From: Dehalococcoidales bacterium
GTDB taxonomy: Bacteria > Chloroflexota > Dehalococcoidia > Dehalococcoidales > RBG-16-60-22
Assembly (NCBI GenBank): GCA_016783105.1
Contig: JADHXF010000083.1
Coordinates: 1 to 5,558, forward strand
DNA: 5,558 nucleotides
Direction: 5' to 3'
Shown here piece after piece: positions 1 through 5,558 of the stretch (the first letter of the stretch is position 1; every line of letters begins with the position of its first letter). The position numbers and the translations under genes were made by a program. The notes beneath the pieces were generated by a model. The model worked only from the letters and a program-made list of their open reading frames with translations. It searched no databases and was not told where the DNA came from.

Positions 1-40
1 CATCATCAACCACCAGAATTGTCGCTTGTTTCGAAGACAT
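1..40 (-). CDS. Receiver-domain protein, N-terminal fragment (runs off left edge)
   Basis: Only the first 13 codons are in the window. They read MSSKQATILVVDD, the typical first strand and acidic pair of a CheY-like receiver domain (the two Asp that help bind Mg2+). The start is the ATG at 40-38, preceded by a strong Shine-Dalgarno sequence (GGAGGGAG at 50-43) at good spacing. A sigma70-like promoter lies further upstream. The rest of the protein is outside the window, so it could be a single-domain regulator, a regulator with an output domain, or a hybrid kinase that starts with a receiver. The family call is good; the exact product cannot be given. Confidence 0.75.
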   Translation of the reverse strand, partial: MSSKQATILVVDD

Positions 41-66
41 TGCTCCCTCCTTACTGGCTATTGTAG

Positions 67-97
67 TATCTTTAGTTCTCTTAAAGTTATCTTTAGT
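67..97. repeat. 10-bp direct repeat, 21-bp period, in the receiver gene leader
   Basis: TATCTTTAGT occurs exactly at 67-76 and again at 88-97. The 21-base period is about two helical turns, so both copies face the same side of the DNA. The pair lies just downstream of the predicted transcription start of the left-edge receiver gene, where a bound dimeric regulator could block or modulate transcription. The repeat is certain; the operator role is inferred. Confidence 0.5.
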
Positions 98-104
98 GTA
101 ACAT

Positions 105-133
105 ATACTATCCTAATGGATACATTTTGTCAA
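105..133 (-). promoter_or_regulatory. Sigma70-like promoter for the left-edge receiver gene
   Basis: On the minus strand a perfect -35 box TTGACA (133-128) is followed after 17 bases by TAGTAT (110-105), which matches four of six bases of the -10 consensus. Transcription would begin near position 98 and give a leader of roughly 58 bases before the ATG at 40. This is a sequence match only. Confidence 0.55.
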
Positions 134-349
134 TGGGTACTATGTAGAAATAGAAAGAAGTTGCGATGTACTGAGAAGAAATCTGCGTCCGCTATCTGTA
201 CAACGCCTATACAGGGACAATCTGCTAGAACGTGCCTCTCCTAACATTGCGTCTGATGACGGAGGTTCGACCAAGTTCAAGAATCCATCCTCGCTACGCT
301 AGGGCAAATCGACAGCAAGGGTCAAGGGATACAAGTCGTCTCACCGTTC
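134..349 (+). other. Region before the NUDIX gene: no start found, possible degraded 5' end
   Basis: The NUDIX frame stays open upstream of its first ATG, back to a TGA at 257-259. The 30 extra codons (260-349) read like protein (for example QESILATLGQID) but contain no ATG, GTG or TTG. A Shine-Dalgarno-like GGAGG sits at 261-265 with no usable start behind it. A second frame is open from 117 to a TAG at 300-302 and also has protein-like stretches (SVQRLYRDNLLERASPNI), again without a normal start codon. Together this suggests that the gene was once longer and has lost its 5' end through a frameshift or truncation, or that there is a sequence error here. No convincing plus-strand promoter was seen. 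Confidence 0.35.
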
Positions 350-958
350 ATGACGGCAAAAGCGATAGGTAGAATTCTTGGAGAATTCCCTGGGGTAGTT
401 CTTCATACGTTCTGGGATAACATGGTGATTGGCAATGATGGTCGTTTAGTTGGTCAAAGCTTCGACGCTGGAGATTACGCATGTGGAGGTGGAGTACGGG
501 TGCACTTCTCAGATGATATTTCCTTGAGACCATTATTGCAGGAAGGACACCCTACGATAGCCATCTACAAGGTCGGTGCGATCATTGTGAGGGATGGCCA
601 CATTCTTGTCGTCAGAAAGGATGTTCCAGACCGACATGAATACATTCTCCCTGGTGGAAAGGCTAAGACATCGGAGGAGCCGTTCGAAACACTACGGCGT
701 GAGCTACAGGAAGAATTAGACGTTGAGCTAGTTAACGCACGATGGTTTGGACGCTTTCAAGAAGATGCGACATTTGAAAATGTTCCACTTCTCATGGACG
801 TGTATATTTTGAATATCAAGGGTGATCCGAGTCCACACGCCGAAATTCAGGGGTGTTCGTGGATTGACTGTGATTATCACAAGCGTGGAATCCTATTAGG
901 GAAGACCTTGGAGCGGCAAATCATACCGGAACTCGCGAAGAGGGGTATCATATCGTAA
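350..958 (+). CDS. NUDIX hydrolase domain protein, possibly 5'-truncated
   Basis: The 202-residue product carries a NUDIX box at residues 103-125. It fits the G-x5-E-x7-R-E-U-x-E-E-x-G-U pattern with G103, E109, R117, E118, E121 and E122; the usual final Gly is Asp124. NUDIX enzymes use these acidic residues to bind Mg2+ and cleave nucleoside diphosphates linked to another group. The domain runs from about residue 70 (AIYKVGAIIV) to the C-terminus and the substrate cannot be predicted. Residues 1-65 (containing GVVLHTFWDNMVIG and a glycine-rich GGG) are an N-terminal part I do not recognise. No signal peptide or membrane segment is visible. The ATG at 350 has no Shine-Dalgarno sequence and the frame continues upstream, so the true start is uncertain. 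The gene ends with tandem TAA TAA stops. Its base composition is more AT-rich than the genes to the right, which may reflect transfer. Confidence 0.8.
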   Translation: MTAKAIGRILGEFPGVVLHTFWDNMVIGNDGRLVGQSFDAGDYACGGGVRVHFSDDISLRPLLQEGHPTIAIYKVGAIIVRDGHILVVRKDVPDRHEYILPGGKAKTSEEPFETLRRELQEELDVELVNARWFGRFQEDATFENVPLLMDVYILNIKGDPSPHAEIQGCSWIDCDYHKRGILLGKTLERQIIPELAKRGIIS

Positions 959-1012
959 TAAGTAGTAGAGGATAGCAGTTGTGTTGCATTGTGTTGTGCG
1001 AGAAATACATAG

Positions 1013-1044
1013 GTGAGGTGCCTCGTACGGCATGTACGGCTCAC
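1013..1044. repeat. Imperfect inverted repeat with tandem GTACGG
   Basis: GTGA (1013-1016) pairs with TCAC (1041-1044), GCC (1020-1022) with GGC (1038-1040), and GTAC (1025-1028) with GTAC (1034-1037) around a 5-base loop, with unpaired bases only on the 5' side. GTACGG is also repeated directly at 1025-1030 and 1034-1039. No T-run follows, so it is not a standard terminator. Its role is unknown. Confidence 0.35.
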
Positions 1045-1189
1045 TTCATTCGCTCAAATTTCAGCTACCTCGAAAATTTGTACACGCTGGGGATGACCTG
1101 CCCCCCGCAAAGGAGTCCAGTTATAATATCATAAAAGGGAGGGGCTAAATAGTCAGAAATATGTATTTAGGCAAACTCAGCTATGTATT

Positions 1190-1213
1190 CAGGGAGAGTT
1201 CGACTCTGCCCTG
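1190..1213. repeat. Strong 9-bp hairpin with one bulged G
   Basis: CAGGGAGAG (1190-1198) pairs with CTCT-G-CCCTG (1204-1213) around the loop TTCGA, leaving G1208 bulged. There is no T-run on either side, so it is not an ordinary intrinsic terminator. The TTCGA loop resembles a tRNA T-loop, but the rest of a tRNA is missing. It could be part of a small RNA or a leftover of a mobile element; nothing in the sequence decides this. Confidence 0.45.
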
Positions 1214-1421
1214 TCTCCCCGTCCAATAAGTCGGTATTTTCCGAAACCACACATTTCGTCAAATTGTGCAATTAATATTCCTGAGATAGCACATAGAAAG
1301 TGGAAGAGCATTAAAAATTTTGGCAAGCAGTATTATGAAAACCGGAGGAGTGAAGTTATATATGGCTGGCTTTACTGAGGTCAGCTTCTCACAGCCGGTT
1401 GACTGCTCGCTGGATTAGAAA

Positions 1422-1814
1422 TCAGCTCTTTCTGAGAAGGTTTTCCACCCGTCTCAGCAACTCGTCTGGGCTTATGGGTTTGTCAGCGTAATCCTCGGCC
1501 TCAAGGCCAAAACCAGCGCTGGTGGGAATGTTGGTCTCTTTCCCTTTCTCGGAGAAACTGGTCATGATTAATATCGGTATGCCGGAAAGTTCCGGGTCCT
1601 TTTTAAGCTGTTCACAGGTGCTGAAACCATCCTGCATGGGCATGATGATATCAAGAATAATGAGGTCAGGCTTTATTTCTTTGGCTTTTCGGTAACCTTC
1701 TTCTCCATCAGAGGCGGAACTTACCTGATACTTCCTGCTCTCCAGCACTGCCCGGGTTGCTTTTACATATACCGAGTCATCATCGACTATTAAAATTTTG
1801 GCTTCCTTGTTCAA
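1422..1814 (-). CDS. Single-domain response regulator (CheY-like receiver)
   Basis: The 130-residue product is one complete receiver domain with no output domain. It shows the acidic pair D11/D12 (ILIVDDD), phospho-acceptor D55 (LIILD, followed by MP), T85 and the conserved lysine K112 in DKP, so it should be phosphorylatable. The stretch between T85 and K112 is 27 residues, about five longer than in CheY, and the partner kinase's receiver has the same length there. The start is TTG at 1814: an AGGAGG at 1827-1822 lies 7 bases upstream, and no ATG fits the frame. This ribosome binding site abuts and partly overlaps the TGA of the kinase gene, so the two are almost certainly co-transcribed and translationally coupled. 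The likely role is phosphate acceptor from the kinase, signalling by protein contact. Stop is TGA at 1424-1422. Confidence 0.92.
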   Translation of the reverse strand: MNKEAKILIVDDDSVYVKATRAVLESRKYQVSSASDGEEGYRKAKEIKPDLIILDIIMPMQDGFSTCEQLKKDPELSGIPILIMTSFSEKGKETNIPTSAGFGLEAEDYADKPISPDELLRRVENLLRKS

Positions 1815-1827
1815 TCTGTTTCCTCCT
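1815..1827 (-). promoter_or_regulatory. Ribosome binding site that decides the TTG start of the response regulator
   Basis: On the minus strand AGGAGG (1827-1822) is followed by 7 bases and then TTG (1814-1812). Its first A is the last base of the kinase stop codon TGA (1829-1827). The ATG at 1830-1828 is in another frame and cannot start the regulator. Confidence 0.8.
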
Positions 1828-3413
1828 CATGTTGTTTTTTGCTTGCGGTTGCTCTGCAATATTTTCTCTACCCTCTGTAAAAGCACGGGCGGGGAAACCG
1901 GCTTTTCCAGATAATCATCTATGGGAAGGGGGCAGCTGGTTTCCAGCTCGTAGCGCTGCCGGCTGTTGCCTTCCTTTACCGCGCTCAGTATGATGACTGA
2001 TATTTTTTTGCCCTGGATATTTTTACGCTTGCTGAGTTTTTTCAGGACTTCAAACCCGTCCATCACCGGCATCAGCATATCCAGTACAAGTATATCCGGT
2101 ATTATTCCCGCCAGTTTATCCAGCGCTTCCTGCCCATTCCGGGCGGATAGTACTGTATAGCCGCGTGATTCCAGCAACAGGGAAGTCACCTTAAGCATCT
2201 GAGGGTCATCATCAACCACCATGATGACGGCTTTTTCCTTCGCTCCCGGCTCTCCCTCATCGACCTTCTCCCGGGCCACCTTTTGCAGTGAGAAACTGAC
2301 CTTGGTTCCCAGGCCGGTTTTTTGGTCCGGGCTTTCTGCCCAGATGCGTCCGCCATGGGCTTCGATAATTTTCTTGCTCACTGACAGCCCGATACCGGCA
2401 CCGCTGGCCTCTTCTGCCATCATCCCCCGGTAGAAGTCGTCGAATATTCGGGGAAGCTCATCGGGCGGAATACCGATTCCCGTATCCGTTACCGATATCG
2501 TGATGGTATCTTCCTTCTCCTGCGCGGCAACGCTCACCGTTCCATGGATGGGGGTGAATTTGACGGAATTGCTTAGCAGATTGGTCAGCACCTGGCGCAG
2601 ACGGGTGGGGTGACCAAAGATGGTGGGGAGGTCATGAGCAGTATGATTTTCCAGCGCTACCTTTTTCTGCAGGGCCATTCCCTGGACATCGCCCAGTGAG
2701 CTTTCAATGACTTCGGACAGGAGTATATTTTTGAAATCAATCTCGCTGATTTCAATGTGGGAGATATCCAGGATATTATCGATCATATTAAGCAAGTCGT
2801 TGATACGCTGCTTGCTTCCTACAAGGAGTTCTTCCTGCTGGCTATTGATTTTTCCCACAAAGCCGCCTAGCACCACATCCAGCGAGCTTATCACCGTCGC
2901 CAGAGGGGCCCGCAGGTCATGGGAAGTGACTGATAAAACGTGTGCCAGCGTCTTGGTGGCATGAGAGAGCCGGTCGGACACGAGGTTTACCAGTTCGTGC
3001 ATAACGTAGCGACACATCGCTACATCCTGGTCACACAGCGACTGGAATTTGCCCCCATCTAGGGCAATAAGCCTGGTATCCTCGGTAGCAATGGCTGACA
3101 TGGTATAGGCGGTCTTTTCCGGGAATAAGGCCGGCCAACCGAACACCTGACCTGGCGTGATGACGTCAATGGTGGCCTGCTTTCTGGTCCGCGTTCCCAG
3201 GCGTATCTCCATCTCCAGGGATACTTTACCTTTTTCTACAATGTAGAGATAATTAGCGCCATCGCCAGCGCGGTAAACGCGGTCGCCGATGCTGAACGGC
3301 AATTCCTGGACTAGTACGGCGAGATTGTCTATCTGCTGGTCGGATAGCTTCCAAAAAAGCTGAGATTGCTTGAGAATGCCTCTGATTTTTTCCCCAGTTT
3401 GTCTATCCTTCAT
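1827..3413 (-). CDS. Soluble hybrid histidine kinase with N-terminal cNMP-binding-like domain
   Basis: The product is 528 residues without membrane segments, so it should sense in the cytoplasm. Domains in order: a cyclic-nucleotide-binding-like beta barrel (about 16-130, with IGDRVYRAGDGANYLYIVEKG); a HisKA dimerisation domain with phospho-acceptor H165 in SHDLRAPL; a HATPase domain with N-box N278/N282, G1 box DTGIGIP from D310 and G2 box GAGIGL (338-343); and a C-terminal receiver (about 395-520) with D401/D402, phospho-acceptor D445, S477 and K504. All kinase and receiver catalytic residues are present. The barrel's phosphate-binding cassette is atypical: FGW-PAL at 91-96 replaces the FGE-xAL of CRP, and the Arg that holds the cyclic phosphate is absent, so the ligand may not be cAMP. 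No HPt domain is present, so the internal receiver may gate the kinase or act as a phosphate sink. The start ATG at 3413-3411 has only a weak GAGG (3430-3427). It is first in an operon with the response regulator. Confidence 0.93.
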   Translation of the reverse strand: MKDRQTGEKIRGILKQSQLFWKLSDQQIDNLAVLVQELPFSIGDRVYRAGDGANYLYIVEKGKVSLEMEIRLGTRTRKQATIDVITPGQVFGWPALFPEKTAYTMSAIATEDTRLIALDGGKFQSLCDQDVAMCRYVMHELVNLVSDRLSHATKTLAHVLSVTSHDLRAPLATVISSLDVVLGGFVGKINSQQEELLVGSKQRINDLLNMIDNILDISHIEISEIDFKNILLSEVIESSLGDVQGMALQKKVALENHTAHDLPTIFGHPTRLRQVLTNLLSNSVKFTPIHGTVSVAAQEKEDTITISVTDTGIGIPPDELPRIFDDFYRGMMAEEASGAGIGLSVSKKIIEAHGGRIWAESPDQKTGLGTKVSFSLQKVAREKVDEGEPGAKEKAVIMVVDDDPQMLKVTSLLLESRGYTVLSARNGQEALDKLAGIIPDILVLDMLMPVMDGFEVLKKLSKRKNIQGKKISVIILSAVKEGNSRQRYELETSCPLPIDDYLEKPVSPPVLLQRVEKILQSNRKQKTT

Positions 3414-3437
3414 TCGCTTTTATTAGCCTCATTAGAT

Positions 3438-3466
3438 ATATTAATCTTAACTCGCTAGGCCGTCAA
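3438..3466 (-). promoter_or_regulatory. Candidate sigma70 promoter for the kinase-regulator operon
   Basis: On the minus strand TTGACG (3466-3461, five of six -35 matches) is followed after 17 bases by TAATAT (3443-3438, four of six -10 matches). Transcription would start near 3431, giving a very short leader that still contains the GAGG before the kinase ATG. This is a motif match only. Confidence 0.5.
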
Positions 3467-3477
3467 GGCAGAGGAAA

Positions 3478-3507
3478 CTGAACCACCACGATGACCTGTG
3501 CTATACT
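3478..3507 (+). promoter_or_regulatory. Candidate extended -10 promoter for the reductase gene
   Basis: TATACT (3502-3507) matches five of six -10 bases and is preceded by TGC, giving the extended -10 form TGnTATACT (3499-3507). Only a weak -35-like CTGAAC (3478-3483) lies 18 bases upstream, which is usual for extended -10 promoters. The start would be near 3514 and the leader about 50 bases. It lies about 10 bases from the -35 box of the divergent kinase promoter, so one bound protein could affect both. Confidence 0.5.
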
Positions 3508-3550
3508 ATTAAGCGGTTTTGAGCGATTCGTAGCTATTTATTGCGGTAAA

Positions 3551-3555
3551 GGAGA
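3551..3555 (+). promoter_or_regulatory. Ribosome binding site of the reductase gene
   Basis: AAAGGAGA (3548-3555) places GGAGA ten bases before the ATG at 3566. It supports this start and therefore supports including the receiver-like N-terminal domain in the protein. Confidence 0.75.
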
Positions 3556-3565
3556 AGTACTCAGG

Positions 3566-5558
3566 ATGCCGACAAGTTCCGAAGTGGAAAAAATTCTGGT
3601 TGTCAGTAGCCAAAATGAGCTGGCAGAATTGGCGCAGCAGGCTATGGGAACATCCTTTGAGGTGATCTGGGCGCAGGACCAGCAGGAAGGGCTGGAGAAG
3701 GCGCGAAAGGAATTCCCGGAAGTAATCATTCTGGGCCATCTGGAACCTCAAGGTACCACTTTTAACCTGCACCGCCGGCTGCGGGAGGGCTGGATAACCA
3801 GAAACATTCCGCTTCTGGTGGTGGATATTGACACTGCCGACAGGTCCAGAAGGGCGCTGACCATGGAAGAGGGCCTGCAGATGGAGGCGGACCAATACAT
3901 TTCCCTCGTCGGTGAGGACGGGCAGGCGCTTTCCCGGCTGGCGGAGCCGATTATCAGATTGAGGGAACGGGTGGGGAAACACCTGAAAGAGCGGCTAAAC
4001 ACGTTTAAAGAGGCCGTACTGGACCCGGACATTTTCTGTGTTACCTGGGAACAGGTAGCTGGCAGGGGCGCTTTCGAAATGCAGCAGGAAGAAATCATAG
4101 AGAATGCGATGAAGGCAGCCCGGAGGAAAAAGGTGCATGCGGTGAGCGTCACCGATAATCCGGGCGGCAATCCCGCCATCTCAACGGAGATGCTGTGTAC
4201 CGAGATAAAAAAGCTTGGCATTGAGCCGCTGGTGCACCTTGCCTTCCGGGACAAAAACCGAAACGAATGCGAGAGCCTTCTCTTTGGGCTGGCGGCACTC
4301 GGGGTGAGGAATATCCTGATGCTGACCGGGGACTATCCCTCCCGTGCCGGATTCAAGGGGCAGCCCAAGCCGGTGTTTGACCTGGACTCGGTGCAGGGGC
4401 TGCAGCTTGTCGACCTGATGAACCGCGGCATTGATTACGAGATGGCCGGCCGCCGGGTAACACTGGCTCCTACTGACTTCTTTGCCGGGGCCTGTATCTC
4501 TCCTTTCAAACAGCATGAGTCAGAACTGATGGGCCAGTACTACAAGCTGCGGAAGAAAATAGAGGCAGGGGCACAGTTCATTATCACCCAGCTCGGCTAT
4601 GATATGAGAAAATTCCACGAGATTCTTATGTGGCTGAAGTCCAGTGGAAATAACGTCCCGGTGCTGGCCAACATTTACGTGCTGCCTTATGGGGCGGGCA
4701 AAGTCATGCACGCGAACCAGATTCCGGGAGCGGTGGTCACCGATAAGCTCCTCCAGGATATTGACGCGGAGCGGAAGGCGGAGGACAAAGGAAGAGAGGC
4801 CAGATATTTGCGCGCGGCCAAAATGTATGCCGTGGCCAAAGGTATGGGTTTCGCCGGGGCGCACATAGGCGGGCACGGTTTAGCCTACGAGACGCTTGAA
4901 TACATCATCGAAAAAGGGGAGGAACTGGGCGGTCAATGGCGGGAGTTCATCCCCGAGTTTGACTATCCCCAGAAGAGCGGATTTTATCTTTTCAAGAAGG
5001 ATGAAAAGACCGGATTGAATACCAGGGAAGAAGCACCGCGCCAGGAAAAGCCTTCCCGGCCCGGCATTGTGCTACTCTCCCGAATCGCCCACTCTCTGAT
5101 ATTTGAGCCCAAGAGCCCGCTGTTCAAGTGTCTTAAGCCGATGGCCAGGCTGATTGATCGTTCGCCGCGGTTGAAACCGGCTTTCACCTATCTTGAGCAC
5201 CTAGGCAAAGTCATTCTGTTCAACTGTATGAATTGTGGCGACTGCGCCCTATTTGACGTCGGCTATCTGTGTCCGGTATCTCAGTGCCCTAAAAACCAGA
5301 GGAACGGCCCCTGTGGCGGCAGCTACAACGGATGGTGTGAGGTTTATCCAAACGAGCGTCTGTGCATCTGGGTCAAGGCATACCGGAGGTTGAAAGCAAT
5401 GGGAAAGGAAGAGGAGATTGGGGGAAATATGGTGCCTCCCTGCAACTGGGAGCTGTGGGAAACTTCTTCCTGGCTTAACTTCTATATGGGAAGGGACCAC
5501 CTGGCGGCCAAGACAGGCATTGCCAGGGAATCATGTCCGGAGAAGGGGCAGGATAAAT
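3566..5558 (+). CDS. Receiver-like / MetF / MetV fusion: methylenetetrahydrofolate reductase (3' end beyond window)
   Basis: The frame is open for 664 codons with no stop before the window ends. Residues about 8-130 look like a receiver domain (KILVVSS, EVIILGHLEP, DQYISL) with all key residues replaced: S14/S15 for the acidic pair, G57 for the phospho-acceptor Asp, L114 for the Lys. About 150-475 is a MetF-type TIM barrel that reduces methylene-THF to methyl-THF: TWE with E162 (likely the catalytic acid), LTGD with D256, FFAGACISPF (305-314) and IITQ with Q342 match known MetF positions. About 500-660 is the MTHFR C-terminal (MetV-type) domain with cysteines at 554, 557, 560, 569, 574, 583, 591 and 600, suited to Zn or Fe-S binding. 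In acetogens such as Moorella, MetF and MetV are separate subunits of a soluble complex; here they are fused. No signal peptide or membrane segment is seen. The likely pathway is the methyl branch of the Wood-Ljungdahl route. The C-terminus is probably nearly complete. Confidence 0.9.
   Translation, partial: MPTSSEVEKILVVSSQNELAELAQQAMGTSFEVIWAQDQQEGLEKARKEFPEVIILGHLEPQGTTFNLHRRLREGWITRNIPLLVVDIDTADRSRRALTMEEGLQMEADQYISLVGEDGQALSRLAEPIIRLRERVGKHLKERLNTFKEAVLDPDIFCVTWEQVAGRGAFEMQQEEIIENAMKAARRKKVHAVSVTDNPGGNPAISTEMLCTEIKKLGIEPLVHLAFRDKNRNECESLLFGLAALGVRNILMLTGDYPSRAGFKGQPKPVFDLDSVQGLQLVDLMNRGIDYEMAGRRVTLAPTDFFAGACISPFKQHESELMGQYYKLRKKIEAGAQFIITQLGYDMRKFHEILMWLKSSGNNVPVLANIYVLPYGAGKVMHANQIPGAVVTDKLLQDIDAERKAEDKGREARYLRAAKMYAVAKGMGFAGAHIGGHGLAYETLEYIIEKGEELGGQWREFIPEFDYPQKSGFYLFKKDEKTGLNTREEAPRQEKPSRPGIVLLSRIAHSLIFEPKSPLFKCLKPMARLIDRSPRLKPAFTYLEHLGKVILFNCMNCGDCALFDVGYLCPVSQCPKNQRNGPCGGSYNGWCEVYPNERLCIWVKAYRRLKAMGKEEEIGGNMVPPCNWELWETSSWLNFYMGRDHLAAKTGIARESCPEKGQDK

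Follow-up and report, generated by a model that had tools for sequence, protein, structure and literature searches.

Introduction

In PleD, which consists of a receiver, a pseudo-receiver and a diguanylate cyclase, phosphorylation of the receiver alters its contact with the pseudo-receiver and thereby switches an enzyme, according to the sections examined of a 2025 review, which also state that the switching of bacterial pseudo-receivers 'remains a mystery' (PMC12632262). Among the MetFV-type methylene-tetrahydrofolate reductases, 2S, 3S and 6S types and a proposed X type are distinguished in the examined part of PMC8515935, the X type having NuoEFG genes beside metFV and being reported from Desulfobacterales and Chloroflexi. 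The examined part of PMC10553843 mentions metF-HdrABC in syntrophic sulfate reducers. Two-component genes beside a metF have also been noted in marine Chloroflexi; the examined part of PMC5736913, which covers Moorella-type HdrABC-MvhD-MetVF genes as well, has metF_1 of DscP3 flanked by 'phoBR', and its main text describes no fused receiver and lacks the terms 'response regulator' and 'receiver'.

In this work we have analysed a 5,558-nt stretch of DNA from a Dehalococcoidales bacterium (the window), in which one gene joins a pseudo-receiver, a MetF barrel and part of MetV. The proposed logic is that of PleD, a phosphorylatable receiver and a pseudo-receiver controlling an enzyme; however, PleD as presented in these sections of PMC12632262 is one chain with a signalling enzyme, whereas here the receiver and the pseudo-receiver-enzyme are separate proteins. 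With the MetFV types the fusion has in common the MetF barrel and the MetV Fe-S domain with its NGPCGG motif, but types 2S, 3S, 6S and X are built from separate subunits in the examined part of PMC8515935, whereas the fusion is one chain with a shortened MetV and an added pseudo-receiver, features absent from that part. The bacterial pseudo-receivers named PsR or ALR have the same (beta-alpha)5 fold without phosphotransfer residues; a one-carbon redox enzyme as output is absent from the examined sections of PMC12632262 and PMC4395418, and here, unlike there, an acceptor-position Gly and a switch-position Asp are nearly fixed.

Searches among open-licence papers gave none that joins a pseudo-receiver or response regulator with this reductase, and the combination of receiver domain and Wood-Ljungdahl gave one paper, which from the part seen is an unrelated genome paper. 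This agrees with the first-pass annotation, whose author knew of no description of the architecture. Neither the fused architecture nor the family of pseudo-receivers marked by Gly57 was found in these papers, although such absence is no proof of novelty. We propose, with confidence just short of even, that the N-terminal domain is a docking module through which two-component signalling is linked to the reductase of the methyl branch.

Architecture and surroundings of the fusion gene

The fusion gene (3566..5558, + strand) encodes a protein of 664 aa, its stop codon lying just beyond the window end. A GGAG read from the sequence at 3551..3554 (+ strand), 11 nt ahead of the ATG, is the likely ribosome binding site. 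The earlier observation of a fusion in one frame is confirmed. A wrong start or a chance-joined frame was ruled out by the 120 listed homologues and 12 dN/dS pairs. On the - strand lie a divergent hybrid histidine kinase with cNMP_binding, HisKA, HATPase_c and receiver domains (1827..3413) and a single-domain receiver (1422..1814) with the canonical DD, Asp, Thr and Lys, both proposed here as signalling partners. The region between the kinase and fusion genes (3414..3565) holds a single promoter-like match, which is on the - strand; the + strand has none. In the window as a whole neither a tRNA nor, at E 0.5, an Rfam match was found.

Several features lie further to the left. On the - strand an apparent further receiver gene occupies window 1-40; it starts with an ATG at 40-38, reads MSSKQATILVVDD and runs off the left end. 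A NUDIX hydrolase frame (350-958, + strand, E 1.4e-11) lies in a stretch whose G+C, up to position 1400, is 0.44-0.47, against 0.54-0.56 in the fusion gene. The NUDIX part is not seen beside the receiver gene in the near-identical loci L001 and L008 because both contigs stop shortly past that gene.

The pseudo-receiver domain and its conservation

Residues 9-140 (3590..3985, + strand) have the (beta-alpha)5 receiver fold, which bears out the receiver-like fold that the annotation placed at residues 8-130. The domain matches a PhoB model at E 1.7e-9, and this match together with the fold rules out a chance likeness; its PF00072 score, 13.8 bits, is below the Pfam gathering cut-off of 30.2, and the precomputed Pfam lists give a receiver for 0/120 listed homologues of the fusion. 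The residue set of a phosphorylatable receiver, namely the DD pair, acceptor Asp, switch Thr or Ser and Lys, is absent, the five positions being S14, S15, G57, D87 and L114. The loss of the acidic pair, the acceptor and the lysine had been noticed before; D87 in place of the switch Thr is a further replacement. A receiver fold without key phosphotransfer residues is what the examined part of PMC12632262 calls a pseudo-receiver. The claim that this receiver cannot use ordinary phosphorylation is thus well supported by the fold and by residues conserved in the lost state. With Gly in place of Asp in beta3 and Asp in place of Thr at the end of beta4, an acidic residue appears to have changed its position, a shift which, judged from the sequences, might fix an active-like state.

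We aligned the window protein with the best 120 of 2,265 homologues (E <= 0.001). Within the domain P51, G57, G75, W76 and T78 are invariant (121/121). Position 87, which in a pairwise alignment falls on the switch Thr of the window's own receiver, is Asp in 115/121, Glu in 5/121 and Tyr in 1/121. Ser is found at position 15 in 100/121 and Leu or Ile at 114 in 109/121, with P61 in 118/121 and Y111 in 113/121. The dN/dS of the domain was 0.033-0.183 in 12/12 pairs, which share sequences and in several of which dS exceeds 1; for the rest of the protein it was 0.020-0.096 in the 11 pairs where it was computable. These values indicate purifying selection on the domain, mostly somewhat weaker than on the enzyme.

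Could the domain be a vestige without function? It does evolve faster than the rest, mean pairwise identity being 53% against 72% and 74% in the two enzyme parts, and the enzymes of L009 and L091 lack it. However, the low dN/dS and the invariant residues already disfavour such a reading, and a standalone copy of the domain adjoins the enzyme in just those loci where the fused copy is missing. We find it hardly credible.

The pattern of conservation bears on the docking proposal in another way. The best conserved stretches are beta3-alpha3 (0.68 bits), alpha3-beta4 (0.43 bits) and beta4 (0.55 bits), whereas alpha4-beta5-alpha5, the usual pairing face of receivers, is less conserved (1.09, 1.10 and 1.59 bits). 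The conserved stretches may therefore contact the barrel instead of a receiver. They include the beta3-alpha3-beta4 face by which the FrzS pseudo-receiver binds, according to the examined part of PMC12632262, and a pure assembly tether is for this reason a serious rival. Acting without signalling, the pseudo-receiver would tie the reductase to an electron donor (HdrABC-like or NuoEF/Fdh-like) or dimerise it. The gene neighbourhoods described below speak on both sides, and on balance we hold the tether to be unlikely.

The reductase

The barrel (4094..4792, + strand) comprises a Pfam stretch of residues 177-409 and a structural match over 145-454; it shows both the MTHFR Pfam match and the fold of MetF and is a predicted reductase. 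E162, T196, D256 and Q342, which we take, mapping by eye, to correspond to E. coli Glu28, Thr59, Asp120 and Gln183, are invariant in 121/121 aligned fusion homologues. Residues 538-629 (5177..5452, + strand) form the DUF5981 or Cys-rich half of MetV, with a score of 102.8 bits against 23 and eight Cys in 554-600, so that the eight-cysteine MetV-type domain seen earlier is present. The annotation had also described the enzyme as fused to its MetV partner, and this stands for the Cys-rich half. The N-terminal half is missing, as BLASTP aligns only residues 133-196 of a 227-aa MetV. No solved structure matched residues 499-664 by sequence at E 0.01. The best reading is that the fusion is a predicted single-chain methylene-tetrahydrofolate reductase made of a MetF barrel and the Fe-S half of MetV.

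Enzyme bodies without the pseudo-receiver exist in L013, L043, L111 and L112, and the domain is consequently not needed for the enzyme fold. Second MTHFR-MetV copies without it were observed at L111 8978-10540, L112 548-2116 and L114 7164-8264, in genomes which also hold the fusion; they lie near MetV-, cytochrome-c-like, HdrC-like and MetF genes, named by eye.

Gene neighbours of the fusions

Across two groups of bacteria, 19/23 distinct informative loci have a single-domain receiver gene within 2 kb of the fusion, namely 9/11 distinct Chloroflexota-type loci and 10/12 informative loci of the other group; none was found near the fusions L088, L090, L126 and L127. These counts leave out near-duplicates (L001, L008 and L092 of the window, L109 of L006, L115 of L007) and loci whose flank on the receiver side is too short (L005, L010, L110). 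By a rough hand estimate, resting on 5-10 receiver-like hits per genome of 1.3-2.3 Mb, chance would place a receiver within 2 kb at a few per cent of loci. The window's single receiver keeps DD, D, T and K. The hybrid kinase adjoins the same nine Chloroflexota-type loci, fragmented in L002, its cNMP_binding domain being confirmed in the window and L094 only; in 10 loci of the other group the far side has, no more than 1.3 kb away, a frame starting with a receiver, and in L007 this frame is receiver-PAS-HisKA-HATPase. Four divergent fusions (L132-L135), counted separately from the 23 loci, have no kinase, receiver or MetF gene nearby (0/4). They come from other Dehalococcoidia-class genomes, and their fast-evolving domain, on a long branch (1.02), still has Gly57 and Asp or Glu at 87.

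These neighbours, together with the relatives beside methyl-branch genes described in the next section, give circumstantial support to the earlier suggestion that a signalling protein could control flux through the methyl branch. Against docking, adjoining genes could be regulated together without any contact of their products. Taken further, the kinase system would govern expression or other targets and the domain would merely stabilise the protein as a bystander. That the divergent genes share their intergenic region would fit this, as would receiver pairs found away from the fusion, for example in L103, where the pair lies beside hydrogenase-maturation-like genes. The adjoining receiver, however, has no DNA-binding domain, and the specific residues of the pseudo-receiver are kept across two groups, so that we regard the bystander reading as very improbable.

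The tether finds an example in L094, in which two MetF genes and then HdrC-, HdrB- and HdrA-like genes (ORFs named by eye) follow the fusion in one direction, and tandem relatives of the domain adjoin FdhA-NuoE-NuoF or GltD/FlpD genes. Nevertheless, a tether leaves unexplained the kinase and phosphorylatable receiver genes beside 19/23 fusions and the receiver joined to the tandem form, and several fusion loci have no donor genes nearby.

A family of Gly57 pseudo-receivers in three architectures

Gly57 marks a family of pseudo-receivers with three forms: standalone proteins, tandem proteins that also contain a phosphorylatable receiver of the NarL type, and fusions to the reductase. The standalone proteins, found with the domain profile, are short (about 159 aa in most cases) and carry the signature LGYLEPRG..F.LH together with an extra C-terminal stretch which by eye resembles a coiled coil. 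In the 120 listed of 669 hits, some of which are fusion fragments, Gly57 is present in 119/120 and Asp87 in 117/120, Asp14 is kept in 84/120, and Arg or Lys at 114 in 91/120. The tandem form, found by genome searches, has the pseudo-receiver before the NarL-type receiver and no further domain. Among 120 listed of 2,555 hits, which belong to one subfamily, Gly57 and Asn87 were each found in 120/120, and the second receiver shows the DD, Asp, Thr and Lys motifs in 111/120. Our 20 tandem loci are mixed at position 87: 14 have Asp there and 6 have Asn. Asp87 as a universal mark of the family was rejected on these two counts of Asn.

Of the 132 domains in a tree, 64 are true receivers, and a branch with 100/99 support splits them from the 68 pseudo-receivers (27 fused, 21 standalone, 20 tandem); its support stays at 100/99 when 22 active-site-region columns are removed; the trees have 135 or 114 columns and a midpoint root, and the true receivers come solely from these neighbourhoods. 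Without the 22 columns the 27 fused domains form one side of a branch with 100/97. L001, L006, L010, L012, L014, L092, L109, L114 and L115 were omitted as near-duplicates or pieces, L010 being a fusion truncated at the contig start; L112_7563, truncated by the contig end, was counted as fused.

Might the emptied active-site cleft bind a quinone, flavin or nucleotide, with the domain exerting allosteric control as a ligand or redox sensor? Other pseudo-receivers do so, such as KaiA with a quinone near its beta3-alpha3 loop (PMC12632262, sections examined), and this loop is among the best conserved parts of our domain. However, most standalone proteins have Asp and Arg or Lys at positions 14 and 114, against Ser or Gly and Leu or Ile in the fused set, and these two states are a poor fit to one shared ligand site. 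We judge the sensor to be rather improbable.

The standalone form throws light on the loci without a fused domain. In L009 and L091 the enzyme begins at the barrel and a standalone pseudo-receiver gene lies directly upstream; in the enzyme tree both nest in the fused clade as sister to L089 and L090 (98/94), which have both genes. Loss of the fused copy in cases in which a standalone one could substitute for it is the simplest reading. We rejected the split as ancestral state, since in the tree L009 and L091 fall within the fused clade next to L089/L090. A sequencing frameshift in L009 was also rejected, as the standalone frame there ends in a C-terminal tail and a stop of its own, the enzyme restarts, and L091 is a second case. 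One standalone gene lies ahead of the fusion, in the same direction, in L089 and in L090. Two do so in L088, which therefore has three pseudo-receivers in a row (7121-10075), with a GAF/PAS kinase and a regulator of the NarL type as neighbours.

The tandem genes stand close to the same pathway: an FdhA, NuoE/F, MetV or MetF homologue lies within 1.1 kb in 19/20 tandem loci, the exception being L030, which is close to a contig end. L027 and L028 were chosen partly for adjoining MetF matches; among the loci chosen from profile hits alone, the first five being left out, methyl-branch genes are found in 15/15. One typical order is kinase, NarL regulator, tandem, FdhA, NuoE, NuoF, MetV, and another is GltD/FlpD protein, MetV, MetF, tandem, the gene families of examples being confirmed. 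These clusters resemble the X-type clusters in the examined part of PMC8515935. The tandem genes of L027-L029, L031, L096-L102, L104-L107 and L128-L131, which lie in clusters of the Fdh-NuoEF-MetV and GltD/FlpD-MetV-MetF kinds, are undescribed in the literature examined; each is a possible regulator of the complexes encoded there.

Distribution among genomes

The spread of the fusion is patchy. For genome G001, that of L008 with its 99% identical locus, the class has strong full-length matches in 5/119 genomes and the enzyme part alone in one further genome, and the order has 8 fusions among the listed matches in 156 genomes (standalone profile). In the class of genome G005 there are, with the same profile, 10 fusions among the listed matches in 22 genomes, two of them truncated by contig ends. 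At E <= 1e-27, a threshold below which the divergent fusions score, 297 genomes of the G005 phylum contained 12 fusions and 3 tandem frames, and 301 of the G001 phylum a single fusion, a single tandem and two short frames. The named records are from Dehalococcoidia, Dehalococcoidales, Chloroflexi, Candidatus Anaeroferrophillacea, Candidatus Tharpella and one Proteobacteria MAG.

A proposed mechanism and its meaning

As we envisage docking from sequence and gene order, the histidine kinase would phosphorylate the adjoining single-domain receiver, which itself has no output domain, and the phosphorylated receiver would pair with the pseudo-receiver of the fusion. Pairing would alter either how active the reductase is or how it assembles with an electron donor. 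In relatives, the tandem pseudo-receiver-receiver encoded beside MetV-MetF or Fdh-NuoEF would act likewise in trans. Docking is an economical mechanism because the single receiver has no output, the tandem protein consists of receiver folds only and the fusion has no phospho-acceptor. Since relatives are fused to the enzyme, the Rosetta-stone argument also hints that unfused members of the family bind this enzyme.

Perhaps the Gly-type pseudo-receivers are a general adaptor, which would place methylene-THF reductases and NuoEF/formate-dehydrogenase-like complexes under direct phosphorelay control in Chloroflexota and Desulfobacterota-like bacteria. We put this forward tentatively, and lean against it. 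Two-component systems would then control the methyl branch of the Wood-Ljungdahl pathway post-translationally, an outcome for which our expectation is equally guarded.

The fusion joins a pseudo-receiver to an assayable enzyme, beside a candidate kinase and receiver, and the question of how pseudo-receivers switch thereby becomes testable in vitro. The signalling domain concerned does not appear in Pfam's precomputed lists. If the docking proposal is true, a central one-carbon step in uncultured anaerobes would be under direct signalling control.
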